From assembly GCF_025639885.1 (NCBI RefSeq), contig NZ_CP106739.1:1-64000 (forward strand): a stretch of DNA of 64,000 nt, given 5' to 3'. A program made the translations under genes and the position numbers. The notes below the pieces were generated by a model. The model was not told the origin of the DNA. It saw only the letters and a list, made by a program, of their open reading frames with translations, and did not search any database. The stretch is from Roseovarius pelagicus. Lineage in GTDB: Bacteria > Pseudomonadota > Alphaproteobacteria > Rhodobacterales > Rhodobacteraceae. Each line of letters begins with the position of its first letter. Position 1 is the first letter of the stretch. Of this stretch, positions 1 through 64,000 are shown piece by piece.

Positions 1-1
1 C

Positions 2-334
2 GGCTTCGGTTTCGCAGACGATCACATCAGCGCCCCGATTTGGTCAGCCATCGAAACGAACCTGTCGCTGCGCCTTGTCCTTTGTGATCGCGGGTTTGTG
101 GAGCATCAAAAGCTCTTCGATGAAGACGCGCAGGAGATCGACCTCGATCTGGCTGGGCAACGTGCTTACCAGAGCAAGATCGCGCGACTTGTGCAGCAGG
201 GCGATACGCGCATCACGATGTTGAATGGCCGCTTCGAAGACCTTGCCGACGCCTTGCCGATGATATCGGGCAAGACGGATCGTCAGCTCTTGCAGGATCG
301 GCTTGAAAAGCTGCGCGAGGGCGACGGCGCATGA
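2..334 (+). CDS. SIR2-like protein, C-terminal part (5' end outside window)
   Basis: The frame is open from the first bases of the window to a TGA at 332-334, so only the last ~110 residues of a longer protein are seen. The segment starting GFGFADDHI resembles the end of the Rossmann core of SIR2_2-type NAD-dependent enzymes, where a (Y/F)GxSFxDxHI motif is common, and is followed by a helical tail. The stop overlaps the HerA start by four bases (ATGA), indicating one operon and translational coupling. SIR2 next to HerA is a known antiphage pair (SIR2-HerA) in which SIR2 degrades NAD on infection. The assignment rests on a short fragment plus its neighbour; the catalytic Asn/His region lies outside the window. 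Confidence 0.55.
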   Translation, partial: GFGFADDHISAPIWSAIETNLSLRLVLCDRGFVEHQKLFDEDAQEIDLDLAGQRAYQSKIARLVQQGDTRITMLNGRFEDLADALPMISGKTDRQLLQDRLEKLREGDGA

Positions 335-2142
335 GCGAACTTGCCTCTCTGATCGACCCGTCCAAGCGCATCGGAACGGTTACAAGGGTGACGGCAAGTG
401 CCGTTGAACTCACTTTACCGAATGCTCTTGCAGCCCTCGGACGGCGCGGGCTGGCGAAGGGTTCGGTTAGTGATTTCGTGTTTGTCGATTGCGACCGCTC
501 AGCGATCTTGGGGCGCGTGACTGAGGTCGGCATTCCCGACAGGCAGCGAAATGTCCTTGAGCATCAAATCGAAACCGATCCCACGGTAGAGCCGCAAGGG
601 CGCGTCCAGTTGCTGGCAACCGTAAGCAAGACAACTCGGAAAGTGACGCGCGGTATCAACACTCAGCCAAGGGTCGGTGATGGGGTCTACCTCGCAGAGG
701 GCGGAGCGCTATCCAATTCCATCAAGGATGCCTTGGAAGGCGACGTGAAGGGAGACGGCGCACCGATACTTGTTGAGCTGGGGCACCTATCCGGGCTGGA
801 TGATGCCGCCCTTAGCATTCCGCCGGAGAAACTGTTCGGTCGTCATTGCGGAGTATTTGGTGCGACAGGCGGGGGGAAGAGCTGGACGGTTTCCCGCCTC
901 GTCAATGAGATCGTGCGTATAGGTGGCAAGTGCATTCTGTTCGATCCAACGGGAGAATTCGCAGGAAAGGTAGCCGCCGCACGGGAGTTTGAGTTCTCAA
1001 ATGACCAAGCGGCTGAAGGCCGCTTGGCGCGGTTTCCGAGTGAGAAGCTGTCCGAGCTTGACCTGAACGCCCTGCTCAGACCAACCGGGCAAAGCCAAGG
1101 CCCCACTCTTCGGAGTGCGATTATCAGCTTGAGACTGGCTCGACTGCTGTTGGCAGACCCAGTGCGGTTTCCGCAGCATGCCGTCGAAGGCAGCGATGCT
1201 CTTCGAATAGAAGTTCAACACAACGACCAAACAGTCGGCTTCATCCACCTTGACGAGAACAGAACTGTTTCGAAAGCAAACCAACAGAGGAAGCCGCTTG
1301 GTCGCGTTCAGCTGATGCTAGCCGATCAGTTGGCGGCAGATGACTGTGACTTCGATCTCAAAGTGCTTTCCAACCAAATTGGCAAAGAGTGTCTGTTCCC
1401 GGCTAACACGGACGGCACATTTGGCGGGGTAGACCCCAAGCAAGTAGGTTACAACAATACCTTGGTTATTCGGATCGAGACGCATTTGAGCTCTCCTGAT
1501 ATGTCATGCTTCTTTTCTCAAGAAGGCTTGGATATATGCGAAGAAATCGAGGGGTTTCTTGATGATCCAGCTGCGAGGGCTTTGGTGCTTTCATTCGAAA
1601 ACGTGAGCTTTAAGCACAATGCGCGTGAGTTGCTACTGAACGCTATTGGACGATATCTGCTTGGCATCGCACGGCAGGGGCGTTTTCGACAAAATCCGCT
1701 TGTTTGCTTCTTGGATGAAGCTCACCAGTTTATTGGCCGGTCTGTCGGCGATGACCAGAATAGCGTTAACCTCGATGCCTTTGGCCTCATCGCCAAGGAA
1801 GGCAGGAAGTACGGACTGACCACCGTTGTCGCGACGCAGCGTCCCAGAGATGTGCCACAGGATGTTCTCAGTCAACTTGGAACCCTTTTTGTACATCGGC
1901 TAACCAATGAGCGAGACCGGGAAACCATTGAAAGGGCATGCGGTGATCTTGATCGCAGCGCCGCTGCCTTTATCCCGTCTCTATCACAAGGCGAGGCGAT
2001 CATTGTCGGCCCCGATTTACCCGCGCCGTTGCCGATCATGATGAGCAAACCCGAAAAAGGTCAGCAACCAGAAAGCCACGGCCCGAAGTATCAGGAATTT
2101 TGGGGCAAAGCCGAAGCAGCCCCATTGACCGAAGATTTCTGA
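331..2142 (+). CDS. herA: HerA/DUF87-type hexameric ATPase (SIR2-HerA defence partner)
   Basis: A 603-residue protein. The N-terminal ~165 residues look like the HerA beta-barrel (HAS-barrel). Walker A is GATGGGKS at 177-184, Walker B is CFLDEAH at about 459-465, and the late segment TQRPRDVPQDVLSQ plus TNERDRETI matches the arginine-finger/sensor region of HerA/FtsK-like translocases. Family role: a hexameric DNA-translocating ATPase which, in defence pairs, assembles with SIR2 or a nuclease. The start overlaps the SIR2 stop by 4 bp, and the reverse transcriptase begins 21 bp after its stop. HerA with NurA in DNA repair is the alternative, but NurA is absent and SIR2 and RT are the neighbours. 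Confidence 0.85.
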   Translation: MSELASLIDPSKRIGTVTRVTASAVELTLPNALAALGRRGLAKGSVSDFVFVDCDRSAILGRVTEVGIPDRQRNVLEHQIETDPTVEPQGRVQLLATVSKTTRKVTRGINTQPRVGDGVYLAEGGALSNSIKDALEGDVKGDGAPILVELGHLSGLDDAALSIPPEKLFGRHCGVFGATGGGKSWTVSRLVNEIVRIGGKCILFDPTGEFAGKVAAAREFEFSNDQAAEGRLARFPSEKLSELDLNALLRPTGQSQGPTLRSAIISLRLARLLLADPVRFPQHAVEGSDALRIEVQHNDQTVGFIHLDENRTVSKANQQRKPLGRVQLMLADQLAADDCDFDLKVLSNQIGKECLFPANTDGTFGGVDPKQVGYNNTLVIRIETHLSSPDMSCFFSQEGLDICEEIEGFLDDPAARALVLSFENVSFKHNARELLLNAIGRYLLGIARQGRFRQNPLVCFLDEAHQFIGRSVGDDQNSVNLDAFGLIAKEGRKYGLTTVVATQRPRDVPQDVLSQLGTLFVHRLTNERDRETIERACGDLDRSAAAFIPSLSQGEAIIVGPDLPAPLPIMMSKPEKGQQPESHGPKYQEFWGKAEAAPLTEDF

Positions 2143-2163
2143 TCAAAATAGTAGGAAGTATTG

Positions 2164-3627
2164 ATGTTCGATTTCTACTCAGCTGACTATCGTCGAATGC
2201 TTTTCCCGATGTGGACAAACCGCTACTTGATCGAAAATGGTCAAGCCGAGATTGCCGAGTTTTTGAATCGTTGCCTTGATCCCGATCAGGAATCTTTTTC
2301 ATTCCGTTCGCAAACCAGGGTTTATGCCGGCAAGCCCGGTTTTCACCTGAGGCGAACCGTTAAACTGGACCCTGTGGCGGAGTATTTTATTTACGATCTC
2401 GTCTTGCGAAATAGAATCCGCTTCAGAGCGCCCTACCACGAGCACAAGAAGCATTTTGGCTACCGCTTTCAAGATGGTGAGCCACTCAATCCTTCGGGAT
2501 CATATCGAGGATATAAGGGGGCCATTGCTGCGTATCGAGATCAATTCAGATACAGCTTGAGCTTCGATGTCGCTGCTTATTTCAACTCAGTTTACCACCA
2601 TGACCTCGTTTCTTGGTTGTCCAGAACCGGAGCATCTGAACAGGATTACCAGGCGTTTGGTCAGTTTCTTCGGGAAATAAACACGGGGCGGTCAGTCGAT
2701 TGTCTGCCACAGGGCATTTACCCAACGAAAATGATAGGCAACGATTTTCTCCGTTTTGTCGAGCAGTTTCACGGATTGCGCAGCAATGCGGTTGTTAGGT
2801 TTATGGACGATTTTGTACTTTTCTCCGACTCGCGGCGTGATCTTCGTCATGACTTCATTACGATCCAGCGCTTGTTGGGTGAGAAAGGCCTTTCACTGAA
2901 TCCAAACAAGACCAGTGACGGAGTGCGGGAGAACGTTGAACTTGAGGATGCGATCGAAGACGTAAGGATACAGCTACTCCAAAGACGGCGTGTCGTTATC
3001 ACCGACTATGATGGTATTCCCGATGAAGAGGTCGAAGTCGAACAGGATTTGTCGGATGAAGAAATGGGTTTTCTGCGAGGCCTACTACAACAAGATGATA
3101 TCGAAGAAGAGGACGCAGAGCTCGTGCTGGCGTTGATGGCAGAGCATGCCGAAGAAGCGATTGACCGTCTTGCAGACATAGCGCGTCGCTTCCCACACCT
3201 ATTCAAGAATATTCACTCATTTTGCCGTGAGGCGGAAGACGAGGAAGCCATAGCCGCATTCGTCTTGGAACTACTTCGTGACAATGACGCGATGATCTAC
3301 GAGTTTCAGCTTTTTTGGCTGACCCACATTCTTGAAGATCGGCTTCTGAACACCAATTCAGCGGCAGAGATCATAGACAGGCTGAACAATCATCCAAACG
3401 CCACATCGATATCAAGGGCTAAACTCCTCGAAATACCCGACTTGAGGTACGGTTTAGTAGAGCTTCGCGACGCCCATTTGGGTGCTGGGCAATCCGATTG
3501 GTTGTCCTGGTCTAGCGCGGTCGGCCACAGAGGATTGAATAGAATCGACCGCCGTCACAGATTGGGTTACTTTGCCAAAGCTTCAAACTACAACAAGCTT
3601 GTGTTTGACATAGTGTCGAAGGATTGA
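2164..3627 (+). CDS. Reverse transcriptase with acidic/helical C-terminal domain (defence-type RT)
   Basis: A 487-residue protein. RT motifs in order are: SFDVAAYFN with catalytic Asp135; LPQGIYPTK (182-190), the motif B equivalent; RFMDDFVLFS with FMDD at 213-216 in place of YxDD; then LSLNPNKT (about 244-250). The C-terminal half (about 255-487) has a strongly acidic stretch (about 285-320) and helix-rich sequence resembling the alpha-helical repeats of Abi/UG-type RTs; I recognise no nuclease motif in it. ATG 2164 is chosen because AGGAAG lies about 5 bp upstream; a TTG sits one codon earlier. The 21-bp gap after herA leaves no room for a retron msr-msd RNA there and I see no VTG retron motif, so a DRT/Abi-like RT is more likely. 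RT activity is inferred from motifs. Confidence 0.8.
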   Translation: MFDFYSADYRRMLFPMWTNRYLIENGQAEIAEFLNRCLDPDQESFSFRSQTRVYAGKPGFHLRRTVKLDPVAEYFIYDLVLRNRIRFRAPYHEHKKHFGYRFQDGEPLNPSGSYRGYKGAIAAYRDQFRYSLSFDVAAYFNSVYHHDLVSWLSRTGASEQDYQAFGQFLREINTGRSVDCLPQGIYPTKMIGNDFLRFVEQFHGLRSNAVVRFMDDFVLFSDSRRDLRHDFITIQRLLGEKGLSLNPNKTSDGVRENVELEDAIEDVRIQLLQRRRVVITDYDGIPDEEVEVEQDLSDEEMGFLRGLLQQDDIEEEDAELVLALMAEHAEEAIDRLADIARRFPHLFKNIHSFCREAEDEEAIAAFVLELLRDNDAMIYEFQLFWLTHILEDRLLNTNSAAEIIDRLNNHPNATSISRAKLLEIPDLRYGLVELRDAHLGAGQSDWLSWSSAVGHRGLNRIDRRHRLGYFAKASNYNKLVFDIVSKD

Positions 3628-3769
3628 GTGGGCCTTTAGGGTTCACCTGAATTTTTGATATTGTCAGTATTACCGAATTTTGTACAGCGTCCGCTCTGGG
3701 GAAGCTGCGTCGCACACCTGACTAAATCGGCAAAGTCCGCTACAGGCCGACCACGTCGGGCGTACTGCT

Positions 3770-4369
3770 TCAATCCAGATCGACGTCGCCGATGCGCGGC
3801 GCATGAACATGCGTCCGGACAAGCAATGCAGCGGCCGCGCCCGCGAAAGCGCCGAACAGATGAGCCTCCCACGAGACGTCAGGCTGACCCGGAAGAACGC
3901 CCCAGAGAATAGAGCCGTAGAGGACACCGACCACCAGTGCCGCGCCCAGCGTGATCAGTGAGCGATCCACGAGGCCGCGCGCGACGAGGAAGCCAAACCA
4001 GCCGAAGACGAGCCCTGACGCGCCGATATGGATGGCCGAACTTCCGAACAGCCAGACAAGACCGCCGCCGAGGCCGATCACGATGGTGTTCACAGGCAGC
4101 AAGGCCCGCGTGGTGGTGGCCACCAGCAGCCCACCCATCACCAATAGCGGCGGCGTATTGGCCATAAGGTGCGCGAAGCTTCCATGCAGTAGGGGCATGG
4201 CGATGACACCATCCAATCCGCTTACGTGCCGGGGGATCAGGCCGAAGGCCGGGTTCAAGCCGTAACCGATAATCCAATTGAGGAGGTGAGCCGCCCAGAG
4301 CAGTGCAACAAAGGCGACAAGCGCCGCGGTGCGCAGAAAGAAGGCACGCATGTGATCCCGGTTAATCAT
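3770..4369 (-). CDS. Rhomboid family intramembrane serine protease
   Basis: A 199-residue, very hydrophobic protein with about six membrane segments. The rhomboid catalytic serine motif IGASG is followed by a glycine-rich helix (LVFGWFGF), and the catalytic His is in EAHLFG near the C terminus. An [10 protein letters not shown] segment matches the conserved HxxxxHxxxN helix of the family. Rhomboids cut transmembrane substrates within the membrane; the substrate is unknown. The ATG at 4369 (MINRDHM) is chosen as the first Met before the first membrane helix; no strong ribosome site is visible, and an upstream in-frame ATG at 4462 would add 31 polar residues. It is convergent with the RT gene. 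Confidence 0.85.
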
Positions 4370-4499
4370 GCTGGCAACAGTAGACGTCCCCACAGCGCCT
4401 TCAACGGCTTTCGCGCGCTGCACAGGGTGCCACCTTTGGGAAAGGGGGTTTGAGGCGGCCAACCTCGGTACGGCTCAAGCCAAGAAAATGGCCTCGATC

Positions 4500-5036
4500 T
4501 TACACGGTGTTCCCCGGGCGAAAGGGCTGCGGTTCACGCTCGGGGCGCTTCAGGGCTTCGGCGTATTTGCGGGCATTGTCATCAATCGTGTCGTGCCAAA
4601 GCTTCGAGACGAAGGCCCGGGCGTCTTGGACCGTCATGTCTTTCAGCGAAGAGGACAGCGCCATGAAAAGCTCATCCTCACTGATCGCAGCGGCATGGTG
4701 CATGGCGTCCGCGTAAAATGACGGGTCGTTAAGGACCTGCTCGCTCAGCGGCATCCGCGCGAGGTTCTCTTCTGGGATCCCCATGAAGATCGTGTCCTGC
4801 AGGTCGGTCAGATACGCACGCCGCGAGGTGGACACCGGCTTTCCTGCTGCCTTGGCGTCCAGATACGCCTGCAGGTTCTTGTCGAGCTTTGCCCTTGCAT
4901 GGGTCATGATGACTTCACGCTTTCGGGCGGGTAGCGCGAATCCGGTGCAGCGCTCGATATGGGCGAGGAGATCTTCAACCTCTGCCTCAACATTAAAGCT
5001 CTCGAACCATGGAACCGTCCCTGATCTAGCCGCCAC
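4500..5036 (-). CDS. Conserved hypothetical plasmid protein
   Basis: About 178 residues from a GTG at 5036 preceded by a GAGGGCGGG stretch; an upstream ATG (5150) would add a segment that runs through the terminator of the next gene, so I prefer GTG. The protein is soluble, helical and charged, with no signal peptide and no recognised catalytic motif. It contains an HARAKLDKNLQAYLDA helix and ends PFRPGNTV. It lies between the rhomboid gene and the DUF736 gene on the same strand. An AT-rich stretch just upstream (5045-5085, including a TACAATAAT run on the minus strand) may hold its promoter. Function unknown. Confidence 0.6.
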   Translation of the reverse strand: MAARSGTVPWFESFNVEAEVEDLLAHIERCTGFALPARKREVIMTHARAKLDKNLQAYLDAKAAGKPVSTSRRAYLTDLQDTIFMGIPEENLARMPLSEQVLNDPSFYADAMHHAAAISEDELFMALSSSLKDMTVQDARAFVSKLWHDTIDDNARKYAEALKRPEREPQPFRPGNTV

Positions 5037-5129
5037 GCGCCCGCCCTCGATATTTCGATAATATATTATTGTATCGCATTTGCACCTGATCGCAAGCGGG
5101 TGGCGTCCTTCACGCAAACGGACATGGAA

Positions 5130-5161
5130 AAAGGGGAACCGTGATCCCACGGTTCCCCTTT
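5130..5161 (-). terminator. Rho-independent terminator of the DUF736 gene
   Basis: A perfect inverted repeat AAAGGGGAACCGTG with four loop bases. On the minus strand the second arm runs into five or more T residues. It sits about 30 bp after the stop of the DUF736 gene at 5193. Confidence 0.85.
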
Positions 5162-5192
5162 GGGTTCAGATCGTCTCGCCCTCGCGTGCCAA

Positions 5193-5921
5193 TTAGGCGA
5201 CCAACGACAGCCCCGTGCCTGCGTCCTGCGGCTGCTCACCGCTGTCGATGAACGGGATGATCGAGAAGGTCTGCCCGCCGCGCTGTTCTTCGTTCTGCAC
5301 GGCGTTCACGCGCAGGTCGCCATCGGGCGTGTTGATCAGCAACGACAGGTAATCATTGCCCGTGCGGCTGCTTTTGGCCATCCACGCCGAGCCGACGCGG
5401 ATCGGTGTGCCCCGAGGCGAGCTGACCTCGATGCGGTAATCGGGGTGGGTCTCCTCGGATTTGTAGCTGTTCTCGATCAGCATGAACTCCAGATCGAACA
5501 TCATGTTGGCGATGTAGCCCGTGAAGGCGTTGTCAGCATCCATGGCGGTGAGCTCGCCCGAGATCGAGCCGGATTTCATCAGGCCGTTCGAGACCAGCGG
5601 GATGATCTCGAACGCGCCGCTCTGGGCCGATCGCGCCTCTTTCGTCTGCACCGCGTTGACCCGGAACGGACCCAAGCCGACATCGATCTGCATCGAGATG
5701 TAGGGGTTGCCGCTAGTATTGCCGGTCTCGTTCCAGGCTGTGCCGATGCGCACCTTGCGGCCTGATTTGTTGACTGCCGTCACGTCAAAATCCGGGCTGC
5801 GTTCGGACATCTTGGCCCGCGCCTCCAACTGGATGGCGATGTCAAAGCGCGTCGAGTGGATCATGCCGGTGTACTGAGCGGCTGCGGTCTCGACATTGCG
5901 GGTGAGGGTTCCTGCGAACAT
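5193..5921 (-). CDS. DUF736 protein with two tandem DUF736 domains
   Basis: A 242-residue protein from ATG 5921, preceded by AAAGGAA; the open frame extends to 6005, but MFAGTLTRNVE is the natural start. Two copies of the same domain are visible. The first (about 1-115) has VRIGTAWNETG, ISMQIDVGLGPFRVNAV and IIPLVSN. The second (about 118-240) has IRVGSAWMAKSS, LSLLINTPDGDLRVNAV and IIPFIDSG. DUF736 is usually a single ~100-residue domain common on alphaproteobacterial plasmids and integrative elements, and its function is not established. A copy of the shared GTGAAAGC-type motif lies about 90 bp upstream (6011-6032). Confidence 0.85.
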   Translation of the reverse strand: MFAGTLTRNVETAAAQYTGMIHSTRFDIAIQLEARAKMSERSPDFDVTAVNKSGRKVRIGTAWNETGNTSGNPYISMQIDVGLGPFRVNAVQTKEARSAQSGAFEIIPLVSNGLMKSGSISGELTAMDADNAFTGYIANMMFDLEFMLIENSYKSEETHPDYRIEVSSPRGTPIRVGSAWMAKSSRTGNDYLSLLINTPDGDLRVNAVQNEEQRGGQTFSIIPFIDSGEQPQDAGTGLSLVA

Positions 5922-6010
5922 GGGATGGTTCCTTTTGGATTGGCCGGTGTCTGACGTCCTTGCCAGCGCATCCGGGATTGCTTTCTCGACCCCTTGAGGG
6001 ATCACAAATC

Positions 6011-6032
6011 AGAAAGCTTGCTTTCCTTTCAG
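6011..6032 (-). promoter_or_regulatory. Shared upstream motif, copy A
   Basis: On the minus strand this reads CTGAAAGGAAAGCAAGCTTT, a diverged version of the motif whose best copies are at 11723-11746 and 21071-21092. It lies about 90 bp before the DUF736 start codon. The role (promoter or operator) is inferred only from its repeated position. Confidence 0.5.
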
Positions 6033-6045
6033 CCCCGCCCACAGG

Positions 6046-6348
6046 TCAGAGCTGCCGTCCGAGTGGGAATGCCCCCGCGCCTCCTGGTGTTACGCCCCTC
6101 CCCTGCCCGTCTGGTCTTGATTGGCTGCCCGGACTTTCTGCGGCGTCCTTCGATTGCGCGACGAAGAACTCCGTTTCTTTTCCGTTCAACCGTTGCACGC
6201 TCCGGTCTGTCAGGCCGATGCAGCTACCATTCGGCACATAGATGATCAGGTACTGACCGACCCGGTCCTTGTGGACAACATAGCCGGTATTGGCCCAGTG
6301 CACGGTCTGCCCGGCATCAACGGCCGCCTTGATATCATCGAGTGTCAT
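6046..6348 (-). CDS. Hypothetical plasmid protein (100 aa)
   Basis: Start ATG 6348 is set by AAGGAGGATCC immediately upstream; the open frame continues to 6423 through a terminator, so the longer form is unlikely. The protein begins MTLDDIKAAVDAG and has a hydrophobic core (YLIIYVPNGSCIGL), then a glycine/proline-rich tail that looks disordered. It is soluble with no recognised motif. It lies between the DUF736 and DUF6915 genes in the same direction; the hairpin at 6388-6413 separates it from the latter, so it may have its own promoter. Confidence 0.6.
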   Translation of the reverse strand: MTLDDIKAAVDAGQTVHWANTGYVVHKDRVGQYLIIYVPNGSCIGLTDRSVQRLNGKETEFFVAQSKDAAESPGSQSRPDGQGRGVTPGGAGAFPLGRQL

Positions 6349-6387
6349 GGGATCCTCCTTAAGAAGAATGGTGGGGAAACGACGCAA

Positions 6388-6413
6388 GAAGCCCGATCTT
6401 CCGACCGGGCTTC
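6388..6413 (-). terminator. Rho-independent-like terminator after the DUF6915 gene
   Basis: An inverted repeat with arms GAAGCCCGATC / GACCGGGCTTC around a TTCC loop, followed by a short T-containing tract on the minus strand. It lies 36 bp beyond the stop at 6449. Confidence 0.65.
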
Positions 6414-6448
6414 CGTGCGGCATTCGTTTGGCAAACGGCCGAGACCTG

Positions 6449-6910
6449 TCATGCGCTTTGCGTGGCTTGGATCGCGCGCGACGCCATCCAATCCTTCAGG
6501 CCAAGAACCGTTCTGCCGGCGGCGACCTCGGAGGCCCAGGCAACCCTTGGGTCGCCGCAGGGCTCGGAGCCGACATGCCGGTCGATGTGGCCATTGGCCA
6601 TCCATGGCTCGGGCTGGATCCGTCGCAGCCAGTCCGCCATGCTCGGGATACGTCCCTGACAGTCTTCGCGGACATGCTGCTCGCCGATCCAACGCACGGG
6701 AATGTCCCGACCTGCGCTATTGGTCAGGGTCAGGCCGAAGACACGTTCAGCCTCAAACAGGCCTTGGGCATGATGGCGCATGGCTCGGTGCGTGAAGAGC
6801 GCGAGGTGCTCTTTCGAGGCGTCAAACCAATCGTGCACAGCCTGATAGTCAGACGGCACCCCGCCGAATTTCCGGGCAGAGCTTTCAGCATGATGAAGCG
6901 GATGGGCCAT
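6449..6910 (-). CDS. DUF6915-type plasmid protein
   Basis: A 153-residue protein from ATG 6910 (MAHPLHHAESSARKFG), with GAGGG about 10 bases upstream. It is rich in His, Trp and Arg; the segment HDWFDASKEHLALFTHRA followed by HHAQGLFEAERVFG is typical of a family I know as DUF6915, always found on plasmids or genomic islands. It has no membrane segments and no known activity. The start lies 1 bp after the stop of the DUF6878 gene, so the two are probably co-translated. The conserved His-rich N terminus could bind metal, but this is a guess. Confidence 0.7.
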   Translation of the reverse strand: MAHPLHHAESSARKFGGVPSDYQAVHDWFDASKEHLALFTHRAMRHHAQGLFEAERVFGLTLTNSAGRDIPVRWIGEQHVREDCQGRIPSMADWLRRIQPEPWMANGHIDRHVGSEPCGDPRVAWASEVAAGRTVLGLKDWMASRAIQATQSA

Positions 6911-6911
6911 C

Positions 6912-7298
6912 TCAAAGACCCTCGACATAGCTGTGCGAGCATTCGACATAGCGGTCCGCGTGATCGAGGGTGATGCTGTCGCCGGTGATGTCCCAGGTCA
7001 GCGTGCCGTAGCCGCCCTCGTTGTTTTCGAACCCCGGGTGATGGTGATAGGCGAGCGACCAGGCGAAATCGCCAACCTCTGTGGCAAGCGGTTCCGGCAG
7101 TTGGACCTCTGCAGGCTGCATCGTGACATCCTCGACATTGCCGGAGTCGCCATAGCCTTCGTATTCGGCAGTGACCTCGCTGATGCCAAGCGCACGTAGT
7201 TGCGCGAGCAGCTCCGTTCGAGATGCCTTCAAGGTGGTTTCGCGCTCTGCACGCCACTGAGCCGCCATTGCGGCATAGTCGATCTGGGGATTGGTCAT
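6912..7298 (-). CDS. DUF6878-type plasmid protein
   Basis: A 128-residue protein from ATG 7298, preceded by GAGGACAGACCC. The conserved centre includes AEYEGYGDSGNVEDVT and AYHHHPGFENNEGGYGTLTWDI, a distinctive pattern I associate with DUF6878 on alphaproteobacterial plasmids. It is acidic and soluble; function unknown. It is first of a two-gene unit with the DUF6915 gene. Copy B of the shared upstream motif lies 103 bp before the start, overlapping the stop of the preceding methylase/helicase gene. Confidence 0.7.
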   Translation of the reverse strand: MTNPQIDYAAMAAQWRAERETTLKASRTELLAQLRALGISEVTAEYEGYGDSGNVEDVTMQPAEVQLPEPLATEVGDFAWSLAYHHHPGFENNEGGYGTLTWDITGDSITLDHADRYVECSHSYVEGL

Positions 7299-7400
7299 GG
7301 GTCTGTCCTCTTGTCTGAATTTGGGGGGCCGGGCGTGGCACTGGTCAGAGCGCGCCCGGAAAGCGCAGACCGGCCAAACCCCGATCCGCGACGCTCGACC

Positions 7401-7423
7401 AGAAGCCCGCTTTGACTTTTCAG
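7401..7423 (-). promoter_or_regulatory. Shared upstream motif, copy B
   Basis: The minus strand reads CTGAAAAGTCAAAGCGGGCTT. It overlaps the stop codon of the methylase/helicase gene and precedes the DUF6878 start by about 100 bp. Confidence 0.6.
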
Positions 7424-10400
7424 GCAGCTTGTTCTGCCGCTTTGGTGGTTCCCTGCCCAACGATCCGGGCCAGAATGCGGCCCGTGTCGATCCCGTCCCC
7501 ATGCGGCAGGAACACCCGCAACTGGAAGGCGATGATCTCCGTGAAACACCCCATGGCCTTGAGACCTTCAATCATGCCCCGATCCGCACCGCCCAGCTCG
7601 AGACGCATCTCGCCTGCGACCCGGCGACGGGTCAGGGTCAGACCCCGGCCCAGATCGACAGGCGCGGTGGTGCCGAGGGCGGCGGTGAACATCTCCTGCG
7701 GCGTTTGCGGATTGGAGACGAGGAAGCGGGCGCGCAGCGCGGCCGCCCCTTCTTCGCTCAGCGTGCGCCCGATCATGGCGGTCGCCCCGTCCGGCGTGAC
7801 GCGGTAGATACGCTCATTGGTGGTCGGAATGTCCTTCCAGATCGGCAGCAGCAGCCCAGTCAGCAGGTAAAGCTTGGTCGTGGTGGTTTTTGGCAGGGAT
7901 GCAGCCTCGGCATCCCAAAGTCCTGCAAACTCGGGCCTGTTGATCTCTTCCCAGGCCGAGGACTCGAACCGCGTCTCCTCTAGATAGCTCGACCCGTTTG
8001 GCCGCACCGCCTTGCGCATCAGCGTAACGATGTCCTCGTCATACATCTGCATGGGCCGCGCCGAGATGAGCGCCGCGCGACCGGAGGCGCGATTGACCAT
8101 CGGCGGCTTGTCGGGGTTGCGCGATAGGGCGTCATCCGCCGACAGCACGTGGACCGGGTCCGTCACCTCAAGTCCGATGATCCGCGTCACGGCGCCGGAT
8201 TTCGGGCAGGTCCAGAGATCCTCTGTGGAGACCTGTTCGATCTTTTCGCCGCGCAGGGTTTCCACGCCGAGATCGAGCGTGCCCGCCGCCCGCGCGCGCT
8301 CAGACTGATCGGCAATCCGCCTCATGAACTCGGCAAAGAGCGCGTTCTGCATGTGGATGGGAAGGGCAAGCACCCGATTGAGAAACCGCTGGATCGGAGG
8401 CAGCTCCTCGAGCAGCACACCGTCCTTGTCGATCAGTCGCAGGGCTGTCCAGTCGGTGAAGCTCTCGCAGCTCATCGCCTCGGCGCGCCCGGCGGCAAGA
8501 TCGGCATAGTAGCCACGCAATGCCGCCCGCGCGATCGGGCTTTCGAGATTGTCCTCCTCGCGGAACATGCCCTGCGAGCCGGTCTCGCGCTGACCCTTGG
8601 TCAAGGCCCCCAGCTGGTCGAGGCGTTTGGCAATCGTCGACGTGAAGCGTTTCTCGCCATGCACATCGGAGGTGCAGACACGGAAGAACGGCGCGCTGAC
8701 CTGGGCAGAGCGATGCGTGCGGCCCAGCCCCTGGATGGCCGCATCCGCGCGCCAGCCGGGCTCCAGAAGATAGTGCCGCCGCCGTTTCTGGTTCTTCGCC
8801 GTTTGCGCCGCGTGATAGGACCGGCCCGTCCCGCCCGCATCGGAGAAGATCAGGATATCCTTCTCACCATCCATAAAAGCTTGGGTCTCGGACGAATTGC
8901 TGCTGGCGGCGCGCTTCTCGATGAAGAGATGACCATCCTCAGCCTTGAGGGGCCGGATGGACCGCCCCGTGACTTCTGCCACGGCCTCGTCGCCAAAGGC
9001 CCAGAGGATCTGATCGAGCGCCGAGGGGATCGGAGCCAGCGTCATCAACTCCATCATGGCCGCATCTCGCAAAGCGAGCGCCTCGCGCGAGACGACCAGC
9101 GCCCCGGTCTCATCCCGCAAAGGTTCCGCCACCATATTGCCGTCGATCTCGACCAGCTTTTGCGCATGGATCGGGAAGGCCTGTTCGAGGTAGCCCAGAA
9201 CATAGTCGCGCGGCGTCAAGGCCCCCTCAACGAGTTCATCCTCCGGGTCCATCGTCTCAAGTCGGCGTTTGAGCAGGCTCTCACCTGTCGAGACAACCTG
9301 GATGACGCAAGCCTTGCCCGCCGCCAGATCGTCCTCGATGGCGCGGATAATGCTTGGAGCCTTCATGCCCATCAGAAGATGGTTGAAGAAGCGCTGCTTC
9401 GTGCTCTCGAAGCGGGACTTGGCCGAGGCGCGTGCGGCCGAGGCATTGGTCTCGCCCGAGGCATCGTTGACGCCGGTCGCAGTCAACGCGGCTTCGAGAT
9501 TGTGGTGGATCGTCCGAAACGCACCCGCATAGGCGTCGTAGATCTCGATCTGGGCAGGGGTGAGCGCGTGTTCCAGCACATCGTATTCCACGCCATCAAA
9601 ACTGAGGGCGCGGGCCGTGTAGAGGCCGAGCGTCTTGAGATCGCGCGCGACCACCTCCATGGCGGCCACGCCGCCGGCTTCCATCGCCGAGACGAAACTC
9701 TCGCGGCTTGGGAAGGGGTATTCAGGCCCTTGTCCCCAGAGACCGAGACGCGCGGCATAGGCGAGGTTGTGCACGCTGGTGGCACCCGTGGCCGAGATGT
9801 AGAAGACGCGGGCGCGCGGGGCAGCGAGTTGCAGCCGGAGGCCAGCAAGGCCCTGCTGCGAGGGTTTGACCCCCCTGCCCTGCTCGGACCCCGCCGCGTT
9901 CTGCATCGCATGGGCTTCATCAAAAGCCAGCACGCCGTCGAAGTCTTCACCCATCCAGTCGAGGATCTGGCTCAGTCGCGTGGTGCCGCATTTGCCCGCG
10001 GAGCGCAAAGTGGCGTAGGTCACAAAAAGGATGCCGTCGCCCATCGGGATGGACTGGTCCGGTTTCCATTTGGAGAGCGGCTGGATGTCGGCGGGCGAGC
10101 CGCCAAGATCAGTCCAGTCGCGGATCGCGTCCTCGATAAGCGTGGCGGATTTGGAGACCCAAATCGCCTTCCTGCGCCCGGCCAGCCAGTTTACAAGGAT
10201 GAGCCCCGCGCATTCGCGCCCCTTGCCGCAACCGGTGCCGTCGCCGAGGAAATACCCGAGGCGATAGGGACACGCATGCGGGTCATCATCGGCGCGCGTC
10301 AGCTTTGTCTGGTCGTCATCGATGGTAAAACGCCCCGGCAAGTCGCGCCCATGGGCATCATTGGCCATGATGATGGTCTCGAGCTGCGCCTCGGAGAGAT

Positions 10401-11682
10401 GTCCCTCCTCGATCAACCGGGCGGGCAGGCGCAAGTCATCACTGCGCGTGTTTGAGGGCATGGGCGGGGCAACCGAGGCCATGGCGATGCTTTCAACTAG
10501 CGGCGTGGGATGTTCCTGCGCGCCTGCGATCTCAATCCGCTGCGGACGGTAGCGCGCATAGATGTCCGAGATGGGCATGTTGTCGCGCGGGGTCTGAAGG
10601 CTTGTGAAGCTGAGCGGGACAACGGCCTTGGCCCGGGGTTTGGAGGGGGTGACAGGCGCAGCGGCGGCCTTGCGCGGGGCAGATGATGGAACGCTCGACC
10701 GAGTATGAGGGATCGCTGCCGCCCGTTGGACTGGGCGCATCTCGGTCCGGGTTGCGGCCACGGCATCGACATATGCCAAGGCTTCATCCAGATCCCGCAC
10801 AGGGACGCGGATCATCTCGCCGTCCTCCTGCACCTTGTCGAAGACCATCAGCTGGGTTTCGACAGAGGTGCCGAGCTTGCGGTAGACCTGCCCCGGCATC
10901 GTCAACGCCAGTCGCGGCGTCAGGAGACCGCAGGCGCGGGACCAATGCGCGGCATCGCGTTCGGGCGTGAATCCTGGCGGCATGATCGCCACCAGCCGCC
11001 CACCTGGTGCCAGGCGCTTTGCAGCCGCAATGAGATGTTTGGCAGCGATGTGCTTGTCCCGGGAGCGGTCGACCGAGGAAGCGAAGGGCGGGTTCATCAC
11101 CACGACCTCGGGCAGAACGGGCGTCTGCAGCAGATCATCGATATGCTCGCCGTCATGGCCTGTGACCTCGCCGCCGAAAACCGCGCGCAGGAGGCGCTGG
11201 CGAAAGGGGTCGATTTCATTGAGCACAAGCGTGGCACCGGCCCGGGCAGCGAAAGCGGCCAGGGCACCGGTGCCCGCCGACGGCTCCAGCACGGTCTCAC
11301 CCTTGCGGATCGCCGCGGCCCGCAAGACCAGCGCCGCGAATGGCAGCGGCGTGGAAAACTGCTGCAGCCGGATCTGGTGCTCGGAGCGGCGGGTTTCCGT
11401 CAGCAGCCGCGAGGCAAGCAGCTTTGCAGCGGCGATGTCATCTGCCGCGCCGTCCCCACGCAGCAGCACCTGAACAGCCGCGGCCTGCATCAGGTCATAG
11501 GCTATGCGCCAGTCCCAGGCGCCACCGGCATCGCTGCCATGAAACGTCTCGCGCATGATGCGCGCCAGCGCTGAACTGCGCAGGGGTTGGTGGTCGACCT
11601 CCGCACCGATCTGCACGAGGGCAGAGGCGAGATCGGCTTCGGAGATTGCGAGAGCCGGGTTGGCCGTTCTGGGTTTGGACAT
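7420..11682 (-). CDS. Strawberry-notch-like helicase fused to N6-adenine methylase (DarB-like)
   Basis: A 1420-residue protein from ATG 11682, preceded by AAAGGAAAA (an upstream in-frame codon at 11724 lies inside the regulatory motif). The N-terminal methyltransferase has LEPSAGTGALA (SAM motif I, about 132-142) and NPPF (197-200), as in N6-adenine DNA methylases. A Pro/Ala-rich linker (about 320-370) leads to a superfamily 2 helicase domain with GDGTGCGKGR (about 480-489), DEAH (587-590) and a late TGRSYHAAQ-type segment typical of strawberry-notch proteins. Methylase+helicase fusions include phage P1 DarB, which protects incoming DNA from type I restriction, so an anti-restriction role is plausible. 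It probably acts on DNA in the cytoplasm. Motif copy C lies 41 bp upstream. Confidence 0.85.
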   Translation of the reverse strand: MSKPRTANPALAISEADLASALVQIGAEVDHQPLRSSALARIMRETFHGSDAGGAWDWRIAYDLMQAAAVQVLLRGDGAADDIAAAKLLASRLLTETRRSEHQIRLQQFSTPLPFAALVLRAAAIRKGETVLEPSAGTGALAAFAARAGATLVLNEIDPFRQRLLRAVFGGEVTGHDGEHIDDLLQTPVLPEVVVMNPPFASSVDRSRDKHIAAKHLIAAAKRLAPGGRLVAIMPPGFTPERDAAHWSRACGLLTPRLALTMPGQVYRKLGTSVETQLMVFDKVQEDGEMIRVPVRDLDEALAYVDAVAATRTEMRPVQRAAAIPHTRSSVPSSAPRKAAAAPVTPSKPRAKAVVPLSFTSLQTPRDNMPISDIYARYRPQRIEIAGAQEHPTPLVESIAMASVAPPMPSNTRSDDLRLPARLIEEGHLSEAQLETIIMANDAHGRDLPGRFTIDDDQTKLTRADDDPHACPYRLGYFLGDGTGCGKGRECAGLILVNWLAGRRKAIWVSKSATLIEDAIRDWTDLGGSPADIQPLSKWKPDQSIPMGDGILFVTYATLRSAGKCGTTRLSQILDWMGEDFDGVLAFDEAHAMQNAAGSEQGRGVKPSQQGLAGLRLQLAAPRARVFYISATGATSVHNLAYAARLGLWGQGPEYPFPSRESFVSAMEAGGVAAMEVVARDLKTLGLYTARALSFDGVEYDVLEHALTPAQIEIYDAYAGAFRTIHHNLEAALTATGVNDASGETNASAARASAKSRFESTKQRFFNHLLMGMKAPSIIRAIEDDLAAGKACVIQVVSTGESLLKRRLETMDPEDELVEGALTPRDYVLGYLEQAFPIHAQKLVEIDGNMVAEPLRDETGALVVSREALALRDAAMMELMTLAPIPSALDQILWAFGDEAVAEVTGRSIRPLKAEDGHLFIEKRAASSNSSETQAFMDGEKDILIFSDAGGTGRSYHAAQTAKNQKRRRHYLLEPGWRADAAIQGLGRTHRSAQVSAPFFRVCTSDVHGEKRFTSTIAKRLDQLGALTKGQRETGSQGMFREEDNLESPIARAALRGYYADLAAGRAEAMSCESFTDWTALRLIDKDGVLLEELPPIQRFLNRVLALPIHMQNALFAEFMRRIADQSERARAAGTLDLGVETLRGEKIEQVSTEDLWTCPKSGAVTRIIGLEVTDPVHVLSADDALSRNPDKPPMVNRASGRAALISARPMQMYDEDIVTLMRKAVRPNGSSYLEETRFESSAWEEINRPEFAGLWDAEAASLPKTTTTKLYLLTGLLLPIWKDIPTTNERIYRVTPDGATAMIGRTLSEEGAAALRARFLVSNPQTPQEMFTAALGTTAPVDLGRGLTLTRRRVAGEMRLELGGADRGMIEGLKAMGCFTEIIAFQLRVFLPHGDGIDTGRILARIVGQGTTKAAEQAA

Positions 11683-11722
11683 GGGGATTTTCCTTTGGAT
11701 CAGGGTCTGAGTTCCAAAGGAC

Positions 11723-11746
11723 AAAAAGCCCGCTTTCGCTTTTCAG
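11723..11746 (-). promoter_or_regulatory. Shared upstream motif, copy C (best copy)
   Basis: The minus strand reads GAAAAGCGAAAGCGGGCTTT followed by TTGTCC. It lies 41 bp before the methylase/helicase start. With copy E it defines the consensus GAAAAGYGAAAGCGGGCTTT. Confidence 0.65.
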
Positions 11747-11784
11747 GGTGGCGGGGTCAGACCGCGCTGACCTCCAAGGCTTGG

Positions 11785-11937
11785 TCAGGTCTTGGGTTCG
11801 ACCTGCCGCTTCGCATCAATCAATGCCTGTGCGGCCTGCATCACCTGAACCTGAGATGTTCCCGAGCGTGCATCCTCCAGCGCGGCCTGCACCTGCGCGC
11901 AAAACCAGGCGTCATAAGAATTCGCTTCAGCGGCCAC
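11785..11937 (-). CDS. Small stability-determinant/antitoxin-like protein
   Basis: A 50-residue product from GTG 11937, with GAGGAG seven bases upstream. The core SYDAWFCAQVQAALEDAR and QVMQAAQALIDAKR closely follow a family annotated as plasmid stability determinant or antitoxin, usually paired with a RelE/ParE toxin. No toxin gene is recognisable beside it. An overlapping 64-codon frame (stop at 11927, TTG start 12121) lies just upstream and could be a coupled partner, but it matches nothing I know. Confidence 0.45.
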   Translation of the reverse strand: MAAEANSYDAWFCAQVQAALEDARSGTSQVQVMQAAQALIDAKRQVEPKT

Positions 11938-12121
11938 GGAAATGCTCCTCGAGAGCTTTATCCAGAAGCTTGCCAAGGCCATGGGGCATGTCTGCAACGC
12001 GCACAGCAATTGGGAAACGGTGACCCGTCAGGTCAGTCGCGCATTGCCCTTCGAGATCGAGGTGCTGACCACCCTTTCCCCTTTCGTCCATCGCGCTTTC
12101 TCCGAGCTTATCGTTAGCCAA

Positions 12122-12627
12122 TACTTCATCATTCCGCGTGGCGTCGTAAACGGCAAGGCCATTGTGATCACATCAAGTCGCGCAACTCGGGGATCGAATG
12201 CCGGAGGGACATAATCATATGTGAAGCTCGAAGCCGCCGTTCATTGGAAGCGCGGCGAAATCTGACTCTGAGCCCTCTTTACCGTTTTTCTGCATTGCCG
12301 CGAATGTCCGCAATCGGAAAACCGAAAGTAGCAGTTGCAATTTCCGACTTTGAGTAAACCTAGGTTAAAGGTTATGAAGTCTGCCGAATGAACCGAACAC
12401 ATGAGGAGCGGCTTAAATCTTGATAAGGGAAACAAGGAAATAGTGCACGGAAATTCCAGCCCAAAGCGGAGCAATAGGCTAAATTCTGAGAGCGTTTCTC
12501 GATCGATAGGTAGAGCGGTCAATTAGGTTAACAGAACTACCTTGAATGACTGACACGCTGCCAGAGCAAAGTTTCAAATTGGAATTTATGGAATAGCTAC
12601 AAAGCTTGAACTGACGAGGTCTGCGAT
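12122..12627. other. Intergenic stretch with no recognised gene
   Basis: About 500 bp that separate the plasmid backbone cluster from the aldehyde dehydrogenase insert. Base composition is more AT-rich than the neighbours, and no frame shows convincing coding character. It is the probable left boundary of the insert. Confidence 0.5.
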
Positions 12628-12657
12628 GCGGCCTTTGCATGTATTTGCAAAGGCCGC
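12628..12657 (-). terminator. Stem-loop after the aldehyde dehydrogenase gene
   Basis: A perfect 12-bp stem GCGGCCTTTGCA / TGCAAAGGCCGC with a 6-base loop, 13 bp beyond the stop at 12670. There is no T-run, so it may be a processing or Rho-assisted end rather than a full intrinsic terminator. Confidence 0.55.
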
Positions 12658-12669
12658 CTTTCGAAGTAT

Positions 12670-14193
12670 TTAGAAGAAGCCCAACTTATTGGGGCTATAG
12701 CTTACCAACAAGTTCTTCGTCTGCTGATAGTGGTCCAGCATCATTTTGTGGTTTTCACGGCCAATGCCCGATTGCTTATAGCCGCCAAACGCAGCGTGCG
12801 CTGGATAGGCATGATAGTTGTTCACCCACACGCGGCCTGCCTCGATGGCACGCCCAAAGCGGTAGCAGGTGTTCATGTCACGCGACCAAACGCCAGCGCC
12901 GAGGCCATACATCGTGTCGTTCGCGATTTCCAATGCTTCGGCTTCATCCTTGAACGTGGTGACAGAGACGACGGGCCCAAAGATTTCCTCTTGGAAAACC
13001 CGCATCTTGTTATGTCCCTTGAGGATCGTCGGTTGGATGTAGTTCCCGCCAGCTAGTTCCCCGTTAAACCGTGCAGCACCGCCACCAGCCAGCACTTCGG
13101 CGCCTTCTTCGCGACCGATCGTGAAATAGCCCATGATCTTGTCGTGTTGGGCCTTGCTGACTTGCGCGCCGACCATCGTTTCGGGGTCGCGTGGATCGCC
13201 GTGCTTGATCGCAGCGACACGTTTGATGCAGCGCGCGATGAACTCTTCGTAAATATCCTCTTGGATCAGCGCACGTGACGGGCAGGTGCAGACTTCGCCT
13301 TGGTTGAAGGCGAACAGAACGAAGCCTTCGACGGCCTTGTCCAAGAACGCATCGTCCTTTGCCATCACGTCAGAAAAGAAGATGTTTGGCGACTTGCCCC
13401 CCAGTTCGAGCGTGACGGGGATCAGGTTCTTGGTCGCCGCTTCCATGATCTTACGGCCCGTGGCGGTGGACCCTGTGAATGCGATTTTGGCTATGCGCGA
13501 GGAGCTGGCAAGCGCAGCACCAACTTCGCCGCCAAAGCCGTTGACGATGTTCAACGTGCCAGCTGGCAGCAAGTCGTTGACCAGTTCTGCAAAGACCATG
13601 ATCGCGGCAGGTGTTTGTTCGGCTGGTTTCATCACGACGCAATTGCCCGCAGCCAAAGCAGGGGCCAGCTTCCATGCCGCCATCAAAAGCGAAAAGTTCC
13701 AAGGAATGATCTGGCCGACAACGCCCAAGGGCTCGTGGTAGTGATAGGCGACGGTGTCGTTGTCGATCTCGCTCATGTTGCCTTCTTGCGCGCGCAAAAC
13801 GCCCGCAAAATAGCGGAAGTGGTCGGCGCAAAGTGGCACGTCGGCGTTCATCGTCTCGCGGATCGGCTTGCCATTGTCCCAAGTTTCGGCAGTCGCCAAT
13901 AGCTCTAGGTTCTCTTCAATCCGGTCTGCAATCTTAAGTAAGATATTCGCGCGTTCGGTCGCAGAGGTTTTGCCCCAAGCGTCTTTGGCAGCATGGGCTG
14001 CATCAAGCGCAAGTTCGATATCTGCCGCGTCAGAGCGGGCGCATTCGTTGATCATGCCACCGGTGATTGGCGTCACGTTTTCGAAGTATTTTCCATTGAC
14101 TGGTGGCACGAACGCGCCGCCGATAAAGTTGTCATAACGTAGTTTGAAAGGCGACACATAAGTGCCAGCCTCTGTATGGGTCATATCGTTCAT
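12670..14193 (-). CDS. NAD-dependent aldehyde dehydrogenase (AldB/ExaC/AcoD type)
   Basis: A 507-residue class-3-fold aldehyde dehydrogenase of the bacterial acetaldehyde dehydrogenase group. The catalytic Cys302 is in GEVCTCPSR, the general base Glu263 in LELGGKS, the nucleotide site is GSTATGRK, and PWNFSLL precedes the NAD site. Family reaction: aldehyde + NAD to acid, typically acetaldehyde in ethanol or acetoin catabolism. The start ATG 14193 has GGAGGA at ideal spacing. The GAF/Fis regulator is immediately upstream, and a perfect 8-bp dyad lies between them (14298-14315), suggesting direct activation. Length and motifs are complete, so it should be functional. Confidence 0.92.
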
Positions 14194-14297
14194 GTTGGTT
14201 CCTCCATTTTAATCCGGCTTCTCCTCCCGGATTAAAAAGAGTGTGACTTGCGTCGTGCGCCGCGTCTTGTGGGGGGGGCGGTGTCGCGGGATTAAGG

Positions 14298-14315
14298 TGT
14301 CTCACCAGTGAGACA
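14298..14315 (-). promoter_or_regulatory. Dyad upstream of the aldehyde dehydrogenase gene
   Basis: TGTCTCAC-CA-GTGAGACA, with perfect 8-bp arms and a 2-bp centre, 105 bp before the aldehyde dehydrogenase start. AcoR-type activators bind TGTC...GACA dyads, so this is a likely activator site for the adjacent regulator. Confidence 0.6.
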
Positions 14316-14322
14316 GTTTCCC

Positions 14323-15282
14323 CTAACTATCTTCAAGTCCAAGCCGCTTCATCCGCCGATAAAGCGTCGCACGACCGATCCCAAGCTGGCGCGCTGCCTG
14401 TGAAACGTTGTTTCCAGCCCGCGCCAAGGCACGAATCACGGCGGCCTTTTCAGCCTTCTCAAAACCCGTCGGGCCATCTTCGCGCCCTAGAATGTCCGCC
14501 GCAGGACGCGCGACTAGATCACCAGTCCGTTGCAATCCAAAGACACGGCGGGCCTCGCGGGTGGCCCCTATGACCAAATCGCTTTCGTTGATGGCAAGCA
14601 GGGTTGAGGCCTCAGCATCGTCGCTTTCGGCCACAATGATCCGAGCGGACGAGAAGGCGGCCCTGAAATTCGCAGCTTCAATCGCGCGTGCGGTTTGGGC
14701 CACTTGGGCTGCGATTAGGCGATTGAAGGCCTCCGTTTGATCTGCACGCGCGGATGATAAATCAAGCGCCGCCACAAGTTGACCGTTGCTGCCGTAGATC
14801 GGCGCGTCGATGCAACTCATGCCTGTGTTGCGCGTATAGAAATGCTCATCTTGATGAATGATTACATGACGTTGCTCCGTCAGGCAGGTTCCAATGCCGT
14901 TCGTGCCTTCTCTCTCTTCACTCCAGTCGGCACCGGTCGTGAGGCCCCAACCTTCAAATGCCATAGCGTCAGCATCAGAGAGACGTTGGTCCAGAATGAT
15001 GCCATCTGTATCGGTCAGGAAAACCGCGCAACCCGATTGTCCGACCAGCGAGAAGAGCGCGTCCAAGCGCGGGCTCGCGACGGTCATGAATTTTTCGAGC
15101 GCCTCCATCCTGAATTGCAGACTCTTTTGCTCTATTCGGTCAGGTGCCCGATGCTCATCAGGGTCCAGTCCATGCTTAATGACAGAACGGTGCCAACTCG
15201 CAGCAACCCGCGACTTTGCCGCAGCCGATGTCGACTGCGTTGCCTCCATCACAATATCAGCATGCGATGCCTTTGGTGTCAT
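14323..15282 (-). CDS. AcoR-like GAF/Fis regulator lacking the AAA+ domain
   Basis: A 319-residue protein. The N-terminal part (about 20-210) matches the signal-sensing GAF region of AcoR-type activators (SWHRSVIKHGLDP, EGTNGIGTCL, AALDLSSARADQTEAFN). The C-terminal 45 residues form a Fis-type helix-turn-helix (VSQAARQLGIGRATLYRRMKRLGL). The central sigma-54-interacting AAA+ domain of AcoR (about 240 residues with Walker motifs and GAFTGA) is absent; a ~70-residue linker replaces it. It should therefore bind DNA but not remodel sigma-54 polymerase, so a sigma-70 regulator role is likely. It probably senses a small alcohol or aldehyde metabolite and controls the downstream dehydrogenase gene. 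Confidence 0.85.
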   Translation of the reverse strand: MTPKASHADIVMEATQSTSAAAKSRVAASWHRSVIKHGLDPDEHRAPDRIEQKSLQFRMEALEKFMTVASPRLDALFSLVGQSGCAVFLTDTDGIILDQRLSDADAMAFEGWGLTTGADWSEEREGTNGIGTCLTEQRHVIIHQDEHFYTRNTGMSCIDAPIYGSNGQLVAALDLSSARADQTEAFNRLIAAQVAQTARAIEAANFRAAFSSARIIVAESDDAEASTLLAINESDLVIGATREARRVFGLQRTGDLVARPAADILGREDGPTGFEKAEKAAVIRALARAGNNVSQAARQLGIGRATLYRRMKRLGLEDS

Positions 15283-15596
15283 TTTGCTCTCCCTACAGCA
15301 TCATTAAGACGCGCTGGTCTCGGTTTGTCGACTACTGTCCTAACCTTCACTGCCAGTGGGGCTCATTGCGCCAAGATATTTTGAAGCCCTCCTTTTTCAA
15401 ATTCTCGGGCTGTTCTGTCGTTGGGATGAAGTCTTGCCGATTGAAATGGTTTCCCGAAGTGGGGACTTTAAATGGACCAAGATGGAAAATGACTTTCGAC
15501 CCGGAGGCCCAGTTCCCGCCCGCGGTGCTTTCTTTAAATATGCCGCCCATTAAAAGCGGCCATTGATCTTCGTGGTGTTAAAGTCAGCTTCGTCCG
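15283..15596. other. Intergenic stretch between regulator and IS element
   Basis: About 310 bp with no convincing gene. Short open frames on both strands lack ribosome sites and family resemblance. It probably contains the promoter of the GAF/Fis regulator near 15283-15350. Confidence 0.5.
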
Positions 15597-17112
15597 GATA
15601 GTGTTGAAGAAGTCGACGTTGGAACTGCCGATGGGCGAAGCCCAAAGCTGCTGGGATGTTCCTCTCAGCCTGTTGGTTTTGGTTGCGGGACTAGTTTTGC
15701 GAGTTTCCTTAGGTTCTGTGCTGTGGCTGCGAGTTGGAACTGTTCGTACGCGCCTTTGGGTCCTCGAAGTCGCATCATCGGCACGCCGATGTATCGCTTC
15801 AGGTGGGCAAACAGCATCTCGACTTTCCGTCTCTGAATGAACGAGGTCATGTAGGCGTCTGTTTTTCGGATATCGCGGGCGACGTCTCTAGCCGCTTCGT
15901 GGACTGATCGCATCACGCGCCGGCCGGGGTCCCCTGGGCAGCATTGCGGCTTGAGCGGGCAAGCATCGCAGTCGTGTTTTGATGCACGGTACCGGATGAA
16001 CCCGTCTTTACCGCTGTTGGGCTTTCGCGGTTTGGAGAAGTTCCGGCGATATGTACGCAGCTCTTTGTTGCCAGGGCATGTGTAGCTATCGGTTGCGGGG
16101 TCGTAGATGAAGTCTTCGCGTGAGAATGTGCCGTCCGTCCGTTTGGATTTATCCCAGACCGGGATGTGCGGGGCGATGCCGCGCTCTTCGACCAGCCAGC
16201 CCAGCATCTCTGCCGATCCGTAGCCTGTATCGCCAACCAACTTGTCTGGCGTCATGTCAAAGCGATCCGTGATACGGTCGATCATCCGTCGCGCGGCGAA
16301 GGCCTCCGCGGTTCGGATCGGCACGGATGGCTCCACATCCACGATGACCGCATTGTCCAAATCCACCATGTAGTTGGTGGAATAGGCGAAGAATGCGGCA
16401 CCTCCATCGGCGCCTGTCCAGCGCGCCGCAGGGTCCACCGGCGAGATGTATTTGGGGACGACTTTGGTGGACGCGCCGAATGCGGCGTCATCCAGCGTTT
16501 CGAGATATTCCTCAACCACGCGAGTGGTCAGTTCGGGGGGCAGCCCTTCTTTGCTTTCAATCCCGCGTGTCTGGTTGGCATTGGCCGGGATCAGGCTGGC
16601 ATCGACACCAAAACTCTCGCCGCCAACCAAGCCCTCATCAATACAGCGTCTCAGAACGGTTTCGAAGAGGTATCGGAACAAACCGCTCTCCCGGAAACGT
16701 CCATGCCGGTTCTTCGAGAAGGTTGAATGGTCAGGCACCGGGTCAGTCAGGTCGAGCCTGCAAAACCATCTGTACGCCAGATTGACATGCACCTCTTCGC
16801 AAAGGCGGCGCTCTGATCGAATGCCTTGGCAGTAGCCCAACAACAGCATCCGGATCATCAACTCAGGGTCAATCGAAGGACGACCATGCGAGCTATACGA
16901 CGGCGCCAGAAGCGGTCGAACGTCCGACAGGTCAAGGAAACGATCAATGCCGCGTAGCGGGTGATCGGCAGGAACAAACTCGTCAATCGAGAACTCGTAA
17001 AACAGCGCACCCTGCGCCACCTGCCTCGGTCCCATCATCGCCAAATCCTCCACTCTCAAAACGAGTGAATCAGCGCCAGACCAACCAATCAACGGACTTT
17101 TTCAACACTATC
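15597..17112 (-). mobile_element. IS1182-family insertion sequence
   Basis: Bounded by imperfect terminal inverted repeats. The left end reads GATAGTGTTGAAGAAGTC, and the right end read inward on the minus strand gives GATAGTGTTGAAAAAGTC. Total length is about 1.5 kb and one transposase gene fills it. No obvious target duplication is visible. It lies at the right edge of the aldehyde dehydrogenase insert, next to the resumed plasmid backbone genes. Confidence 0.8.
15665..17038 (-). CDS. IS1182-family transposase
   Basis: About 457 residues from ATG 17038 (GGAGG upstream). The N-terminal IS5/IS1182 domain (SIDEFVPADHPLRGIDRF, RPSIDPELMIRMLLLGY) is followed by the DDE nuclease fold with FGVDASLIPAN (first Asp), GDTGYGSAEM (second Asp) and RRKVEMLFAHLKRY (Glu). 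A zinc-ribbon-like C-rich insert (CDACPLKPQCCPG) precedes the last motif. The frame is intact, so the element may still move. Confidence 0.92.
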   Translation of the reverse strand: MMGPRQVAQGALFYEFSIDEFVPADHPLRGIDRFLDLSDVRPLLAPSYSSHGRPSIDPELMIRMLLLGYCQGIRSERRLCEEVHVNLAYRWFCRLDLTDPVPDHSTFSKNRHGRFRESGLFRYLFETVLRRCIDEGLVGGESFGVDASLIPANANQTRGIESKEGLPPELTTRVVEEYLETLDDAAFGASTKVVPKYISPVDPAARWTGADGGAAFFAYSTNYMVDLDNAVIVDVEPSVPIRTAEAFAARRMIDRITDRFDMTPDKLVGDTGYGSAEMLGWLVEERGIAPHIPVWDKSKRTDGTFSREDFIYDPATDSYTCPGNKELRTYRRNFSKPRKPNSGKDGFIRYRASKHDCDACPLKPQCCPGDPGRRVMRSVHEAARDVARDIRKTDAYMTSFIQRRKVEMLFAHLKRYIGVPMMRLRGPKGAYEQFQLAATAQNLRKLAKLVPQPKPTG

Positions 17113-17181
17113 TCCGCAAAGCTGCCTCTCGATTGATTGATGATGAAGGTCCGCTCAGACACGCCGTGGGCGAGATCCATT

Positions 17182-17838
17182 TCATTCCCGCTGCCCCGCC
17201 ATAAACTCGGCCAGCACAGGACTTGCCGCGCCCTTTGCGGAGCTGAGCAGCTCCGAGCCAGCGAGCGTCGCTTTCGACAGGCGCACGAGCGCGCCGGTTT
17301 CCTCGATGCGGTAGCAGCGGCGCTTTTGCCGCGCGCGCCTGTAGTGGGTCGCGGTGACAATCTGGCAGGTACTGCCATCGGTGAGCGTCACAGGTGCTGC
17401 GAGCTTGATCTTGTCGCCTTCCTCGTAGTCCGGGATCGCAGCCCAGTCCTGGCAGCGCTGGCGCCAGGCATGAGCATAGCTGTCTGGGTCTTTCAGCTCG
17501 GACAGCAGGGCCAATAGGCTCAGTGGCGCGCGGGATTCGACCGGTCCCGCGCTTTCCTCCATGTCCTTGTAGCCCCAGCAGCCGTCATCATATCGGGTAA
17601 GGAATACGGCACCGAACGTGATGGAGCCATCCGCATCGGTGACATAGGTCGTGTCTTCGACAGGGGTGCCGTCGATATTGGTGACCCTTGCCGCCGCATA
17701 CCAGGTGGAGCCGACCTTGCATGCCTTGACCAGTTCGGTTTTGCGCGTTTCGCCCTCAAAAGTGCAGAGCCGGCTGATTTCCGATTTCTCATCCGCGTAG
17801 GTTTTGACGCGGCGGTCGGTGTAGAAGAGCCATCCCAT
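17182..17838 (-). CDS. DUF6927-type hypothetical plasmid protein
   Basis: A 218-residue soluble protein starting MGWLFYTDRRVKTYADEK. Distinctive segments are GSTWYAAARV, GAVFLTRYDDGCWGYKDMEES and DKIKLAAPVTLTDGS, a pattern I associate with DUF6927 on alphaproteobacterial plasmids. No catalytic motif is recognised. The start overlaps the stop of the preceding 197-residue gene by one base (TGATG), so the two are translationally coupled. It resumes the backbone cluster just right of the IS1182 element. Confidence 0.65.
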   Translation of the reverse strand: MGWLFYTDRRVKTYADEKSEISRLCTFEGETRKTELVKACKVGSTWYAAARVTNIDGTPVEDTTYVTDADGSITFGAVFLTRYDDGCWGYKDMEESAGPVESRAPLSLLALLSELKDPDSYAHAWRQRCQDWAAIPDYEEGDKIKLAAPVTLTDGSTCQIVTATHYRRARQKRRCYRIEETGALVRLSKATLAGSELLSSAKGAASPVLAEFMAGQRE

Positions 17839-18431
17839 CAGGCCGCCCTCCGATCATCGAGTTCCATCAGGGCATCGAGCGGCACGCGGTAGGGCTGCAT
17901 AGCGTCGAAATCCTCGCAATTGCCACAGTTCTGCACGACCGCAAAGGTGTCGCAGGCATCCTTGAGGATGACCCTGAAGGTGCCACCGAGGCCCGAGGGC
18001 ACCTCGTAGGTCCCGCCGACGAGATAGTCCGAGGCCCGGCGCACGAAGACGCGGATGCTGTGGCCATCGGTGGCGAGCCGGATGGCCCCTCGCCCCCGGT
18101 CGATGAGCACCTGCACGTCATCCAGGATGTCGGTGTAAAACTGGCCGGTCAGATCGCGAAACGCCATGCGGCGCTGCGCCATCCAGTCGGTATCCCGAAA
18201 CGGGTTCATGCCGTCGGCGAAGGCGAAGGAGGGATCGGCCTGTTCGGTGGTGACGATACGGGTGGTCGTGCCATTGATGCCGTTCGAGCGCAGATGCACA
18301 CCATTGCCGACGATGAGGATCAGGGCTGGCCTGTCCACGGGCCCGTTCCAGTTGGGCAGGAAGGTTTTGCAGGCGCGCGCATGTGCGATTTGCGCCGCAA
18401 CAGCGGAGGCAGAGAACTTGAGAATAGCCAT
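17838..18431 (-). CDS. Hypothetical plasmid protein (197 aa)
   Basis: From ATG 18431 (MAILKFSASAVAAQIAHARAC), chosen over an upstream in-frame ATG at 18581 because the latter lies inside the ParB-like gene and the interval contains a strong hairpin. The protein is mixed alpha/beta and soluble, with two Cys close together in QNCGNCEDFD that could bind metal. The middle reads as beta-rich (HSIRVFVRRASDYLVGGTYEV). I do not recognise the family. It is coupled to the downstream DUF6927 gene. Confidence 0.65.
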   Translation of the reverse strand: MAILKFSASAVAAQIAHARACKTFLPNWNGPVDRPALILIVGNGVHLRSNGINGTTTRIVTTEQADPSFAFADGMNPFRDTDWMAQRRMAFRDLTGQFYTDILDDVQVLIDRGRGAIRLATDGHSIRVFVRRASDYLVGGTYEVPSGLGGTFRVILKDACDTFAVVQNCGNCEDFDAMQPYRVPLDALMELDDRRAA

Positions 18432-18462
18432 GAGGATGTCTTTCGGTTGGGTGTGGGAGGGT

Positions 18463-18498
18463 CGACCCGCGCGGGTGGCATGGCCCACGCGCGGGTCG
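18463..18498 (-). terminator. GC-rich hairpin after the ParB-like gene
   Basis: An inverted repeat with arms around GACCCGCGCGGGTGG and CCCACGCGCGGGTC, 10 bp after the stop at 18508. No T-run follows, so the role as terminator is tentative. Confidence 0.45.
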
Positions 18499-18507
18499 CG
18501 TGATGGC

Positions 18508-20490
18508 TCAGGCCGCTTGCGCGATGTCGCTGTCAGGATCCGGGGTTTCCGTGATCGGCGCCGTCTCATCACAGGCGCCACCGGCGGTCTGCATCATCGG
18601 CGGGCACCAGGCGGCCACGGCAGCGCGCTGTGTATCCGTCAGCGTGGCGAAGGGTTCAGCGAAGAGCTTGTCGCAGAAGGCGACAATTTCCTTCTTACTC
18701 GACGAGGCCAGCGTCACCGCCTCCTGAGCCAGACCCAATTCTTCGCCGAGGATTTTCAGGAGCCAGGCCTTCTTGAAGCGGTTGAAGAGCGCCGCGTTCG
18801 GCGTCCAATGCGCGCGAATGTCGGGCATGATCTCGATCTCGAACTCATGCATCAGGCTGTCACGCTGCCGGTCCCGCGCGAAACAGGACTGCGTCGTGCT
18901 GGCGGTCGCATAGGCCACGAGCTTGGCCTTCTCGCCGGCGTCCAGCGCGCGAAACGCCGCGAATTGATCGGCGGGCGACCGGGCGTCGTCGAGCCAGGAC
19001 AGATCAAGCGCATCATGCGCCGCCGCCACCTGCTCGAGCGAGGTCTCGTCGATCTCGTCCATCTTGGCGTGGCTGCGGTATTCCTTGAGGGCATCGATCT
19101 TGATCGCCTGCGTGACACTCATGCCGCTGGCCAGAACGTCACTGACCAGCTTGAAGAGCGTCACATCAAGCGTGGCCTCCGGATGCAGCGCCATCGCAGC
19201 GCCAAGGGCCATGGCCCGCTCTGTCTTGAGGTCCTCAGCCAGTGAGGCTGGATAGGTGATTTCGCCGGCGTCCGGGGCCTCCTCACCGGTCGGGTTAGCC
19301 GAGGAGCCGCGCGCACCCTCCTCTTTGACGGTGTCTTCCGGGCGGACGAGGCCAACATGGAGCGTGATCTGCCCACCCTGCCACGACGCGATCACACCTG
19401 CACGGGCCAGGTCCTCGGCACTGTAGGCCTCCTGCAGATCGCGGGCTTCGTCTTCTAGAGCGTCCACGCGCTCGTAAAGGGCGTTGTAGGCACCGTCCTC
19501 GAGCCCCTCGTCCTCCATCTCAAGCTGCAGTTTCTCGAGCTCGGCGGTGATCTCATCGATGCGCTTCTGGGCAGCCTCATCCGGCTCGATCGGGCCGGGA
19601 TAGACGCGGCCGTAGTCGGCCATGGTCGCGTAGTCATAGCGCACCATCGCATCGGCCCAGGCAAACCCCAGCCCCATACGGGCCTCTTCGGCAGCGGCAC
19701 CGAGCTTCTCGAGCAGGATGGTCTCGACCAGCGCCGCATCCTCAAGCACGGAATGCTCTTCAAGAAGGTCAGCCGCGATGGCCCCGCCACGCGCCTCGTA
19801 GTCCGCGCGCACGAAAGCCCCGATATCGTCACTGACCTGCACGCCGCGGGATTTGAGGGTCTGACGGACGGTATAGGCCTGCAGATAGCCACCGTCCTTC
19901 GTGAGCGCCTCGAAGACCTCGCGCTGCGCCTCCTGGCTCGGGTGCTCGGCAAAGGCCTTCATCGTGTCGAGCGTGATCACCTTGCCCCGGGCCGCGGCGC
20001 GGATGTCGGGGTGGATCAGGCCATAGCGCAACCGGCTTTTCACGGCCGTCACCGTGGTGCCGAAGGTCTTTGCGATCGTCTCGGGCGTCTGACCGTCGAC
20101 CTCCATCATCCGGGCGAAGGCCTCGAACTCGTCGATGGCATTCATCGGTGCCTGGGTGATGTTCTCGGCGAGCGACAGCGCCGTGGTGACGTCGCTCTCC
20201 TCAGGGACAAGGCGGCAGTCGACCTTGGTTTTCGCCGTGAACCCCTTGCTGGCCTTGTCAGCGATCAGCTCCTTCAGCGCGGCATGGCGTCGGCCACCGG
20301 CGAGGACAGCGTATTTGCCGTCGAGCTTCTGAACCAGAAGCGGCTGGAGCAGGCCCAGAATAGCGATACTGGCCTTCAGATGGGCGATGTTCTCGGGGTC
20401 ATAGGTTTCCGGCGCGTTGCTGCGCACATTGGCGGGATGCGGGACGAGATCGCCGATAGCGACGGTAAGGGGAGCAAAGCTTGTGGTCAT
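18508..20490 (-). CDS. Large ParB/RepB/Spo0J-like protein (660 aa)
   Basis: The N-terminal ParB nuclease-like domain is clear: GDLVPHPANVRS, LLQPLLVQ, VLAGGRRHAAL and LAENITQAPMNAIDEFEAF, followed by a KorB/Spo0J-type helix-turn-helix (ETIAKTFGTTVTAVKSRLRYG). About 400 further residues are helical, with an acidic coiled-coil (about 320-380) and no partner ParA nearby. Such long ParB-like proteins are common accessory genes on alphaproteobacterial plasmids; some family members have CTPase or nuclease activity, but their role is unsettled. It is paralogous to the 725-residue protein at 40070-42247 (shared VRPED segment and the LALxxAxxxxP / LxKLVxD region). Motif copy D lies 82 bp upstream. Confidence 0.82.
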   Translation of the reverse strand: MTTSFAPLTVAIGDLVPHPANVRSNAPETYDPENIAHLKASIAILGLLQPLLVQKLDGKYAVLAGGRRHAALKELIADKASKGFTAKTKVDCRLVPEESDVTTALSLAENITQAPMNAIDEFEAFARMMEVDGQTPETIAKTFGTTVTAVKSRLRYGLIHPDIRAAARGKVITLDTMKAFAEHPSQEAQREVFEALTKDGGYLQAYTVRQTLKSRGVQVSDDIGAFVRADYEARGGAIAADLLEEHSVLEDAALVETILLEKLGAAAEEARMGLGFAWADAMVRYDYATMADYGRVYPGPIEPDEAAQKRIDEITAELEKLQLEMEDEGLEDGAYNALYERVDALEDEARDLQEAYSAEDLARAGVIASWQGGQITLHVGLVRPEDTVKEEGARGSSANPTGEEAPDAGEITYPASLAEDLKTERAMALGAAMALHPEATLDVTLFKLVSDVLASGMSVTQAIKIDALKEYRSHAKMDEIDETSLEQVAAAHDALDLSWLDDARSPADQFAAFRALDAGEKAKLVAYATASTTQSCFARDRQRDSLMHEFEIEIMPDIRAHWTPNAALFNRFKKAWLLKILGEELGLAQEAVTLASSSKKEIVAFCDKLFAEPFATLTDTQRAAVAAWCPPMMQTAGGACDETAPITETPDPDSDIAQAA

Positions 20491-20571
20491 GGGATATCCT
20501 TCCAGGAGGGTGAGGTGTGGCCCGCGCGCTCACGCGCGTGACCAATCCCCGGCTTCAGGGATCATCACGAC

Positions 20572-20593
20572 AAAAGGCCCACTTTCCCTTTGA
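20572..20593 (-). promoter_or_regulatory. Shared upstream motif, copy D
   Basis: The minus strand reads CTCAAAGGGAAAGTGGGCCT followed by TTTGTC. It is 82 bp before the ParB-like start and diverged at the 5' half. Confidence 0.5.
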
Positions 20594-20645
20594 GGGGTCA
20601 GCGGGCCTTCATCGTCTCAGATGTCAGGGTGAGGAGTCCCCTGCC

Positions 20646-21035
20646 CTACCAGTCGCGCGCCAGCATGATGGTCAGCACGCGCATGGTGGTGGCAGGATTG
20701 TCCGGGGTCTCAGCCCCGTAGCGGAAGTCCGAGTCTGCTTCATAGAGATCGATCTTCCAGAACACGGTTTCGCCCCAGATCTCGACCGCCCCGAAGTCGT
20801 GCCATCCCTCGGGATCATTCTCGGGCCTGAACGTATCGAATGCGCCGGTGGCCTTCACCGCCTCGGCCATGAAGCCGTCATCGGCCTCAATGAGCGAGCG
20901 CGCGACATGCATGCGGCCCTGGATGGGCTGCTCAGGCGGCACCCCAAGGCACGCGAGCTTGCGGAAGGCATCGTTCTGCGCCGCGATCACGGTCGGATCT
21001 GGACGGTTTGGCTGGGGTTGCACGGTCATGGACAT
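20646..21035 (-). CDS. DUF3768 family protein
   Basis: A 129-residue protein. The conserved segment FRPENDPEGWHDFGAVEIWGETVFWKID and the end ATTMRVLTIMLARDW are diagnostic of DUF3768, a small plasmid/island protein family of unknown function. Start ATG 21035 has AAAGGAGAGC upstream; an ATG two codons later is equally possible. It is soluble with no membrane segment. Motif copy E lies 36 bp upstream of the start, the tightest spacing of all copies. Its 5' side abuts the inserted methyltransferase cassette, which separates it from ardC. Confidence 0.8.
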   Translation of the reverse strand: MSMTVQPQPNRPDPTVIAAQNDAFRKLACLGVPPEQPIQGRMHVARSLIEADDGFMAEAVKATGAFDTFRPENDPEGWHDFGAVEIWGETVFWKIDLYEADSDFRYGAETPDNPATTMRVLTIMLARDW

Positions 21036-21070
21036 GGGGCTCTCCTTTGAGAAGTTGAAACACCCTTCCT

Positions 21071-21092
21071 AAAGCCCGCTTTCACTTTTCTG
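21071..21092 (-). promoter_or_regulatory. Shared upstream motif, copy E
   Basis: The minus strand reads GAAAAGTGAAAGCGGGCTTT, 36 bp before the DUF3768 start, nearly identical to copy C. Confidence 0.65.
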
Positions 21093-21174
21093 CTTGGTAG
21101 AAGACCCCGTCCAAACCTGCCCGAACCAAACAGTTCCGATAGTCCGCTCAGCGGGACAAAGCCGCAGTTGTCGA

Positions 21175-21861
21175 TCAACCAAGATAGCTGACCCATCCCC
21201 TAAATGTGAACGCGGCATAGAATAATTGGATGTCAGTGAATCCGGCTTGCGCGAGAAGGGCTTGGTCTTCTTGTGGCGATAGAATCGGCAGGCGCGCCTT
21301 CAAGTTCTCCACACTCTTTTCTGCTTGTTCGATGGACATCCCATGGGACACCATCAAGGCCGCGTTGCGGCGCAGCCAGAGATCCCGTTCCTGCCCGTCC
21401 GGCACACTGTGATTCATAACTACCAGTGGCGCACCCGGGCGCAGGCGACGGGCGATCTGGCTCAGCGTGCACAAGCGCTCCTCCTGCGGCAGGAAGTGCA
21501 GGGTCAAAAGGCAGGTTGCGCCATCGAAGAGGCCTATTGGAGCGTCATCGATATAACCCTCAGTGAAAGTCACTCGGTCAACCATGTCGCCCAGAGTCTG
21601 CCGGGCCTGATCGTTCATCTCGGCCGACGGATCGACGCCCTCCAATCGCCAGTCCGGCTGCATGTCCGCGAAGGCGCGCAGTTCGAGGCCCCCACCGGCG
21701 CCCAGCACCAGCACTCTGCCAGACGGCGGCACCCGTTCCGCGAGCAGGAGCCCCGCCATGCGGTAGACGTCATGCAGGCCGGGGACCTGGCGCGCGGCCC
21801 GTGCCGCATATCCGGCAGTGTCGTGACTAAAGGCATGATGTGTAACCCCACGCTCCGTCAC
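21175..21861 (-). CDS. Class I SAM-dependent methyltransferase
   Basis: A 228-residue protein. Motif I is VLVLGAGGGLELRAFA and the acidic residue binding the SAM ribose is in LEGVDPS. Post-motif II is GATCLLTLHFLP, followed by LRPGAPLVVMNHS. This is the UbiE/methyltransferase-12/25 style; the substrate is not predictable. The start overlaps the stop of the FAD oxidoreductase gene by four bases (ATGA), and an Rrf2 regulator heads the unit, so the three form one operon, inserted as a block between DUF3768 and ardC. A small electrophile or metalloid substrate would fit the redox partner, but that is speculation. Confidence 0.85.
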   Translation of the reverse strand: MTERGVTHHAFSHDTAGYAARAARQVPGLHDVYRMAGLLLAERVPPSGRVLVLGAGGGLELRAFADMQPDWRLEGVDPSAEMNDQARQTLGDMVDRVTFTEGYIDDAPIGLFDGATCLLTLHFLPQEERLCTLSQIARRLRPGAPLVVMNHSVPDGQERDLWLRRNAALMVSHGMSIEQAEKSVENLKARLPILSPQEDQALLAQAGFTDIQLFYAAFTFRGWVSYLG

Positions 21862-22754
21862 GACATCGTCTCCGGCCAGACCAGCGAGCGATGCAACTGC
21901 ATGCCGGCCAGTGCCCCATCGCTGACAGCGAAGGAGACTGCCCCTGGAACGACGGCCACGTCGCCACAGGCGAAAACGCCGGGCACTGTCGTCTGCTTCG
22001 ACGCATCCACGGTAATGATCCGGCCCATCGGGTTCTCAATGATCTCGCAGCCTAGGTCCGAGGGAAGACTGCTGGATGGAGTGATCGTCGTCGCGACGAA
22101 CAGTCCCGCAAAGGACAGGACCCTGCCGTCGGTCAGCTGCACGTCCGCGTCGCCCGCGATGGCATGAATTGACGTGCCCTCGACGGTGATGCCCTTGCGC
22201 TCCAATCCATCCCGCCCCTCGGGCTCCAACATCAGGGCACCGTTGGTTAGCAGAGTGGCCTTACCCCACTCTGCCAGCAATTCCGCTTGATGCACCGACA
22301 TCGGGCCTGTGGCGATGACACCGATGCGGCCCTGATCAAGCTCATAGCCATGGCAATAGGGACAGTGAAAGACGGATTGCCCCCAGCGCTCTGCCAGTCC
22401 CGTGATATTTGGCAACTGGTCGGTCACCCCGGTCGCGAAAAGGACCCGTCGACCGCGATGGCTTTGCCCTTCGGCCGATGTGACGACAAAGGCATCCTGC
22501 TCCCCCGTGATCCCGGTGGCTTCGGACTCCAACCACGTCAGCGTCGGGTAGGCTTCCAATTGGCGGCGGGCCGTGCTGGCGATGACAGCAGGATCGACGC
22601 CGTCCTGGCCCAGAAAGCCATGTGCGTGGCTGGCAAAGCGGTTGCGCCTTTGCCCGGCATCGATGACCAGGACCGACCTGCGCGCACGCAGAAGCTGGAG
22701 GGAAGCTGCCATGCCGGCGTAGCTTCCCCCGATGACGATGACATCGTGGATCAT
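21858..22754 (-). CDS. NAD(P)/FAD-dependent oxidoreductase (thioredoxin-reductase fold)
   Basis: A 298-residue protein with the two-dinucleotide-binding-domain fold: FAD motif VIVIGGSYAGMAAS at the N terminus, NAD(P) site GVIATGPMSVHQAELL in the middle, and the second FAD motif VFACGDVAVVPG near the end. The redox position is FHCPYCHGYE, a CPYC-like pair as in TrxB. The length matches the compact TrxB-like group often paired with Rrf2 or Crp regulators. It probably reduces a small disulfide or quinone partner in the cytoplasm. The gene begins 12 bp after the Rrf2 stop and overlaps the methyltransferase start. Confidence 0.88.
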   Translation of the reverse strand: MIHDVIVIGGSYAGMAASLQLLRARRSVLVIDAGQRRNRFASHAHGFLGQDGVDPAVIASTARRQLEAYPTLTWLESEATGITGEQDAFVVTSAEGQSHRGRRVLFATGVTDQLPNITGLAERWGQSVFHCPYCHGYELDQGRIGVIATGPMSVHQAELLAEWGKATLLTNGALMLEPEGRDGLERKGITVEGTSIHAIAGDADVQLTDGRVLSFAGLFVATTITPSSSLPSDLGCEIIENPMGRIITVDASKQTTVPGVFACGDVAVVPGAVSFAVSDGALAGMQLHRSLVWPETMS

Positions 22755-22766
22755 TCAGGGTTCTTT

Positions 22767-23201
22767 CTAGTTGCGCCGTGCGGCGTGCCGGACCGCGAAA
22801 TCCGCGGCAAGATCGGCAAGGGTGACATTTTCGAAACGCGCCAACAGCAAGGCCTCGGCTTCGGAAAAACTCTCGTCCAGCGCCGCGTTGACGGTCTGTT
22901 CGACCAGACACCCCGGAGCATCGTTACGATTGCCGACGGCGAACAGTGCAGGCTCGCCCAAGGCGTCATGCAGGTGCCGGAGCGAGACGGCCGACAGGTC
23001 CGCCGTGATCCGCCACCCGCCTGCATGTCCCCTGTCGGATGCCACGATCCCGGCCTCGCGCAGAAAGCCCATCGTGCGCCGCACGACGACCGGGTTGGTG
23101 CCAAGGCACTGCGCCAGATCGTCGGACGTCATGGGGCCCTCTCGCTCTGCCATGTGGAGGAGCGCGTGGAGGACCGAGGAAAGGCGGCTGTCACGCTTCA
23201 T
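22767..23201 (-). CDS. Rrf2 family transcriptional regulator
   Basis: A 144-residue protein. A winged helix spans about 5-75 (SSVLHALLHMAEREGPMTSDDLAQ, NPVVVRRTMGFLREAGIV, GHAGGWRI), followed by a dimerisation helix. Only one Cys (GCLVEQ) is present, so it cannot hold the three-Cys Fe-S cluster of IscR; Rrf2 members of this group (for example YwnA-like) respond to other redox signals. It heads the three-gene redox operon and probably autoregulates it. A TTGACA promoter-like element places transcription start at or next to the ATG. Confidence 0.88.
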   Translation of the reverse strand: MKRDSRLSSVLHALLHMAEREGPMTSDDLAQCLGTNPVVVRRTMGFLREAGIVASDRGHAGGWRITADLSAVSLRHLHDALGEPALFAVGNRNDAPGCLVEQTVNAALDESFSEAEALLLARFENVTLADLAADFAVRHAARRN

Positions 23202-23207
23202 GTAACT

Positions 23208-23236
23208 TCAATAGTTCTGATTTGATCTGTTGTCAA
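23208..23236 (-). promoter_or_regulatory. Candidate promoter of the Rrf2 operon (possibly leaderless)
   Basis: On the minus strand a perfect TTGACA (23231-23236) and TATTGA (23208-23213) are separated by 17 bp. The -10-like hexamer ends only about 6 bp before the ATG and no ribosome site is visible, which would give a leaderless mRNA. Confidence 0.45.
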
Positions 23237-23315
23237 GATGAGCGAGTTCTCAGAGCCGCAGACGGGTAGATGTGAGCTCACACCTGCCATTTTCCGCTTC
23301 GCAGCAACAGGTCTG

Positions 23316-24254
23316 TTAGGCGGCCTCGGCGCTGCCCCCTGCCCTGCCCGCCTCTGATCGGGCGAACAGGTAGTCGCAAGCGCGTTGTGCGTCGGCCGCA
23401 TGCTTGAAGATCGCGGTCTTGTCCGAACGCAGAACGCGCAGCCAGTTGTAGAGATACGCCGCGTTCATCTCGAGCGTATGCGCCGTGAAGCCAAGCGTCT
23501 GACCCAGAAACACCGAAGACAATTCGGCCACGATCTCTTCGCGGGCATAGGAGGTGTTGCCAAATCGCGAAAGGCCGAAATCACGGTTCAGTCGATGCGG
23601 GGCTTTTGTGGCATGGGCCAGTTCATGGGCCCAGACCCCGTAGAAATTGCGCGGGTCCTGAAACCGCGTGATGGACGGCATGTAGACCTTGTCCACGGGC
23701 GGCAAATAGTACGCCTCCGTGCCCGTGAAGACGGTTGTGATGTCGATGGCATCGAAAAACGCCTGCATGTGAGGGATGGGCTCGGACGGCGGATGTTCGG
23801 GCGCTGGCTCCGGGTCGGGGAAGAAGCTTTCGGGCAGGCCCTCGATCTGGCAGGCATTGAACACGCGGTAGGATTTCTGAAAGCGAAAGATGCGGGCTTC
23901 CTCGGAGCGATCATCGCCGTCGCTGCGATCGTCTTCGCCGTCAGCGTCTTTCCGGCTTTGGCCGTAATAAACGACGACAGAGGACTTCTCGCCCTTGCGG
24001 ACCTTTGCATCCAACGCATTGGCCTGCGGCAGCGTCATCCAGAAGGGCGAGCTGTGGCCCGCCATCACGGTCCGCATTGTCAGCAGGAAGTTGTTCACTC
24101 CCTGGTAGGGTTCACCGCCCACGCGCAGGGGACGAGAGCTGCCACCTGCGGTCCAGGGCTTGCGCCACGGCAGAACACCGCGCTCGATGATGCGGATGAT
24201 TTCGTTTGTGATGACCTCGGAGGCATCGAATTTGGGCGTGCGGGATCGGGCCAT
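23316..24254 (-). CDS. ardC: ArdC-like antirestriction protein with zincin metalloprotease domain
   Basis: A 312-residue protein. The N-terminal ssDNA-binding domain (DUF1738) is seen in ITNEIIRIIERGVLPWRKPW and YQGVNNFLL. The C-terminal metallopeptidase-like domain has HELAH at 210-214 with a downstream AREEIVAELSS glutamate. ArdC proteins protect transferred plasmid DNA from restriction during conjugation. A charged Asp-rich insert (about 104-118) is unusual. Start ATG 24254 has AAAGGAGG upstream. It belongs with the methylase/helicase and ParB-like genes as an incoming-plasmid protection set, from which it is now separated by the Rrf2 cassette. Confidence 0.88.
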   Translation of the reverse strand: MARSRTPKFDASEVITNEIIRIIERGVLPWRKPWTAGGSSRPLRVGGEPYQGVNNFLLTMRTVMAGHSSPFWMTLPQANALDAKVRKGEKSSVVVYYGQSRKDADGEDDRSDGDDRSEEARIFRFQKSYRVFNACQIEGLPESFFPDPEPAPEHPPSEPIPHMQAFFDAIDITTVFTGTEAYYLPPVDKVYMPSITRFQDPRNFYGVWAHELAHATKAPHRLNRDFGLSRFGNTSYAREEIVAELSSVFLGQTLGFTAHTLEMNAAYLYNWLRVLRSDKTAIFKHAADAQRACDYLFARSEAGRAGGSAEAA

Positions 24255-24294
24255 GGCAGGCCTCCTTTCGAGTGTTGGTGAGAGGGAATGGGGA

Positions 24295-24765
24295 TCAGGT
24301 TGACTGACGGGGCCGTGGATCGTTTGCGATCCGCGCGCCGAGCGCTTCGACCCTGTCGATGTAGGTGGTCAGCGAGACGGACCAGCCAGGACCGCAAGGT
24401 TCAGGGTCGATCGATCCGTCGCGCGTCACGCGCGGGAAGTTGGCGAAGGCGATGACATCGGTGACGGGTCGGATATCGATGAACGGGGTCCCTCGTGCGA
24501 CCGCAAGAGTGGCCAATGGAAAGCGCTCGATCGGCGCGAGGGTGGACACGGTGGTCCAACCAAGATGGATGAATGTCCCGCCCTCTCCGCAGATCACATG
24601 CGCGTTTGGCAAAGTCGCCGCCTGCTTCAGATAGCCGAGGTCACGCAGTACGGTCTCGCGCTCGAGCCGTTGTGCCTGCCCCGTCTGGCCGGTTCGGCGT
24701 AGTTCCTTGTGTCGCCACCACGAGGCAGCGGTCGCGCGCAACACGCGCAAGACGCCTGTTTGCAT
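24295..24765 (-). CDS. Hypothetical plasmid protein (156 aa)
   Basis: From ATG 24765 with AAGGACATTCCC upstream; the open frame starts at 24840, but the added part overlaps low-complexity leader sequence. The protein has a basic N terminus (WWRHKELRRTGQTGQAQRLE) and a mixed alpha/beta body (AHVICGEGGTFIHLGW, GTPFIDIRPVTDVIAF). I do not recognise the family. It lies just upstream of ardC and carries motif copy F 96 bp before its start, so the two may form the first transcriptional unit after the old repC. Confidence 0.6.
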   Translation of the reverse strand: MQTGVLRVLRATAASWWRHKELRRTGQTGQAQRLERETVLRDLGYLKQAATLPNAHVICGEGGTFIHLGWTTVSTLAPIERFPLATLAVARGTPFIDIRPVTDVIAFANFPRVTRDGSIDPEPCGPGWSVSLTTYIDRVEALGARIANDPRPRQST

Positions 24766-24860
24766 GGGAATGTCCTTCATCGGCAAACACAGACCGGAAC
24801 CCGGCCCGGACCCATCCGAGGGACCCTCAAGGGCCCTCATCCGTCAGTCACAAAACCCGA

Positions 24861-24880
24861 AGGACACTTTCACTTTCACC
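24861..24880 (-). promoter_or_regulatory. Shared upstream motif, copy F
   Basis: The minus strand reads GGTGAAAGTGAAAGTGTCCT, the most diverged copy; it keeps the GTGAAAGTG core. It lies 96 bp before the start at 24765. Confidence 0.45.
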
Positions 24881-25139
24881 CGGCCCGGCACCTGCCGTCT
24901 TAAAGACCATCGGGCACTCAACAAGGGGAACAATGCCGTCACGTCTGCCGAGGGCATTGATTTCGCACAGCAAGTTCGGTTCGACATCCAAGATCGGCGA
25001 CGCACATCGGCAGCATCTCGCACCTAAGGTGATATAACTGTTTTTTATCAATTATTTATTGATTTTGAGAAATCGACAGAAATCTCCCTGAAGACCTGCC
25101 TACAACTGTGAACACGGTGCATTTTTCAATCTTGAAGCA
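24881..25139. other. Intergenic stretch with AT-rich patch
   Basis: About 260 bp with no convincing gene. Positions 25030-25080 are strikingly AT-rich for this GC-rich replicon and contain the small hairpin ATCAAT-TATTT-ATTGAT (25047-25063). It lies directly after the truncated repC and may be what is left of that plasmid's origin-proximal DNA. Confidence 0.45.
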
Positions 25140-25478
25140 TCACGTTGCCTTACCGCCAAGTCTGCAATAGAAGCAGTATTCGAGGTGCAGATTCCTTGCC
25201 CCAGCCTTCTCGACCATGCCGCGCAGATATCCGCCCGGCGAGGCAACCTCACCCGTGCTATGCTTTTCGAACACGAGCGCAAACGCCGCCGTTGCCACCT
25301 GTGTGCCCATTCGGTCCTGAGCCACGTTCCAAGCATGCTCCGAAATCCCGATCATCGGCCTGAGTTGCCCGGCAACCCGATGCAGATCGCCCCAATCCTT
25401 CAGGAATCCGCCCATATTACGCGCCCAGGACGCGAACTCTGGACAGGCCTGCATGATTGTTGGCAGGTCAAGCGCGGT
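25140..25478 (-). pseudogene. repC remnant (C-terminal part of a second plasmid replication initiator)
   Basis: About 112 codons read ALDLPTIMQACPEFASWAR, then QLRPMIGISEHAWNVAQDRM and VASPGGYLRGMVEKAGA. These align with the end of the intact RepC at 42417-43640, which has VRPAMGISVSAWEEAQRCMG and IRSPGGYLRALTSKAA. The first ~270 residues of RepC are missing. At its 5' edge the sequence changes abruptly into a chrA remnant, so it has no start of its own. It is a non-functional relic of another repABC plasmid and differs enough from the resident RepC to come from a different lineage. Confidence 0.8.
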
Positions 25479-25491
25479 CCGGTTCTTGCGC

Positions 25492-25831
25492 AAAGCCGGG
25501 CAGGAACAACGCAAGTAACGCGATGATTGCACCGGACACGCTATTGGGTTTCGGCTCCAGCACCGCACCGAGACAAGCGATTAAGGCCGCGAGCGCCACG
25601 TGCCAGCCAGCCCGCATCATACCGAGTGCGAAACTGACTTGGCTCGAGGCTGGGCCGGGCAGGAACTGGCACAGCGCCACCAGATCGGCGTAGGCGTGAT
25701 CGCTCAGCCACTTGCGTTGCGTACCTAGCTCGTCGCGGAATACCCAGACGCGCCATCGGCCCACCGAAGGAAGTCAGGCAAAGCTTGAAGAAGGTGGAAA
25801 AAACCTCGCCCGACGTTCCTTGTGCTCGCAT
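25492..25831 (-). pseudogene. chrA remnant (chromate transporter), frameshifted and internally deleted
   Basis: Two frames give pieces of the ChrA N-terminal domain. The first is SGEVFSTFFKLCLTSFGGP, then after a shift near 25736-25744 FRDELGTQRKWLSDHAYAD and VALCQFLPGPASSQVSFALG, both strongly conserved in ChrA. It then jumps to ALLALFLPGF, which resembles a later membrane helix, before the repC relic begins. Intact ChrA is about 390-400 residues, so most of the protein is gone. This gene cannot confer chromate resistance. Confidence 0.72.
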
Positions 25832-26169
25832 GTCGCGGCGACAACGATCTCCAGGACGCAGAGTCCATTTGATCGCCCGACGCTGGAAGTGGCAGATATC
25901 TTTCGTCGTCATCGTGATGCCTATCGTTCGGCCAAAGATGGTCATACCGGTCGCGTGGAGCGCCGCGAAATGTCGGCCATCGAGCGTTGCCAGACCCGGA
26001 TGGACGGTCGCGCAGGCTTATCGACCCATCCTTTCGTTGTTCGCAGGCGGCAACGAGGCAGGCGGAAGCCCGCCGTTTCTGCCACATTATGGCCTGGTGA
26101 TGTTCGTTATGCCTGACTTCTGCCGCGCTCAGCACTATCTATTCGATAACACTTGAAGCGGAGCGAGCT
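25832..26169. other. Intergenic stretch upstream of the RcnB-like gene
   Basis: About 340 bp in which I see no supported gene. Open frames on both strands are short and have no family resemblance. It includes the former chrA upstream region and presumably the promoter of the gene at 26170. Confidence 0.45.
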
Positions 26170-26562
26170 ATGAGATTTTCTCGAACACTGGCCGTAATGG
26201 CAATTGCAGCCGTATCGATGGCCGCCGTGCCTGCATCGGCAGACCCTGGGCGCGGCAAGGGCAAGGCGCACGGCGACTACCGCAACGGATTTACAGGACA
26301 CTGCCCGCCGGGACTTGCAAAAAAGAACCCGCCCTGTGTGCCGCCGGGGCAGGCACGCAAGTCCTATGATCACTACGGCTCCAGAATCGGGGACATCCTT
26401 CGCATCGGTGATTACGTGGTTATTCGCGATCCCCGTAGGCTAAATCTAGAGCCGCGTGACGATTGGCGCTATTATCGCGAGGGCAACCGGGCCTATCGGG
26501 TTGATCGTGACACCAGAAAGATCCTCTCCGTCATCAACCTTATCGATGCCTTCACAAACTGA
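26170..26562 (+). CDS. Secreted RcnB-like small protein
   Basis: A 130-residue protein with a clear Sec signal peptide (MRFSRTLAVMAIAAVSMAAVPASA, cut after ASA). The mature part is basic and proline-rich with a Cys pair (GHCPPGLAKKNPPCVPPGQA). It ends in a domain with YVVIRDPRRL, YYREGNRAYRVDRDTRK and VINLIDAF, typical of periplasmic RcnB/YXWGXW-like proteins common in Rhodobacteraceae. RcnB influences Ni/Co homeostasis in E. coli; here the role is unknown. A GGAGCGAGCT ribosome site precedes the ATG. It is monocistronic, next to IS debris. Confidence 0.75.
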   Translation: MRFSRTLAVMAIAAVSMAAVPASADPGRGKGKAHGDYRNGFTGHCPPGLAKKNPPCVPPGQARKSYDHYGSRIGDILRIGDYVVIRDPRRLNLEPRDDWRYYREGNRAYRVDRDTRKILSVINLIDAFTN

Positions 26563-26589
26563 ACCGTCGGCGTTGATGATCGGCTCTGA

Positions 26590-26801
26590 CGCAGTTTTGG
26601 TGCAGATTGAAAATCTGCCGCCGTACTCATCCGACTTGAACCCAATCGAAATGGCGTTCTCGAAACACCAAGCGCATCTGCGACGGATCGGGGCCAGAAT
26701 ATTCGACCAGATGTTCGACGCACTCGCGGAAGTCTGCGATCTGTTCACACCGCAGGAATGCTGGAATTACTTCTGCGAAGCAGGATATGGATCAAGTTAA
26801 A
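26590..26801 (+). pseudogene. IS630-family transposase remnant (C-terminal end)
   Basis: An open segment reads LPPYSSDLNPIEMAFSKHQA followed by a FDALAEVCDLFTPQECWNYF stretch, the end of an IS630-type transposase with its catalytic Glu (PIEMAFSK). The first ~80% of the gene is missing. It is a different IS630 lineage from the intact element 15 bp downstream. Confidence 0.75.
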
Positions 26802-26815
26802 GGCTCGATGCTCTA

Positions 26816-27985
26816 GTGTTCTGCACCTGACGTAGGATTCCCGCCGGCGCCGCTCTGTGGCATGGTCCGCGGATGAGACGCTCCGATATCTGCCTCTACC
26901 TTGGCCCCGCCGACCGCGCTGAGATTCAAGCTTTGCTGAGCAACCGCAACACGCCGCGCAAGCTTGCCTGGCGGGCCGAGATCGTGCTGGTGACGGCGGA
27001 CGGTCAGGGCACCGTCGAGATCATGCGGCGGACGGGCATGTCGAAGCCGACGGTCTGGCGCTGGCAGGAGCGGTATCTGGACGAAGGTGTGTTGGGGCTC
27101 AAGCGGGATAAGACGCGGCCCTCTCGGGTGCCGCCTCTGCCCAGAGAGGTTCGGCTGAAGGTGATCGCGAAGACCGTGCAGGAAACGCCGGCCAATGCCA
27201 CGCACTGGAGCCGCGCGACGATGGCCGAGGCGGTGGGCATATCGCCCTCGAGCGTGGGGCGCATATGGGCGGATGCAGGGCTGAAGCCGCATATCGTGAA
27301 GGGGTTCAAGGTTTCGAACGACCCGATGTTCGAGGCGAAGGTCACCGAGATCGTGGGGCTCTACCTCGACCCGCCGGACCGTGCGGTCGTGCTGTGCGTC
27401 GACGAGAAATCCCAGATACAGGCGCTCGACCGGACACAGCCCGGGCTGCCGCTGAAGAAGGGGCGCGCGGCGACCATGACCCACGACTACAAGCGCCATG
27501 GCACCACCACCCTCTTCGCCGCGCTGGACGTCAAGTCGGGTCTGGTCATCGGCGACTGCATGCCGCGCCACCGCGCAAAGGAGTTTCTGAACTTCCTCCG
27601 CCGGATCGATCGGGCGGTGAAGAAACCTCGCGACATCCACATCGTGCTCGACAACTACGCCACCCACAAGACGCCCGAGGTGCAGGCCTGGCTGGAAAAA
27701 CATCCGCGCTTCAATCTGCATTTCACGCCCACCAGCGCGTCTTGGTTGAACCTGGTCGAGCGCTTCTTCGCCGAGATCACCGCGAAGCGCATCCGACGGG
27801 GCAGTTACTCCAGCGTCGACGATCTCGAGGGCGCCATCTACGACTACCTTCTGCTGCACAACGCAAAGCCGAAACCCTTTGTCTGGAGCAAGACCGCCGA
27901 TGACATCATCGCCCGCGAATGCCGCGCGCTTGATGCCCTCGATGAAATCAGGGGAAATCGGTAGCAACCGTCTGACTCGGAACAC
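26816..27985 (+). mobile_element. Intact IS630-family element
   Basis: About 1.17 kb bounded by inverted ends starting GTGTTC (left GTGTTCTGCACCTGACG, right on the minus strand GTGTTCCGAGTCAGACG) and flanked on both sides by a TA dinucleotide (26814-26815 and 27986-27987), the hallmark target duplication of IS630/Tc1-type elements. It contains one intact transposase gene. It sits at the very end of the LysR gene. Confidence 0.85.
26873..27964 (+). CDS. IS630-family transposase
   Basis: A 363-residue protein. The N-terminal paired helix-turn-helix (IMRRTGMSKPTVWRWQERY) binds the ends. The DDE catalytic triad lies in CVDEKSQIQAL, IVLDNYATHK and NLVERFFAEIT. The frame is uninterrupted and the length is typical for IS630 elements that need no frameshift. 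It probably still works, or was recently active, because the flanking TA duplication is exact. Confidence 0.93.
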   Translation: MRRSDICLYLGPADRAEIQALLSNRNTPRKLAWRAEIVLVTADGQGTVEIMRRTGMSKPTVWRWQERYLDEGVLGLKRDKTRPSRVPPLPREVRLKVIAKTVQETPANATHWSRATMAEAVGISPSSVGRIWADAGLKPHIVKGFKVSNDPMFEAKVTEIVGLYLDPPDRAVVLCVDEKSQIQALDRTQPGLPLKKGRAATMTHDYKRHGTTTLFAALDVKSGLVIGDCMPRHRAKEFLNFLRRIDRAVKKPRDIHIVLDNYATHKTPEVQAWLEKHPRFNLHFTPTSASWLNLVERFFAEITAKRIRRGSYSSVDDLEGAIYDYLLLHNAKPKPFVWSKTADDIIARECRALDALDEIRGNR

Positions 27986-28881
27986 TAGAGGATCGCGGTA
28001 GACCGGATATCCTCGGCGGCGAAGTCGATCAATGCGCGGATCTTGCGTGGCAGGGCCCGACCCTCCAGATAGACCGCGCTGACTGGACCGCTGTCGCCTC
28101 TGAATTCCTCCAGCAAGGGGAGCAGCGCCCCGGTCTCGATGGTGTCGCGCAAGGCGAACTGCGGAATGTTGGCGATCCCCATGCCGCCGACGGCCAGATC
28201 CATGGCCGCGCGCGCCGAGTTGACCTGAAAACGCCCCCGGATCTGAACAACTGTCTCGGTCCCATTTCTTTCGAAGACCCATTTGTGCGGAACCCGCCGG
28301 TTGGTGTCCACAACACAGGTATGGTTGGTGAGTTCTTCGGGCGAGTCGGGTTTCCCGTGTGCTCGGATATAGTCCGGGCTCGCCACCAGGAGGCTGCTGA
28401 AGGTGCCAAGCCTGAGCGTCTTGAGCGACAGCATGTCGGACCGGCCGATGCGAAACGCCAGATCGATGCCCTCGCTTGCCAAGTCGACGTAGCGATCGTT
28501 GAGCCGCAGATCGAGCGTAAGATCCGGGTTCTGCCGGGCAAACCGTGCCAGCATCCCCGTGACGTAAACTTCGCCGAACGTCACGGGAGCCGAGATGCGA
28601 ATGATGCCGGTCAGCCCGCGCGATCCCTCCGCGACGCTGCCGAGCAGGTCATCGAGATCATCGAGCAGCGCGGGCGCCCGCGCAATCAGGTCCTCGCCCG
28701 CCGGCGTCAGCCCCACCTTGCGGGTGGTCCGCTGAAGCAAGCGGGCACCGAGGCGTTGCTCGAGCGCAGCCACATATTTGGAAGTCAGCCGGTTCGACAC
28801 CCCCAGCTGATGGGCGGCCGCGGTGAACGAGCCCGTCTGCGCGGTGGCCACGAAGGCCCGGAGTTCATCGACGATATCCAT
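27985..28881 (-). CDS. LysR family transcriptional regulator
   Basis: A 298-residue protein. The N-terminal helix-turn-helix is FVATAQTGSFTAAAHQLGVSNRLTSKYVAALE, and the effector domain has ISAPVTFGEVYV and LASEGIDLAFRIG as in the PA/LTTR group that controls quinone- or electrophile-stress genes. It is divergent from the operon starting at 29009, with a shared 127-bp control region. The stop codon (TAG) is formed by the TA target site plus the first base of the IS630 element, so the original C terminus may have been a few residues longer. The length is still normal, so it is probably functional. Confidence 0.9.
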   Translation of the reverse strand: MDIVDELRAFVATAQTGSFTAAAHQLGVSNRLTSKYVAALEQRLGARLLQRTTRKVGLTPAGEDLIARAPALLDDLDDLLGSVAEGSRGLTGIIRISAPVTFGEVYVTGMLARFARQNPDLTLDLRLNDRYVDLASEGIDLAFRIGRSDMLSLKTLRLGTFSSLLVASPDYIRAHGKPDSPEELTNHTCVVDTNRRVPHKWVFERNGTETVVQIRGRFQVNSARAAMDLAVGGMGIANIPQFALRDTIETGALLPLLEEFRGDSGPVSAVYLEGRALPRKIRALIDFAAEDIRSTAIL

Positions 28882-29008
28882 GGCAGTTACTTAGTACGCT
28901 TTGTAGATAGTCATTCTCCATAGTCGCCATTTCATTGACTAAAGGCAAGGCGTATCTTCCTGACAGATCAAACAGCGCCTGAAGGCGCGCACTGAAAGGA
29001 AAGAAGTC

Positions 29009-29587
29009 ATGAAAATCGCAATCATTGGTAACGGCAATGTCGGATCCGGTCTGGCAAATGTCCTGAGCAAAACACAACATGAGGTCGGGACCTTTGGTCG
29101 CGCCGACGATATGGCAAACGCCGTGACTGAGGCCGATATCGTTATTCTCGCGACACCCTATGGGGCAGTTGCCGAAATCGCCGACCAGGCAGACTTCAAC
29201 GGCAAGATCGTCATCGATGTGTCCAACCCCGTCACCGAGGATTTCTCGGCCCTGCAACTCGGTACCACCACGTCGGCCGCCGAGGCGATCGCTGCGCTCG
29301 TTCCGGGAGCGTTCGTCGTGAAGGCCTTCAACACGATCTTCGCCCAGCACTATGCGGGGGATCTCAAGCTGGACGGTCAGCCGTTGCAGACCTTTATCGC
29401 CGCCGACGACGAGACGGCGCGCGACACCGTGAAAACGCTGGCCGCAGAGGCCGGGTTCGAGCCGATCGATGCCGGCCCCCTGTTCACTGCCCGTCAGTTA
29501 GAGCCGCTCGGCTTCCTGAATATCCAGTTCGGCTATGTGCTCGGAAAAGGCACAGAGATCGCGCCGCGCTGGCAGTTTTCCGCCTGA
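29009..29587 (+). CDS. NADP-binding reductase (F420-dependent NADP oxidoreductase-like)
   Basis: A 192-residue Rossmann protein starting MKIAIIGNGNVGSGLANVL, the GxGxxG NADP site. ATPYGAVAEIA and VIDVSNPVTEDF follow, as in the NADPH-dependent F420 reductase family. Alphaproteobacteria generally lack F420, so it probably acts as a NADPH reductase on a quinone or other small substrate. AAAGGAAAGAAG gives a good ribosome site. It is first gene of a six-gene operon controlled by the divergent LysR gene. Confidence 0.88.
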   Translation: MKIAIIGNGNVGSGLANVLSKTQHEVGTFGRADDMANAVTEADIVILATPYGAVAEIADQADFNGKIVIDVSNPVTEDFSALQLGTTTSAAEAIAALVPGAFVVKAFNTIFAQHYAGDLKLDGQPLQTFIAADDETARDTVKTLAAEAGFEPIDAGPLFTARQLEPLGFLNIQFGYVLGKGTEIAPRWQFSA

Positions 29588-29616
29588 CCCAACCTCCCGA
29601 ACAAAGGAAAAAGACA

Positions 29617-30060
29617 ATGTCCAACGCAAACCATCATAGCCCGCCTCAATCACCGGTGATTCCCGGTGTGGCAAATGCCGATCTGGCAGCCACAATCCTG
29701 CGCGTCTCTCTGGGAATACTGTTCATCGCCCATGGCTGGCTGAAACTGGCGATCTTCACGCCGGCTGGAACGGCCGCCTTCTTCGAAAGCCTCGGCTTTC
29801 CAGGGGCGCTTGCCTATCTCGTGATGGCCGCCGAGCTCGCTGGCGGCGTGGCGCTGATCCTCGGCGTCTGGACCCGCTGGGTGTCGCTCGCGTTGGTGCC
29901 GGTTCTGCTCGGCTCGATCTACGCGCCGCATGGCGCGGCCGGCTTCTTCTTCTCGAATGAAGGCGGCGGCTGGGAGTATCCGGCGCTTTGGGCGATCACA
30001 CTGGTCGTGCAGGCCCTGCTGGGCGACGGCGCCTATGCGCTCAAGCGCAGCCGGACCTGA
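29617..30060 (+). CDS. DoxX family membrane protein
   Basis: A 147-residue protein with four membrane helices (ATILRVSLGILFIAHGWLKL, LAYLVMAAELAGGVALILGV, SLALVPVLLGSIY, ALWAITLVVQALLG). The AHGWLKL segment and EGGGWEYP near the C terminus are typical of DoxX. Family members sit in the inner membrane and are linked to thiol or quinone redox stress. It is 29 bp after the NADP reductase gene with AAAGGAAAAAGAC as ribosome site. Confidence 0.88.
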   Translation: MSNANHHSPPQSPVIPGVANADLAATILRVSLGILFIAHGWLKLAIFTPAGTAAFFESLGFPGALAYLVMAAELAGGVALILGVWTRWVSLALVPVLLGSIYAPHGAAGFFFSNEGGGWEYPALWAITLVVQALLGDGAYALKRSRT

Positions 30061-30122
30061 TCCGATCCGTCCTCATGGTGCGGGGCAATCAGCCCCGCAC
30101 GCTTCCGCACAGGAGTTTCACG

Positions 30123-30950
30123 ATGACCAATCCAACCGAAAATTTCGACATGAATACCGCGCCGATCCGCATCAATACCGTTCGGCTCAGGGTGCGGGAT
30201 CTCGATGCCGTTTCGTCCTTCTACCGTGACGTTCTGGGGCTGGTGCCGCTGGCAGAGGCCGGAAGCAGCGTGACACTGGGCACCGAAGAGACGCCGCTGC
30301 TGCATCTTGACGGCGACCCGTCGTTACGCCCGCGCGATCCCAGGCAAGCGGGGCTGTTTCACACCGCCTTTCTGTTGCCATCGCGCGGCGAACTTGCCCG
30401 CTGGCTTGGCCATGTGACCGAAACGGGCGTGCGGCTGCAGGGCGCATCGGATCACATCGTCAGCGAAGCGATCTATCTAGCCGATCCCGAAGGCAATGGC
30501 ATCGAGGTCTATGTCGACCGTCCGCCAAGCCAGTGGCGCGATCGCGCGGGTGATATCCGTATGGCGACTGACCCTCTGGACCTTGAGGGCCTGATGCGCG
30601 CGGCGCAAGGCCGGACATGGGCCGGATTTCCGAAGGGCGGCATCATCGGCCACGTTCATTTACAGATCGGCGACACGAAAGAGGCGGATCGCTTCTACCG
30701 CGACGCCCTCGGCTTCGCCATCGCGGCGACCTATCCGGGCGCGAGCTTCTACGGCAGCGGCGGTTATCACCACCAGTTGGCCGGCAACATCTGGAACAGC
30801 CGCAATGCCGGGACGCGGGACCCGTCCGAGGCGGGGCTGAGCGAAATAACCCTCGGCGTCGATCCGACGGCGCGTCAGGCGATCACGCAGCGCCTTGGCG
30901 GCGACCGCTTTGCCGATCCTTGGGGCACCGCCTTCGCGCTGGCGCAGTGA
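30123..30950 (+). CDS. VOC family protein (catechol-2,3-dioxygenase-like, CatE type)
   Basis: A 275-residue protein with two vicinal-oxygen-chelate modules. The first has NTVRLRVRDLDAVSSFYRDV, LFHTAFLLPSR and GNGIEVYVDRP. The second begins at GHVHLQIGDTKEADRFYRDALG. Metal-ligand positions are visible (His in FHTAF and GHVHL, Glu in GIEVY). CatE-type enzymes open the ring of catechols; related members are glyoxalases. ATG 30123 follows AGGAG; a longer frame from 29988 lies inside doxX and is rejected. It fits an operon that removes quinones or catechols. Confidence 0.85.
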   Translation: MTNPTENFDMNTAPIRINTVRLRVRDLDAVSSFYRDVLGLVPLAEAGSSVTLGTEETPLLHLDGDPSLRPRDPRQAGLFHTAFLLPSRGELARWLGHVTETGVRLQGASDHIVSEAIYLADPEGNGIEVYVDRPPSQWRDRAGDIRMATDPLDLEGLMRAAQGRTWAGFPKGGIIGHVHLQIGDTKEADRFYRDALGFAIAATYPGASFYGSGGYHHQLAGNIWNSRNAGTRDPSEAGLSEITLGVDPTARQAITQRLGGDRFADPWGTAFALAQ

Positions 30951-30988
30951 CGCACTTTGCGAACCTGATAGTAAAAAGGAGACAAGAC

Positions 30989-31966
30989 ATGCTTGTGAAT
31001 GGAAAATGGGTCGAGAACTGGCAGCCTGTGCAGAAGGCCGATGAACAGGGGCGTTTCGTGCGCCAGGTTTCGGAGTTCCGGAACTGGATCACCCCCGATG
31101 GGCGTCCCGGCCCCACGGGCGAGGGTGGTTTCGAGGCCGAGGCCGGGCGGTATCGGCTCTATGTCGCGCTGATCTGCCCGTGGGCCTCGCGAACCCTGAT
31201 CGCACGGCGGCTCAAGGGGCTAGCGGATCTGATCCCCGTCACGGTGGTCAACCCGACGCTGACCGATCAGGGCTGGCGGTTCGGCGGCTATCCGGGCGCG
31301 GATGAGGACCCGCTTTACGGATCGAGTTACATGCATGAACTCTATACCCGTGCCGATCCGCATGTTTCGGGCCGCGCCACCGTGCCGGTATTGTGGGACA
31401 TGAAGCGCGGCGTCATGGTGAACAACGAAAGCGCCGACATCGTGCGCATGTTTGATACCGCCTTCGAAGCGATCGCCCCATCCGATCTGCGTCTCTATCC
31501 CGCCGCTTTGGCCGACGAGATCGACGTGCTGAACAGGCAGATTTACGAAAGCCTCAATAACGGGGTCTACAAGGCCGGGTTCGCCTCCAGCCAAGAGGCC
31601 TATGACGAGGCCGTCGATGGGGTGTTCGCGATGCTGGACCAATTGGAGACGCGCCTCGGTGACGACCGCCCGTATCTGTTCGGCGACGAGTTGACCGAAA
31701 CCGATATTCGTGCCTTCGTGACGCTCATCCGGTTCGACGCGGCCTATCACGGATTGTTCAAGACCAACCGTCGGCAAATCGCGGATTACCCGCATCTTTC
31801 AGCGCATATGGAACGCGTGCTGCGGCTGCCGGGCGTCGCGGAAACGGTGAACATGGATCACATCACGCGAGGCTATTATTCGATCAAGGCGTTGAATCCG
31901 ACGGGCATCCGGCCGGCCGGCCCGGCGCATGTCCGGCGTTTGCTTGACGTAGTCGCGGCCGACTGA
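30989..31966 (+). CDS. Glutathionyl-hydroquinone reductase (Omega-class GST-like)
   Basis: A 325-residue protein. The active-site Cys is in YVALICPWASR, the standard CPWA motif of glutathionyl-hydroquinone reductases (PcpF/YqjG/Ecm4). TVVNPTLTDQGW, PVLWD and NNESADIVRMF complete the thioredoxin-like domain, and the C-terminal helical GST domain has FGDELTETDIRAF. It reduces glutathionyl-hydroquinones to free hydroquinones with glutathione. AAAAAGGAGAC precedes the ATG. It follows the VOC gene by 38 bp. Confidence 0.93.
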   Translation: MLVNGKWVENWQPVQKADEQGRFVRQVSEFRNWITPDGRPGPTGEGGFEAEAGRYRLYVALICPWASRTLIARRLKGLADLIPVTVVNPTLTDQGWRFGGYPGADEDPLYGSSYMHELYTRADPHVSGRATVPVLWDMKRGVMVNNESADIVRMFDTAFEAIAPSDLRLYPAALADEIDVLNRQIYESLNNGVYKAGFASSQEAYDEAVDGVFAMLDQLETRLGDDRPYLFGDELTETDIRAFVTLIRFDAAYHGLFKTNRRQIADYPHLSAHMERVLRLPGVAETVNMDHITRGYYSIKALNPTGIRPAGPAHVRRLLDVVAAD

Positions 31967-32086
31967 CGGAACCCGCTTGCGCGGCATTGGGATCTGCGCG
32001 CAATCGCACAGCCGATGCCACTTCTTCGCCAACAGCGATTTCGCCTCCAAGGGCCATCTTGGATGTATAAGAATAAAGGAGCCTCC

Positions 32087-32995
32087 ATGACGTTCAGACC
32101 AGTCGCAGCGACCAGCAAGGCGCAACCCGCACTGGAAGGTGCGGGCGTGCATCTGCAGCGTGTTTTCGGATTCGACGATCCTTCGTTAACCGATCCGTTT
32201 CTGATGATGGACGATTTTCGCAACGATGATCCTCGGCTTTATTCCAAGGGGTTCCCTTGGCATCCGCATCGCGGGATCGAAACGATCACCTATGTTCTGG
32301 ACGGTCAGGTCGAGCATGCCGATTCGCTTGGGAACCGCGGCCTGCTCGGCCCGGGCAGCGTTCAGTGGATGACCGCCGGATCGGGTATCGTGCATCAAGA
32401 AATGCCTTCAGGCAACTCCAAGGGTCAGATGCACGGCTTCCAGCTCTGGGCCAACCTGCCCTCTTCGCTCAAGATGACGGCGCCGCGCTACCAAGACATT
32501 ACCGCCGGAGACATACCTGTCGAGGGCGACGATGACGGCACGGTGGTCAAGGTCATCACCGGCTCGTTCTGGGGCAAGACCGGCCCAGTGGACGGAATCG
32601 CAGCCAACCCGATGCTGCTCGGTGTCTCGGTTCCTGCCGGGCGGCGCAAGGTGCTTCCGGTGGACACGCGGGCCAATGCACTGGCCTATGTCTTTGCTGG
32701 TTCCGGCACTTTCCGCGATGCCAGCGACCCTGTAGGCATCAAGGTTGAAAAGGAATATCGCGGGACCGAGCTGAACATCCGCGACATGACCGGAAACCGC
32801 ACGCTGGTCCGTTTCGGATCCGGCGACGAGATCACGGTTCAGGCTGGCGACGAAGGCATCCGTTTCCTGCTGATGACCGGCAGACCGATTCAGGAACCTG
32901 TCGCCTGGCATGGCCCCATCGTGATGAACACCCAGAAGGAATTGCGCCAGGCACTCCTCGAACTGAACAACGGCACCTTCATAAAGCACGCGTGA
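32087..32995 (+). CDS. Pirin family protein (quercetinase-like)
   Basis: A 302-residue bicupin. The N-terminal cupin shows the metal ligands in [11 protein letters not shown] and [10 protein letters not shown]; the C-terminal cupin begins near [13 protein letters not shown]. The GFQLWANLP segment is standard in pirins. Bacterial pirins include quercetin dioxygenases and redox-sensing regulators; in this quinone operon an oxygenase or sensor role is plausible. Start ATG 32087 has AAAGGAGCC upstream. A gap of 120 bp from the reductase gene contains no clear terminator. Confidence 0.9.
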
Positions 32996-33042
32996 GGATG
33001 CCGCCCGATACGAAAAACCAACCAACTGAAAAGGAAAAGACA

Positions 33043-33636
33043 ATGGCACAGCCCAAGATCGCAATTATCTTCTACTCGACCTACGGAACCAACCATGCCG
33101 TCGCCTTGGCGGCGGCAGAGGCAGCCCGCGACGCAGGCGCGGATGTCCGCCTTCGCCGCGTTCCCGAGACGGCCCCGAAAGAGGTTGTCGAAACCCAGGA
33201 CGTCTGGAAAGCGCAACTGGACAAGATGGGCGATATCCCCGAAGCGACGGCCGACGACATGGCATGGGCCGACGGTTATTTCTTCTCGACACCGACCCGT
33301 TTCGGCGTGGCCGCCAGCCAGCTTCGGGCCTTCATTGATACGCTGGGCGGGCTCTGGGGTGCCGGCAAGCTGGCCAACAAGACCTTCACGGCCACGACGA
33401 GCGCCCAGAATCCGCATGGCGGTCAGGAAGCGACCATTCTTAGCCTGTACACCACTGCAATGCATTGGGGCGCCATCATTGTCGCGCCGGGTTTTACCGA
33501 TCAGTCGATTTTTGACGCTGGCGGCAACCCCTACGGCTTCTCGACCAACGCCAATGGCTTTGACGATGCTGGGAAGGCGGCAGTGACCCATCAGGCCAGG
33601 CGCCTGGTCGAGATGACCGGAAAGATCACCGGCTGA
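33043..33636 (+). CDS. wrbA: WrbA-type NAD(P)H:quinone oxidoreductase
   Basis: A 197-residue flavodoxin-like protein. The FMN phosphate loop is [11 protein letters not shown], and [17 protein letters not shown] and [20 protein letters not shown] match WrbA exactly. It reduces quinones by two electrons to hydroquinones, avoiding semiquinone radicals. It ends the six-gene operon. GAAAAGGAAAAGAC precedes the ATG at 33043; an open frame to 32992 is out of keeping with the family start. Confidence 0.93.
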
Positions 33637-33810
33637 TCGAGACGGCAGATCGCGGGCGATATCGCGGCGCAAACCAGCGCGCCCCACCGCCCGCGAAACC
33701 GGTCATACGCAGCAAAAATATCAGTTCGTGGGACAAGAAGACTGCTGTTGCGAAGTCGTTAATGTCGTTTTGCACAAATAAGTTCAGCAGTTTTTTACCC
33801 TTCGGCAGGA

Positions 33811-34065
33811 TCAACTGCAACCGGCGGGGCCGTCGCGCACCGCCTCGACCCGGATATCGCCGGTCTGCAACACCCGGCTGCGGCTGCGCGCGTAGCGACC
33901 TTGCACGTTGGCTGCGAGATCGTCCAGTGAAAGATACTGCTCGTCATCGGGTCGGCTGAATCATTCGGGCGACATCCGCCCGTTCCGCTCGCCCCGGCTG
34001 ACATCTACCTTATAGCCACCTGCCCTTGTTGGTAGTACAGCGTCCAAGAATTCCACAACACCCAT
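33811..34065 (-). pseudogene. DUF932-like plasmid gene, interrupted by a stop and truncated
   Basis: From ATG 34065 (GGAGGAATG upstream) the frame reads GVVEFLDAVLPTRAGGYKVD, VSRGERNGRMSPE, then TGA at 33961-33963 where the family has Trp, and continues in the same frame with FSRPDDEQYLSLDDLAANVQ and RSRVLQTGDIRVEAVRDG to a TGA at 33811. This is the N terminus of a DUF932/DUF945-type plasmid protein whose remaining ~200 or more residues are absent. It shares its upstream leader with the ParB-like gene at 42247. Confidence 0.72.
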
Positions 34066-34077
34066 CGGCATTCCTCC

Positions 34078-34146
34078 GTGATAGGCGCTGGAAGCCACTC
34101 TCCCAGCCTTTAACCCGTCGCGAAAGCAACCAACACCTCTTTGACT
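34078..34146 (-). repeat. Conserved 5' leader, copy 1 (before the DUF932 relic)
   Basis: On the minus strand AGTCAAAGAGGTGTTGGTTG is followed about 35 bp later by GGGAGAGTGGCTTCCAGCGC, ending shortly before the ribosome site. The same two blocks recur before the ParB-like gene at 42247; the first block also recurs at 35265-35284. Confidence 0.7.
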
Positions 34147-34257
34147 GTTAACTCCGCAGCTTGATGGAAAATTTTTGCGACGAAACGTGGCTTGCCGAAC
34201 GCTCACCATGCCAAGCATTCTTTCAGTTGAGATGATGTGATGGTCATTCAACGCGCT

Positions 34258-35148
34258 CTATTCTAACACGACAATTCCAGTGCGCTTTGACTTATGCTCA
34301 GGTTCAACGTGGATGGTGATGCGCGCATCTGGAACCGCTTTGGCGATACCAACCTCAACTCTGTCACAGATCTCGTGGGCGTCGAAAACCGTCATTTCGC
34401 TTGGGACCACAAGATGAAATTCTACAAAGGTCGCACTGCCCGCATGACGGGTCCTGAGATCGTGCGCTTCGACCGCTCCGGCCGCTTCGATTGAGATGGC
34501 TTCACGTATGCTGGCCAGAATCTCTTCTGGAACCGCCTCATCCATCAGGCCGCTCAGCGACTCTTTCACGACGCGAGAACCAGACCATATGATATTGATC
34601 GCAACCAATGCAGCCATAAGCGGGTCAAGGACCCACCATCCGGTAGCAAGTGCAAGAAGAACTCCCATCGCGACGCCTGCGGACGTAAAGACATCGGTCC
34701 ATAGATGCCTCCCATCGGCGACCAACGCTGGAGATTTCAGTAGACGCCCTCTTCGAACCAGCACGAAGGCCCACATCGCATTGAGCATCGTGGCCGTTCC
34801 GTTCACCAGAAGGCCCTCTATCGGAGCGCCAAGCGCGCGAGGGCTTAGGAAGCCTTCGTACGCCTCCCGCAGGATGAATATCGCCGCTACGATGATCATC
34901 ACCCCCTCTAGGACGGCGCTGAAGAACTCAGCCTTGTGGTGACCAAAGGGATGATTTGCGTCCGGCGGTCGCGCCGCGATCCGTATCGCAACGAGCGCGG
35001 CGAACGCAGTTGCGAGGTTCACAGTGCTTTCGAGCGCGTCCGAGAGCAACGCCACGGAGCCTGTCATCAGCCATGCCAGTGTCTTTAACGCTAGAACAAT
35101 GCTCCCAACGACAAGACTTCCAAAAGCAAGTTTGAGCGCAGAATGCAT
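34258..35148 (-). CDS. Cation diffusion facilitator (CDF) metal exporter
   Basis: A 296-residue protein with six membrane helices then a cytoplasmic domain (about 210-296). Metal-site residues are in SDALESTVN (TM2) and DGRHLWTDV (TM5), the HxxxD arrangement of zinc/iron exporters of the FieF/ZitB group; GHHKAEFFSA is the family signature after TM2. The C-terminal domain has a His-rich HDLRTRHAG turn. It exports divalent metal (Zn, Fe, Co or Cd) by proton antiport. It is single, without an adjacent regulator. Confidence 0.9.
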   Translation of the reverse strand: MHSALKLAFGSLVVGSIVLALKTLAWLMTGSVALLSDALESTVNLATAFAALVAIRIAARPPDANHPFGHHKAEFFSAVLEGVMIIVAAIFILREAYEGFLSPRALGAPIEGLLVNGTATMLNAMWAFVLVRRGRLLKSPALVADGRHLWTDVFTSAGVAMGVLLALATGWWVLDPLMAALVAINIIWSGSRVVKESLSGLMDEAVPEEILASIREAISIEAAGAVEAHDLRTRHAGSATFVEFHLVVPSEMTVFDAHEICDRVEVGIAKAVPDARITIHVEPEHKSKRTGIVVLE

Positions 35149-35264
35149 TTTTGCTCCGATATAAAGGCATTTGAATTACAGGTCGGCAATGAACTATTCA
35201 ACCTATTGAATTTGCCAATGATAATGCCTCTCACTCCGAACAGGAAGCACACCGGTCGCTAAAT

Positions 35265-35284
35265 CAACCAACACCTCTCTGACT
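35265..35284 (-). repeat. Leader repeat, partial copy
   Basis: The minus strand reads AGTCAGAGAGGTGTTGGTTG, 19 of 20 identical to the block at 34127-34146. It lies 117 bp before the CDF start. The second block (GGGAGAGTGGCTTCC) is only weakly recognisable after it. Confidence 0.65.
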
Positions 35285-35361
35285 CTCAAACGCAGGCCGA
35301 GGTCGAAGTACCGCCTGTTGGCAAGCAGCCCGGCGCAGGCACAGTGACACCGGGTGCTGAC

Positions 35362-35748
35362 CTAACTGTTCGGGCGAGACTTCAAGCTGGCCATCGCATC
35401 AAGGAAGGCCTGATCCAGCACCGGATCGTCCCATCTGCCAGCGACGGCCATCCAGCGATCAAGGTCCTCCCGGAAACCCGGATCATCGCTCTTGATGTGA
35501 AACGTGAACAGGCGGTTGACGATGTCCCGCATCAGGCTTGCCATCTGGGCGTCGTCGATATGGGCGGCCTCAAGCCATGGTATTTCGCGGCCCTCCGCAT
35601 CGATCACGAGGACATCGGAATAATCCCCCGTCTTGGTTGTTGGCACCGTGCCTGCGTGCAGGTCTTCGAGGCGCGAATTGCGGATGCAGATCATGGCCAT
35701 GATCTTCGCAAGATTGGCCGCGATGCGGTCTTCGTCAGCGGGTTTCAT
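35362..35748 (-). CDS. Hypothetical protein (128 aa) next to ParDE
   Basis: From ATG 35748 (MKPADEDRIAANLAKIMAMI), preceded by GAGGATTTGACC; the open frame to 35853 runs over the end of parE. The protein is acidic and helical, with a WLEAAHIDDAQMASLMRDIVN segment and DPGFREDLDRWMAVAGRWDDPVLDQAF. The latter resembles DUF-type plasmid proteins found beside toxin-antitoxin loci, but I cannot name the family. It is soluble and may be transcribed with parDE. Confidence 0.6.
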   Translation of the reverse strand: MKPADEDRIAANLAKIMAMICIRNSRLEDLHAGTVPTTKTGDYSDVLVIDAEGREIPWLEAAHIDDAQMASLMRDIVNRLFTFHIKSDDPGFREDLDRWMAVAGRWDDPVLDQAFLDAMASLKSRPNS

Positions 35749-35809
35749 GGTCAAATCCTCATGTGGTAGATAAATATCGACTGTCGGCTTGTGTGACACA
35801 AGGACAGGA

Positions 35810-36121
35810 TCATTCGTTGAGATAAGCCGTCCAATTTTGCCGCGCATGCACAATACGCAGCACGCTTACCCAGCTGGCTTCGATCCGATAGATGATGAGA
35901 TGGGACCCTGAGCGGTACACCCGCACCGGTGGGCGAATTTCGAGCCGTTCGCGCGCGATTTCCGGGTGTCGGACCAGCAGGGACATATCGCTGGCAATCG
36001 CGAGGATGTAGGTTTCGGCCTGGCCAACAGACCAGATGCGCACGGTATAATCCCAGATCGCGTCCAGATCGCTCAAAGCTGCGGGGGACAGCCTGTATTC
36101 AGTGACCGGTGGTGTCGGCAT
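35810..36121 (-). CDS. parE: ParE-type toxin
   Basis: A 103-residue RelE/ParE-superfamily protein: YRLSPAALSDLDAIWDYTVRIW at the N terminus, HPEIARERLEIRPPVRVYRSGSHLIIYRI in the middle, and VSVLRIVHARQNW near the end, all standard for ParE. ParE toxins poison DNA gyrase. The start ATG 36121 lies inside the end of parD (23-bp overlap), the usual coupled antitoxin-toxin arrangement. It stabilises the plasmid by post-segregational killing. Confidence 0.92.
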   Translation of the reverse strand: MPTPPVTEYRLSPAALSDLDAIWDYTVRIWSVGQAETYILAIASDMSLLVRHPEIARERLEIRPPVRVYRSGSHLIIYRIEASWVSVLRIVHARQNWTAYLNE

Positions 36122-36353
36122 TATGTTCTCGCTTGCCGGCAAGAAATGCTTCGACATCCAAATGCCTTGCGGGACCACTGGCGATGCCCTCATCGACGAG
36201 CTGTTGCAGCTCCGCAATGGCGCGGTGGCGGTCCTGATCTCGTCGGATCAGATCGCGCACGTAGTCACTGGCGTTGCTGTAGCGCCCATCCTTGGTTTGC
36301 GCCTCGACCCAGATCTTCATCGGATCGGGCAATGAGACATTCATCGTGGCCAT
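36099..36353 (-). CDS. parD: ParD-type antitoxin (ribbon-helix-helix)
   Basis: An 84-residue protein from ATG 36353, set by AAGGAGATC upstream. MATMNVSLPDPMKIWVEAQT is the ribbon-helix-helix strand and first helix; YSNASDYVRDLIRRDQ is the conserved second helix of ParD/CopG antitoxins. The C-terminal tail binds ParE. It binds its own promoter and represses the operon with the toxin as co-repressor. Confidence 0.92.
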   Translation of the reverse strand: MATMNVSLPDPMKIWVEAQTKDGRYSNASDYVRDLIRRDQDRHRAIAELQQLVDEGIASGPARHLDVEAFLAGKREHNADTTGH

Positions 36354-36510
36354 GGTCTTGATCTCCTTTGTCATGAAGATGGCATAGATTGCCAAAGTTT
36401 GTCAATAAGTGCGCCAGCGCCAGACTGGACCTAACCGGCTACGGCGCTCCCCGAACCCGGCGGGTTGTCCCGTCGGGCCCGAGGGGGAGACCCGGCGGGT
36501 GAACCCACCC

Positions 36511-36911
36511 TCAGAACGGGATCTCGTCGTCGCGGTCGACCAGCTCGGGGTCTTGGCCCTCGGCTGATTTCGGACGGCTAAGGAAGTTTCGGCGATGATC
36601 TCGCAGCCGTAGCGGTCAATGCCCATGCTATCGATCCACTTGCTGTAGTGGATACGGCCGTGGGCGAGGACCTTCATGCCCTTTTCGCAATGCTCCGTGA
36701 CCGTCTTGCTGAGACCGTTGAAGCAGGTGATGCGGTGCCATTCCGTGTCCATGACCCGGTAGCCGTTGTCGTCGCGCATCACGCGACCTTCCGAGAGGCG
36801 GGAGCGCGAGGTGGCAAGGCTGAAGTTGGTGATCTGGGTGCTCGCGCCTTTCGTGGTGCGGGCTTCGGGGTTCTGACCGATGTTGCCGGCGAGGATGACG
36901 ATGCTCTGCAT
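36511..36911 (-). pseudogene. ssb: Single-stranded DNA-binding protein with a C-terminal frameshift
   Basis: From ATG 36911 (MQSIVILAGNIGQNPEARTT) the OB fold is intact through GYRVMDTEWHRI and GCEIIAET at about residue 110. The frame then leaves the SSB pattern (SLAVRNQP...) and runs on to 36402. One extra base near 36582-36590 restores FLSRPKSAEGQDPELVDRDD followed by EIPF and a stop at 36511, the canonical acidic SSB tail that recruits partner proteins. As written, the product lacks this tail and has ~60 aberrant residues. Either a real frameshift or a one-base sequence error; the intact tail codons suggest the event is recent. Confidence 0.8.
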
Positions 36912-37343
36912 GGGTAAGCTCCTGTGTTTCCTGTCTTCGGGACCGTCCCTTCGACAAGACCCGAAAAAGCCCGTCGGGTGAGGCGTGCACGGCGGACGGC
37001 ACGGACGCCGGAATCCCTCCAAAGGACCGGGGTGGAGCGGGCAGGACGCCACAGGCGGCCAACACGGCCCGGACTGACGCGGGGTTGGGCGCAGGAGACC
37101 GAACGGGATTAGGGGATTGTCAGTCGAACGAAGGACCCAGAGGACAGAGAGGCACGGGGAGCCCATGCCAGACCCTGTCACCTTGCCAGTCGAACTTATC
37201 TGAACCTAATCCCTGCACCTCTCTGGCGGTGACGAAAGTGACGATCATCGACTCGCGCCCTTCTGCCCCTGCCTGCCGGAAGTTTCGGGCCTATGCTGCA
37301 ACGGGCTATCAATATCGGAACATTCAGGACACGGACCGCACCA
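36912..37343. other. Intergenic stretch between ssb and the H-NS relic
   Basis: About 430 bp with no supported gene. It holds the ssb promoter region, a GACGGGCTTTTTCGGGTC segment (minus strand, about 36959-36981) that recalls the 3' half of the shared motif, and a loose 9-bp inverted pair GGGATTAGG (37107-37115) / CCTAATCCC (37206-37214). Their meaning is unclear. Confidence 0.4.
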
Positions 37344-37628
37344 ATGGCTGATTTCGATCTCGAGGCCCTGTCGCTCAGCGAGCTGAAGAAAATGCAGAAG
37401 GATGTCGAAGGCGGCTTCCACCTATCAAGATCGACAAAAGGCGGTAGCCTGCGCCGGAACTGGGCTACTCTCTTGCCGAACTTGTCGGCTCCAAGGTGAA
37501 AACCACCCTTGTGCAATCCGCTGCGAAATCCTCACCACCTAAGAACCCTACAGCTCATCCGGTCTATCCGTGGGCGTGACCCGAAGTGGTTCGTTGACGC
37601 ATTCAAGGCGGGCACAGACCCAAGTTAA
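37344..37628 (+). pseudogene. H-NS family gene broken by several frameshifts
   Basis: Starts ATG 37344 with MADFDLEALSLSELKKMQKD, the normal beginning of alphaproteobacterial H-NS-like proteins. The rest of the protein is found in successive other frames: KAASTYQDRQKA, ELGYSLAELVGSKVKTTLVQ, and finally RGRDPKWFVDAFKAGTDPS ending at TAA 37626-37628, the DNA-binding C terminus. At least three shifts are needed, so it is a genuine pseudogene rather than a single error. Intact length would be about 95-105 residues. Plasmid H-NS proteins normally silence AT-rich acquired genes. Confidence 0.85.
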
Positions 37629-37689
37629 GAAAACAGCTTTTTACTGACATGACACGAAGATCATGTTAGCAAAGCGACACTTTCTTAAC
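37624..37689 (+). promoter_or_regulatory. Inverted repeat around the Fic gene promoter
   Basis: GTTAAGAAA (37624-37632) and TTTCTTAAC (37681-37689) are perfect complements 48 bp apart, just upstream of the Fic start at 37704. The interval contains AT-rich promoter-like sequence. Possible operator pair; no regulator is adjacent. Confidence 0.35.
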
Positions 37690-37703
37690 ACGAGGCAGGG
37701 AAC

Positions 37704-38798
37704 ATGTTAAAGCCGACCTATATCATCCCCACCCTGCCCCCGACGGCGGAAATCGAAACTATTCCTGTGCTCAAAGCGCTCGCTCGCGCTAGCCGTGCGC
37801 TTGCGGACCTGAAGGGGCAGGCAAAGACCATCCCAAATCAGGGCATTTTGATCGATACCCTCGCACTCCAGGAAGCCAAGGCCTCCTCCGAAGTCGAAAA
37901 CATCGTCACGACGCAAGATGAGCTGTTTCAGGCGGACATCTTCCCCGACGATCCGCAATCCCCTGCGGCCAAAGAGGTCGCCCTTTATCGCGATGCTCTC
38001 CGGCTTGGCTATGCACGGTTGGGTGAAACCGGCGGTTTGATCCCCAACTCAGCGATCATCGACATGTTTCGTCTGCTGAAAGGGCGTAGTGATGGGTTTC
38101 GAGTAACACCGGGAACCGCCCTAAAGAACGAGAAGACCGAAGAGATCGTCTTTGTGCCGCCTCAGGATGCGCGCGAGATCGTCACCCACATGACCGCGTT
38201 GGAACGGTTTATCAACGATGACGGTCTCAGCGACCTTGATCCGCTGATCAAGATGGCGCTCATCCACCACCAATTCGAAAGCATCCACCCCTTTCCAGAC
38301 GGAAACGGGCGAATCGGCCGCATTCTGAATGTCCTCTACCTTACCCGCACCGGGTTGCTCGACATCCCCGTGCTGTACCTGTCGCGTTTCATTACTCGCA
38401 ACAAGGCGGACTACTATCAGCACCTGCAAGACGTGCGAGATACCGGAAACTGGGAGAACTGGGTCATCTACATGCTCGAGGCCGTTGCAGAGACCTCTGC
38501 GACGACCTTCGAGATTGTTACCGGTATCCGGCAGCAAATGGCGGACGTCAAGCATCGGCTGCGGTATGAGTTGCCCAAGATCTACAGCCAGGAACTGCTG
38601 AACAATCTCTTCCGCCACCCTTACACGCGGATCGAATACCTGCAGAAGGATCTGGATGTCAGCAGACAAACCGCTGCGAAGTATCTCGACACCTTGGCGG
38701 ACCGGGGCTTTGTGGAAAAGCACCGGTCTGGGAAGAATAACTACTTCATCAACGTCGCCTTGGTGAAACTCTTCCTAGACGTCTCGGGCGGCCCGTAG
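37704..38798 (+). CDS. Fic family protein (AMP-transferase type, class II)
   Basis: A 364-residue protein. The Fic active site HPFPDGNGRIGR is at 195-206, complete with catalytic His and the phosphate-binding loop. An inhibitory helix motif SSEVEN is at 61-66, the (S/T)xxxEN signature of self-inhibited class II Fic enzymes; an N-terminal DUF4172-like part precedes it. The C-terminal winged helix (TRIEYLQKDLDVSRQTAAKYLDTL) suggests DNA binding or autoregulation. These proteins transfer AMP to protein hydroxyls, but targets of this subclass are mostly unknown. GAGGCAGGGAAC precedes the ATG. Confidence 0.92.
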   Translation: MLKPTYIIPTLPPTAEIETIPVLKALARASRALADLKGQAKTIPNQGILIDTLALQEAKASSEVENIVTTQDELFQADIFPDDPQSPAAKEVALYRDALRLGYARLGETGGLIPNSAIIDMFRLLKGRSDGFRVTPGTALKNEKTEEIVFVPPQDAREIVTHMTALERFINDDGLSDLDPLIKMALIHHQFESIHPFPDGNGRIGRILNVLYLTRTGLLDIPVLYLSRFITRNKADYYQHLQDVRDTGNWENWVIYMLEAVAETSATTFEIVTGIRQQMADVKHRLRYELPKIYSQELLNNLFRHPYTRIEYLQKDLDVSRQTAAKYLDTLADRGFVEKHRSGKNNYFINVALVKLFLDVSGGP

Positions 38799-38945
38799 GA
38801 CTCTGACTAGCCTGACAATTCGAGGAAGGTGACGATCTGCCGGCCTGCATCGGCACTCTGTCTCGTTCAGCTGCGGCGACTGGCAGGCGTAGAACTCAGG
38901 TCGGCGCCCTTGCGCCGAACCTGAACCTTGGCGGAAACCGTGGGC

Positions 38946-39110
38946 CTAAGCCCACGGGTCAACCTCAACCAGTACCTGAACTTCGTCGCCGTCGATTTCA
39001 TCGGCAGGGACGGCGCCGAAGGTTCCATCCCCAACTTGGAAGACGACGATCGAAACCATGAGCGTGGCGGCGAGGGAGGCGGCGAAGGCGTGTGCATCTT
39101 TGCGGGACAT
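38946..39110 (-). CDS. Small membrane-anchored protein (54 aa)
   Basis: From ATG 39110: MSRKDAHAFAASLAATLMVS followed by IVVFQVG, one hydrophobic helix, then an acidic tail (ADEIDGDEVQVLVEVDPWA). A longer in-frame extension to 39434 looks non-coding. Short proteins of this shape occur on Rhodobacteraceae plasmids. Ribosome site weak (GGGAGCCAAACAG). Function unknown; likely inserted in the inner membrane. Confidence 0.5.
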   Translation of the reverse strand: MSRKDAHAFAASLAATLMVSIVVFQVGDGTFGAVPADEIDGDEVQVLVEVDPWA

Positions 39111-39459
39111 CTGTTTGGCTCCCGTCTTGGAGGCGGGGGACCATCCCTCGCGCGACAGGACCCCGCAGGCCCGAAGACTGGCTGACATCACCGGGTGCGT
39201 TCGGCTCGTCCGAATCCATCCGGCGGCACGGGCTCGCCCGTAGTCCGACCCCTCGCGGGGTGATCTCGAAGACGGGATTCGGGCCAAGGAAGGAAATGGC
39301 GAGCCGGGGATGGTCCCCTTACGACTGGAGCCGATTGTCCCGCTGATGCTTGGAACGCCGCGAGCCTCCCGGCCATGCTCTTGGTTGAAGACTCCTTCTT
39401 TGGGGATGGTTCCTTTGGTACCCCGCGAACTCAAAGGACAAGGTTGTGATGGTTGAGAG
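39111..39459. other. Intergenic stretch, no clear gene
   Basis: About 350 bp between the small membrane gene and the hypothetical gene at 39497. GC-rich, with low-complexity Arg/Ser/Gly-coding frames in several phases that I do not consider genes. Confidence 0.4.
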
Positions 39460-39477
39460 GCCCGCCCTTGGGCGGGC
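39460..39477 (-). terminator. GC hairpin after the 39497 gene
   Basis: GCCCGCCC / GGGCGGGC dyad with a very short loop, 20 bp beyond the stop at 39497. No T-run, so tentative. Confidence 0.4.
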
Positions 39478-39496
39478 TCCTGGGTTTCAGTTGGGC

Positions 39497-39970
39497 TCAG
39501 GCGGCCAGGTCCGCGCCCCCTGCCCTTTCGCCGTCTTCGTCGCCGACGATTTCAAGTCGCGCATTGCGGTATCCTTCCTTGGCAATCCAGAGCTCGGCCG
39601 CAGTGATGGATTCCGCCAAATGCAACAGCTCGGTGTTGCCGCCGAAGTCGAGAAGCACGCGTACCTGCCCGGGCTTCGGTTCCTCGGCCACCTCGAAGAC
39701 GAGGGCGCTGTCAGCGGAATGGCTGCGCATGATGGTGACGAGAATCACGCCGTCCGAGGAGAAGTTGCCCTCATGCAGCGTGAACGACGCGAGTGCTGTC
39801 CAGGTCGCGTAAGGCCCTGGTGGTTCCTTTTTCACGAGGCGCCCGACACCGTTCGAGCGCTCCCAGGCCGCCAGCTTCTTGGTGAAGCGTGCGGGCGGCT
39901 TGGAACTACCGTCGGTGTAGCGAATGAGCGCCCCGAGGGGGGCTGTGTCGATGATGATTGTTGCAGACAT
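39497..39970 (-). CDS. Hypothetical plasmid protein (157 aa)
   Basis: Starts MSATIIIDTAPLGALIRYTD and has a segment FTKKLAAWERSNGVGRLVKK that looks nucleic-acid-binding. The middle is beta-rich (ASFTLHEGNFSSDGVILVTI), and an acidic C terminus follows (EIVGDEDGERAGG). Soluble; family not recognised. It lies 100 bp downstream of the large ParB-like gene in the same direction. It has no copy of the shared motif; an AT-rich stretch at 39990-40030 may carry its promoter. Confidence 0.6.
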   Translation of the reverse strand: MSATIIIDTAPLGALIRYTDGSSKPPARFTKKLAAWERSNGVGRLVKKEPPGPYATWTALASFTLHEGNFSSDGVILVTIMRSHSADSALVFEVAEEPKPGQVRVLLDFGGNTELLHLAESITAAELWIAKEGYRNARLEIVGDEDGERAGGADLAA

Positions 39971-40069
39971 GATTCCTCATTCCGAATGCGAGCAGTCGCA
40001 CTCATCTTATTGATATTGTTACGTTATAGGGTGATTGGGGGCGGTATACCCGCCCCCTGCCAGATTACG

Positions 40070-42247
40070 TTATTCCGCGGCCAGCATCGACGCGCCTTCA
40101 GCAGGCAGGTCATCCGTCAGGAATGCAGGAAGGTCAGCTTCACTGACGCTGTCAGCCGCTTGGGCATCCACCCCCTGCCCTTCAGCACGGTCCTCAACTT
40201 CCAGCGCCACGAGATCGTTCCGGCGCAGGACCTCGGGCAACCAGCCGCTGCCCTTCAGCAAGCGCTCGGCCTCGCTGGCCATCTCGCCTTTCTTCAGATG
40301 ATCGAGGAGTTGGGCAGTCCCCTCCCCCTTGGCCTCACGTACGGCCTCAAGAATGCGGGCCTTGGGCACGCGGTTGAGATAGGTATCCACCGTCGGCTCC
40401 CAGCCCGCCTCGACCATGTCGAGATCAACGGCTTGCCCCACGATATCCGCCTGCGCCATGCGCCGGGTCAGACCACCTGCAGAGATGCCTGCCCCGTAAG
40501 GGTTCACCTTCTCGTGCAGCGCGCTGACGCCGAAGCTGAGGCAATGCGCCAGCAAGGCCAGCCGACTGCCCTGGTCGAGGACCGTCAGATAGTCCCAGAG
40601 TGCCGCATCATCGCCAAGCGGCAGATCGGCTTCCCATTCCGCGTGACGCTCGTCGACCCGCTTGGCCACCACGCTGTCCTTCAGATCGCTCGCCTGCGCT
40701 GACATATAGACGTGACGCACTGAGGCTTCGAGACAGCTGCTCGAAGCGGAGGAGGTGCGGAAGGTGTCCGTCACAAGCTTCAGCAGCAGCAGCGTCAACG
40801 CCACGTCGGGAGAGCGCCCGATCGCTTCACGCAGCGCCAGCGTCCGGTGGGCGGTCAACTCCATGACCAACCGCTCGGGCAGCGGCTTCAGCGCTCCGTC
40901 ATCCTCATCCTCCGGCAAGTCAGCTCCGATCGGCTGGCCACCCGACATGATGACGGTTCCGCCATGAGCGGCACTGCCATCGCCATAGGTGAGATCACGA
41001 TCATCCCCCCGCCCCGCCACCGCAGGATCCGTACCATCCTGGACCGCGGTCTCCTCAACGGGCTCATCCTCTGGACGCACATAGCCGCGATAGACGGCCA
41101 GCGCGCCGTAGCGGTCGAGCGTGACGAACGCCCCTGCCCGCCCGATCTCTGTCTGATCGAAGATCAACGGCCGGGTCTCGATCTTTTCCATCTCCGTTTC
41201 CAACACGCCAAGCCGCGTGTCGACCTCGTCGGGGATTTCATCCTGACCCGCGTATTCCTCCTCGAGCGCCCGGTACTCGTCGAGCAGCTTGGCATGAGCC
41301 GCACCTTCGTCATCCGTCATCGGCGCCGGATCACCGGACAGGGACCGCAGGCCTTGGCTGTAGCCGTAGGGCAGGTCAAGCGCGACCTCGATCCACTTCC
41401 AGCCCTCAGCCGCAAACGTCTCAGCCTCGGCCTGGAGTTTTTCCGTAACTAGCCGATCGAGCAGGGCAGGGTCTTCGAGCCAACCACCGTCATCGCCCTG
41501 GAAGAGGTCATGCAGCATCGTGCCGCCCGCCGTTTCATAGGCGTCAACACCCACAAAGACCGCGCGCCGGTCCGACACCCGGACCGAGGTCTCTGTCAGC
41601 ATGCGCCGGATCTGGAATGGCTCCTTGTTCCAGGATGAATGGATCACACCCCAGACCTGAACCTGACGCGCGTGATCGGGGTTCACTGTGAAGGCCATGA
41701 CCTGCTCCAGCGTCATGTCATCCTCGGCATAGATCTCAAGCAGGGCAGGGGCGACGGAGGCAAGTTTGAGGCGCTGCTTCACGATCTGCGGCGTCACGAA
41801 GAAGGCGGTAGCAATCTCAGCATCGCTCTGACCCTTGTCGCGCAGGGACACAAACGCGCGGAACTGGTCGAGCGGGTGTAGGGCGACGCGCTGCATGTTT
41901 TCTGCAAGGGAATCGTCCTCGGCCAGGATGTCGGACCCCGCATCGCGCACGATGCAGGGAATGGGCGTGGTCTTCGCCAAACGCTTCTGCTTCACCAGAA
42001 GGGACAATGCCTGGAACCACCATCCACCGGCCGGGATCTCGAACTTGCCGGTCTCGGTCCCATCGTCAGCCAAGACGGGCCGCACGCTCAGGCTCTGCAA
42101 CAGACCGCGGCGGGCAATATCTTCGGTCAGTTCCTCGACGGACACGCCAGCCTTGATGCGCCGCACATTCGACTGGCTCAGCACCAGCTTGTCAAAGGGG
42201 ATATCCCGCGAGGGGGACAGGGTGATTTTCTGGACGGCTTTCGTCAT
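40070..42247 (-). CDS. Large ParB/RepB/Spo0J-like protein (725 aa)
   Basis: From ATG 42247 (GGAGAAGAACTG upstream). The N-terminal ParB domain has IPFDKLVLSQSNVRR, GLLQSLSVRPV and AENMQRVALHPLDQFRAFVS. The helix-turn-helix is DAEIATAFFVTPQIVKQRLKL. The long C-terminal part is helical with an acidic middle. It is the second of two such proteins in the window (the other is 18508-20490); the Cys/Gly-rich GGRRH box of the first is here GWWFQ, so the putative nucleotide box differs. It is directly downstream of repC. It is not the RepB partner of RepA; the role is unknown, possibly anti-silencing or DNA protection. Confidence 0.8.
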   Translation of the reverse strand: MTKAVQKITLSPSRDIPFDKLVLSQSNVRRIKAGVSVEELTEDIARRGLLQSLSVRPVLADDGTETGKFEIPAGGWWFQALSLLVKQKRLAKTTPIPCIVRDAGSDILAEDDSLAENMQRVALHPLDQFRAFVSLRDKGQSDAEIATAFFVTPQIVKQRLKLASVAPALLEIYAEDDMTLEQVMAFTVNPDHARQVQVWGVIHSSWNKEPFQIRRMLTETSVRVSDRRAVFVGVDAYETAGGTMLHDLFQGDDGGWLEDPALLDRLVTEKLQAEAETFAAEGWKWIEVALDLPYGYSQGLRSLSGDPAPMTDDEGAAHAKLLDEYRALEEEYAGQDEIPDEVDTRLGVLETEMEKIETRPLIFDQTEIGRAGAFVTLDRYGALAVYRGYVRPEDEPVEETAVQDGTDPAVAGRGDDRDLTYGDGSAAHGGTVIMSGGQPIGADLPEDEDDGALKPLPERLVMELTAHRTLALREAIGRSPDVALTLLLLKLVTDTFRTSSASSSCLEASVRHVYMSAQASDLKDSVVAKRVDERHAEWEADLPLGDDAALWDYLTVLDQGSRLALLAHCLSFGVSALHEKVNPYGAGISAGGLTRRMAQADIVGQAVDLDMVEAGWEPTVDTYLNRVPKARILEAVREAKGEGTAQLLDHLKKGEMASEAERLLKGSGWLPEVLRRNDLVALEVEDRAEGQGVDAQAADSVSEADLPAFLTDDLPAEGASMLAAE

Positions 42248-42266
42248 CAGTTCTTCTCCACGACGG

Positions 42267-42330
42267 GCGCCGGAAGCCACTCTCCCGATCTCACTTCCCG
42301 TCACCCTCAAACCAACACTCCTTTCCCTCT
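42267..42330 (-). repeat. Conserved 5' leader, copy 2 (before the second ParB-like gene)
   Basis: The minus strand has GGAGTGTTGGTTT and, 25-30 bp on, GGGAGAGTGGCTTCCGGCGC, then the ribosome site. The second block matches 34078-34100 with one difference in 20 bases. Confidence 0.7.
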
Positions 42331-42356
42331 CGTTGACGGTGTGGTTGCCAAGAGTC

Positions 42357-42376
42357 GACTTAACAGCTGTTAAGTC
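42357..42376. repeat. parS: Palindrome 1, probable parS site
   Basis: GACTTAACAGCTGTTAAGTC is a perfect 20-bp palindrome. Its 16-bp core CTTAACAGCTGTTAAG recurs 47 bp away. RepABC parS sites are palindromes of this length with a central GC, often next to repC. Confidence 0.65.
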
Positions 42377-42405
42377 ATGCCAACTCAGCCCCGACCCCGT
42401 CTGAA

Positions 42406-42421
42406 CTTAACAGCTGTTAAG
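42406..42421. repeat. parS: Palindrome 2, probable parS site overlapping the repC stop
   Basis: CTTAACAGCTGTTAAG is identical to the core of palindrome 1 and includes the repC stop codon (42417-42419). Confidence 0.65.
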
Positions 42422-43640
42422 CCGCACTTCGCCGACCGATCAGAGCCATAACCATCGGTCCGCAAGAGAATTCACCCGCCGCAGCCTTCGACGTCAGCGC
42501 CCGCAAGTACCCACCCGGTGATCTAATGTCGGCAAAGCGTTCCAACATGGCCACGACGACGATCGAGGCCTGCTCTGGGCCCATACAGCGCTGCGCTTCT
42601 TCCCAAGCGGAAACACTGATCCCCATGGCTGGCCGTACGTGGCAGGCCGCGTCGAAGAGTTGGTGCCAGTGTCGGATATCACCCTGATAGAAGGTCTTGA
42701 GCGACGGACAGCTTGTGAGCACTAAATGGAGTGGGATCTTCGGCACCCGCCTCATGTCCGGTTCTTTAACCTCGGCCTCAGGCTCACATGGATCAGCATC
42801 TGGCGCGCCGGCCGCTGCCCCGCCTTTCTCTAAGGCAGGTTCAAGATCTATAGATTCTTTATTTGAATTATGATGGTGGCGCTCAAATTGGGCATCATTG
42901 GTGTTCATTTCTTCCGTATCAGGACCATCAATCACGTTACGTGCCTGATCGAGAAGGCTCTCCAGTTCAGTCCTAAATGCCGACAGTTCCTCAAGCGAAA
43001 GCTTGCGGCGAAGGGCGCGGGCTGTGAGGGCGGCCGTATCGCTGAGCTGGTCCCATAGGCCAAGCCCGGGCTGGATCTCCTCGCCGAACTCCGCCAGAGC
43101 GGCTAGGTCGCGACGCATGAGGCTCACCACCTCCCTCAGTCGCCGCACACGGTCCTCAGCCTCACGCACAGCCTCTGCGGCCCGTGCAATCTCCTCTGCC
43201 CGGCAATAGAGCGGGGAGAGGTCAAAGCCGAAGGCCACGCGATCTTCGCCACGCTTGCGCACATACCGCTTCCCGTTGGGGCTATCGCGCCGCATGAGCA
43301 AGCCTGCGTCTACCAACCGGGCGAGGTGACGGCGCATCGTCGAGCAAGGCATGCCGTTCAGCCGCTCGCAGATCGCCTTGTTGGATGGGAAGACGACCAT
43401 TTCGGTGTTCCCGCCAAGCGCATCGTCCGGAAAGAAGCTGAGAAGTCCCTGAAGAACGGTCAGATCGCGCTCGGAAACCCCAAAGGCTGCCTGCGCCTTG
43501 GACAACTCGCGGAGGAGCTCCCACTTGTTGACGGGCTTGCCTGGAACAGATGACTCGGGCCGCTCGATCACGCGCAGATGGGCGTGCGATATCGGCCGCA
43601 TAAACGGCGAAATTGGTGTGTACTCCATGAAAATATTCAC
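42417..43640 (-). CDS. repC: RepC replication initiator
   Basis: About 407 residues if the GTG at 43640 is used; the in-frame ATG at 43628 (MEYTPISPF) matches the usual RepC beginning, and I consider it the likelier start. RepC hallmarks are VSERDLTVLQGLLSFFP, VVFPSNKAICERLNGM, STMRRHLARLVDAGLL, and the C-terminal VRPAMGISVSAWEEAQ and RSPGGYLRAL. RepC binds the origin, which in this plasmid class lies within repC itself. It is expressed downstream of repB under control of a counter-transcribed RNA. A linker (about 255-300) is poorly conserved, as usual. Confidence 0.95.
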   Translation of the reverse strand: MNIFMEYTPISPFMRPISHAHLRVIERPESSVPGKPVNKWELLRELSKAQAAFGVSERDLTVLQGLLSFFPDDALGGNTEMVVFPSNKAICERLNGMPCSTMRRHLARLVDAGLLMRRDSPNGKRYVRKRGEDRVAFGFDLSPLYCRAEEIARAAEAVREAEDRVRRLREVVSLMRRDLAALAEFGEEIQPGLGLWDQLSDTAALTARALRRKLSLEELSAFRTELESLLDQARNVIDGPDTEEMNTNDAQFERHHHNSNKESIDLEPALEKGGAAAGAPDADPCEPEAEVKEPDMRRVPKIPLHLVLTSCPSLKTFYQGDIRHWHQLFDAACHVRPAMGISVSAWEEAQRCMGPEQASIVVVAMLERFADIRSPGGYLRALTSKAAAGEFSCGPMVMALIGRRSAA

Positions 43641-43678
43641 GAAGGCAAAATTTGAGTGGCCCGCGAATCGCTTTGCGC

Positions 43679-43707
43679 TTGCGGGAGAGGGGCCAGATCG
43701 CTACATT
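43679..43707 (+). promoter_or_regulatory. Promoter of the counter-transcribed RNA
   Basis: TTGCGG (43679-43684) and TACATT (43702-43707) spaced by 17 bp on the plus strand, opposite to repABC, followed 60-90 bp later by an intrinsic terminator. Confidence 0.6.
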
Positions 43708-43713
43708 CAGAGG

Positions 43714-43797
43714 TGCGAAAACTGAAGTTTTGTAGCGGGCTGGTCCCGTTCGAAACCTAATTAAGGTCTCGTGAAGCTAGCTTCTCGGGGCCTTTTT
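43714..43797 (+). ncRNA. incA: Antisense ctRNA (incompatibility RNA) between repB and repC
   Basis: In repABC plasmids a small RNA encoded opposite to the repB-repC gap limits RepC synthesis. Here a plus-strand promoter is followed by stem-forming sequence and an intrinsic terminator: a near-perfect hairpin 43765-43792 centred on GAAGCTAGCTTC, then five T residues. Predicted length is about 80 nt. Confidence 0.7.
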
Positions 43798-43841
43798 CAT
43801 TCTTGCCTGTATCGTGCCTCCTTTTTGTTGGTTGCTCTTCC

Positions 43842-44774
43842 TCAGTCTTCTGAGCGCTTCCAGCGCTCATGAAGCTCGGTAAGCAGCTGCGGGGCGTTGC
43901 CCTCAAGCCAGCTGACAAATTCAGTATCCTCGGACTTCAACTCGAGCTTGAGTTGCTTGCCACGGCGTCCGGTCGTGACGGTTGCAGCACCGACCCCCGG
44001 AATGACCATTTCAGGCTGGCTGCGCGAGCGAATCGAGGAAGTGGAGTGCTCGGTCTTCCCTGCCGCAGAAAGGACTGCCAAAAATGCCCGGTCGGACTTC
44101 TCATCTATTCCACCCGAATGGATTGATTTGGTTTCATTGGCCAAGGCTGCGAGTCGCTCGTGGTCCACATCTGCAGCCCCAATACACTTCTTGAGTTCCT
44201 CCCATCGGGGTCGGCCGATCCCAGGTGCCGCACCGATGGCAAGGACAAGATCTTCTCCTACGGTGCGGACAACGCTTAACAACTGCGAAACCCCAGCCTC
44301 GGTCAGATTGAGAACCTCGGCAACGCCCTTGTTGGTGCGCTCTGACTCTCCCAGGTGGTCTCCATCAAGCAAGGCAGCGGCTACGAGCGCGCGTTCGATA
44401 AAGCTCAGATCTCGCCGCTCCTGGTTTTCCAGCAACTGATCGCGAAGCGCCTGATCGCCCTCCATTTCCGTGACAATTGCGCGGACCTTGATCCCAAGTT
44501 CTCTGCAAGCCTCAAGGCGACGGCGGCCATAGATCAGGCTGTAGCGATTACTCTCAAGTGGGCGCACTAGGATCGGAACACGTTGGCCGTTCTTGAAAAT
44601 CGATGCCCTCAGACCCTCGATCTCGATCTGAAGTCGGTCATCTAACCGACCTGCAGTCTCGATATGACCGGGGTCGATTTCGAAAACACCACCTCGGAGC
44701 CTGCGCCCCTCAAGAGCGTCGGGCGCGTTGCGCAGGGTCTGCAAGGGCAGACCAAGTTTAGGCTTTCTTGCCAT
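43842..44774 (-). CDS. repB: RepB plasmid partition protein (ParB-type)
   Basis: A 310-residue protein. The ParB domain has SIFKNGQRVPILVRPLESNR, YGRRRLEACRELG and LLENQERRDLSFIERALVAA; the helix-turn-helix has GVAEVLNLTEAGVSQLL. The start overlaps the end of repA by 17 bp, the normal repAB arrangement. It binds parS sites, probably the twin palindromes beside repC, and RepA, to segregate the plasmid. Confidence 0.95.
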   Translation of the reverse strand: MARKPKLGLPLQTLRNAPDALEGRRLRGGVFEIDPGHIETAGRLDDRLQIEIEGLRASIFKNGQRVPILVRPLESNRYSLIYGRRRLEACRELGIKVRAIVTEMEGDQALRDQLLENQERRDLSFIERALVAAALLDGDHLGESERTNKGVAEVLNLTEAGVSQLLSVVRTVGEDLVLAIGAAPGIGRPRWEELKKCIGAADVDHERLAALANETKSIHSGGIDEKSDRAFLAVLSAAGKTEHSTSSIRSRSQPEMVIPGVGAATVTTGRRGKQLKLELKSEDTEFVSWLEGNAPQLLTELHERWKRSED

Positions 44775-45951
44775 TGCGTCCCCACGTGTTCTGAATGATC
44801 GCAGCGATCTCGTCGTTGACGCCGTTCATGGAATCGATCGCGCGATCGAAAGTCTGGCGCGTGAATTCCTTCTTGTCGGCCTCATAGAGCGTCTGCTTTG
44901 TGAGCCCCGCATCCGAAATCGCAGTCGATTCGACCATGTGATTGGTCAGAACGGACCTGCCAAAAAGACCCCGGATGAAGGCAATGACCTCAGTTTGCGG
45001 TGCATCACCCACCTTGTAGCGGGTTGGCAGGAAACGCAGCCAGTCAAAGCGAAGGTTTGCGCCGGCGTCCCGGATGACGCCAAGCAGATCAGCGGTCATG
45101 CGCAAAAACTGCGACATAGACATGAGATCGAGCATCTGTGGGTGAACGGTGACAAGCACCCCAGAGGACGCCGACAAGGCAGACATGGTCAGGAAGCCAA
45201 GCTGCGGCGGACAGTCGATGACGACGACGTCATAGTCTGCTTCAACACTATCGAGCGCATCACGCACACGGGCAAAGAACGCGCGGGCGCCGCCTCGCTG
45301 GATGGCAGCCGGCGTCTCATGTTCGAATTCCATGAGCTCTAGGTTCCCGGGGATAAGGTCAAGGCCTCGGATGTAGGTTTTACGGATTACTTCCGAGATC
45401 GGGACCGGTTCATCATAGCGAACTGCGTCATACAGCGTTCCACCCTCCATCAGGTCCAGCTCAGGCTGGATGCCATGCAGCGCGGAAAAGGATGCTTGGG
45501 GGTCCAGATCGATCGCAAGGACACGATATCCCTTGAGAGCCAAGCGCTGCGCAAGGTGAGCTGATGTTGTCGTTTTCCCCGAGCCGCCTTTGAAGTTCAC
45601 AACGGAGACAACCTGAAGCTCGTCACCGGCACGACGCCCCGGCACGTAGGTCCCAGGCTTCTTCGCGTTTGCCTCTAGGGCGTGGCGGATCTCCCAGATA
45701 TCATCGAGTGTATACCGACGGTGGCTGCCCGCGGTGGTTTCGACGTCAGCGATCTTTCCTTCTCGATGAAGCTTGCGAAGGTAGGTATGATCGACGCCAA
45801 GCAACTCTGCCGCCTCGCCGCTAGTCAGGCTGCGCATGACTTTCTTGGCGTCGGGAGGGAAGTGGGCCGCACGTTGCGCATGAAGGTTTGACGCGAGAAG
45901 CTCTGCGTAGTGCCCGATGGCAATGTCCAGGTCCTGCTCAGCTTCGCTCAT
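44758..45951 (-). CDS. repA: RepA plasmid partition ATPase (ParA-type)
   Basis: A 397-residue protein. A MerR-like N-terminal helix-turn-helix (SGEAAELLGVDHTYLRKLHREG) precedes the ParA ATPase, with deviant Walker A KGGSGKTT at 121-128, AIDLDPQASFSALHG, and the Walker B region YDVVVIDCPPQLGFLTMSAL. It moves plasmid copies with RepB and represses the repABC promoter, which should lie in 45955-46090. Confidence 0.96.
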   Translation of the reverse strand: MSEAEQDLDIAIGHYAELLASNLHAQRAAHFPPDAKKVMRSLTSGEAAELLGVDHTYLRKLHREGKIADVETTAGSHRRYTLDDIWEIRHALEANAKKPGTYVPGRRAGDELQVVSVVNFKGGSGKTTTSAHLAQRLALKGYRVLAIDLDPQASFSALHGIQPELDLMEGGTLYDAVRYDEPVPISEVIRKTYIRGLDLIPGNLELMEFEHETPAAIQRGGARAFFARVRDALDSVEADYDVVVIDCPPQLGFLTMSALSASSGVLVTVHPQMLDLMSMSQFLRMTADLLGVIRDAGANLRFDWLRFLPTRYKVGDAPQTEVIAFIRGLFGRSVLTNHMVESTAISDAGLTKQTLYEADKKEFTRQTFDRAIDSMNGVNDEIAAIIQNTWGRNGKKA

Positions 45952-46094
45952 CTCTGCCTCGATTCGTGGGCGCGTTTTTTATGTGACCGCGCGTTATTTA
46001 TCGAGACTATTGCCCGAGCTATCAGATTCGTGCAAGCTCTTTCTAGATATGGTGTGGTTCAATTACACAGACACAAGCGCAGGCACTACTCAAT

Positions 46095-46979
46095 TCAGTC
46101 AAGCAACCCAAGTTTCTCAGCGCGTTCAAGAAGCATTTTCACCGATGACGGCTGCCACTTGGACCTTCCGCGCGGTGTCCGCTCACGCATAATCTCCAGC
46201 CGATCACAGATGGCCTGTAGGGTCATGTCGGGTTTGGCGCCCTTGATGCCTGCGACAATGGCGGGCAGGCGATCGTCCGTGTCGCGGCGATTTGCCCGAC
46301 CGACGACCGTCGTCGGCAGAAAACCGTCGCGGACATAGGCGTTCACGGCGCGCAACAGGCGGCTTTGCGTCCAACGCCGCGCCTCGGGCAAGGGGCCGTT
46401 GATGATGCGCAGCACATCCTCCCAAGCCATATCAGGGCGCAGCCGGCGTACATGCGGTACCCAGTCTTGCGCGGTCTCGTTTAGTCGTTCCATATATCCG
46501 TCCTGCCGCGCCAGCCGCACCTTGCGCTGTGCGGCAGGGTCTCGCGCGCGCAGGCCCGGATTGCCGCCCACGCGTCCTTTGGTCTTCGCGCTCGCCAAGC
46601 CGGCCTTCGTGCGTTCCCGGATCAGGGCGCGTTCAAACTCGGCCGCGGCTCCCAGAACCTGCAGCGTGAACTTGCCCTGCGGCGAGGCAGTGTCGATCGG
46701 GTCTTGAATGGAGCGAAAGAACGCGCCCTTCGCCTCAAGCCGCTCGATCACCTCCAAGAGATGCGACAGCGATCGCGCCAGACGATCAATGCGAACGACA
46801 ACCAGCGTGTCGCCCTTGGCCACGCGCTCCAACACGCGCGCAAGGACCGGCCGCGCACGATTTCCGCCCGAGGCCTGTTCTTCATGGATCTCGGCGCAAC
46901 CCGCGGATTTCAGGGCCTGCGACTGGGGCAGGGGGGTTTGATCCTCGGTTGAAACGCGCGCGTAGCCTATCAATGGCAT
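46095..46979 (-). CDS. Serine recombinase / resolvase
   Basis: A 294-residue protein from ATG 46979. The resolvase domain has the catalytic Ser10 in YARVSTEDQ, the ARPVLARVLERVAKGD and VVRIDRLARSL segments, and LGAAAEFERALIRERTKAGL. About 150 extra C-terminal residues (including RTPRGRSKWQPSSVKMLLERA) resemble the recombinase DNA-binding part. The position just upstream of repA suggests resolution of plasmid multimers. The sequence before its start has two TCGTTTA repeats (about 47010-47035) that could be part of a res site. Confidence 0.9.
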   Translation of the reverse strand: MPLIGYARVSTEDQTPLPQSQALKSAGCAEIHEEQASGGNRARPVLARVLERVAKGDTLVVVRIDRLARSLSHLLEVIERLEAKGAFFRSIQDPIDTASPQGKFTLQVLGAAAEFERALIRERTKAGLASAKTKGRVGGNPGLRARDPAAQRKVRLARQDGYMERLNETAQDWVPHVRRLRPDMAWEDVLRIINGPLPEARRWTQSRLLRAVNAYVRDGFLPTTVVGRANRRDTDDRLPAIVAGIKGAKPDMTLQAICDRLEIMRERTPRGRSKWQPSSVKMLLERAEKLGLLD

Positions 46980-47180
46980 CAAAACAGGCCTTTTGCAGTT
47001 TCATATATCGCCACTAAACGACTGTTTGTAAACGAATGCAAGGGCGTGCACTGTGGCGCTGCTCAGCAGAGAACCCTTGGTTTCCATACGCTGAGCGCGA
47101 TCAGCGAGCTCTCGCAGACCATCGCGCGCCCGTGCTATATAGGGTGTGCAGGCGCACCCTGACAAAACACTTGGGTAAAA

Positions 47181-47202
47181 TGCAAAAGTGCCGTATTTTG
47201 CA
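47181..47202 (+). promoter_or_regulatory. TGCAAAA/TTTTGCA dyad over a promoter-like element
   Basis: Perfect 7-bp arms TGCAAAA (47181-47187) and TTTTGCA (47196-47202). They overlap a TTGGGT...17 bp...TATTTT promoter-like pair (47171-47199). If this is the promoter, transcription would begin at the ATG 47206, so an operator and leaderless start are possible. Confidence 0.4.
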
Positions 47203-47205
47203 CAC

Positions 47206-48273
47206 ATGAAGACTCAAGTATCTATGCAGTATGATAGTTTTTACGATCCTCTAGTGGATGCGATGGGGCTTGAAGAGACGTCTGAGGACGACCTGTGGTT
47301 CCTGCCCGGTCCGATAGAAGAGGAGCCGGATTTTCTGCCGCCCAGACCAAGGGCAGAGTTGCGTGAAACTGCAGTCCTCGACGATTGGCGATGCGCTGAG
47401 GCGGGCAGTGCCGCCCGTCTTGCCCGCGTGGCTGGCCGGATCGGCGCGCTGGACGACCGGCTGCGCCGTGGCCCGAAAGGTTGGCGGCACAGGCTCGCGC
47501 TGATGGAGGCGGCAGACCTCAGCTGGTTTGTAGGCGACCGAATTGGCCCGGATCGGCTGGCGCTCTGGAAATCCATGCGCTTGTCCGGCGTGCAGGACGA
47601 CACCGCGGCGCTCGCGCGTGTCGGATGGGCAGTGCGGCGTCTTACAGGCGGCCCTGGACCGGAAGTGGACCTGTCCGCCTTCCTCGACCGCCGCGACCCC
47701 GAGAACCTCGGCGTCGAAGCCGAACCCTTCGCGGATCGCGCGGGCGGTTGGCTCGATCTCATGGCGCAAGCCGCCGATCTTCACCCAATCACGCGCGCTT
47801 GCATGGGCTTCCATCTCTGGAGTCTCGCGGGCCTCGGGCAGCACGGCGACCGGATGGAAGCGGCGGTCACAGCCGCACGGATCGTGGCCAGTGAGGGCAA
47901 GGGGGCGCTCTTCGCGCCTTTGGCCATGGGCGGGCCAGGAGGATTGCGCCTCGGTGGCCCACCCGCTGACCGTCTGTCTCGTTGGCTTGACGGGATGGAG
48001 ACCGCATGCCTGACCGCAATGCGTCACCTCGATGATATCGAGGCATGGTCGGCGAGGGCGGAAGCCGAGATGAGCCCGCTTTCCGGCCGCACGCCCCCGG
48101 CCTTGTGCGCGGTACTTACCGAATGGCCGCTCGTGTCCGCTCCGATGGCCGAGGCCCTGATCGGCGCCAGCCGGGCTGCCGTCCAGCGCAACCTTGCTTG
48201 GATGGAAGCGCGTGGTCTGATCCACGAGATGACCGGGCAGGGGCGGTATCGGATGTGGAGGGTCGCAACTTAA
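47206..48273 (+). CDS. DUF1612/HTH_13-like plasmid protein (RHE_PE00001 type)
   Basis: About 355 residues. The body is helical (SAARLARVAGRIGALDDRL, HRLALMEAADLSWFVGDRIG), and the C terminus carries a winged helix (SAPMAEALIGASRAAVQRNL, ARGLIHEMTGQGRYRMWRV). This architecture resembles DUF1612+HTH_13 proteins near repABC loci on rhizobial plasmids; I am fairly but not fully sure of the match. Start ATG 47206 is chosen; a GTG at 47188 and an ATG at 47224 are alternatives. Divergent from the resolvase. Probably a DNA-binding accessory protein. Confidence 0.65.
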   Translation: MKTQVSMQYDSFYDPLVDAMGLEETSEDDLWFLPGPIEEEPDFLPPRPRAELRETAVLDDWRCAEAGSAARLARVAGRIGALDDRLRRGPKGWRHRLALMEAADLSWFVGDRIGPDRLALWKSMRLSGVQDDTAALARVGWAVRRLTGGPGPEVDLSAFLDRRDPENLGVEAEPFADRAGGWLDLMAQAADLHPITRACMGFHLWSLAGLGQHGDRMEAAVTAARIVASEGKGALFAPLAMGGPGGLRLGGPPADRLSRWLDGMETACLTAMRHLDDIEAWSARAEAEMSPLSGRTPPALCAVLTEWPLVSAPMAEALIGASRAAVQRNLAWMEARGLIHEMTGQGRYRMWRVAT

Positions 48274-48446
48274 GCCGTGCTCTTTGTCGGGGGGCCGACA
48301 GTTTAGGCCAGAGTCAACGCCTCTGTCGGCCAAACTTGCAGAGAATTCGCGCATCGAGCCCACTTTGATGAATTTTGCTCGAAGCACGAATGTCCGCATG
48401 GATGAAAACGAACCGCCCGTGTCCAGTCTTCGTCTCTTGCCGCGGC

Positions 48447-49766
48447 TTATAAATGCGTAGTCCAGCGAGGATGGCTCTCGTCAATGATCAAGGCATGGCT
48501 GTGCCTGCGATGTCCCCTTAGGTGGGGATGGTCGAGTGGCAAATTATCGTGGGTGTGCTCAAGCTCAATGGGATCGCCGGACGGCCAGAGTTTCAGCGCT
48601 GCGAGCATTCCGAAGGCGGCGATTAGGGCCAGTCCGATCAGTGCGGGAACGACACCATAGACCGTCAGCAGCCAGCCCGACAGCGGATAGGTCACAAGCC
48701 AGCAGGCGTGGGACAGCGCGAATTGCGCCGCGAAGAGTGCCGGGCGGTCCCCGGCGTGTGCGGAACGGCGCAGCAGTCGACCAGAAGGGGTGAGGACAGC
48801 GGAATATCCGAGCCCCACCAGCAACCAGGCTGTTAGAAGGATGGACCAGCCAAGGCCTGCTCCAAGGACCGTCAACGCCAGACCGACCAGAGTAGCCACC
48901 ATCAGCGCGGCTCCGCCGAATATCACGGGCCGGTCCGGCAACGCATCGAGAACACGCGGCAGGACCAGCGCTGCGATCATCGACCCTGCGCCGAAGGCGA
49001 ACATCGTCCAGGCCAGAGCACTTTCCGAAAGGCCGAGCGAGCCGCGCACAAGAACGACGGTGTTGACCAGCACCATCGCACCTGCCGCCGCCGCCGCGAG
49101 GTTCAATGCCAAGAGCCCGCGCAAGCGGGGCGTGGCCAGATAGATGCGGATGCCGCGCGTAGTGCGGTCATAGACACCGCGCGGCTCGGATGGGCGGGGA
49201 CTGGGCAGCACGACCGAAACAACCAGAAGGGCCGATGCGGCGAAACCGAGGACCGTGCCGAGGAAAAGCGAATTGTAGGACATCACCGCGAGCAGAAGGG
49301 CCGCCAGCGTCGGGCTGACGATGTTTTCCAGATCGTAGGCCAGCCGCGACAGCGACAGCGCGCGGGTATAGCGCGCCTCTTCGGGCAAAACGTCCGGGAT
49401 CGTCGCCTGAAAGGTCGGCGTGAAGGCGGCGGAAGCCGATTGAAGAAGGAAGATTAGGACGTAGACCTGCCAGACCTCGGTCACGAAGGGCAGTGCGAGC
49501 GCGACACCGGCACGCATTAGATCGAGCGTCACCAGAAGCGCGCGGCGCGGCACGCGGTCTGCGAAAGCCCCTGCAATGGGCGCGATGCCCACATAAGCAA
49601 CCATCTTGATGGTGAAGACTGTGCCGAGGACCAGCGCCGCCCCGTCGCCCGAAAGATCAAAGGCGAGCAGGCCGAGTGCGACTGTGGCGAGTCCGGTACC
49701 CAGAAGGGCTACGACCTGTGCCAGAAACAGGTGCCGATAAGTGCGGTCGGAGAGAATATCGAGCAT
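48447..49766 (-). CDS. MFS exporter with His-rich tail (NreB-like nickel/cobalt efflux)
   Basis: A 439-residue protein with about 12 membrane helices and the MFS signature ADRVPRRALLV between helices 2 and 3. The cytoplasmic tail is rich in His (ELEHTHDNLPLDHPHLRGHRRHSHAL), as in NreB nickel exporters. It begins 8 bp after the RcnR/DmeR-type repressor stop, forming a two-gene operon. Predicted to pump nickel (possibly cobalt) out of the cytoplasm. Confidence 0.85.
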   Translation of the reverse strand: MLDILSDRTYRHLFLAQVVALLGTGLATVALGLLAFDLSGDGAALVLGTVFTIKMVAYVGIAPIAGAFADRVPRRALLVTLDLMRAGVALALPFVTEVWQVYVLIFLLQSASAAFTPTFQATIPDVLPEEARYTRALSLSRLAYDLENIVSPTLAALLLAVMSYNSLFLGTVLGFAASALLVVSVVLPSPRPSEPRGVYDRTTRGIRIYLATPRLRGLLALNLAAAAAGAMVLVNTVVLVRGSLGLSESALAWTMFAFGAGSMIAALVLPRVLDALPDRPVIFGGAALMVATLVGLALTVLGAGLGWSILLTAWLLVGLGYSAVLTPSGRLLRRSAHAGDRPALFAAQFALSHACWLVTYPLSGWLLTVYGVVPALIGLALIAAFGMLAALKLWPSGDPIELEHTHDNLPLDHPHLRGHRRHSHALIIDESHPRWTTHL

Positions 49767-49774
49767 GGTCAGCC

Positions 49775-50035
49775 TCAGAGATATCGGGCGATCGCCCGCA
49801 ACTCGGCGCGATCAGTTTCAGAACTTTCAACGTCGATACAATGGTCCATGTGATCATGGATCAGCGCACGCTTGGCGTTCGTCACGGCCTTTTCGACCGC
49901 TTGCATCTGCTGAGCAATCTCCAGACAGGGTTTGCCCGCCTCGATCATTTCGATCACGGCGCGCAAATGGCCGTCAGCGCGTTTCAGCCGGGCGACAAGG
50001 GCGGGATGGGTTGCATGGACTGGATGTTTTGTCAT
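49775..50035 (-). CDS. Nickel/cobalt-sensing repressor of the RcnR/CsoR/DmeR family
   Basis: An 86-residue all-helical regulator. His-rich N terminus (TKHPVHATHP), the conserved RLKRADGHLRAVIEMIE helix, Cys in GKPCLEIAQQMQAV, and the downstream LIHDHMDHC site match the metal ligands of RcnR/DmeR-type proteins. It would bind the 30-bp palindrome at 50041-50070, directly beside its start, and release it on Ni or Co binding, controlling both the exporter operon and the divergent genes. Confidence 0.88.
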   Translation of the reverse strand: MTKHPVHATHPALVARLKRADGHLRAVIEMIEAGKPCLEIAQQMQAVEKAVTNAKRALIHDHMDHCIDVESSETDRAELRAIARYL

Positions 50036-50040
50036 AAAGT

Positions 50041-50070
50041 TGTTCTATCCCCCCCCGGGAGGATAGAACA
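50041..50070. promoter_or_regulatory. Operator palindrome of the nickel/cobalt module
   Basis: TGTTCTATCC and GGATAGAACA form perfect 10-bp arms around a C/G-tract centre (CCCCCCGGGA). RcnR-family operators have an inverted repeat flanking a G-tract, so this is a very likely binding site, placed between the divergent genes. Confidence 0.75.
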
Positions 50071-50120
50071 AGATGGTGCCACGACGCACCACGCTAGAGA
50101 CGGGCAGACGGGCAGAACCT

Positions 50121-50477
50121 ATGGATACCTTGAGGACAGTTGTAAACGCCGCGTTTGCGACACCCTTATGTTTGGCCGTACTCCTCTGGTCTGTGGTGCC
50201 CGCAACCTCGCACGCGCCCTCAGTCTTCGGCGTCCTTCAAGAGCACGCAGAAATGGTTGCTGAGCACGGTCATTCGCATGGACTGGAAGAAGACCTCGCC
50301 TGGGCCATGCATGGACATAGCCATGACAGCATCGATCACGATCACAGTCAGGCGGTCGTGCCTGGCCCAGACCGATCGCCGCACCCGCTCGATATTTACA
50401 GAGCCGCATGGCCGTTGAGTTCGGCCACGTCGAACACCTTACAGACATACCAAATCGAACGACCTCCGCGCGTCTGA
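50121..50477 (+). CDS. His-rich exported protein of the nickel/cobalt module
   Basis: A 118-residue protein from ATG 50121. A hydrophobic N-terminal segment (TPLCLAVLLWSVVPATSHA) looks like a signal peptide. The mature part has several His clusters (EHGHSHG, HGHSHDS, DHDHSQ) suited to binding Ni or Co, and a short Pro-rich end. Divergent from the repressor and adjacent to its operator, so probably metal-induced. It may act as periplasmic metal buffer. Confidence 0.65.
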   Translation: MDTLRTVVNAAFATPLCLAVLLWSVVPATSHAPSVFGVLQEHAEMVAEHGHSHGLEEDLAWAMHGHSHDSIDHDHSQAVVPGPDRSPHPLDIYRAAWPLSSATSNTLQTYQIERPPRV

Positions 50478-50537
50478 TCGACTGCGCGCCAACAGCGCGC
50501 TGCATTCGATCATCAACACATATGCGGAGTCAAATCC

Positions 50538-51266
50538 ATGAATACAGTCCACCGGGGCTGGACCGATCCCGGCATACGCCGGATCGTGATCCTGTCCTTC
50601 ATTGCCCTTTCGGCGCTCGTCCTGAGTGCGGGCAACGCTCTTGCCCATGCCGTCACAGAAGGTGACGCAGGCTACATCCAGGAAATCTGGGGGGTGAACA
50701 TCATCCCCTTCATGTATCTCGGCGCCAAGCACATGGTCACGGGATATGACCACATCCTGTTCCTGCTCGGCGTCGTCTTCTTCCTCTACCGGATGAAGGA
50801 CGTCGGCATCTATGTCAGCCTCTTCGCCATCGGCCATTCGACCACGATGCTGGCGGGCGTCTGGTTCGGATGGGGCATCAACGCCTACATCATCGACGCC
50901 ATCATCGGCCTTTCAGTCGTCTACAAGGCGCTCGACAATCTGGGGGCCTATCAACGCTGGTTCGGCTTCCAGCCCAACACCAAGGCCGCGACGCTGATCT
51001 TCGGCTTCTTCCACGGCACGGGCCTGGCCACGAAGATCCTAGACTACGAGATCGCGTCAGAGGGGCTGCTGGCCAATCTTCTGGCGTTCAACGTGGGCGT
51101 CGAGCTTGGCCAGATCATGGCGCTTGCCGTGATCCTCATCGTCATGGGGTTCTGGCGGAAATCCCCGAACTTCTTCCGCCAGGCTTACACCGCCAACGTC
51201 GTCATGATGTCCATGGGGTTCATCCTCATGGGCCTTCAAATCACCGGCTATTTCGTAGCCACCTGA
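50538..51266 (+). CDS. HupE/UreJ-like membrane protein (nickel/cobalt module)
   Basis: A 242-residue protein with a signal-like start (SALVLSAGNALAHA) and about six more helices. The conserved HupE/UreJ_2 signatures GAKHMVTGYDHILFLLGVVF, AIGHSTTML and FGFFHGTGLATKI are all present with their His residues, which likely line a metal path. Family members are nickel or cobalt permeases; here, with an exporter and repressor, uptake or efflux at low affinity is possible. It follows the His-rich gene by 60 bp. Confidence 0.88.
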   Translation: MNTVHRGWTDPGIRRIVILSFIALSALVLSAGNALAHAVTEGDAGYIQEIWGVNIIPFMYLGAKHMVTGYDHILFLLGVVFFLYRMKDVGIYVSLFAIGHSTTMLAGVWFGWGINAYIIDAIIGLSVVYKALDNLGAYQRWFGFQPNTKAATLIFGFFHGTGLATKILDYEIASEGLLANLLAFNVGVELGQIMALAVILIVMGFWRKSPNFFRQAYTANVVMMSMGFILMGLQITGYFVAT

Positions 51267-51282
51267 GAAATTGGAGACCCAA

Positions 51283-51906
51283 ATGTTCAACGCAGAAAAA
51301 CCAAGCCTCGATGAGCTGCCAAGCTCCGCGCAGCTGATCCGTTCCACCGCCATTGCGGCGGCCAGCGCCGTCGCGATCCTCGTGACCGTCGTGCTTCCCG
51401 CCGAATACAACATCGACCCGACCGGGATTGGCGGCGTTCTCGGGCTGAGCGAGATGGGCGAGATCAAAGCCCAGCTTGCGGAGGAGGCCGAAGCCGACAG
51501 GTTGATGGAGCTTGAGGCAGACGAGCAGTCGAGCCTGATGAACGATTTCTTCGGACTTTTTGTCGGCGCGGCACATGCACAGGAGGCCGAAATCTGGCGT
51601 GACGAAACCACCTTTACGCTTGCACCCGGCGACAGTGCCGAGTGGAAGCTGGTCATGGAAGAGGGCCAGACGGTGGAATACCGAATGCTGGTCGATGGCG
51701 GTCGGGTGAATTTTGACATGCACGGCCACGGCGGCGGCAATTCGGTGACCTATGAAAAGGGCCGCGGTTCGACGGGCGACGAGGGCGAGATCATCGCGGC
51801 ATTCGACGGCGAACACGGATGGTTCTGGCGGAATCGGGACAGCCAGCCCGCAACCGTGACTGTCCAGGTGCGCGGCGAATACACCGAATTCAAAGACGCA
51901 AGTTGA
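51283..51906 (+). CDS. Membrane-anchored periplasmic protein
   Basis: A 207-residue protein from ATG 51283 (GGAGACCCA upstream). One membrane helix near residues 25-45 (TAIAAASAVAILVTVVLPAE) is followed by a periplasmic part with helical acidic region and then a beta-rich end (FTLAPGDSAEWKLVMEEGQT, MHGHGGGNSVTYEKG). Often called transmembrane anchor protein, and seen next to HupE-like genes in metal islands. The end resembles an immunoglobulin or cupredoxin-like fold without obvious copper ligands. Confidence 0.75.
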   Translation: MFNAEKPSLDELPSSAQLIRSTAIAAASAVAILVTVVLPAEYNIDPTGIGGVLGLSEMGEIKAQLAEEAEADRLMELEADEQSSLMNDFFGLFVGAAHAQEAEIWRDETTFTLAPGDSAEWKLVMEEGQTVEYRMLVDGGRVNFDMHGHGGGNSVTYEKGRGSTGDEGEIIAAFDGEHGWFWRNRDSQPATVTVQVRGEYTEFKDAS

Positions 51907-52080
51907 CACAAGGGCAGCCACCCGCATGAAAAGATGCGGGTGGTTGCCTGGCTCCGAAACAGACATTGGATGAGTCCGCAGTCTCGCCTCAGATTTTCCC
52001 CCGAAACCAACCTCGGGCATCTTTTGGCCAATCAGTGAGTACCCGCGTGGCAATGTCACGCCTATGTTACGGGATACTTC

Positions 52081-52111
52081 TTGACCTCCCCCTACTGGAA
52101 GCTTGCATAAG
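52081..52111 (+). promoter_or_regulatory. MerR/CueR-type copper promoter
   Basis: TTGACC (-35, 52081-52086) and CATAAG (-10, 52106-52111) are separated by 19 bp, the long spacing typical of MerR-family-activated promoters. The spacer CCCCCTACTGGAAG forms an imperfect dyad like CueR/HmrR sites (CCTTCC...GGAAGG). Confidence 0.65.
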
Positions 52112-52117
52112 GATCGC

Positions 52118-52471
52118 ATGATCTGCGTTTTCCGCCTCATTTTGATTCTTGCATTGAGCTTCGGTGCCGTGGTTGCGCCGGATGTATCGGCAGCGAATGC
52201 GGCTGAGGCAGCAATGGCTCAGATGGTGGGCGCTGAAAGCGGGGACGACCATTGCGGCGGATGCGATCCGATCGGATTTGCTGACGGGATAACCTGCGAG
52301 GGTGGGTGTACAGTCCCTTGTGGCGCGGGAACTACGGCCGGTATCGTAGCTCGTACGTCAGCGATGACGCTTGAGATGGCCTTCGGTGTTGTCATCCCGG
52401 TCGCGGGACCTGTGATCCCGATTGGCGCGGTTCCCTCCCTTGATCCATTTCCTCCCAAGCTGCCTGTCTGA
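52118..52471 (+). CDS. Exported Cys-rich protein, first gene of the copper operon
   Basis: A 117-residue protein from ATG 52118 (AAGGATCGC upstream). Signal peptide: CVFRLILILALSFGAVVAPD then VSA. Mature part has two Cys groups (DDHCGGCDP, CEGGCTVPCG) that could bind Cu(I). The C terminus is hydrophobic and Pro-rich (GVVIPVAGPVIPIG). The gene directly follows the MerR-type promoter, so its expression should be copper-dependent. No named family recognised; periplasmic copper binder is the best guess. Confidence 0.65.
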   Translation: MICVFRLILILALSFGAVVAPDVSAANAAEAAMAQMVGAESGDDHCGGCDPIGFADGITCEGGCTVPCGAGTTAGIVARTSAMTLEMAFGVVIPVAGPVIPIGAVPSLDPFPPKLPV

Positions 52472-52561
52472 ACCTGATAACGGCCTCGCTTGTTGCGGGG
52501 CCTGACCGTTGCCTTGGCCGAAGCTGGCTGAGTGCGACCCTTTCAGATCAAGGCAGAAGTA

Positions 52562-54001
52562 ATGACCCTCAACAGACTGATTTCACGGCGGCACGTGCTG
52601 TGCACCGGTGCCGCTTTCACGGCCATATCCGCTCTGTCACCGGCACGAGTAGCGATGGCAGGTCCGACAGAGGACCCATTCTTGCTACGCGCTGCGGCCG
52701 GACAAGCCGCCCTGCGACCGGCACCCTACGGCTCTACCGACGTCTGGAGCTACAACGGATCCCTCCCCGGCCCCGAGATCCGGGTGCGGCAGGGAGACCG
52801 AATTCGGGTTCTGGCCCAGAACGGGCTAAATGAAGGGACGACGGTCCACTGGCATGGCATTCGCACACCCAATGCGATGGACGGCGTGCCGTTCCTGACA
52901 CAGGACCCGATCCCGGTCGGTGGCGAGTTTCTCTACGAATTCGATGCGCTGGACGCAGGTACGTTCTGGTATCACCCGCACCAGCGCAGTTCGGAACAGG
53001 TCGGCCGCGGCCTTTACGGGCCGCTGATCGTCGAGGAGGCGGACCCGATCCGTGTGGATCGCGACCTGACTTGGATGCTCGATGACTGGCGCATGACCCG
53101 AGAAGGACAGATTGCCGGGGACTTCGGAAGCCGTCACGACGCCATGCACGGCGGCCGCATCGGCAATTCCGTGACCATCAACGGTCAGATGCCGGAACGC
53201 ATCTCCGTGCGATCCGGAGAACGCATCCGCCTGCGGTTGATCAACGCGGCGAATGCCCGGATCTTCGGGCTGGATTTCGGGGGGCTTGCGCCGGTCGTGG
53301 TCGCTCTGGACGGTCAACCCGTGTCACCTCATGTACCAGACGATGACATCGTGGTGGTCGGCCCGGCCATGCGTGTCGATCTGGTGATCGACATGACCGG
53401 CAAGCCTGGCGACGCCCTCACCGTCACCGATGCCTTTTACGAAGGCCTCGAATACCGTCTGGTCGATCTCGCTTACGGGCCTGACAGGCTGCGGGACAGT
53501 GTGCCGGATTGGTCGATGGACCTGCCGCCCAACCCGCTGGCCGAACCGGATATGGCGTCGGCTGCGCGACATCAAATCGTCTTCAACGGCGGCATGATGG
53601 GGCAGATGATGATGGGCGGCGGCATGGGGTCCATGATGGAGCAGATGCGCGAAGGCAATATGTGGTTCATCAACGGCAAAGCAGCAACGGGGCACATGAT
53701 GGATCCATTGCTGGTCCTGCCGCAGGGCACGTCGCATGTGCTGCAGATGGACAATCGCACCGCGTGGCATCACCCGATGCATCTTCATGGACATTCGTTC
53801 CGTGTGATCACACGGAACGGCCAACCGACACGGCATCGCGAATGGCAGGACACCGTCCTGATGGCACCGGAGGAACGGGTCGAGATCGCCTTCGTGGCGG
53901 ACAATCCGGGAGACTGGATGTTCCATTGTCACATCCTGGAACACCAGGCGGCTGGCATGATGGGCATCATACGTGTCGATCCTGGCACGACCAAAACCTG
54001 A
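52562..54001 (+). CDS. Multicopper oxidase (CopA/CueO-like)
   Basis: A 479-residue protein with a Tat-like start (ISRRHVLCTGAAF). All four copper motifs are visible: HWHG (96-99), WYHPH (to 140), HHPMHLHGH, and HCHILEHQAAGM near the end. A Met-rich insert (GGMMGQMMMGGGMGSMMEQM) sits before the last cupredoxin domain, as in periplasmic Cu(I) oxidases. It oxidises Cu(I) to the less toxic Cu(II). Start ATG 52562 follows AAGGCAGAAGTA. Confidence 0.94.
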   Translation: MTLNRLISRRHVLCTGAAFTAISALSPARVAMAGPTEDPFLLRAAAGQAALRPAPYGSTDVWSYNGSLPGPEIRVRQGDRIRVLAQNGLNEGTTVHWHGIRTPNAMDGVPFLTQDPIPVGGEFLYEFDALDAGTFWYHPHQRSSEQVGRGLYGPLIVEEADPIRVDRDLTWMLDDWRMTREGQIAGDFGSRHDAMHGGRIGNSVTINGQMPERISVRSGERIRLRLINAANARIFGLDFGGLAPVVVALDGQPVSPHVPDDDIVVVGPAMRVDLVIDMTGKPGDALTVTDAFYEGLEYRLVDLAYGPDRLRDSVPDWSMDLPPNPLAEPDMASAARHQIVFNGGMMGQMMMGGGMGSMMEQMREGNMWFINGKAATGHMMDPLLVLPQGTSHVLQMDNRTAWHHPMHLHGHSFRVITRNGQPTRHREWQDTVLMAPEERVEIAFVADNPGDWMFHCHILEHQAAGMMGIIRVDPGTTKT

Positions 54002-54041
54002 AACAATCTCACGTAACGATCACCACGAAAGGAAAGAACCG

Positions 54042-54497
54042 ATGAAGAAACTAATTGGACTTGCCAGTCTTGGCACCGCAGGTGCTGCCGCTGTCCTTGC
54101 AATGAGCCTGAATGCCGCGCCTGCCGCAGCGCAAGAGGCCACGCTCTACAAGAACCCGCAATGCGGATGCTGCGAGAGCTATGCGGACTACCTCCGCGAG
54201 AACGGTTTCACGGTGGAGGTGAAGCCGACCCACGATCTGGCCCAAATCAGCCGCGAGGCAGGTATCCCGGATGACTTTCAGGGCTGCCATACCGCCTTTC
54301 TGGGCGACTACGTCGTCAGCGGCCATGTGCCGGTCGATGTCGTCAACAGGATGCTTGAGGAGCGCCCGGAAATTGCCGGTGTGACGCTTCCCGGCATGCC
54401 GTTGGGGTCGCCGGGTATGGGGGGCGCGAAGCAGGAGCCGTTCAAGATTTACACCGTCGAAGAAGGTGTGAATCCGACCGTCTATGCGGTCGAATGA
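54042..54497 (+). CDS. DUF411 periplasmic metal-binding protein
   Basis: A 151-residue protein with a signal peptide (cut after APAAAQ). DUF411 signature YKNPQCGCCESYADYLRENG and GCHTAFLGDYVVSGHVPVD are exact. CGCC and the Cys-His pair probably bind copper. DUF411 genes almost always accompany multicopper oxidases in copper islands. GAAAGGAAAG gives a good ribosome site. Length is normal. Confidence 0.92.
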   Translation: MKKLIGLASLGTAGAAAVLAMSLNAAPAAAQEATLYKNPQCGCCESYADYLRENGFTVEVKPTHDLAQISREAGIPDDFQGCHTAFLGDYVVSGHVPVDVVNRMLEERPEIAGVTLPGMPLGSPGMGGAKQEPFKIYTVEEGVNPTVYAVE

Positions 54498-54563
54498 TCA
54501 AGTGCGCGGTCTGGCGCGATCCCGCATCAAACCAGTTTCAAGGAAAATCAAAGGATAAATTGC

Positions 54564-54698
54564 ATGATGATGGACGGTGGAATGATGGGTGGCGGCATGA
54601 TGATCGCGATGGGTCTCGTTTGGTTGCTGATCGTGGGAGTGCTGTTGCTCGCGGCGATCGCCTTGGTCAAATACATCCGCTCGGACAGTGGAAAATAG
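54564..54698 (+). CDS. Met/Gly-rich membrane microprotein (44 aa)
   Basis: ATG 54564 with AAAGGA eight bases upstream. It encodes MMMDGGMMGGGMMIAMGLVW followed by a hydrophobic helix (LLIVGVLLLAAIALV) and a short KYIRSDSGK tail. The Met-rich N terminus would face the periplasm and could bind Cu(I). It is placed between DUF411 and cytochrome c genes in one operon. No close family known to me. Confidence 0.6.
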   Translation: MMMDGGMMGGGMMIAMGLVWLLIVGVLLLAAIALVKYIRSDSGK

Positions 54699-54710
54699 AA
54701 ATGTGCCGGG

Positions 54711-54869
54711 ATGCGGAATGAAGGTGCCAACAGCGGCGACAGCCTGTTGTCAATGGGATTGGTCTGGGCGCTTTGCGTCCTGCTTATCCTGTCGTTGCTT
54801 GTGGCATTTTTTACGCTCTGTATGTGGCTCGCAAAAAGAAGGCGGAAGCGCAGTGAAAAACACCATTAG
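54711..54869 (+). CDS. Membrane microprotein (52 aa) overlapping the cytochrome c gene
   Basis: ATG 54711 opens MRNEGANSGDSLLSMGLVWA, then a single membrane helix (CVLLILSLLVAFFTLCMWLA) and a very basic tail (KRRRKRSEKHH). It overlaps the cytochrome c start by 17 bp, suggesting translational coupling. No ribosome site is strong (GCCGGG). A helix of the positive-inside type makes it credible as a small inner-membrane protein. Confidence 0.5.
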   Translation: MRNEGANSGDSLLSMGLVWALCVLLILSLLVAFFTLCMWLAKRRRKRSEKHH

Positions 54870-55278
54870 GCTCGCCACGATTCTGCTCGCTGCAACGGTC
54901 TTACCCGTTGCAGCACAGAGCGACTTGCTCATGGGCGAGCGCCTCTATCAGGAGAATTGTGCCAGTTGCCATGGCATAAAGCTGGAGGGGCAAGCCGATT
55001 GGAAATCAAGATTGTCGAACGGCAGGATGCCTGCGCCGCCCCATGACGCCTCGGGGCATACATGGCACCATACGGACCGCGTGCTTGTAGACATCATCAC
55101 GCGCGGACCGGCGGCGGTTGTCGGGAACGGTTACGAAAGCGATATGCCCGGATATGGCGGCGTGCTGGCAGACGGGGAGATCGCCGCAATCCTCGACTAC
55201 ATCAAGAGTACATGGCCCGAACGGGAGCGTAGCTTTCAGTCTGACCGGAGCCGTGAGGATGAACAGGCACAGCCATGA
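54853..55278 (+). CDS. Periplasmic c-type cytochrome
   Basis: A 141-residue protein from GTG 54853 (GGAAGCGCA upstream); the longer open frame upstream overlaps the microprotein. Signal peptide ends AAQS. Heme site CASCH at 36-40; the axial Met is in SDMPGYGG. A class I cytochrome c. In the copper operon it may take electrons from the multicopper oxidase or serve oxidase assembly. Its end overlaps the next start (ATGA). Confidence 0.88.
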   Translation: MKNTIRLATILLAATVLPVAAQSDLLMGERLYQENCASCHGIKLEGQADWKSRLSNGRMPAPPHDASGHTWHHTDRVLVDIITRGPAAVVGNGYESDMPGYGGVLADGEIAAILDYIKSTWPERERSFQSDRSREDEQAQP

Positions 55279-55871
55279 CGCAAATGGGTGAGGCAAAAGG
55301 CAAACCGAAAGCGCAGCGCAGGATATCAATTTCTGTGCTGGTGCCGCTGATTGCGTTTGCGCTTATGGCTCTCTTTGGTTGGAGGCTCTTTACAGGGGAT
55401 GATAGTCTGCCTTCGGCTCTGCTCGGCAAACCTGTGCCCGACTTCGCGCTTCCCCCGGTGCTCGGACGCGAGGACGGTCTTTCGACGCAGGATCTGATTG
55501 GCCATGTCTCTTTGGTGAACGTCTTCGCCTCGTGGTGTGTGCCCTGTCGTGCCGAACACCCGCTGTTCATGGAATTGAGCGCCGCAGGCGAAGTGCCGCT
55601 CTACGGGATCAACTACAAGGATCCGCCGGAACAGGCACGCTCCTGGCTCGACGAATTGGGCGATCCCTACGCCCGTGTTGGGGCCGACGTCGACGGACGC
55701 GCAGGTATCGAATGGGGAGTGTACGGCGTGCCCGAAACCTACGTGATCGCTGCTGACGGTACAATCGCCTTCCGCCATGTCGGGCCGATCACGCGGGCGA
55801 TTTTGCAGAAAACTCTGTTGCCGATGGTCCGTGACCTGAAAACCCGAACTACCAAGGAGCCAAAGCTATGA
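55275..55871 (+). CDS. DsbE/CcmG-like thioredoxin
   Basis: A 198-residue protein anchored by one N-terminal helix (ISVLVPLIAFALMALFGWRL). The thioredoxin domain has WCVPC at 87-91, preceded by LVNVFAS, and YGVYGVPETYVIAADG with the cis-Pro, as in CcmG/DsbE. It reduces apocytochrome c or copper-site thiols in the periplasm using electrons from CcdA, which is encoded at the end of the same operon. Overlaps both neighbours by 4 bp. Confidence 0.92.
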   Translation: MTQMGEAKGKPKAQRRISISVLVPLIAFALMALFGWRLFTGDDSLPSALLGKPVPDFALPPVLGREDGLSTQDLIGHVSLVNVFASWCVPCRAEHPLFMELSAAGEVPLYGINYKDPPEQARSWLDELGDPYARVGADVDGRAGIEWGVYGVPETYVIAADGTIAFRHVGPITRAILQKTLLPMVRDLKTRTTKEPKL

Positions 55872-56380
55872 AATATCTCAAACCGTCGCTGGTCGCCTGG
55901 GCACTTTCCGTCAGCGCAACTTTTGCCGGGCCGCAAGGGTTTGCGCTGCACGACGCGCCGCAGCCAGTGATCAATGTGCGCTACGAGAAAGAAGACGGCA
56001 GCCGTGGCGATATGGAGGATTTTCGCGGCAAGGTGATCCTCGTGAACGTCTGGGCAACGTGGTGCGTGCCCTGCCGTGAGGAAATGCCGACGCTGGATGC
56101 GCTTCAGGCGGAACTTGGCAGCGATGACTTCGAGGTTGTCGCCCTGTCCATCGACAGGGCCGGATCGCCCGTCGTGCGGCGTTTCTACGACGAGATCGGT
56201 GTCACCAATCTCAAGATGTATGTCGACAAGACAATGCTGTCGATGACCGCGCTGCGCACCGTCGGTCTGCCGACGACGATCCTGATCGACTCGCAGGGGC
56301 AGGAGCTGGGACGGTTGGTCGGCCCGGCCGAATGGGATGATCCCGAGATGGTATCATTCTTGCGGAGTTTTATCGAATGA
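55868..56380 (+). CDS. TlpA-like periplasmic thioredoxin
   Basis: A 170-residue protein with a cleavable signal peptide (LVAWALSVSATFA). The redox site is WCVPC at 65-69 with LVNVWAT before it and RTVGLPTTILIDSQG carrying the cis-Pro. TlpA-type proteins reduce CuA-site or SCO cysteines during cytochrome oxidase assembly. Second thioredoxin of this operon, starting in the ATGA overlap with the first. Confidence 0.92.
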   Translation: MKYLKPSLVAWALSVSATFAGPQGFALHDAPQPVINVRYEKEDGSRGDMEDFRGKVILVNVWATWCVPCREEMPTLDALQAELGSDDFEVVALSIDRAGSPVVRRFYDEIGVTNLKMYVDKTMLSMTALRTVGLPTTILIDSQGQELGRLVGPAEWDDPEMVSFLRSFIE

Positions 56381-56462
56381 GTGCTGCCAAAAGAATAGCG
56401 CCCGCCCTTGACCTTCCGGTTACTGGAATGGCTGTTTTTCAAACCTCTAAAGGATTTTCCGG

Positions 56463-56762
56463 ATGACCGACTTATCACCTTCCAACGATGCGAGTGTCGC
56501 CGAGATTGCAAGGGCAGGCCACTGGCCCCGGTGGTTGACGCGCAGACGTTTGCTGTTTGCCGGTGCGGCAACCGTGATGGGCGGCGGCATGGCACTGAAC
56601 TGGGGATGGCTCACCGCGATCGGACTCGCGCCCATTCTGGTCTCGCTGGCACCCTGTGCCGTGATGTGCGGCCTCGGTCTGTGCATGAAGGGCGGGTCCG
56701 GCGGGAAATGCAGCGATGTGGGAAGCGCCAATCCCGATCAAACCGAAGGGCGAGAAAATTGA
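56463..56762 (+). CDS. Small membrane protein with Cys-rich tail (99 aa)
   Basis: Two membrane segments (LLFAGAATVMGGGMALNWGW and TAIGLAPILVSLAPCAVMCG) followed by a Cys/Gly-rich cytoplasmic or periplasmic tail (CGLGLCMKGGSGGKCSD). Such short proteins accompany SCO1/CcdA in copper islands. AAAGGATTTTCC precedes the ATG. The stop overlaps the SCO1 start (TTGA). Family not named; copper handling is inferred from position and Cys pairs. Confidence 0.7.
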   Translation: MTDLSPSNDASVAEIARAGHWPRWLTRRRLLFAGAATVMGGGMALNWGWLTAIGLAPILVSLAPCAVMCGLGLCMKGGSGGKCSDVGSANPDQTEGREN

Positions 56763-57457
56763 GCAGGTCTCTGACACGGCGCGCCGTCTTGGCGACACTT
56801 GTAGCCACGATTTCCTCTCCGGCCTTCGCAGACCACCCTGGGGAAAATCTTGACGCGCGCATGTTCGAAATGGAGCCATACTTCCAGGCCATCGATACAG
56901 CGCAAGCCCCTAGTTTCGAATTGCAGGATGCGGAAGGCAAACCCGTGCACTTGTCGGACTTCAGCGACAAGGCCGTCATCCTGCATTTCATTTACGCCAA
57001 TTGCCCGGATATCTGCCCGCTCCATGCCGAAAAGATCGCGGCGGTTCAGGCTTCGATCAACGACGGACCGATGAAGGATCTGGTGCAGTTCATCTCGATC
57101 ACCACCGATCCGGTGAATGACACGCCTGACGTTCTGCGCGAATACGCGGAACGGCATGGGTTTGATCCGACGAACTGGGTCATTCTGACCAAACGGCCCG
57201 ATCAGGCTGACGACGCAACGCGCCTTTTGGCACGGGACTATGGGCTCGAGTTCACGATGACCGCTGACAGCGACATGATGATGCACGGCGCGGTCACCCA
57301 TGTCGTGGATATCGGCGGGCGGTTTGCCGCAAAGTTCCATGGCATGGACTTCAAGAATGTGAACCTGATCCTGTATGTCAGCGAGTTGATCAACAATGCC
57401 CAGCATCGACGCCGAGAACGCGGTTGGTGGGACCGGCTGACGGGGGCGTATCAATGA
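56759..57457 (+). CDS. SCO1/SenC copper chaperone
   Basis: A 232-residue protein. Start taken as TTG 56759, overlapping the preceding stop by 4 bp with AAGGG upstream; a longer frame to 56408 overlaps that gene and is rejected. Signal peptide ends PAFA. The copper site is CPDIC (Cys82, Cys86) plus His176 in MMHGAVTHVVD, and the fold is peroxiredoxin-like (SFELQDAEGKPVHLSDF). SCO proteins load CuA of cytochrome oxidase or act as thiol reductases. Overlaps the next gene by ATGA. Confidence 0.92.
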   Translation: MSRSLTRRAVLATLVATISSPAFADHPGENLDARMFEMEPYFQAIDTAQAPSFELQDAEGKPVHLSDFSDKAVILHFIYANCPDICPLHAEKIAAVQASINDGPMKDLVQFISITTDPVNDTPDVLREYAERHGFDPTNWVILTKRPDQADDATRLLARDYGLEFTMTADSDMMMHGAVTHVVDIGGRFAAKFHGMDFKNVNLILYVSELINNAQHRRRERGWWDRLTGAYQ

Positions 57458-57945
57458 GTAATGCCGCGATTGGCGTCATGCAGTCCGTGCCGGATAGAAT
57501 TTCCCTGACAGCACTCCGTCGATATTTTTCGGTGATCATCCCGGCTAATCTGATCTGGGAGTTCGCCCACATGCCGCTCTACACGATCTGGAACGAGGGC
57601 ACCTGGGGTGAGATCGTCTTCGCCGCGGTTCATTGCACGGGAGGCGACATCCTGATTGCCATGAGCGCGCTGGTGCTCGCCTTGATGATGTCGGGCCGAG
57701 GCTGGCCCATTGTCGCTTCGACGCGACGCTCGGTTACCGTCCTGACGGTGGTGTTCGGGTTGGGATATACGCTGTTCAGCGAATGGCTCAACAGCGTGAT
57801 CCGCGCCGCCTGGGCCTATTCAGACCTGATGCCGATCATTCCGATTCTCGATGCAGGGTTGTCGCCGGTACTGCAATGGATCGTAATCCCGCTGATTGCC
57901 TTCTGGTGGGCATCACGGCCCTTTAGCGGACATGGAAACGCATGA
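57454..57945 (+). CDS. Conserved integral membrane protein of the copper operon
   Basis: A 163-residue protein with four predicted helices (IIPANLIWEFAHMPLYTIW, ILIAMSALVLALMMSG, VTVLTVVFGLGYTLFSEW, VLQWIVIPLIAFWWAS). It has His and Trp residues in membrane segments (AHMPL, AVHCTGGD) that could bind metal. It starts in the ATGA overlap with SCO1 and ends in the ATGA overlap with ccdA. Family not recognised. Confidence 0.75.
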   Translation: MSNAAIGVMQSVPDRISLTALRRYFSVIIPANLIWEFAHMPLYTIWNEGTWGEIVFAAVHCTGGDILIAMSALVLALMMSGRGWPIVASTRRSVTVLTVVFGLGYTLFSEWLNSVIRAAWAYSDLMPIIPILDAGLSPVLQWIVIPLIAFWWASRPFSGHGNA

Positions 57946-58682
57946 TGGATATTTCCGGCATCGGCATCTTCGCGGCCTTTCTGGCGGGGGCCATTTCGTT
58001 CCTGTCACCCTGCGTCCTGCCACTGGTTCCGGGCTATGTTTCCTACATCGCAGGCCAGCCGGGTTTGCGCACGACACGGTCGGTCGGTCTGCGGGCGCGC
58101 GCCGGGGCACTGGGCCTAAGCACCTGCTTCGTTCTGGGGTTTTCGACGGTTTTCGTCGCCCTCGGGGCCGGGGCCAGCGCGATCGGATCATTGCTGCTGA
58201 CATGGCGCATCGAGCTGAACTATCTGGGCGGCGCGATCATCATCCTGTTCGGACTGGTCATGTTGGGCGTCTTTCGTCTGGATGCCTTCTCGCGCGACAC
58301 CCGCTTCACACTCGACATTCCGGGGGGTCGCCCGCTTGGAGCCTACGTACTGGGCTTGGCCTTCGCCTTTGGTTGGACCCCCTGCATCGGACCGATCCTT
58401 GGCGCGATCCTGACACTCAGTTCGACTTCCGGCGGTATGTCGGACGGCATCTGGCTGCTGTCGATCTATTCCGCGGGGCTGGGCGTGCCGTTCCTGTTGG
58501 CCGCGCTGTTCACCGATGCCATCGCCGCGCGGGTCAGACAGATCGGCAAGGCCGGTCGCTGGCTCTACAAGGGCGCAGGCGTCGCCATGATCATCATGGG
58601 CGTTGCCATCATGACCGGCCAATTGTCCCGGTTTGCTTACTGGCTCCTGGGAACGTTTCCATTCCTGGCCTCAATCGGTTAA
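57942..58682 (+). CDS. ccdA: CcdA-type cytochrome c biogenesis / thiol transporter
   Basis: A 246-residue protein with six helices. Conserved SFLSPCVLPLVPGY (first redox Cys with Pro) and FAFGWTPCIGPILGAIL (second) define CcdA/DsbD-beta. It carries electrons from cytoplasmic thioredoxin to the periplasmic TlpA- and CcmG-like proteins encoded upstream. Last gene on the plus strand; its stop codon overlaps the stop of the convergent permease gene in a shared TTAA. Confidence 0.92.
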   Translation: MMDISGIGIFAAFLAGAISFLSPCVLPLVPGYVSYIAGQPGLRTTRSVGLRARAGALGLSTCFVLGFSTVFVALGAGASAIGSLLLTWRIELNYLGGAIIILFGLVMLGVFRLDAFSRDTRFTLDIPGGRPLGAYVLGLAFAFGWTPCIGPILGAILTLSSTSGGMSDGIWLLSIYSAGLGVPFLLAALFTDAIAARVRQIGKAGRWLYKGAGVAMIIMGVAIMTGQLSRFAYWLLGTFPFLASIG

Positions 58683-59788
58683 TTTTCCTTTGCATTTTTG
58701 AGGTGAAGCCAGATCAGTATTGCCCCGATGACGAGAAAGATCAGGTTGAGAAAGAATGTGTAGTCGATGCTGAACCGGACCATTTCCTGAAGCGAGGGCC
58801 GCTCGGTCGGGATCATCCCTACGAGAGCGAACAGGTAATGCACCGTAATTCCCGCAGCGACCATGCACAGGTACAGCAAGCCTGAAAGATAGAGCGCATA
58901 CTGCCAACCATAATACTTTGCGTGCACCCAGATCACCGTGGCAGCAACAAGATCGGCTCCGAGAAAGGCGATCACGCCTCCGAACGACGCATCACGCGAC
59001 CAGAGCATCGCGGCCAGAGGGACATTGCCCATCGAACCGATGAAGGTGAAGAAGGCCACGGCGGGAGCCACCAGCGCGTTTTCAAGAACGATCAGGAAGC
59101 CCGGCGCGTCCTGCGCACCGCCATCTCCAACCAGGAAGATCGCGTTCCAGAAGCTTTGCGGCACAAAGACGGAAATGAAACCCGCGACCGTGAAGCCGAA
59201 GAGGATCTCCTTCCAGACCATCTTCCATTCCATGAAGAAAGCGCGGGCGATCCGATTCCATCCTTCGCGGGACAGAACTTTGTCGCGGAACGATCCCTTC
59301 ATGGTCCGGTCCGTGTCCATACCTTCGTCGGACTGGGCCTTCTCCGCATGCTCTTTTGCGCTTTGGACAAGCGACCTTGGAAACCATATCAGGGTGAGGG
59401 CATAGGCGTAGATCGTCATCAGGATGCCAAGCATGAAATTCGCCAACATGAATTTCCAGCCCAGCAGGACCAGAAGGACGATTCCAAGCTCGATCACCAG
59501 ATTTGTCGATGAAATCAGGAAGGCGATGGAATTGACCGGATGCGCTCCTTTCACGAGGATCGAACGCGACGCGGCAAGCGCCGCGAAGGAACAGGACGAC
59601 GACACGAAACCAAAGAACCCGGCAATGCCTGCCTTCCTGGCACCACGATCACCCAGAACACGCGCCATCTGATCCCGTGTCACGAAGATCTGGATGCCTG
59701 CGGAGATGATATAGACGAAGATCAGCGCCCAGAGCGCCTTCCAGAGCATGCCCGCCCCGGTCGTGAATGCTTCGATTATCTGGTCCAT
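58679..59788 (-). CDS. DUF318 family permease
   Basis: A 369-residue protein with eight to ten helices. Family signatures are GFFGFVSSSCSFAALAASRS in the first half and NALVAPAVAFFTFIGSMGNV in the second, the duplicated core of DUF318/ArsP-like permeases. A charged cytoplasmic loop (about 130-175) separates the halves. ArsP exports methylated arsenicals; DUF318 members also occur in copper and mercury islands. The substrate here is unknown. Convergent with ccdA. Confidence 0.85.
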   Translation of the reverse strand: MDQIIEAFTTGAGMLWKALWALIFVYIISAGIQIFVTRDQMARVLGDRGARKAGIAGFFGFVSSSCSFAALAASRSILVKGAHPVNSIAFLISSTNLVIELGIVLLVLLGWKFMLANFMLGILMTIYAYALTLIWFPRSLVQSAKEHAEKAQSDEGMDTDRTMKGSFRDKVLSREGWNRIARAFFMEWKMVWKEILFGFTVAGFISVFVPQSFWNAIFLVGDGGAQDAPGFLIVLENALVAPAVAFFTFIGSMGNVPLAAMLWSRDASFGGVIAFLGADLVAATVIWVHAKYYGWQYALYLSGLLYLCMVAAGITVHYLFALVGMIPTERPSLQEMVRFSIDYTFFLNLIFLVIGAILIWLHLKNAKEN

Positions 59789-59874
59789 TCAGCCTAACCT
59801 TTTTCGCAGTGATGCTTGACCTGCGCACCTGTCGGGAGAACGGGTCTGAGGGATGTAAAAAGGGCGCCCGCCTT

Positions 59875-60639
59875 TCAGCCGATCAGATAGACCCTGATCG
59901 GCATCCAAATCCCCATGACCATCATCATCAGGTTCTCTGTGAGCGAGACAAAGCCGAGCGGTACGTTGCTGTCGCCGCCGACGCAGGCGCACTTCAATTC
60001 ACGCTTGTCGATATAGACCGCTTTGAAAACCGATACCGCGCCAACAGTGCCGATGAACAAGGCCACCGGTGCCGAAAGCCAGGTCAGCGCCCCGGCGACC
60101 ATGAGAATACCTGCGAACGCCTCTCCGAACGGATAGATCTTGCCATAACGCACCCACCGACGCGCCAGCAGGTCGTAGTTCAGGAACATGGTCGAGAAGC
60201 TCTCGACATCCTGAAGTTTTTGTACCGCCAGAAAGCACATCGAGATCGAAATAAACCATTCCAGCCCGCGCAGGGTGAAAATGGTCTCGAAGCTGTACCA
60301 CGACAAACCGAGCGCCATCAGGAACGCGACGGCAAAGATCGCGATCACCGGCTGGTAGGATGTGTCCGACCGTTCGTCTTCGGGCGCATCGATGCCGAAA
60401 TGGACCCGAAGGTCGTCATATCCGCCGATCCGCTCGTCCCCGATCCAGGTTTGCGGTGTGGTTTCGACGCCGTGCTCTTCCATGAACGCGTCGGTTTCCT
60501 CACGCGTGGTCAAAGGGTGATCCTCGACCTCGAAGCCCTTGCGCTCCAACAGGTCCATGGATTTGAGCCCATAGGGACAGAGGTGATCGGGCATCACCAT
60601 CCGGTAAAGCCTGGCTGTCTGGGTTGTGTCTTTTGGCAT
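59875..60639 (-). CDS. Glutaredoxin-MauE/DoxX fusion membrane protein
   Basis: A 254-residue protein. The N-terminal ~85 residues are glutaredoxin-like with CPYG (from Cys21) and VETTPQTWIGDERIGGYDDL. Four helices follow (about 95-254) as in MauE/DoxX, ending with a Cys pair ELKCACVGGDSNVPLG typical of MauE. MauE family proteins help form disulfides in periplasmic enzymes. The fusion would join cytosolic thiol reduction to a membrane redox carrier. GGAGG precedes the ATG. Located in the copper island. Confidence 0.85.
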   Translation of the reverse strand: MPKDTTQTARLYRMVMPDHLCPYGLKSMDLLERKGFEVEDHPLTTREETDAFMEEHGVETTPQTWIGDERIGGYDDLRVHFGIDAPEDERSDTSYQPVIAIFAVAFLMALGLSWYSFETIFTLRGLEWFISISMCFLAVQKLQDVESFSTMFLNYDLLARRWVRYGKIYPFGEAFAGILMVAGALTWLSAPVALFIGTVGAVSVFKAVYIDKRELKCACVGGDSNVPLGFVSLTENLMMMVMGIWMPIRVYLIG

Positions 60640-60661
60640 GTCATATCCTCCGTTTCAGGGT

Positions 60662-61531
60662 TCAAGCGTCGCAGCCATAGAAGCCGCGATAGCCTGCCCG
60701 CAGGCCGGCATCGAGCTCGAGAACGAGGTTGGCGTCCTGCATTTCACTACTGTTTTCCAGCGCCGCAGTCCCGTCCGGCGCACTGAGGGCCACGGACATC
60801 CCTTCGGCGCTCAGGGTGCCGGTTCCGTCGGTTGAACCAAGACGCACCAGGTCGCCGCTGATCTTGGCCAGCGCCGCCGGGGCGCCGTCGATTTGTCCTG
60901 CGGCAAGCACAGGTTTGCTGCTCGTGGTATACTTGAAGGTGCAGATAGCCCCATCCGGGAAAAGCTGCGCGATTTCATCGCCGGTCAGGAATTCCAGATC
61001 GAGGATGGCGATTTCGGCGGATGAGAGTGCCTCGTTCAGATCGACGATCCGGGCTGGACCATCAGGGCCCTCATCAGCCGCGTCACCATTCGTGTCGATG
61101 TCATTCACCAGATACCGCATTTCGGCGATTTCTTTGTCTTGGGCAAAGATGATCTCGTCAGCCAGTTTGCGCACCCGAGGGTCAGAAATGTTGGCGCGGC
61201 TCGATGTCATGATCGCGATCGAATGGTGCGGGATCATTGCCTTCATGTAGCTGGTATCGCCCACGGTCACCTGGCTCCGGACCAGCCAGAGGGATCCGGC
61301 AAACACCACGGCGCCGCCAATAAAGATGGCAGCGTTGATCGCCTTACTGGAGTACATCGACAGCATGAAGCCCAGCATGATGATCGCCATTGTGGCCCCC
61401 ATCAGCACGGCCATATAGGCGCGTGTTTCGGACCAGAAGATATGGCTCAGCAGATAGGTGTTGAGATACATCAGGATGAACATCACCACCGTGGATGTGG
61501 CGATCATCGCGAAAAAGCGTAGGTATGTCAT
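60662..61531 (-). CDS. DUF305 membrane-anchored protein
   Basis: A 289-residue protein. Three N-terminal helices (to about residue 85) precede a DUF305 ferritin-like helical domain with MIPHHSIAIMTSSRANISDP and DKEIAEMRYLV, whose His/Met pairs suggest copper binding. An additional C-terminal beta-rich part (about 175-289; GAICTFKYTTSSKPVLAAGQ) ends with GFYGCDA. DUF305 proteins are frequent in copper and silver islands. The C-terminal extension is unusual for the family. Confidence 0.85.
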   Translation of the reverse strand: MTYLRFFAMIATSTVVMFILMYLNTYLLSHIFWSETRAYMAVLMGATMAIIMLGFMLSMYSSKAINAAIFIGGAVVFAGSLWLVRSQVTVGDTSYMKAMIPHHSIAIMTSSRANISDPRVRKLADEIIFAQDKEIAEMRYLVNDIDTNGDAADEGPDGPARIVDLNEALSSAEIAILDLEFLTGDEIAQLFPDGAICTFKYTTSSKPVLAAGQIDGAPAALAKISGDLVRLGSTDGTGTLSAEGMSVALSAPDGTAALENSSEMQDANLVLELDAGLRAGYRGFYGCDA

Positions 61532-61570
61532 TGGCGACCTCCAGTCTCGAAAAATTGATGTCCTATAGAA

Positions 61571-61599
61571 GGAACAACATTGCTGCGCTGGAATGTTCC
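61571..61599 (-). promoter_or_regulatory. Inverted repeat upstream of the DUF305 gene
   Basis: GGAACAACATT and GGAATGTTCC-type arms face each other across about 8 bp, 40 bp before the DUF305 start. A TATAGG element follows. Possible operator for a metal regulator; tentative. Confidence 0.35.
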
Positions 61600-61639
61600 A
61601 CCGCTTTCCGGGAAGGTACGGTTTTTGCGAACGTCGGAG

Positions 61640-62062
61640 CTACCGGGAAGCCTTGCCAATGTTGCCCGCCGCCTTTTGTTCCATCGCCAGATCGGCCAAG
61701 ATGGGGCAATCGGGGCGGTGATCACCCGCGCGTGCATCCACAAGATGCGACAGCGTCGCGCGCATTTCGGTCAGTTCGGCGATCTTGCTGTCAATCCGAT
61801 CAAGATGCTCTTCGGCAATCTGCTTTACCTCGGCACTGGCGCGGTCAGTATCGGCATAAAGCTTCAGCAGGCTCCGGCAATCCTCGATGGTGAATCCAAG
61901 GGCCCGTGCCCGGCCGAGAAAGGCCAGCTTGTGCACGTCGCTCTGCCGGAAGCTGCGATAGCCATTTGAACTGCGCAGCGGTTCGACAAGACCGATGTCT
62001 TCGTAGTAGCGGATCGTTTTGGCGGGAAGGCCGGAAAGGTCGGCCACATCTCCGATGTTCAT
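61640..62062 (-). CDS. MerR-family regulator of the CueR/HmrR type with altered metal site
   Basis: A 140-residue protein. MNIGDVADLSGLPAKTIRYY and EDIGLVEPLRSSNGYR are the standard CueR/HmrR DNA-binding half. The C-terminal loop reads HLVDARAGDHRPDCPIL; in CueR/HmrR two Cys are expected (HxCxGDxxxDCPI), and the first is Arg here while the second is kept. It is encoded 19 bp after copA, on the same strand. It could regulate both copA and the 52-kb promoter, but its Cu(I) affinity may be changed or lost. Confidence 0.88.
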   Translation of the reverse strand: MNIGDVADLSGLPAKTIRYYEDIGLVEPLRSSNGYRSFRQSDVHKLAFLGRARALGFTIEDCRSLLKLYADTDRASAEVKQIAEEHLDRIDSKIAELTEMRATLSHLVDARAGDHRPDCPILADLAMEQKAAGNIGKASR

Positions 62063-62081
62063 GATCGTTTCCTCCTTGAGT

Positions 62082-64000
<1,919 letters not shown>

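Follow-up and report, generated by a model that had tools for sequence, protein, structure and literature searches.

A plasmid-borne SIR2-HerA-DRT5 operon in Roseovarius pelagicus as a candidate two-arm anti-phage cassette

The described SIR2-HerA pair (Nezha) forms a 12:6 complex with NADase activity, for which HerA, a ring ATPase of a DNA-translocating family, is required. Among the defence-related reverse transcriptases (RTs), the DRT5 family carries the name UG16 in the available part of PMC7699616 and is presented, in the portions available of PMC13213688 and PMC13314766, as a DRT type with known phage resistance and a mechanism yet to be established. In R. pelagicus these elements meet in a single operon, located at the very beginning of the window analysed here (64,000 nucleotides, positions 1 to 64,000 of contig NZ_CP106739.1). 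The features of the locus are listed in Table 1.

Table 1. Coordinates of the operon and of its right flank, in window positions unless marked L012
Feature	Position	Strand	Remarks
SIR2-like gene, C-terminal part	1..334	+	458 aa in all; start at L012:8958-10000
HerA-type ATPase, 603 aa	331..2142	+	Walker A 177-184, DEAH 462-465; 4-bp SIR2 overlap
Hypervariable HerA segment, residues 211-455	961..1695	+	Candidate phage-facing region
HerA-RT spacer, 21 bp	2143..2163	+	AGGAAG ahead of RT start
DRT5 (UG16) RT	2164..3627	+	487 aa from ATG, 488 from TTG 2161; Asp135, FMDD 213-216; helical C-terminal region
Terminator-like hairpin and T-rich tail immediately 3' of RT	3628..3646	+	Weak
Right border of cargo slot	3732..3766	no strand	Plasmid backbone resumes here in 8/11 related plasmids
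Rhomboid protease gene, right flank of slot	3770..4462	-	Backbone, outside cassette

The contig, a plasmid that resembles those of marine bacteria, is 168,062 bp long and closes on itself; its first base is also that of the window. The 5' part of the SIR2 gene, which the initial annotation could not see and proposed to obtain, lies at the far contig end (locus L012) in frame with base 1 of the window, and the complete ORF runs across the contig join without a single stop codon. This join is considered natural because in the Thalassovita locus L015 the DNA similarity is unbroken across the corresponding position and the SIR2 gene, 98% identical to that of R. pelagicus, is uninterrupted. The arrangement proposed initially, three close-packed plus-strand genes with an ATGA overlap between SIR2 and HerA and a 21-bp gap before the RT, holds in its coordinates (C-terminal SIR2 frame at 2-334, overlap at 331-334), as do the motif positions given for HerA (Walker A and DEAH) and, in ATG numbering, for the RT; the RT starts at TTG 2161 or, more likely, at ATG 2164, the latter leaving the 21-bp gap after the end of HerA. 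Since the whole scan found 4 terminator-like sites vs 5.5 in shuffled sequence, the stem-loop following the RT is a weak candidate. The plasmid slot that carries the trio has no other cargo, and its left border (L012:8803-8821) is found in all 11 related plasmids. In related plasmids the slot holds other defence systems, with more than one in L108 and L110; it swaps defence systems across Rhodobacterales.

The identification of the first two genes as a SIR2-HerA pair is upheld by their overlap and by PADLOC matches (221.7 bits for the N-terminal and 34.8 bits for the C-terminal part of SIR2 against PDLC04075; 485 bits for HerA against PDLC04103). The SIR2 protein carries the motifs GSGAS, TTNYD (N223), and KLHGS (H283), the latter two within the part that aligns with the solved SIR2 chains 8yhx and 8j4u (aligned using the L015 protein). 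Judging from these motifs, N223 and H283 are probably the catalytic residues; the catalytic Asn and His of another SIR2-HerA are named in the part available of PMC11559045. In HerA, the Walker A motif GATGGGKS and the DEAH (Walker B) motif are intact, and the protein matches HerA chains in the PDB. Scores against the NCBIfam HerA_antiphage equivalogs are far below both cut-offs (126.8 bits vs 800 for NF042943 and 89.9 vs 850 for NF042944), so that the R. pelagicus HerA appears to be the same kind of protein from another, divergent subfamily. The SIR2 equivalog NF042942 gave 13.9 bits vs a cut-off of 500 with the 110-residue C-terminal part alone as the query. Residues 211-455 of HerA are only 45-57% identical to those in L019, L118, L119, and L124, vs 90-98% for residues 1-210 and 456-580.

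By profile comparison, the RT is a full-length member of the DRT5 (UG16) family, a known DRT type, which answers the question of its class raised at the outset: it scores 685 bits against Drt5 NF041750 (cut-off 550), with residues 5-487 aligned to positions 1-484 of the 484-position model, and 683 bits against the PADLOC Drt5 model. Proteins called DRT5S and DRT5L appear in the part available of PMC13275509. The catalytic aspartates D136, D216, and D217 (TTG numbering) are invariant in a 62-row alignment; the RTs P0005-P0022 are 68-78% identical. DRT5S and DRT5L may be the small and large UG5 proteins, and they were set aside as evidence on the R. pelagicus DRT5. The structure model (pLDDT 86.4) has a run of helices at residues 299-485, which bears out the helical part of the initial description of a long acidic and helical C terminus; the region is not acidic alone. 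Foldseek and VIA-align 2 match the fold nearly full-length to DRT4, DRT6, and AbiK, the part after residue 388 being less well tested by the tool's own caution; RT domains of other kinds attain comparable Z values (17.6 for a group II intron RT) over 240 residues only. Such a match suggests that the RT may synthesize DNA without a template, although the fold is not decisive for either product or template.

The same trio is present in Thalassovita, Puniceibacterium, Leisingera, Phaeobacter, an uncultured Roseobacter, and one further genome (relatives of SIR2 and HerA were initially searched for with the R. pelagicus proteins as queries); across these four or five contexts the genes keep the same order and the junction is homologous. 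The recurrence across genomes that had been proposed as a test is therefore borne out in several genera, and because the trio recurs in several related bacteria, SIR2-HerA-DRT5 is a real unit and no accident. Alignment of six trio operons shows that their HerA-RT junctions are homologous; in L013 and L017 the two genes overlap by one base (TGATG). Purifying selection acts on the RT, with dN/dS of ∼0.03 at dS ∼1. A recent random insertion of the RT was rejected, since its dS (1.13 for L019 and 0.79 for L118) is of the same order as that of the C-terminal part of HerA (1.75 and 1.03, respectively). L086, which retains RT residues 420-488 alone, was not accepted as independent proof of the trio. 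Of six genomes with a full-length HerA relative, a count that includes R. pelagicus, three have no RT. Co-evolution of the HerA central allele with the RT is unsupported, as one allele (95% identity) is found both with the RT, in L019, and without it, in L119.

The favoured explanation, to which we give about an even chance, is a plasmid-borne three-gene SIR2-HerA-DRT5 anti-phage cassette, one operon and one inherited unit, most likely with two abortive-infection arms under one promoter; action of DRT5-made DNA on HerA is its main rival. The composition of the cassette, its intact motifs, its recurrence as a block, the purifying selection on the RT, and the RT fold are directly supported. In the proposed scheme, the three genes would be co-transcribed, and the SIR2-HerA arm would sense infection and hydrolyse NAD+. 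The DRT5 arm would resemble AbiK, DRT4, and DRT6 in being an oligomeric DNA polymerase that needs no template, and would make protein-linked single-stranded DNA that could turn toxic once stabilized by a phage factor. Either arm would be able to act alone, with an abortive outcome, and their effects would be additive, the combination being harder for phage to escape. If there is no gating of one arm by the other, the operon would provide a clear natural example of a pair of defence systems fused in one mobile cassette.

A HerA profile matches 9 of 78 DRT5 loci (1,175 kb of flanking sequence, several flanks being short and L058 and L087 carrying the same RT), and all 9 matches adjoin the RT codirectionally, where adjacent frames, measured from stop to stop, are separated by no more than 107 bp (the RT of L037 probably starts ∼100 bp further in). 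By comparison, 22 of 431 flank ORFs of ≥300 aa hold such a position, a chance figure that rests on a greedy ORF caller and author-chosen lineage representatives. HerA-type ATPases thus appear to adjoin DRT5 more often than chance position would give, which points to coupling over mere addition. Some of the loci found by the first HerA profile had also served to train it; a repeat profile left out L035, L037, L082, and L086 but contained P0121 and P0156, both from the trio clade, which means that the trio loci do not provide a blind test. SIR2 is present in six of the HerA-adjacent loci, whereas L035, L082, and L037 have no match to the SIR2 profile (which included the R. pelagicus and L086 SIR2) and encode HerA proteins with N termini judged by eye to be hydrophobic; no match to the L035-type HerA was found in the plasmids searched or in 385 class genomes. 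The nine loci represent at least two lineages; L035, L037, and L082 lie near one another on the RT tree (a quick tree without a mixture model, in which each broken RT frame is represented by its longest piece and 10 loci are omitted), on which the indirectly linked pairs of Aliiroseovarius (P0002 with P0156) and of P0003 with P0143 were counted as HerA-adjacent. Among neighbours of non-trio DRT5 genes, the HerA-type models (HerA and mad8) alone match more than one (4 of 85 scanned, among 25 of 128 families listed, ranked by number of members). Models for HamB, DpdF, GajA, PsyrT, mREase_IV, or HNH match single neighbours, counted per model, as several models share one name, and among the families listed. 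The 85 were drawn from 112 neighbours, 27 having been dropped on visual inspection as probable ORF artefacts; that list excluded L013, L015, L016, L017, L019, L058, and L087, as well as ORFs of <120 aa, of >3600 bases, or >600 bp away. DRT5 is also found on the Cupriavidus plasmid L131; none was found in phage records.

These neighbourhoods make a single system a tentative alternative to the two-arm cassette: protein-linked single-stranded DNA made by DRT5 would be loaded or sensed by the HerA ring and would gate the SIR2 NADase (or, elsewhere, a membrane HerA), with DRT5 as the sensor or signal maker and SIR2 as the effector. Such coupling would account for a HerA that is always adjacent and on the same strand, for partners that vary while DRT5 and HerA stay constant, for the TGATG overlap, and for the HerA tail LTE(D/E)(F/S), which is common to the RT-bearing operons (drifted in L017) and absent from the three RT-less relatives compared. 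However, the common tail may reflect simple DNA linkage, the sharing of one HerA central allele by operons with and without the RT speaks against coupling, the three loci without SIR2 may have one origin, L086 retains no more than a 69-residue DRT5 remnant and may be an insertion scar, and DRT5 is also found beside other defence genes. The initial annotation placed the RT in the same system as SIR2-HerA, and this stands insofar as the trio recurs as a block, is the sole cargo of its slot, and has an RT under selection; the lack of an adjacent HerA in 69 of the 78 DRT5 loci, some of them with short flanks, and the HerA genomes without an RT weigh against it. Recurrence of the RT alone in a known DRT type, which had been named as evidence to the contrary, is thus found in part. 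In a further reading, again less likely than not, DRT5 and a HerA-type ATPase would form a recurrent functional pair, in which untemplated protein-linked single-stranded DNA made by DRT5 is read by the HerA ring or serves as its track for translocation, gating its effector (the SIR2 NADase, or a membrane HerA in Rhizobiales). If the RT product does gate HerA-SIR2, NAD+ depletion would be triggered by a signal that consists of untemplated DNA synthesis, and this would be, as far as the searches go, the first system with an RT product controlling a SIR2 NADase. HerA, the recurrent neighbour, is a concrete candidate partner for DRT5.

Passive stacking, i.e., two independent systems that landed next to each other in a defence hotspot and hitch-hike in a combination that is not selected, appears improbable. 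Hotspots do stack systems, the slot sometimes holds more than one, and DRT5 immediately follows a HamB-like (Hachiman) gene in L074 and is found next to other single defence genes, but the association goes back as far as dS ∼1, the HerA-RT junction is conserved, and the trio has been kept through recombination of SIR2 and HerA in several contexts. Less probable still is a retron, or an RT that uses an RNA template from inside the operon, for instance an undescribed RNA within a coding frame. The RT does stand beside a likely NADase, and some retrons are paired with TIR effectors (PMC10952713, in the part available); against this, it scores 14.3 bits with the retron St85 RT model (cut-off 235), far below its DRT5 score, and its fold matches DRT4, DRT6, and AbiK. 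The 21-bp gap, which the earlier statement took to leave no retron RNA directly upstream, also counts against it, as does an Rfam search of the window and L012 that gave zero matches at gathering thresholds; the retron reading was rejected on the St85 score and the Rfam result. The suggestion that the RT supplies guides for SIR2 was likewise abandoned, since family scans found no Argonaute or other guide user among the three genes.

Compared with the known systems, the trio resembles Nezha in having a SIR2-like gene followed by an overlapping HerA gene, with TTNYD and KLHGS aligning with solved SIR2 chains, and differs from it in the third gene and in the hypervariability of HerA residues 211-455 and SIR2 residues 101-205 between operons. 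Its RT matches DRT5 over the full length above the curated cut-off; unlike DRT5 as a single-gene system, defined by an RT without partner genes, it occupies the third position in a SIR2-HerA operon. DRT4, DRT6, AbiK, and AbiP2 share with it an RT plus a helical C-terminal region across the full length but belong to other families, with 10-14% identity. In the same slot, Celeribacter indicus pP73B carries an RT beside a TIR-type gene; that RT is retron-type (PADLOC RT_VI, 285 bits) rather than a DRT, and its partner is TIR/ThsB rather than SIR2-HerA.

The window spans bases 1-64000 of its contig. The SIR2-like gene that is cut at the start of the window begins at the contig's other end (L012), where its 5' sequence, which the initial annotation had advised obtaining, was found in frame with window base 1. 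DNA from Thalassovita (L015) matches ours unbroken across the contig join, so this 168,062-bp contig (C3, one of the 3 contigs of the 4.27-Mb genome) is, judged from its sequence, circular. Motifs are intact in all three proteins of the operon, which comprises SIR2, HerA, and a reverse transcriptase (RT) of the DRT5 (UG16) class and is referred to here as the trio.

Coordinates of the trio, its variable segments, and genes found at related loci
Feature	Locus	Coordinates	Strand	Remark
SIR2-like gene, terminal part	window	1-334	+	window start
HerA	window	331-2142	+	second gene
RT	window	2164 (ATG)-3627	+	third gene
HerA residues 211-455	window	961-1695		variable
SIR2 residues 101-205	L012	9258-9572		variable
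HsdR_N/STAND-type gene	L013	5713-8589		Phaeobacter inhibens M624
Metallo-beta-lactamase-fold gene	L119	7175-8479		58 bp 3' of HerA
HerA-type ATPase	L035	3498-5531		Rhizobiales, directly 3' of RT
HerA-type ATPase	L082	11488-13518		Rhizobiales, directly 3' of RT
HerA-type ATPase	L037	7632-9803		Rhizobiales, directly 5' of RT
SIR2-HerA and DRT5 remnant	L086	6854-10312		Microbulbifer agarilyticus
HamB-like (Hachiman) gene	L074	7366-9903		Paenibacillus, directly 5' of DRT5
Gene with OLD-type-like start	L021	11596-13374		Loktanella, ~140 bp 3' of DRT5

The trio recurs in the same order at L013, L015, L016, L017, L019, and L118, as the initial annotation had suggested checking. The backbone of our plasmid is common to L015 and L016, the similarity of L013, L017, and L019 to ours is confined to the trio, and no backbone genes were seen around L118, where the SIR2 start is absent and a transposase-like frame adjoins. 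Since L013 and L017 have one common gene downstream of the RT, the contexts number four or five. On the P. inhibens plasmid L013, HerA is broken into two frames, and the trio is flanked by Tn7-like transposition genes and preceded by the HsdR_N/STAND gene, whose 4-bp overlap with the SIR2 start makes a four-gene run. P. inhibens strain 2.10 (L014) has the same operon start, with HerA shortened beside an IS481 gene and DRT5 absent from the listing.

The 78 loci with DRT5 matches (72 genome, 4 viral, 1 further genome, and 1 plasmid locus) have, by profile searches, SIR2 upstream in 6 cases and HerA adjoining in 9. Within the family set of 394 genomes, which contains our own, nine have HerA matches, six of them full length. 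Association of the RT with SIR2-HerA was to be given up if such homologues were seldom beside it, and here the outcome was divided: DRT5 adjoins HerA in three (G000; G643; and G665, probably the genome of L015) and does not in the other three (G568, G533, and G779, the last with only 336 bp of contig 3' of HerA). DRT5 matches were found in six family genomes, namely, the same G000, G665, and G643 and three at 52 to 56% identity; at the two of these three that were inspected (L122 and L123, which probably represent the L020 and L024 genomes), HerA is not beside the RT. Five distant plasmid SIR2-HerA pairs (40 to 46%) all lack an RT directly downstream in their gene tables, which are incomplete, and a DRT5 search gave no match in their records; at L126, one of the five, an RT gene lies more than 3 kb upstream on the opposite strand. 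A close SIR2-HerA relative without DRT5 (L119) carries the metallo-beta-lactamase-fold gene instead.

A HerA profile built without members from non-trio DRT5 loci and searched against 1,175 kb of flanking DNA matched at nine DRT5 loci, at every one adjoining the RT and codirectional with it; against this background, 22 of 431 flank ORFs of at least 300 aa occupy such a position. The chance of HerA adjacency is ~0.003 with two safe lineages and ~7e-6 with four lineage representatives, the latter being optimistic because L035, L037, and L082, near each other on the RT tree, may have one origin and L086 has only an RT remnant. That tree places the trio RTs in a single group of nine with full support; eight members carry the label HerA-adjacent (two of these labels indirect), and the ninth, L018, is a truncated RT. 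Of the 112 neighbours of DRT5 genes outside the trio, 85 were scanned; the HerA-type models (HerA, mad8) were the sole ones to match more than one neighbour (4 of 85).

The SIR2 profile had no match at the three Rhizobiales loci, whose HerA-type ATPases have N termini that, read by eye, are hydrophobic; 71 homologues of the L035 type were found at E 1e-20. In M. agarilyticus, a SIR2-HerA pair of another PADLOC subfamily is followed by a 69-residue C-terminal DRT5 remnant, whose closest match among six RTs compared is that of Thiorhodococcus (77%). The resemblance of the Loktanella gene to OLD-type ATPases was likewise read by eye.

The plasmid site that holds the trio (the slot), flanked by a DUF2493 gene on one side and a rhomboid gene on the other, lies on a conjugative plasmid (MOBP, MPF_T) that is widespread in Rhodobacterales and is occupied by other genes in all 11 related plasmids inspected, which were picked from the top of two lists with 236 and 166 records. 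One or two slot proteins from each of L107 to L114 were scanned with PADLOC, and every one matched a defence model, the models being of at least six kinds: retron-type RT and ThsB, CBASS cyclase and phospholipase, ThsB, weak E1-like, IetS, IetA, weak OLD/GajA-like, and GajA. The slot genes of L115 to L117 were assessed by annotation and Pfam. On a joined sequence (L012 from base 2001, then window 1-8000; SIR2 start 6958, RT end 11627), the backbone shared with the related plasmids ends at 6803-6821 in all 11 of them; it restarts at 11732-11766 in 8, the right flank lying further out in the other three. In the original coordinates, the slot thus runs from L012 8803-8821 to window 3732-3766. Similarity over the trio covers 6836-11679 in L019, 6931-11750 in L017, and 6985-11742 in L013, interrupted by gaps within SIR2 or HerA. 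The L019 match ends ~15 to 90 bp from the slot borders, and those of L013 and L017 end within ~25 bp of the right one. These borders, together with the trio-wide matches elsewhere, indicate that the cargo consists almost entirely of the trio.

The HerA-RT junction is homologous across six operons, with either 21 bp or a TGATG one-base overlap (L013 and L017). Compared with ours, the RT has dS 1.13 and dN 0.031 in L019, 0.79 and 0.029 in L118, 0.23 and 0.009 in L017, and 0.25 and 0.014 in L013. HerA residues 1-210 and 456-580 are 90 to 98% identical between ours and L019, L118, L119, and L124, and residues 211-455 are 45 to 57% identical; SIR2 residues 101-205 are 43 to 47% identical between ours and L013, L017, and L124. 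The two segments, which change independently of each other and of RT presence, look like exchanged recognition segments and are candidates for phage recognition.

We give about even credence to the trio being a two-arm cassette. A single integrated system, in which DRT5 DNA would act on HerA, seems rather doubtful; the codirectional HerA-RT adjacency is to be weighed here against the full-length HerA genes that have no adjoining DRT5. In the two-arm cassette, the DRT5 arm is deduced from the fold of the RT. Protein-primed synthesis is ascribed to “DRT5S/DRT5L” in PMC13275509, and as the equivalence of these names to UG16 is unconfirmed, it is given no weight. No paper among those searched contained both “Drt5” and “HerA,” and titles and abstract starts contained no description of the trio; the likeliest sources (Mestre 2022, Gao 2020) were outside that search, so earlier publication is possible. 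The SIR2-HerA arm would work like the Nezha system, to which we liken it and in which, according to PMC11559045, NAD+ hydrolysis and both proteins are required.
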